In this document: positions 1 through 9,541 of the stretch, piece after piece | Numbering within the stretch: the first letter of the stretch is position 1 | Layout of the letters: each line of letters starts with the position of its first letter | From: Chloroflexota bacterium | GTDB taxonomy: Bacteria; Chloroflexota; FW602-bin22; JAMCYS01 | Length of the DNA: 9,541 bases | Assembly (NCBI GenBank): GCA_021847625.1 | Contig: JAJZQK010000085.1 | Span: 1 to 9,541 of the forward strand | Direction of reading: 5' to 3' | The notes under the pieces: generated by a model | What the model was told of the DNA's origin: nothing | The model's input: the letters and a program-made list of their open reading frames with translations, nothing else | Databases searched by the model: none | Translations under genes and position numbers: made by a program

Positions 1-2295
1 TGCCCCGAAGACCGGGTCGAAGCCCTTCTTGGCCAACCACTCCTTGGCAGCAGTGCTGAGTTGGATATGCAAGCCACTCTCGCCCAGGCGCTCGCCAAGC
101 TGGCGGGCCATCAGGTCCACGATCCGCAGAATCTGCTCCTGCGTCAGCGGATGGAAGATGATTATCTCATCCACTCGGTTGAGGAACTCGGGCCGGAAGG
201 TCCGCTTCATCTCCTCGTCGATGAGCGAGCGCGTCCGCTTGTCCTCGTCGCCGGCCGCGCCAGACGTGGCGAAGCCGATGCGGTTCTGCTGGTTGATGTA
301 CTGCGTGCCCACGTTGGACGTCATAATCAGTACCGTGTTCCGGAAGTCCACCGTGTGGCCCTGACCGTCGGTCATCCGCCCATCCTCCAGGATCTGCAGC
401 AAGGAGTTGAAGACGTCCGGGTGGGCCTTCTCGATCTCGTCGAAGAGGACCACCTGGTACGGCCGCCGCCGCACCGACTCCGTCAACTGGCCGCCCTGCT
501 CGTAGCCCACGTATCCGGGAGGCGCACCGAGCATTCGCGAGACGGTGTGCTTCTCCATGTACTCCGACATGTCGACGCGGAACATCGCGTCCTCGTCGTC
601 GAACAGGAACTCCGCCAGCGCCCGGGCCAGCTCGGTCTTGCCGACGCCGGTGGGGCCGAGGAAGATGAAGCTACCGATCGGCCGCTTGGGATCCTTCAGG
701 CCGGAGCGCGAACGACGGATGGCGTCGGAAATGGCCACCACCGCCTCATCCTGGCCAATAATCCGCTCGTGCAGACGGCTCTCCATATCCAGCAGTCGCT
801 TCGATTCGGTCTCCAGCATTCGGCTCACCGGGATGCCGGTCCACTTGCCGACCAGCTCGGCGATGTCCTCCTCGTCGACGACCTCGTCGATGCCCTTGTC
901 GGCCTGCCACTTGGTGCGGGCCTCCTGGAAGCGCTGCTGCAGCCCCAACCACTCCGACCGCACGCGGGCGGCCTTCTCGTAGTCGCGGGTCTGGCCGGCC
1001 TCTTCCTCTTCCTTACGCAACGCGCGCAGGCGCTGGTCCATCTCCTTCAGATCGGGCGGCATGCTGAACATATCCATGCGCACCTTCGCCGCCGCCTCGT
1101 CGACCAGGTCGATCGCCTTGTCAGGCAGGAAGCGGTCGGTGATGTAGCGGTGAGACAGATGGGCCGCGGCTGTTAGGGCCGAGTCCTCGATCTTCAATTG
1201 ATGGTGCTGCTCGTACCTCTCGCGCAGGCCGCGGAGGATGTCCACCGTCTCCTCCACCGTCGGCTCGTCGACGTACACGGGCTGGAAGCGCCGCTCCAGA
1301 GCGGCATCCTTCTCTATGCGCTCGCGGTACTCGTTGAGCGTGGTCGCGCCCACGGCCTGCATCTCGCCCCTCGCCAGGGCCGGTTTCAGCATATTGGAGG
1401 CGTCGATCGCCCCCTGGGCCGCACCGGCGCCCACCAGGGTGTGCAGCTCGTCGATGAAGAGGATGATCTCGCCCTTGGCGTGGCGGATCTCGTTCATCAC
1501 CGCCTTCAGGCGCTCCTCGAACTCGCCGCGGAACTTCGAGCCCGCCACGAGCGAGCCCAGGTCCAGGGCGACGACGCGCTTGTCGAGCAGCATCTCCGGG
1601 ACGTCGCCCGAGACGATGCGCTGGGCGAGGCCCTCGACGATGGCCGTCTTGCCGACGCCCGGCTGCCCGATCAGCACGGGGTTGTTCTTCGTGCGGCGCG
1701 ACAGGATCTGGATCACGCGCCGGATCTCGTCGTCGCGCCCCACCACGGGGTCTAGCTGGCCGTTGCGGGCCAGCTCTGTCAAATCTTGGCTATGTTTCTC
1801 CAACATCTGGTACCGATTCTCCGCCTGAGGATCGGTCACCTTCTGTCCACCACGAATCTCTTCGATAGCTCGGTTCACCTTCTCTTTGTCGATGCCGAAC
1901 TCCTGCAGCGTGCGCGCGGCCGTGCCATCTCGCTCCGACACGACGCCGAGCAGCAGGTGCTCCGTGCTTATGTAGTCGTCGCCCATGCGCTGCGCCTCGG
2001 CCTCGGCCGTGTCCAGCACCTTCTTTAAACGGTACGTGATAAACACCTGCACCTGGCCGCTGGGACTCCAGTAGTTGCGGGGCGCCGAAGTGAGCGCCTG
2101 CTCCAGCCGGGAGCGAATGGTTTCGCCGTCAACGCCCAGCCGCTGCAAGATCTGGGAAACGACGCCCTCCGGCTGTTCCACTAGAGCAAGCAGCATGTGT
2201 TCGGTGTCCATCTGCGTATGCTGCATCCGCAGCATTATCTCCTGGGCCCTGGCCAGGGCCTCTTGAGCTTTCTCTGTAAATCGTTCTGGTTTCAT
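1..2295 (-). CDS. clpC: ATP-dependent Clp protease ATP-binding subunit ClpC (3' end cut by window)
   Basis: This is a Hsp100 AAA+ unfoldase that feeds substrates to ClpP in the cytoplasm. 765 codons are visible, and the frame is still open at base 1 within a Phe-Asp-Pro-Val-Phe-Gly-Ala motif, so roughly 50 C-terminal residues are missing compared with typical ClpC. Two Clp_N repeats occupy about residues 5-70 and 85-150. The first AAA domain has Walker A GQPGVGKT at 210-217 and Walker B FIDE at 280-283. A UVR-like acidic/coiled linker lies at about 420-455, which favours ClpC over ClpB because the long ClpB middle domain is absent. The second AAA domain has Walker A GPTGVGKT at 547-554 and Walker B LFDE at 617-620. 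I chose ATG 2295 because AAGGAA (2308-2303) lies 7 nt upstream; ATG 2301 is in frame but sits almost on top of that ribosome site. The gene has its own promoter. No mcsA, mcsB or ctsR is adjacent in the window. Confidence 0.96.
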
Positions 2296-2390
2296 GACCA
2301 TCTTCCTTGTCTGGAACAGATGGAACGTTCCCTATCCTGCACGCCGGGCAGCGATTCGTTAGCTCCATCCAGTCTCCTGCTAACTAAGGA

Positions 2391-2449
2391 CAACTCTGAG
2401 TACAGCAAGATTATAAGAGTTGAGCCTACCGTTGTCAAGGCTTCTTATA
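2391..2449 (-). promoter_or_regulatory. Inverted repeats overlapping the clpC promoter (candidate operator)
   Basis: Two dyads overlap the promoter. One is TATAAGA (2412-2418) with TCTTATA (2443-2449); inside it, AGCC/GGCT extends the symmetry after a 4-nt asymmetry, so the arms bracket the -35 box and most of the spacer. The other is CAACTCT (2391-2397) with AGAGTTG (2416-2422), flanking the -10 box and the start site. Neither matches the CIRCE (HrcA), CtsR or HspR/HAIR consensus as I know them. Calling it a repressor-binding site is an inference from position and symmetry only. Confidence 0.4.
2410..2438 (-). promoter_or_regulatory. Consensus sigma70-type promoter of clpC
   Basis: Read on the minus strand, TTGACA (2438-2433) and TATAAT (2415-2410) are both perfect consensus hexamers separated by exactly 17 nt. 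The predicted transcript starts near 2403, giving an untranslated leader of about 108 nt before the clpC ATG. A perfect housekeeping promoter implies high basal expression unless it is repressed; see the overlapping inverted repeats. Confidence 0.88.
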
Positions 2450-2770
2450 GCGGTCGCGTAAGCCGGGCCGCTCGGCGCCGGGGACCACCTTCCCGACGCG
2501 ACCTTTCTATGTACTACTATTGCAAGTTGCGAGCCCAGCACCCCGCGGCGGGCAAGACCTTCCAAACTAATCTGGGGTAATTCGGGGGACCGCGGCGCCC
2601 TCTGCCGGCTTCCCTTGCAGTAGGGGACCGGACCGCGCGCTGCGGCGACGTCGGGGCAGGGAAGAGGAAAAACATTAAAGAAGAAAAGAGAAGAAAAGAA
2701 CAGAAGGTTGAGGCATCAGCCGACGAGGGACAGCGCCAGTGGCGTATCCCCGGGCCCAATTCGGAGCACG
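2439..2770. other. Noncoding stretch upstream of the clpC promoter
   Basis: About 330 bp separate the ars-operon terminator from the clpC promoter. I see no credible gene: the short open frames are arginine/proline-rich, lack ribosome sites and resemble no family I know. It contains an 8-bp inverted repeat, GGTCGCGT (2452-2459) with ACGCGACC (2496-2503), just upstream of the promoter. It also holds GC-rich sequence at about 2580-2660 and a homopurine tract listed separately. It could host a small RNA, or regulatory structure for clpC, but nothing in the sequence proves either. Confidence 0.5.
2677..2700. repeat. Homopurine tract with tandem 10-bp repeat
   Basis: The plus strand carries 24 uninterrupted purines, including two exact tandem copies of AGAAGAAAAG (2679-2688 and 2689-2698). 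It is a strikingly A-rich island in GC-rich surroundings. On the minus strand, the transcribed direction of both neighbours, it would read as a U/C-rich tract about 70-95 nt beyond the stem-loop at 2771-2810. Confidence 0.7.
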
Positions 2771-2810
2771 GACCGCTCGCGGCTACCCGACCACCTAGCC
2801 GCGAGCGGTC
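2771..2810 (-). terminator. Perfect 14-bp stem-loop at the end of the ars operon
   Basis: GACCGCTCGCGGCT (2771-2784) and its exact reverse complement (2797-2810) enclose a 12-nt loop. The structure begins inside the last codons of the phosphoesterase gene, covers its TAG stop, and ends 24 nt after it. No run of T follows directly on the minus strand, so this is not a textbook intrinsic terminator. It may act as a 3' stabilising or bidirectional structure, or terminate with help from the pyrimidine-rich RNA further down. Confidence 0.55.
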
Positions 2811-3514
2811 TCTAGCAGTTCGGCAAATCGCGCCGGCAGCCCGCCGGCCCGCACGGCGCTGGCGGCCCCTGCCACATCGTAGGCTACCCGCCGGAAATCA
2901 GCCACAGCGCCGTCCGCGCGCACGTCGAGCAGGACGTAGCAGCTCCTCACATCGCCATCCTTGGGCTTGCCGACGCTGCCGGTGTTGACGAAGAGCACAC
3001 CCGCGACCTCCTTGGCGTACGGCAGATGGGTGTGGCCGAATATCAACACGTCGGCCTCGCTGGCCCGGGCCAAGCGCTCGAAGGAGTGATCGGGACGGCT
3101 CTCGTACAGGTACTCGTTGATCTTGCGCGGGCTGCCGTGCACCAGCAAGAAGCGCCTGCCCGCGGCCTCGAATCTGATCTGCGGGTGCAGCGAACGCAGG
3201 AACGCCTTGTTCTCCGCCGTCACGCGTTCACGGCTCCACATCAGAGAAAGATCGCCCAGGCGCCTCATCTCGGGGTCGGTGTAGGCGCAGCCGCACTCGT
3301 CCTTGTCGAAGCCGACCCCCTCGTCGTAGTTGCCCATCACCGTGGGGATGCCCCTCTCTCGGATGAGGGCGATCACCTCGTTGGGGAAGGCCCCGTAGCC
3401 CACCAGGTCGCCCAGGCAGTAGACACGATCCACGCCCTGGGCGTCCATGTCGGCCAGCACCGCCTCCAGGGCGTGCAGGTTGCCGTGAATATCGCTCAGC
3501 ACCGCGATACGCAT
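2795..3514 (-). CDS. Calcineurin-like metallophosphoesterase (YfcE/MJ0936-like)
   Basis: This is a 239-aa predicted dinuclear-metal phosphodiesterase of the YfcE-type metallophosphoesterase family, probably cytoplasmic (no signal peptide). The metal-ligand motifs are in order: D-I-H-G-N at 8-12, G-D-L-V-G at 35-39, G-N-Y-D at 61-64, V-H-G at 125-127 and G-H-T-H at 160-163, followed by an N-T-G-S-V-G-K-P motif. The usual GNH(D/E) motif reads GNYD here, so the general-acid His is replaced by Tyr; some YfcE relatives also vary at this position. A Cys-Gly-Cys insert lies at 74-76. I chose ATG 3514 because AAGGAGG (3529-3523) lies 8 nt upstream; the in-frame ATG at 3565 would add 17 residues that contain this ribosome site. 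It is the third gene after arsR and acr3, which suggests co-transcription, although the 93-nt gap is wider than elsewhere. The substrate is unknown. Confidence 0.88.
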   Translation of the reverse strand: MRIAVLSDIHGNLHALEAVLADMDAQGVDRVYCLGDLVGYGAFPNEVIALIRERGIPTVMGNYDEGVGFDKDECGCAYTDPEMRRLGDLSLMWSRERVTAENKAFLRSLHPQIRFEAAGRRFLLVHGSPRKINEYLYESRPDHSFERLARASEADVLIFGHTHLPYAKEVAGVLFVNTGSVGKPKDGDVRSCYVLLDVRADGAVADFRRVAYDVAGAASAVRAGGLPARFAELLETARG

Positions 3515-3607
3515 AGGTCTAACCTCCTTGTGCAGCAAAACAGAAGAGAGAGGGGCAGAGTCCATCCGCGGCCCGCCCCTCCCACTACGCGCTATTACCG
3601 GCCTTCA

Positions 3608-4717
3608 CTAGGGCTCGGCGACAGCATTCGCCCGTCGGACGGAGCCGTCGCCATTGAACAGTCTTCGCCTCAACCACAGCGAGACGTAGACCAGGCTGAT
3701 CAGCACCGGCACCTCGATCAAGGGCCCCACCACTGCCGCCAAAGCCTGGCCCGAGGCGATGCCGAACACGCCCACCGCCACGGCGATCGCCAGCTCGAAG
3801 TTGTTGGAGGCCGCCGTGAACGACAGCGTCGTCGCCTGGCCGTAGGGGAAGCCCATCTTCCACGACATGAAGTAGGAGACGGCAAACATAATGGCGAAGT
3901 AGGCCAAGAGCGGGATGGCGATGCGTACCACGTCCAGCGGCAGCGCCAGGATGACCTCACCCTTGAGCGAGAACATCACGACGATGGTGAACAACAGTGC
4001 CAGCAGCGCCGTCGGCGCCAGCTTGGGCATGAAAACCCTATCATACCACTGCTTGCCGCGCACCTTGATGCCCACGTAACGGGTGATCACGCCGGCCGCC
4101 AGGGGAATGCCCAGGAAGATGAGAACGGATTTGGCGATGTCCCAGAACTCGATCCGGATCGCCTGGCCCGCGCCTAGTCCCAGCCACGTCGGCAGTAGGG
4201 TGATGAAGAAGTAGGCCAGCACCGAGTAGAACAGCACCTGGAACACGGAGTTGAGGGCCACCAGCACGGCGCAGTACTCGTTGTCGCCGTCGGCCAGCCA
4301 GTTCCAGATGAGCACCATGGCGATGCAGCGCGCCAAACCGACGAGGATGAGTCCCGTGCGATACTCCGGCAGGTCGGGCAAGAGCAGCCAGGCCAGAGCG
4401 AACATAATCACCGGCCCGACTAGCCAGTTCTGAACCAGTGAGACGGCGAACATCCGCCAGGCGTTACGGACCTTGCCCAGTTCCTCGTACTTCACCCGGG
4501 CCAGCACCGGGTACATCATCCAAAGGAGACCCAGGGCGATGGGCAGCGAGACGGTGTCGAGGCGGGCCGAGTCCAGGGCGTCGGCCACGCCGGGGTAGAC
4601 GTAGCCCAGCCCTAGTCCCAGGGCCATGGCCACGAAAATCCACAGCGGCAGCAAGCGGTCGAGCGTCGAGAGTCTCTTGGCCGCGCTCGCCTGCGCGGTC
4701 GGGTTGGGTTGAGCCAT
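3608..4717 (-). CDS. acr3: Arsenite efflux transporter Acr3
   Basis: This 369-aa polytopic inner-membrane protein of the ACR3 (bile/arsenite/riboflavin transporter) family exports arsenite, As(III), using the proton motive force. The sequence shows about ten hydrophobic segments. It has the diagnostic A-R-C-I-A-M-V stretch, with the functionally conserved Cys at residue 131 and W-N just after. A second conserved segment, N-N-F-E-L-A-I-A, has Glu308 in the position of the essential Glu of this family. Length is normal for ACR3. It starts 24 nt after the arsR stop and is presumably co-transcribed and derepressed by As(III) through ArsR. The ribosome site is somewhat unusual: GGAGG touches the ATG directly and a second AGGAGG lies 11 nt upstream. 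Confidence 0.95.
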
Positions 4718-4741
4718 CCTCCAACTGTCCTCCTACTATCT

Positions 4742-5113
4742 CTAACGAACGCTGCGAACCCGGCAGGAGACCGGCCGCGGGTCCGTCTGCGAGGTATCCA
4801 ACAGGCCCTGGAGCGCCTGCCGCAGATGCGCCGTGCCGGCCTCATCCAGCGAATAATAGACCCAGCGGGCATCGTCGGGATCGCGGCGGTCGCGCACCAA
4901 CGCGGCCCGTTTGAGTACGGCCATGTGGTGGGAGATCGTGCCCTGGCTGAGGCCGAGTTCCTCGGTCAGGTGGCAGACGCACTGCTCGCCCTTGCGCAGC
5001 AGCACGAATATGCGCAGGCGCACGGGATCGGCCAACGCCGAGAGTCCGGCCCACAGAGCAGCCTCTACAGGCGGATCCACCTCACGCTGCCGCTGCGCAA
5101 CACGTCCTGACAA
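4742..5113 (-). CDS. arsR: ArsR-family arsenite-responsive repressor, TTG start
   Basis: This winged-helix repressor of the ArsR/SmtB family has 123 aa. The As(III)-binding Cys-Val-Cys motif is at residues 45-47, at the start of the DNA-recognition region, followed by L-S-Q-G-T-I-S-H-H-M and the R-x-G/R-type wing (W-V-Y-Y-S-L). A further Cys at 117 near the C-terminus could act as an extra ligand. I chose TTG 5113: GGAGG (5123-5119) sits 5 nt upstream, and the predicted transcript starts only about 20 nt earlier. The farthest upstream ATG (5221) lies upstream of the promoter and so cannot be in this mRNA; it would also add 36 residues unlike the family. The protein likely represses its own operon (arsR, acr3, phosphoesterase). 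Confidence 0.93.
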   Translation of the reverse strand: MSGRVAQRQREVDPPVEAALWAGLSALADPVRLRIFVLLRKGEQCVCHLTEELGLSQGTISHHMAVLKRAALVRDRRDPDDARWVYYSLDEAGTAHLRQALQGLLDTSQTDPRPVSCRVRSVR

Positions 5114-5128
5114 GATGTCCTCCGGTAG

Positions 5129-5144
5129 ATTGATTGCTATTAAT
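5129..5144 (-). promoter_or_regulatory. Candidate ArsR operator
   Basis: This is an imperfect dyad, ATTGAT-N4-ATTAAT (one mismatch between arms), in an A/T-rich patch. It overlaps the 3' half of the -10 box and the predicted transcription start. ArsR/SmtB repressors commonly bind such A/T-rich dyads overlapping the promoter. The assignment rests on position, symmetry and the adjacent arsR gene. Confidence 0.5.
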
Positions 5145-5170
5145 ATATCTCCAGGATGCCTTGCTGTCAA
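5142..5170 (-). promoter_or_regulatory. Promoter of the ars operon
   Basis: On the minus strand TTGACA (5170-5165) is followed after 17 nt by TATATT (5147-5142), one mismatch from consensus. The predicted start lies near 5135, giving a leader of about 22 nt before the arsR TTG. The promoter lies between the end of the redox cluster and arsR, so the ars genes form their own unit even though both read in the same direction. Confidence 0.82.
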
Positions 5171-5229
5171 GAGGAGGAGAGAAGAGCCACAGGATGGTGG
5201 TATCCGCCAATGGGGGCTCATTCAGCGAC

Positions 5230-5409
5230 TCAGCGCCACACGCCGGTACCCTGGCGGGGGTCCAACCCCTTGCACCTTGCCGCTTTGATTCTCTGCCAGA
5301 TGCACTCCCGCAAGAAAGCGAATGCGGCGGCTTGGTCTTTGCCCAGCATTATTCGCTCTAGTTCGGCCAGCTCCTTCTCGTCGAGGGAGACCGCCTCCTT
5401 GCCTGCCAT
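5230..5409 (-). CDS. Small conserved protein, paralog of the one at 6864-7010
   Basis: A 59-aa protein of unknown function. The ATG at 5409 is preceded by AAGGGGG with 7-nt spacing, a good ribosome site. The sequence is helical and charged, with a core R-I-M-L-G-K-D-Q-A-A-A-F-A-F-L at 19-33. From residue 7 it aligns without gaps to the 48-aa protein encoded at 6864-7010, with 18 identities over 42 positions by my count, including the D-Q-x-x-A-F-A-F-L block. That paralogy shows it is a real gene. Two Cys (36 and 46) are not shared with the paralog. It is the last gene of the redox cluster, 134 nt after the Fe-S protein. No membrane segment or signal peptide is visible. It may be an adaptor or regulatory peptide, but this is a guess. 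Confidence 0.8.
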   Translation of the reverse strand: MAGKEAVSLDEKELAELERIMLGKDQAAAFAFLRECIWQRIKAARCKGLDPRQGTGVWR

Positions 5410-5490
5410 TACGTTACCCCCTTGTCCGCTGCCACCGACGACGTCTACCTAGCCCCGACTCTGCCCGCGCCAGCCGGCTGCCCTCTGTGC

Positions 5491-5509
5491 TCTCGGGGAT
5501 GCCGCGAGA
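5491..5509 (-). other. Small hairpin in the 134-nt gap before the 59-aa gene
   Basis: TCTCG and CGAGA pair, with an inner GG/CC after one C-C mismatch and a 3-nt loop. No T-run follows, so it is not a clear intrinsic terminator. It may attenuate or stabilise the transcript between the Fe-S gene and the small gene, or be chance in GC-rich DNA. Confidence 0.25.
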
Positions 5510-5543
5510 CCGGCCACTCTGTAAGCGAGTATCTATCATCGCA

Positions 5544-6065
5544 TTAGCTGTCCATCCCCAGCCACTCGGCCAGCAGAGCGCGGTTGCGGTCGTACTCCGC
5601 CTCTGCCAGGCGCGGGCAGTCCCGCAGCCCTGCCTCGCCGAAGATGAGTCTGCCCGCCAGTGCGACGCAGGTGGCCTCGCCGCACTCCCGGCAGTTGCCG
5701 CCGGGCAGAAGCCGGTAGACGTCGAAGAGGCGTGGCGAGCGGCGGCGCTCGCGCACCGGCGTCAGCTCCTCCCTCCGCGCCCAGGCCTCGTTGATGCGCC
5801 CGCGCAGCCACTCCAGCACCGCCCGGGCGTCGTCCTCGTCCAGCGCCTTGGCCAGGGTAACGATCCGCGGGTAGACCGTCAGCAGCCGGCCCTCCTTGAC
5901 CATTGTGAGGATGGCGGCGTCGTGGTTGTAGCCGGCCTGGGGTAACAGCGCCGCCAGGTAGGGCAACGCCTCGCCCACATCGCAGGATATCTCGGCCACC
6001 ACCCGAATCCTCTCCGCATCGGCCAGGCAGTCCATCACCTGGGAAATGCGTATCTGAGCCACCAA
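5544..6065 (-). CDS. 4Fe-4S domain protein (RnfB/CFeSP-type Fe-S motif)
   Basis: A 173-aa predicted soluble protein. The C-terminal quarter carries a C-x2-C-G-x3-C-x16-C-P motif (Cys125, 128, 133, 150), the pattern of the PF04060 4Fe-4S domain found in RnfB and in the large subunit of the corrinoid Fe-S protein. The N-terminal two-thirds (about 1-105) is a helical domain that I cannot name, with conserved-looking stretches such as Y-L-A-A-L-L-P-Q-A-G-Y-N-H and D-E-D-D-A-R-A-V-L-E-W-L; Cys13 and Cys28 lie there. No other redox domain is attached, so the protein probably passes electrons to or from a partner in the cluster. The start is TTG 6065 or the adjacent GTG 6062; the only upstream ribosome-like sequence is GGAA about 9 nt before the TTG, so the start is not firm. 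It follows the candidate selenoprotein by 44 nt. Confidence 0.82.
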   Translation of the reverse strand: MVAQIRISQVMDCLADAERIRVVAEISCDVGEALPYLAALLPQAGYNHDAAILTMVKEGRLLTVYPRIVTLAKALDEDDARAVLEWLRGRINEAWARREELTPVRERRRSPRLFDVYRLLPGGNCRECGEATCVALAGRLIFGEAGLRDCPRLAEAEYDRNRALLAEWLGMDS

Positions 6066-6109
6066 GTCGGCGTGTTCCGTCTAGCCCACCCCCGTCTGCC
6101 GGTCTTCGG

Positions 6110-6481
6110 TTAGGCCCCGTTCACGAGCTGCGCCCCCATCTTGTCCAGCAACTTGCAGATCATCGGCGTCGAGATGCCTCCGGCGAACCGCGGCCTGCCG
6201 GCAATGCTCACAAGAGGCAGCGCCAACCCCCGCGTGCTGATCAAGCGCAGAACGTCCAAGTGCGACTCGAACATCACGGGCGAGAAGATGTCCACGTATT
6301 CGACCGTAACCCCTTCGCCGTAGCGCGAACCCAGCTCGTCGGCCAAGGTGGCCGCCTGCTGCTCTATCGTAGTTTCCTCGGTGCCGCAATCTGACCCACA
6401 ACTTGGGCCACTTTGCGAGCCTCAGCCACAGCTCTGCAGGGGTTGCTCGCTACCGAATACGTGTACCTTGATCGTCTCCAA
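6110..6481 (-). CDS. Candidate selenoprotein: thioredoxin-fold protein with Cys-Gly-Sec active site
   Basis: This frame has an in-frame TGA at codon 20 (6424-6422). Read as selenocysteine it gives 123 aa. It begins with a beta strand (I-K-V-H-V-F-G-S-E), then S-C-G-U-G-S with Cys18 and Sec20, then Cys28 and Cys32. A helix, a second strand (V-T-V-E-Y-V-D-I, 58-65), a cis-Pro-like L-P-L-V (88-91) and a G-G-I-S turn (101-104) follow. This is a thioredoxin-like layout, distantly recalling YuzD/DUF1462. The frame stays homologous-looking on both sides of the TGA, and a SECIS-like hairpin starts 3 nt after it. I chose TTG 6481 because GGAGG (6494-6490) lies 8 nt upstream; GTG 6508 and 6502 are alternatives. 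An ordinary gene call would start at Leu46 and lose the whole active site. If Sec is not inserted, this would be a pseudogene with a Cys-to-stop change. The upstream neighbour is a lipoyl protein, a plausible dithiol partner. Confidence 0.72.
6384..6424 (-). promoter_or_regulatory. Sec codon UGA and candidate bacterial SECIS hairpin
   Basis: UGA occupies 6424-6422. From 6418 to 6384 the mRNA folds as a lower stem of UCGCAA with UUGCGG (6 bp, one U-G), a 2x2 internal loop (AG/AG), and an upper stem of UGGCCCA with UGGGUCA (7 bp, one G-U). The apical loop is AGUUG, with G in its second position. The loop begins 18 nt after the UGA. Family knowledge: bacterial SECIS elements lie directly after the UGA, with a small apical loop bearing an early G about 16-37 nt downstream. 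This hairpin meets that pattern. I paired it by hand and did not compute energies. Confidence 0.65.
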
Positions 6482-6504
6482 ACTCCAACCCTCCCGTTCC
6501 ACAT

Positions 6505-6753
6505 TCACTCGCCGCAGCGGATGAGGGCAATCTCTTGCCCTACCGCCACCTTGCCCCCCTGGGGCACCAGGAGAAAGTCTACAACGCCTTCGACCTCGCT
6601 GCAAACCTCGAAGGTAGACTTGCGCGTCTCCACGACGTACAGCGGCTCGAAGCGCCGCACGTAGTCGCCTTCATGCTTGAGCCAGGTGATGAGCGTGTTG
6701 CGGTCCATCCGCGGGTGCAAGTAGGCCAAACGCACGACCTTGAGTTCACTCAT
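6505..6753 (-). CDS. Stand-alone lipoyl/biotinyl-domain protein
   Basis: An 82-aa protein made of a single lipoyl-type domain of the 2-oxoacid dehydrogenase E2 kind. The first half has L-I-T-W-L-K-H-E-G-D-Y-V, like the strand before the lipoyl turn. The hairpin V-E-T-R-K-S-T-F-E-V places the modifiable Lys at residue 45 (E2 consensus E-T-D-K-A), and E-G-V-V and G-x-x-V-x-V-G-Q-E-I follow as expected. There is no catalytic or subunit-binding domain, so it should act as a small swinging-arm carrier in the cytoplasm. It is the second lipoyl carrier in this cluster, and the only other dehydrogenase-like component seen here is the GcvH-like fusion. The start is probably ATG 6753 (GGAG 9 nt upstream); ATG 6768 is directly abutted by GGAGG. 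Biotin attachment is less likely because the M-K-M motif is absent. Confidence 0.85.
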   Translation of the reverse strand: MSELKVVRLAYLHPRMDRNTLITWLKHEGDYVRRFEPLYVVETRKSTFEVCSEVEGVVDFLLVPQGGKVAVGQEIALIRCGE

Positions 6754-6863
6754 CCCCGGCGTCTCCATCCTCCCTACTGTCCCTCTCCTGCGGGGCCTGG
6801 CTAAACGCCAAGCCCGCCGCCCGTGCCATTGTGCTGTCCCCCGAACAGCTCGACTGCGGTCTT

Positions 6864-7010
6864 TCAGCCGCCCTCGAAGAAGTCGTGGAGGCGCTTGCGG
6901 GCGTGCTCCTCGAGGAAGGCAAAGGCGTCCTCCTGATCCCGATCCAAGAGGATGCGGTACAGCCTGATCGCCTCAGCCTCCGTCACGCTGACCACGAAGC
7001 GGCGGTCCAC
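6864..7010 (-). CDS. Small conserved protein, paralog of the one at 5230-5409
   Basis: A 48-aa protein of unknown function if started at GTG 7010, one base beyond the stop of the upstream DGC gene, which suggests translational coupling. An AAGG lies 9 nt upstream. ATG 7049 would give 61 aa but has no ribosome site and would overlap the DGC gene. The core R-I-L-L-D-R-D-Q-E-D-A-F-A-F-L matches the 59-aa protein of this cluster, and the alignment is ungapped over 42 residues. It lacks Cys, so it is unlikely to bind metal or take part in thiol chemistry. It ends in F-F-E-G-G before TGA. About 110 nt follow before the lipoyl gene. Retention of two copies in one cluster suggests an interaction role. 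Confidence 0.78.
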   Translation of the reverse strand: MDRRFVVSVTEAEAIRLYRILLDRDQEDAFAFLEEHARKRLHDFFEGG

Positions 7011-7011
7011 C

Positions 7012-7710
7012 TCAGTCTGCCTTCGCCCGATCCGCCAGATAGGCGCCATAGGCCGCCGCGAGCGCCGCCGTGAAGAGCCCCTCCTCAGCCGCGACGATGG
7101 GGTGGTATACCTTCGTCACCGCCAGCAGGCGCGGGCCGCAGGCGTCGTCGGCCGGCAGCCCCGCCGCCGCCATACGCTCGAAGATCAGCGGCAAGGCCGT
7201 GACCTCCACCCGCCTGCCGTCGACCACTAGCTCGCCTCCCGGGAGGGGCTTGGCGCACTCACATCCTGCCTGCTCGTCCTCGGCCAGATCGACGATGGCC
7301 GGCCGGCCCAAGCGGTCCACCTCTTCGGCGATCCGCCCGGCGATCAGGTCGATCGCGGCCAGGTCGTCGTCCGTCAGCCGGCGGGCGGAAACCTCGCCGC
7401 TCACCCGCTGCCCCGTTTGGCCGAGGATGTCGGAGACGACCAGCGCCGCGCCCACGGGGCCGCTGTGCATCTCGGTGCCGCATTTGGCGCAGGCTTTGCC
7501 GCAGCCGTCGACGGTGATCGTCGGATAGGTGCGGGCGAAGGCGCGCTCGCCCTCGCCGCCGGCCAGGAAGAGCGGCAGGCAGATGGTGACGGTGCGTCCG
7601 GGACGCAGTTCCTCCAGCACCTTGCGCGCCGCCAGGCGCGAGATCGTGCCCTCGCAGAGGTCTTCGCCGCTGCAGGAGACGATGCCGACCTTCAGCGTTT
7701 GCCCTTCCAT
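7012..7710 (-). CDS. DGC-domain (putative zinc-binding) protein with C-terminal extension
   Basis: A 232-aa protein. The N-terminal domain (about 5-95) is a DGC domain (PF08859-like), named for its D-G-C motif: Cys13 in V-S-C-S-G, Cys44, the D-G-C at 68-70, then Cys74 and Cys77 (C-G-K-A-C-A-K-C). This Cys set could bind zinc or a thiol/persulfide cofactor; function is unproven in the family. The extension (about 100-232) has a Cys-Glu-Cys at 150-152, a lone Cys191 and a helical end (A-A-L-A-A-A-Y-G-A-Y-L); I do not recognise it. The ATG at 7710 directly abuts the stop of the upstream DGC gene, and AAGGAGG lies 5 nt before it. It is the second of three DGC proteins in the cluster by size, and the last in transcription order. 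Confidence 0.82.
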   Translation of the reverse strand: MEGQTLKVGIVSCSGEDLCEGTISRLAARKVLEELRPGRTVTICLPLFLAGGEGERAFARTYPTITVDGCGKACAKCGTEMHSGPVGAALVVSDILGQTGQRVSGEVSARRLTDDDLAAIDLIAGRIAEEVDRLGRPAIVDLAEDEQAGCECAKPLPGGELVVDGRRVEVTALPLIFERMAAAGLPADDACGPRLLAVTKVYHPIVAAEEGLFTAALAAAYGAYLADRAKAD

Positions 7711-8118
7711 CTAGCCCTCCTTCTGTGCCGCGAGCAGGCGGCGCGCCGCGGCTACCAACTCGCCCGCAATCTCGTCCGAGATTGTCCAGCCCTCGTCGGT
7801 GAGGGCGGTCGCCGTCCCTGCCTGGGCCCCCTTGTGCGCCTTGAAGGCGTCGACCACGCGCTGGCTGTGGCCGATCCTGCCCCCCGCCAGCTCGACGTTC
7901 TTCTGGGCGCACAGCTTGGGGCAGCCATCCAAGGTGATGCAGGGGTTGGCCCGCACGGCCGCCACCGCCTCTTCGTCGCCGGGCACCAGGAGCGCTAGAC
8001 AGATGGTCCGGGCCGCCCCGTCCAGACGCCGCACGGCCTCGAAGGCGGCCTCGCGGCCCATCAACCCATATACTTTGCCGATGCCGCTGCACGGCACGAT
8101 CAGTACCTTCTCACTCAT
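7711..8118 (-). CDS. DGC-domain (putative zinc-binding) protein, short form
   Basis: A 135-aa protein that is essentially one DGC domain: M-S-E-K, then V-P-C-S-G (Cys10), Cys40, Cys60, D-G-C-P-K-L-C (64-70) and a helical C-terminus. Its N-terminus closely resembles that of the lipoyl fusion protein just upstream (M-S-E-K..., P-C-x-G, D-G-C-x-x-x-C), so the two arose by duplication. The ATG at 8118 has only a distant GAGAGG (about 12 nt), a weak ribosome site, after a 33-nt gap. Its stop codon abuts the start of the next DGC gene with no spacer. The Cys residues suggest metal, persulfide or thiol handling; no catalytic activity can be assigned. Confidence 0.85.
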   Translation of the reverse strand: MSEKVLIVPCSGIGKVYGLMGREAAFEAVRRLDGAARTICLALLVPGDEEAVAAVRANPCITLDGCPKLCAQKNVELAGGRIGHSQRVVDAFKAHKGAQAGTATALTDEGWTISDEIAGELVAAARRLLAAQKEG

Positions 8119-8151
8119 ATCGCTTATCTACCTCTCTCGTCAATACCGAGC

Positions 8152-9006
8152 TCAACCCTTGTACTCGGCTGCCTTCTCTCGCAAGTGCGCCAGGTACTGC
8201 GGCCCGTCCAGCAGCAGCTCCCGCTCGGCCGCGAAGTCCGCGAGCTCCAGCTCGACAATCCACCCCCGCTCGTAGGGGTCCTCGTTCACTAGCTCGGGAG
8301 CATCCATGACGGCCTGGTTGGCGGCCACCACCCTGCCCGAGACGGGAGAGACGACCTCGAAGGTGGCCTTGCTCGATTCCACCGTGCCCGCCTCGCCGAA
8401 CTGCTCGACGTCGCTGCCTACCGTGGCTGGCGTGCAGAAGAGGATGTCGGTGAGGCTCTGCTGCATGAAGTCGCAGATGCCGACGCGGGCGCGGTTGCCG
8501 CTGACCCGCACCCAGCAATCGTTCTCGTCGAAGAAGAAGCCCTCGGCAGGTACCCGGAAGATGAACTTGTCGTGGGTCAGGCTGAGATATCTCACCGGCG
8601 CCGTGAAGTCGGCCGTCGTCTCGGCCGGGGCGGCCGTCGTCGGCGCTGAAAGCAGCCCGGCGACGAGGGCCTGCGCGAAGGCGAGCCCACACGGCCCCGG
8701 CACGAGCGAGCCCTCGACGTCGGTTCCCGCGGCCTTCAGCGCCTCGGCGACCTGAACCTTGCGCGCCACCGCCAGACCATGGTCGGCGGCCAGGCGACTG
8801 GCGCAGCGGGTGGCACAGCCGTCGATGACGAACAACGGCAGCTCGCCAAGTACCTTGGCGTAGCGCGCCTGCGACCTTCCCAGCAGCACCGGGCATACCA
8901 GCTCGCCCCCGGCCGCTTCCAGCACTTGAAGTGCCACCTCGCGGGAGAGCGCGCCCTCGGGTTTATCCAGCCCGTTGCAGGGCAGGTAAGCGTACTTCTC
9001 GCTCAT
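8152..9006 (-). CDS. Fusion of DGC domain and GcvH-like lipoyl protein
   Basis: A 284-aa two-domain protein. Residues 1-115 form a DGC domain: P-C-N-G with Cys10, Cys38, D-G-C-A-T-R-C at 62-68 and Cys106. An Ala/Thr/Pro-rich linker (about 118-136) follows. Residues 138-284 are like glycine-cleavage H protein: R-V-G-I-C-D-F (174-180), then E-S-S-K-A-T-F-E-V with Lys213 as the lipoylation site, S-P-V-S-G (220-224) and P-E-L-V-N-E-D-P-Y-E-R-G-W (237-249). No glycine cleavage P, T or L genes are nearby, so a role in glycine cleavage is unlikely. GcvH-like lipoate-binding proteins are known to work with Hdr-like complexes in sulfur oxidation (LbpA/sHdr), and an HdrA-N-like gene and ferredoxin lie just upstream. 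The ATG overlaps the ferredoxin stop (ATGA), indicating translational coupling. Confidence 0.88.
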   Translation of the reverse strand: MSEKYAYLPCNGLDKPEGALSREVALQVLEAAGGELVCPVLLGRSQARYAKVLGELPLFVIDGCATRCASRLAADHGLAVARKVQVAEALKAAGTDVEGSLVPGPCGLAFAQALVAGLLSAPTTAAPAETTADFTAPVRYLSLTHDKFIFRVPAEGFFFDENDCWVRVSGNRARVGICDFMQQSLTDILFCTPATVGSDVEQFGEAGTVESSKATFEVVSPVSGRVVAANQAVMDAPELVNEDPYERGWIVELELADFAAERELLLDGPQYLAHLREKAAEYKG

Positions 9007-9290
9007 GCTTCCGCCCCTTTGGCACGCAGCTCCTTGATTAGCATCGTCGTCTCCGCCTTGTCGGGGAAGGAGAGAGCGTCGGGCCCGCAGGTCTTGGCGC
9101 AGGCGCGGCAGAAGACAACGCAGTTGTTGGGGGTGGCGACCACTAGCTTAGTGTCGCCCTCCTGGCGCTGGAAGACGCCGTGGGGGCAGAACTCGTCGCA
9201 CTCCAGGCAGAAGTTGCACTTGGCGTAGTCGATGACGGGCGCCCAGGGGATGAGATCGCGGGGCACGCCCATGAAAGTGTTCTCAGCCAT
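9003..9290 (-). CDS. Ferredoxin-like 2x[4Fe-4S] protein
   Basis: A 95-aa protein with two Cys clusters: C-x2-C-x2-C-x3-C-P (Cys25, 28, 31, 35) and an unusual C-x3-C-x2-C-x3-C-G (Cys57, 61, 64, 68). The second has three residues between its first two Cys and Gly instead of Pro after the last. Both can hold a [4Fe-4S] cluster, giving a small low-potential electron carrier. The N-terminal 20 residues (V-P-R-D-L-I-P-W-A-P-V-I-D) are more extended than in minimal clostridial ferredoxins. AAGGAG lies 8 nt before the ATG, only 3 nt after the HdrA-like stop, and the stop overlaps the start of the DGC-lipoyl fusion. It likely links the HdrA-like protein to the lipoyl/thiol proteins. Confidence 0.9.
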   Translation of the reverse strand: MAENTFMGVPRDLIPWAPVIDYAKCNFCLECDEFCPHGVFQRQEGDTKLVVATPNNCVVFCRACAKTCGPDALSFPDKAETTMLIKELRAKGAEA

Positions 9291-9293
9291 TCC

Positions 9294-9541
9294 CTATTCT
9301 CCTTGCCCTTCCAGGGCCGCCGCCACCTTATCTACCGCCTCGTCGGTTGTCATGTCGCGCACGTCGAGCGGCGTGAGGTCCCTTTCCACGCTCATCCCTG
9401 CCGCCTTGAAGGCGTCGCGGAAGAGCTTGCGCTGCATGTTGGCGGCGCAGCCGGCGATGACCACCGGCCTCCCCGCCCTGAGGAAGTCGGCGAGGAACCT
9501 GTCCCCGTCCTCCTCGCACAGCTGAGGATGGATGAAGCCGT
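9294..9541 (-). CDS. HdrA N-terminal-domain-like protein (5' end beyond window)
   Basis: The open frame enters from the right edge; its last 81 codons are visible, ending at TAG 9296. The stretch contains H-P-x-L-C-E-E-D-G near its start, V-V-I-A-G-C-A-A-N-M-Q-R-K-L-F, and P-L-D-V-R-D-M-T-T-D-E-A-V. This resembles the N-terminal domain of heterodisulfide reductase subunit A, where a Cys-containing segment is followed by V-V-x-A-x-C-S-P-x-x-H/Q and an N-I-R-E-like motif. No FAD domain follows, since the gene stops after this region, so it is a stand-alone version or the tail of a rearranged HdrA. Its stop is 3 nt from the ferredoxin start. With only the tail visible, the assignment is moderate. 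Confidence 0.6.
   Translation of the reverse strand, partial: GFIHPQLCEEDGDRFLADFLRAGRPVVIAGCAANMQRKLFRDAFKAAGMSVERDLTPLDVRDMTTDEAVDKVAAALEGQGE

Follow-up and report, generated by a model that had tools for sequence, protein, structure and literature searches.

Selenoproteins with a thioredoxin-like fold have been catalogued before: in the portion of PMC13188914 considered here, Table 1 (119 families) lists such proteins, one of them with a CxU motif, and PMC9312934, in the part used, is a further source on what is known. A thioredoxin fold is also found in YuzD, a DUF1462 protein (PDB 1XG8), and in ArsD. Here, we describe a gene for a YuzD-like protein of 123 residues, interrupted by a single in-frame TGA, in a window of 9,541 nt (the whole stretch of DNA that was analysed). 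We consider it quite probable that this TGA is read as selenocysteine (Sec). The joint reading, in which Sec is placed at the TGA of a YuzD-related thioredoxin-fold product with a C18-G-U20 motif, a hairpin serves as SECIS, and the product is an oxidoreductase in an arsenic module, also appears probable.

The candidate frame comprises 123 codons on the minus strand, with the TGA at residue 20 as its sole interruption. This is the single TTG-to-TAA frame that the preliminary description had proposed, and the landmarks named there were all found in the sequence: S17-C18-G19 directly before the TGA, C28 and C32 after it, L88-P89-L90-V91 in its place, and a GGGAGGG ribosome site 7 nt upstream of the TTG. 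Read with the standard code, this frame breaks into two ORFs, one of 60 aa (6604..6422) that terminates at the TGA and one of 78 aa that starts at TTG 6346. As had been anticipated, standard annotation therefore yields the 78-residue C-terminal part alone, without the active site. Since the 60-aa ORF begins upstream, inside the lipoyl gene, TTG 6481 is a chosen start. TGA is not a sense codon in general: among the 10 other genes with a stop inside the window, 4 use TGA for it, and no internal TGA occurs in any of 11. The features of the locus are given in the table below.

Features of the candidate gene and its neighbours, in minus-strand order
Feature	Position	Strand	Evidence or remark
HdrA N-terminal-like protein, cut by contig end	9294..9539	minus	62% identical over 76 residues to G019
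Ferredoxin	9003..9290	minus	74% identical over 89 residues to G019
DGC-GcvH fusion (lipoyl carrier)	8152..9006	minus	42% identical over 4-280 to G019 (L013:10888-11772)
DGC-domain protein	7711..8118	minus	Pfam
DGC-domain protein	7012..7710	minus	Pfam; 41% identical to syntenic G019 protein
Lipoyl carrier protein (Biotin_lipoyl)	6505..6768	minus	PF00364, E 4.4e-12; ends 23 nt before candidate
Shine-Dalgarno-like GGGAGGG	6489..6495	minus	7 nt before TTG 6481
Candidate selenoprotein gene, YuzD-like, thioredoxin-fold	6110..6481	minus	TTG to TAA, 123 residues, proposed Sec at 20
In-frame TGA, proposed Sec codon of C18-G19-U20	6422..6424	minus	Sequence
SECIS-type hairpin starting at TGA	6378..6424	minus	-22.8 kcal/mol; 7-bp upper stem; apical loop AGUUG (6403-6399), 18 nt after TGA
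78-residue fragment reported by gene calling	6110..6346	minus	TTG 6346 start (ORF list)
4Fe-4S protein with FeS domain	5544..6065	minus	PF04060; best NCBIfam likeness acetyl-CoA decarbonylase/synthase gamma, far under cut-off
ArsR/SmtB regulator	4742..5221	minus	NF033788 over cut-off
Acr3 arsenite efflux transporter	3608..4717	minus	TIGR00832 over cut-off

We examined codon usage before and after the TGA. The score of codons 1-19 is intermediate between those of coding and non-coding sequence (1,220 of 12,195 off-frame windows are as high and 186 of 2,439 in-frame windows as low), and for codons 34-45, 554 of 2,516 in-frame windows are as low. In both stretches, the candidate frame is the best-scoring of six, yet it stays under the average of real genes. 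Clearly abnormal usage is restricted to codons 21-33, beneath the hairpin, where a single in-frame window in 2,505 is as low.

YuzD emerged from a fold search. AF2 without an alignment gave a useless model (pLDDT 43.7), whose best Foldseek rows are not thioredoxins. Supplied with 48 ArsD rows, from 120 matches listed of 6,810, it gave a model of middling quality (pLDDT 65) with 1XG8 and ArsD structures among its Foldseek matches. Because this model leans on an assumed relation, we used it to point to YuzD and then tested that family by sequence comparison with three of four YuzD records, a second Listeria record having been dropped. Before the TGA, residues 3-18 match the first strand and catalytic Cys of YuzD without a gap. 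This best 16-mer scores 27.0 against the N-terminal block, which none of 20,000 shuffles of residues 1-19 equals. Within the window, that score is reached by 2 of 13,581 stop-free 19-mers and by 1 of 14,296 16-mers (six frames); since one 16-mer has it, the second 19-mer would be the candidate stretch shifted by one. After the TGA, a 45-residue block scores 34.0 (z 5.9), a value equalled by none of 20,000 shuffles and reached by no other of the 9,118 stop-free 45-mers in the window. In hmmsearch with a profile of the three YuzD sequences, the candidate obtained 15.8 bits, whereas none of 10,000 shuffles exceeded 7.4, the best of 11 ArsD proteins reached 9.6, and a Thioredoxin_3 control had 0.1; hhalign gave 88.7% for the pair, and identity to YuzD is 21-23%. 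Because the two halves align, without gaps and in the proper order, to successive parts of YuzD, the comparison says that both sides of the TGA belong to one protein, as the preliminary description had held, and it also supports the thioredoxin-type fold claimed there.

By the same comparison, the candidate is YuzD-like and not a YuzD. Pfam, PF07315 included, returned no family for it at E up to 10, and the CxxC active site is absent from it in the alignment with the three YuzD proteins. The earlier claim that the TGA falls exactly where a redox-active Cys is expected is not borne out by these three distant relatives, none of which carries a Cys at the TGA column; Leu15 occupies the position of the first Cys of their CxxC, and the candidate motif is a C-x-U built on the conserved Cys. 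The spacing is informative in this respect. The catalytic Cys and the Asp of strand β2 are 46 residues apart in the candidate and 32 in all three YuzD proteins, while the distance from that Asp to the cis-Pro is 25 in the candidate, 25 in two YuzD proteins, and 27 in one. The 14 extra residues hence sit between Cys and strand 2, the stretch that contains the TGA, with an edge that is not exactly fixed because MAFFT distributes them between a gap of 4 and a gap of 10. The TGA column thus falls inside an insertion absent from the three YuzD proteins, or borders on it, and we read this insertion as coinciding with the hairpin. Two observations concern YuzD itself. In a Listeria record (L056), yuzB follows yuzD, so YuzD has a context of its own. 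One of four members scanned of alignment A4 (the candidate plus three YuzD) matches the ArsD model weakly (E 0.078); it is not the candidate, which has no Pfam match. Judging from sequence, YuzD and ArsD may be related groups.

The SECIS-type hairpin had gone unmentioned and was found in our follow-up analysis. A segment made of UGA and the 44 nt that follow has a folding energy of -22.8 kcal/mol (z -3.71), a stability matched by 1 of 200 shuffles; for a 55-nt stretch, z is -3.18, and the 30-nt upper stem alone is unremarkable (z -1.61, 13 of 200 shuffles as stable). We compared it with the bacterial SECIS model of PMC13188914 (section 5, in the part of the paper used). The hairpin fits the strict bSECIS pattern, and its loop, 18 nt past the UGA, is within that model. 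This model is low in specificity: at the 190 TGAs of the GC-rich window, its loose form passes 70 times and the strict loop 35 times. Three of these 190, the candidate TGA included, are as stable. Among 2,483 in-frame windows of neighbouring genes, 98 reach the same stability, 22 of which fit the model too. Of 20,000 synonymous sequences that keep the peptide and follow local codon usage, 3,792 fold as well (z -0.84) and 590 also fit the strict model; with uniform codons, the corresponding numbers are 789 and 130. Five of 96 codon permutations fold as well as the hairpin, and Rfam has no match to it. Taken alone, the hairpin is modest evidence for Sec, and its weight comes from its location beside the Cys and within the insertion.

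We then searched widely for relatives. In 5.8 billion proteins, no close homolog of the joined 123-aa candidate was found and the only match was the 78-aa fragment itself, so there is no Cys/TGA column to compare. NCBIfam, with its selenoprotein models, had no model matching the candidate at E up to 10, under filters that drop most weak matches, and the viral and plasmid collections contained no relative. In 98 genomes of one phylum, there was no match at E up to 0.001. In 149 genomes of one phylum, E up to 10 returned 86 matches in 65 genomes (best E 0.0026), and all seven of the loci that were translated looked like noise. The A4 profile gave 36 matches in the same 149 genomes, partial ones with a best E of 0.00107, 28 of them in frames of more than 300 residues, and PF07315 was seen in one genome, under cut-off. 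The searched phylum is probably not that of the window, because ClpC is 54-59% identical over ten near-full-length matches (12 genomes of the searched phylum), with shorter stretches up to 68%; this ClpC may be of the kind found in Chloroflexota or Bacillota. The only match among genome contigs, L001, was rejected since it is prepilin-like by eye and shares IAGRPRFA with the candidate. A tRNA scan of the window found none.

The genes around the candidate point to arsenic. Upstream of it lie, in order, the HdrA-like, ferredoxin, DGC-GcvH fusion, two DGC, and lipoyl genes, and downstream the Fe-S protein, ArsR, and Acr3 genes; a 61-residue ORF between the DGC and lipoyl genes (6864-7049) has no Pfam or NCBIfam match. 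A matching set (HdrA-like, ferredoxin, fusion, and DGC) is found in genome G019 between acr3/arsR on one side and arsM plus an ArsE-type thioredoxin on the other; farther along the arsM side is an arsC-like gene, under its model cut-off. The name HdrA comes from a weak match of the G019 protein (E 0.00097, well short of the cut-off, no Pfam match). The arsenic island of G019 also has a second, shorter arsM-like ORF (L013:7222-7731), which the model matches from position 110 on. Searches with the candidate and with the A4 profile revealed no recognisable copy of the candidate in G019. In another genome, G002, a relative of the Fe-S protein (L019:4800-5606, 35% identical) has a weak Se/S-carrier-like N-terminus (PF11823, E 0.00043, under cut-off) and is near an arsR-like gene, recognised by eye, and a DGC gene. 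DGC is present in 3 of the 149 genomes of the searched phylum. No relative of the DGC-GcvH fusion was found in viral contigs, and among the best 20 of 150 matches in plasmids there was ordinary GcvH only. The fusion is thus accompanied by HdrA-like, ferredoxin, and DGC genes beside arsenic genes in both the window and G019, and this conserved set is, as far as gene content tells, a lipoyl-based arsenic module. We found no description of such a module in the literature on DGC, arsenic, and lipoate and on lipoate with ars operons.

Lipoyl dithiols bind As(III) tightly. In the mechanism that we propose, the hairpin starting at the TGA would act as a SECIS and recruit SelB, which would insert Sec at the TGA, and a C18/U20 selenenylsulfide would be the redox centre, with the dithiols of the lipoyl carriers as partners. 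The candidate could be a thiol/selenol oxidoreductase that moves electrons between ferredoxin, HdrA-like, or Fe-S proteins and the lipoyl dithiols, or an arsenical bound there. With electrons from the ferredoxin/HdrA-like branch, it would reduce lipoyl disulfides or free arsenic from lipoyl; meanwhile, Acr3 would export arsenite and ArsR would regulate. That the product serves the arsenic module in this role is likely, if less certain than Sec itself.

The main rival on function is that the product is not an electron carrier but an ArsD-like arsenic metallochaperone, in which C18, U20, and C28/C32 would be As(III) ligands. The ars operon suits this alternative, as do the ArsD structures among the Foldseek matches. 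In MAFFT alignment A1, C18 falls opposite the second member of the ArsD Cys pair and C28 opposite the third Cys, a place that A3 gives to C32, and few shuffles score as high as the candidate on ArsD profiles (1 of 2,000 and 3 of 5,000), which were drawn from 8 of 40 plasmid matches listed (of 2,125) and three of five genome loci, two partial loci having been dropped. However, the Thioredoxin_3 control outscores the candidate on the same profiles, hhalign gives 3% or 15% for ArsD against 89% for YuzD, and no arsA was recognised among the ORFs of the window. ArsD (PF06953) has no Pfam match in the candidate, which lacks a Cys-Cys pair with a third Cys, and we rejected ArsD as its family because the likeness is no greater than that of the Thioredoxin_3 control. 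On balance, arsenic binding of this kind is possible and rather unlikely.

As for the TGA itself, the strongest competitor of Sec is a broken gene or a sequencing error, i.e., a nonsense mutation in a YuzD-like gene or a sense codon misread as TGA. It would account for a TGA known from one metagenome contig, with no relative sharing it, for YuzD relatives without Cys at its column, and for a hairpin that is only modestly unusual. Yet both sides of the TGA still match the YuzD family, the ribosome site is present, and the neighbouring genes are intact, while a random nonsense change does not predict a TGA that falls together with a hairpin and a 14-residue insertion; we regard decay or error as distinctly unlikely. 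Highly improbable are two separate products, which match the ORF list but not the finding that both halves resemble one family in order, and which would start the ordinary 78-aa protein inside the first helix of the predicted models, without first strand and active site, and, equally so, read-through in which a near-cognate tRNA places Trp, Arg, or Cys, which is compatible with the sequence alone but not expected two residues from a conserved catalytic Cys, with a SECIS-type loop 18 nt on, in an operon where TGA is a normal stop.

If Sec is read at the TGA, the SECIS lies within a loop insertion adjacent to a catalytic Cys that has been retained, and selenium is linked to a little-studied lipoyl/DGC/HdrA-like arsenic module. 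Confirmation of Sec would add a selenoprotein family not found in the examined part of the 119-family table of PMC13188914. Searches for Cys-containing homologs might overlook this family, since no Cys stands at the TGA column in the relatives that were found. A bolder version is doubtful and, in our view, improbable: within the thioredoxin superfamily, the candidate would be the first seleno-member on the YuzD/ArsD side, its selenolate would take As(III) or methylated As from the lipoyl dithiols of DGC-GcvH and the lipoyl carriers, the HdrA-like/ferredoxin branch would reset these carriers, and the SECIS would have been acquired as a short in-frame insertion next to the original catalytic Cys.

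How does the locus compare with known systems? There is no YuzD or DUF1462 entry in the examined portion of Table 1 of PMC13188914, and we found no published report of the candidate, among the matches listed, in the literature on selenoproteins with arsenic, ArsD, Hdr, lipoate, or DGC or on YuzD/DUF1462; it is probably a selenoprotein in an arsenic module that this portion of the catalogue does not include. The Sec.1 thioredoxin-like selenoprotein (PF13192) of that table shares, by its description, a thioredoxin-like nature and a C-x-U motif with the candidate, which has no Pfam or NCBIfam match. In the SAO and Tso multi-selenoprotein operons (section 9 of PMC13188914, in the part used), selenoproteins also occur in operons, and the ArsR of the window matches the TsoR model, under cut-off and below the general ArsR model; here, in contrast, one TGA-containing gene was recognised, and no NCBIfam selenoprotein model matches it. 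The MTH895/ArsE-family thioredoxin (TIGR00412), a small thioredoxin that follows arsM beside the syntenic G019 module, differs from the candidate in having CxxC, no Sec, and 0.1 bits on the YuzD profile. ArsD has in common with it a thioredoxin fold, an ars operon, and a Cys-rich loop before helix 1, whereas the candidate lacks an adjacent Cys pair, arsA was not recognised in the window, and the profile match is not specific. Closest is YuzD (PF07315), which shares strand 1 with the catalytic Cys, the region from strand 2 to beyond the cis-Pro, and probably the thioredoxin fold; where YuzD has CxxC, the candidate has L15-Q-S-C18 and a C18-G-U20 motif instead, together with the 14-residue insertion and its hairpin.
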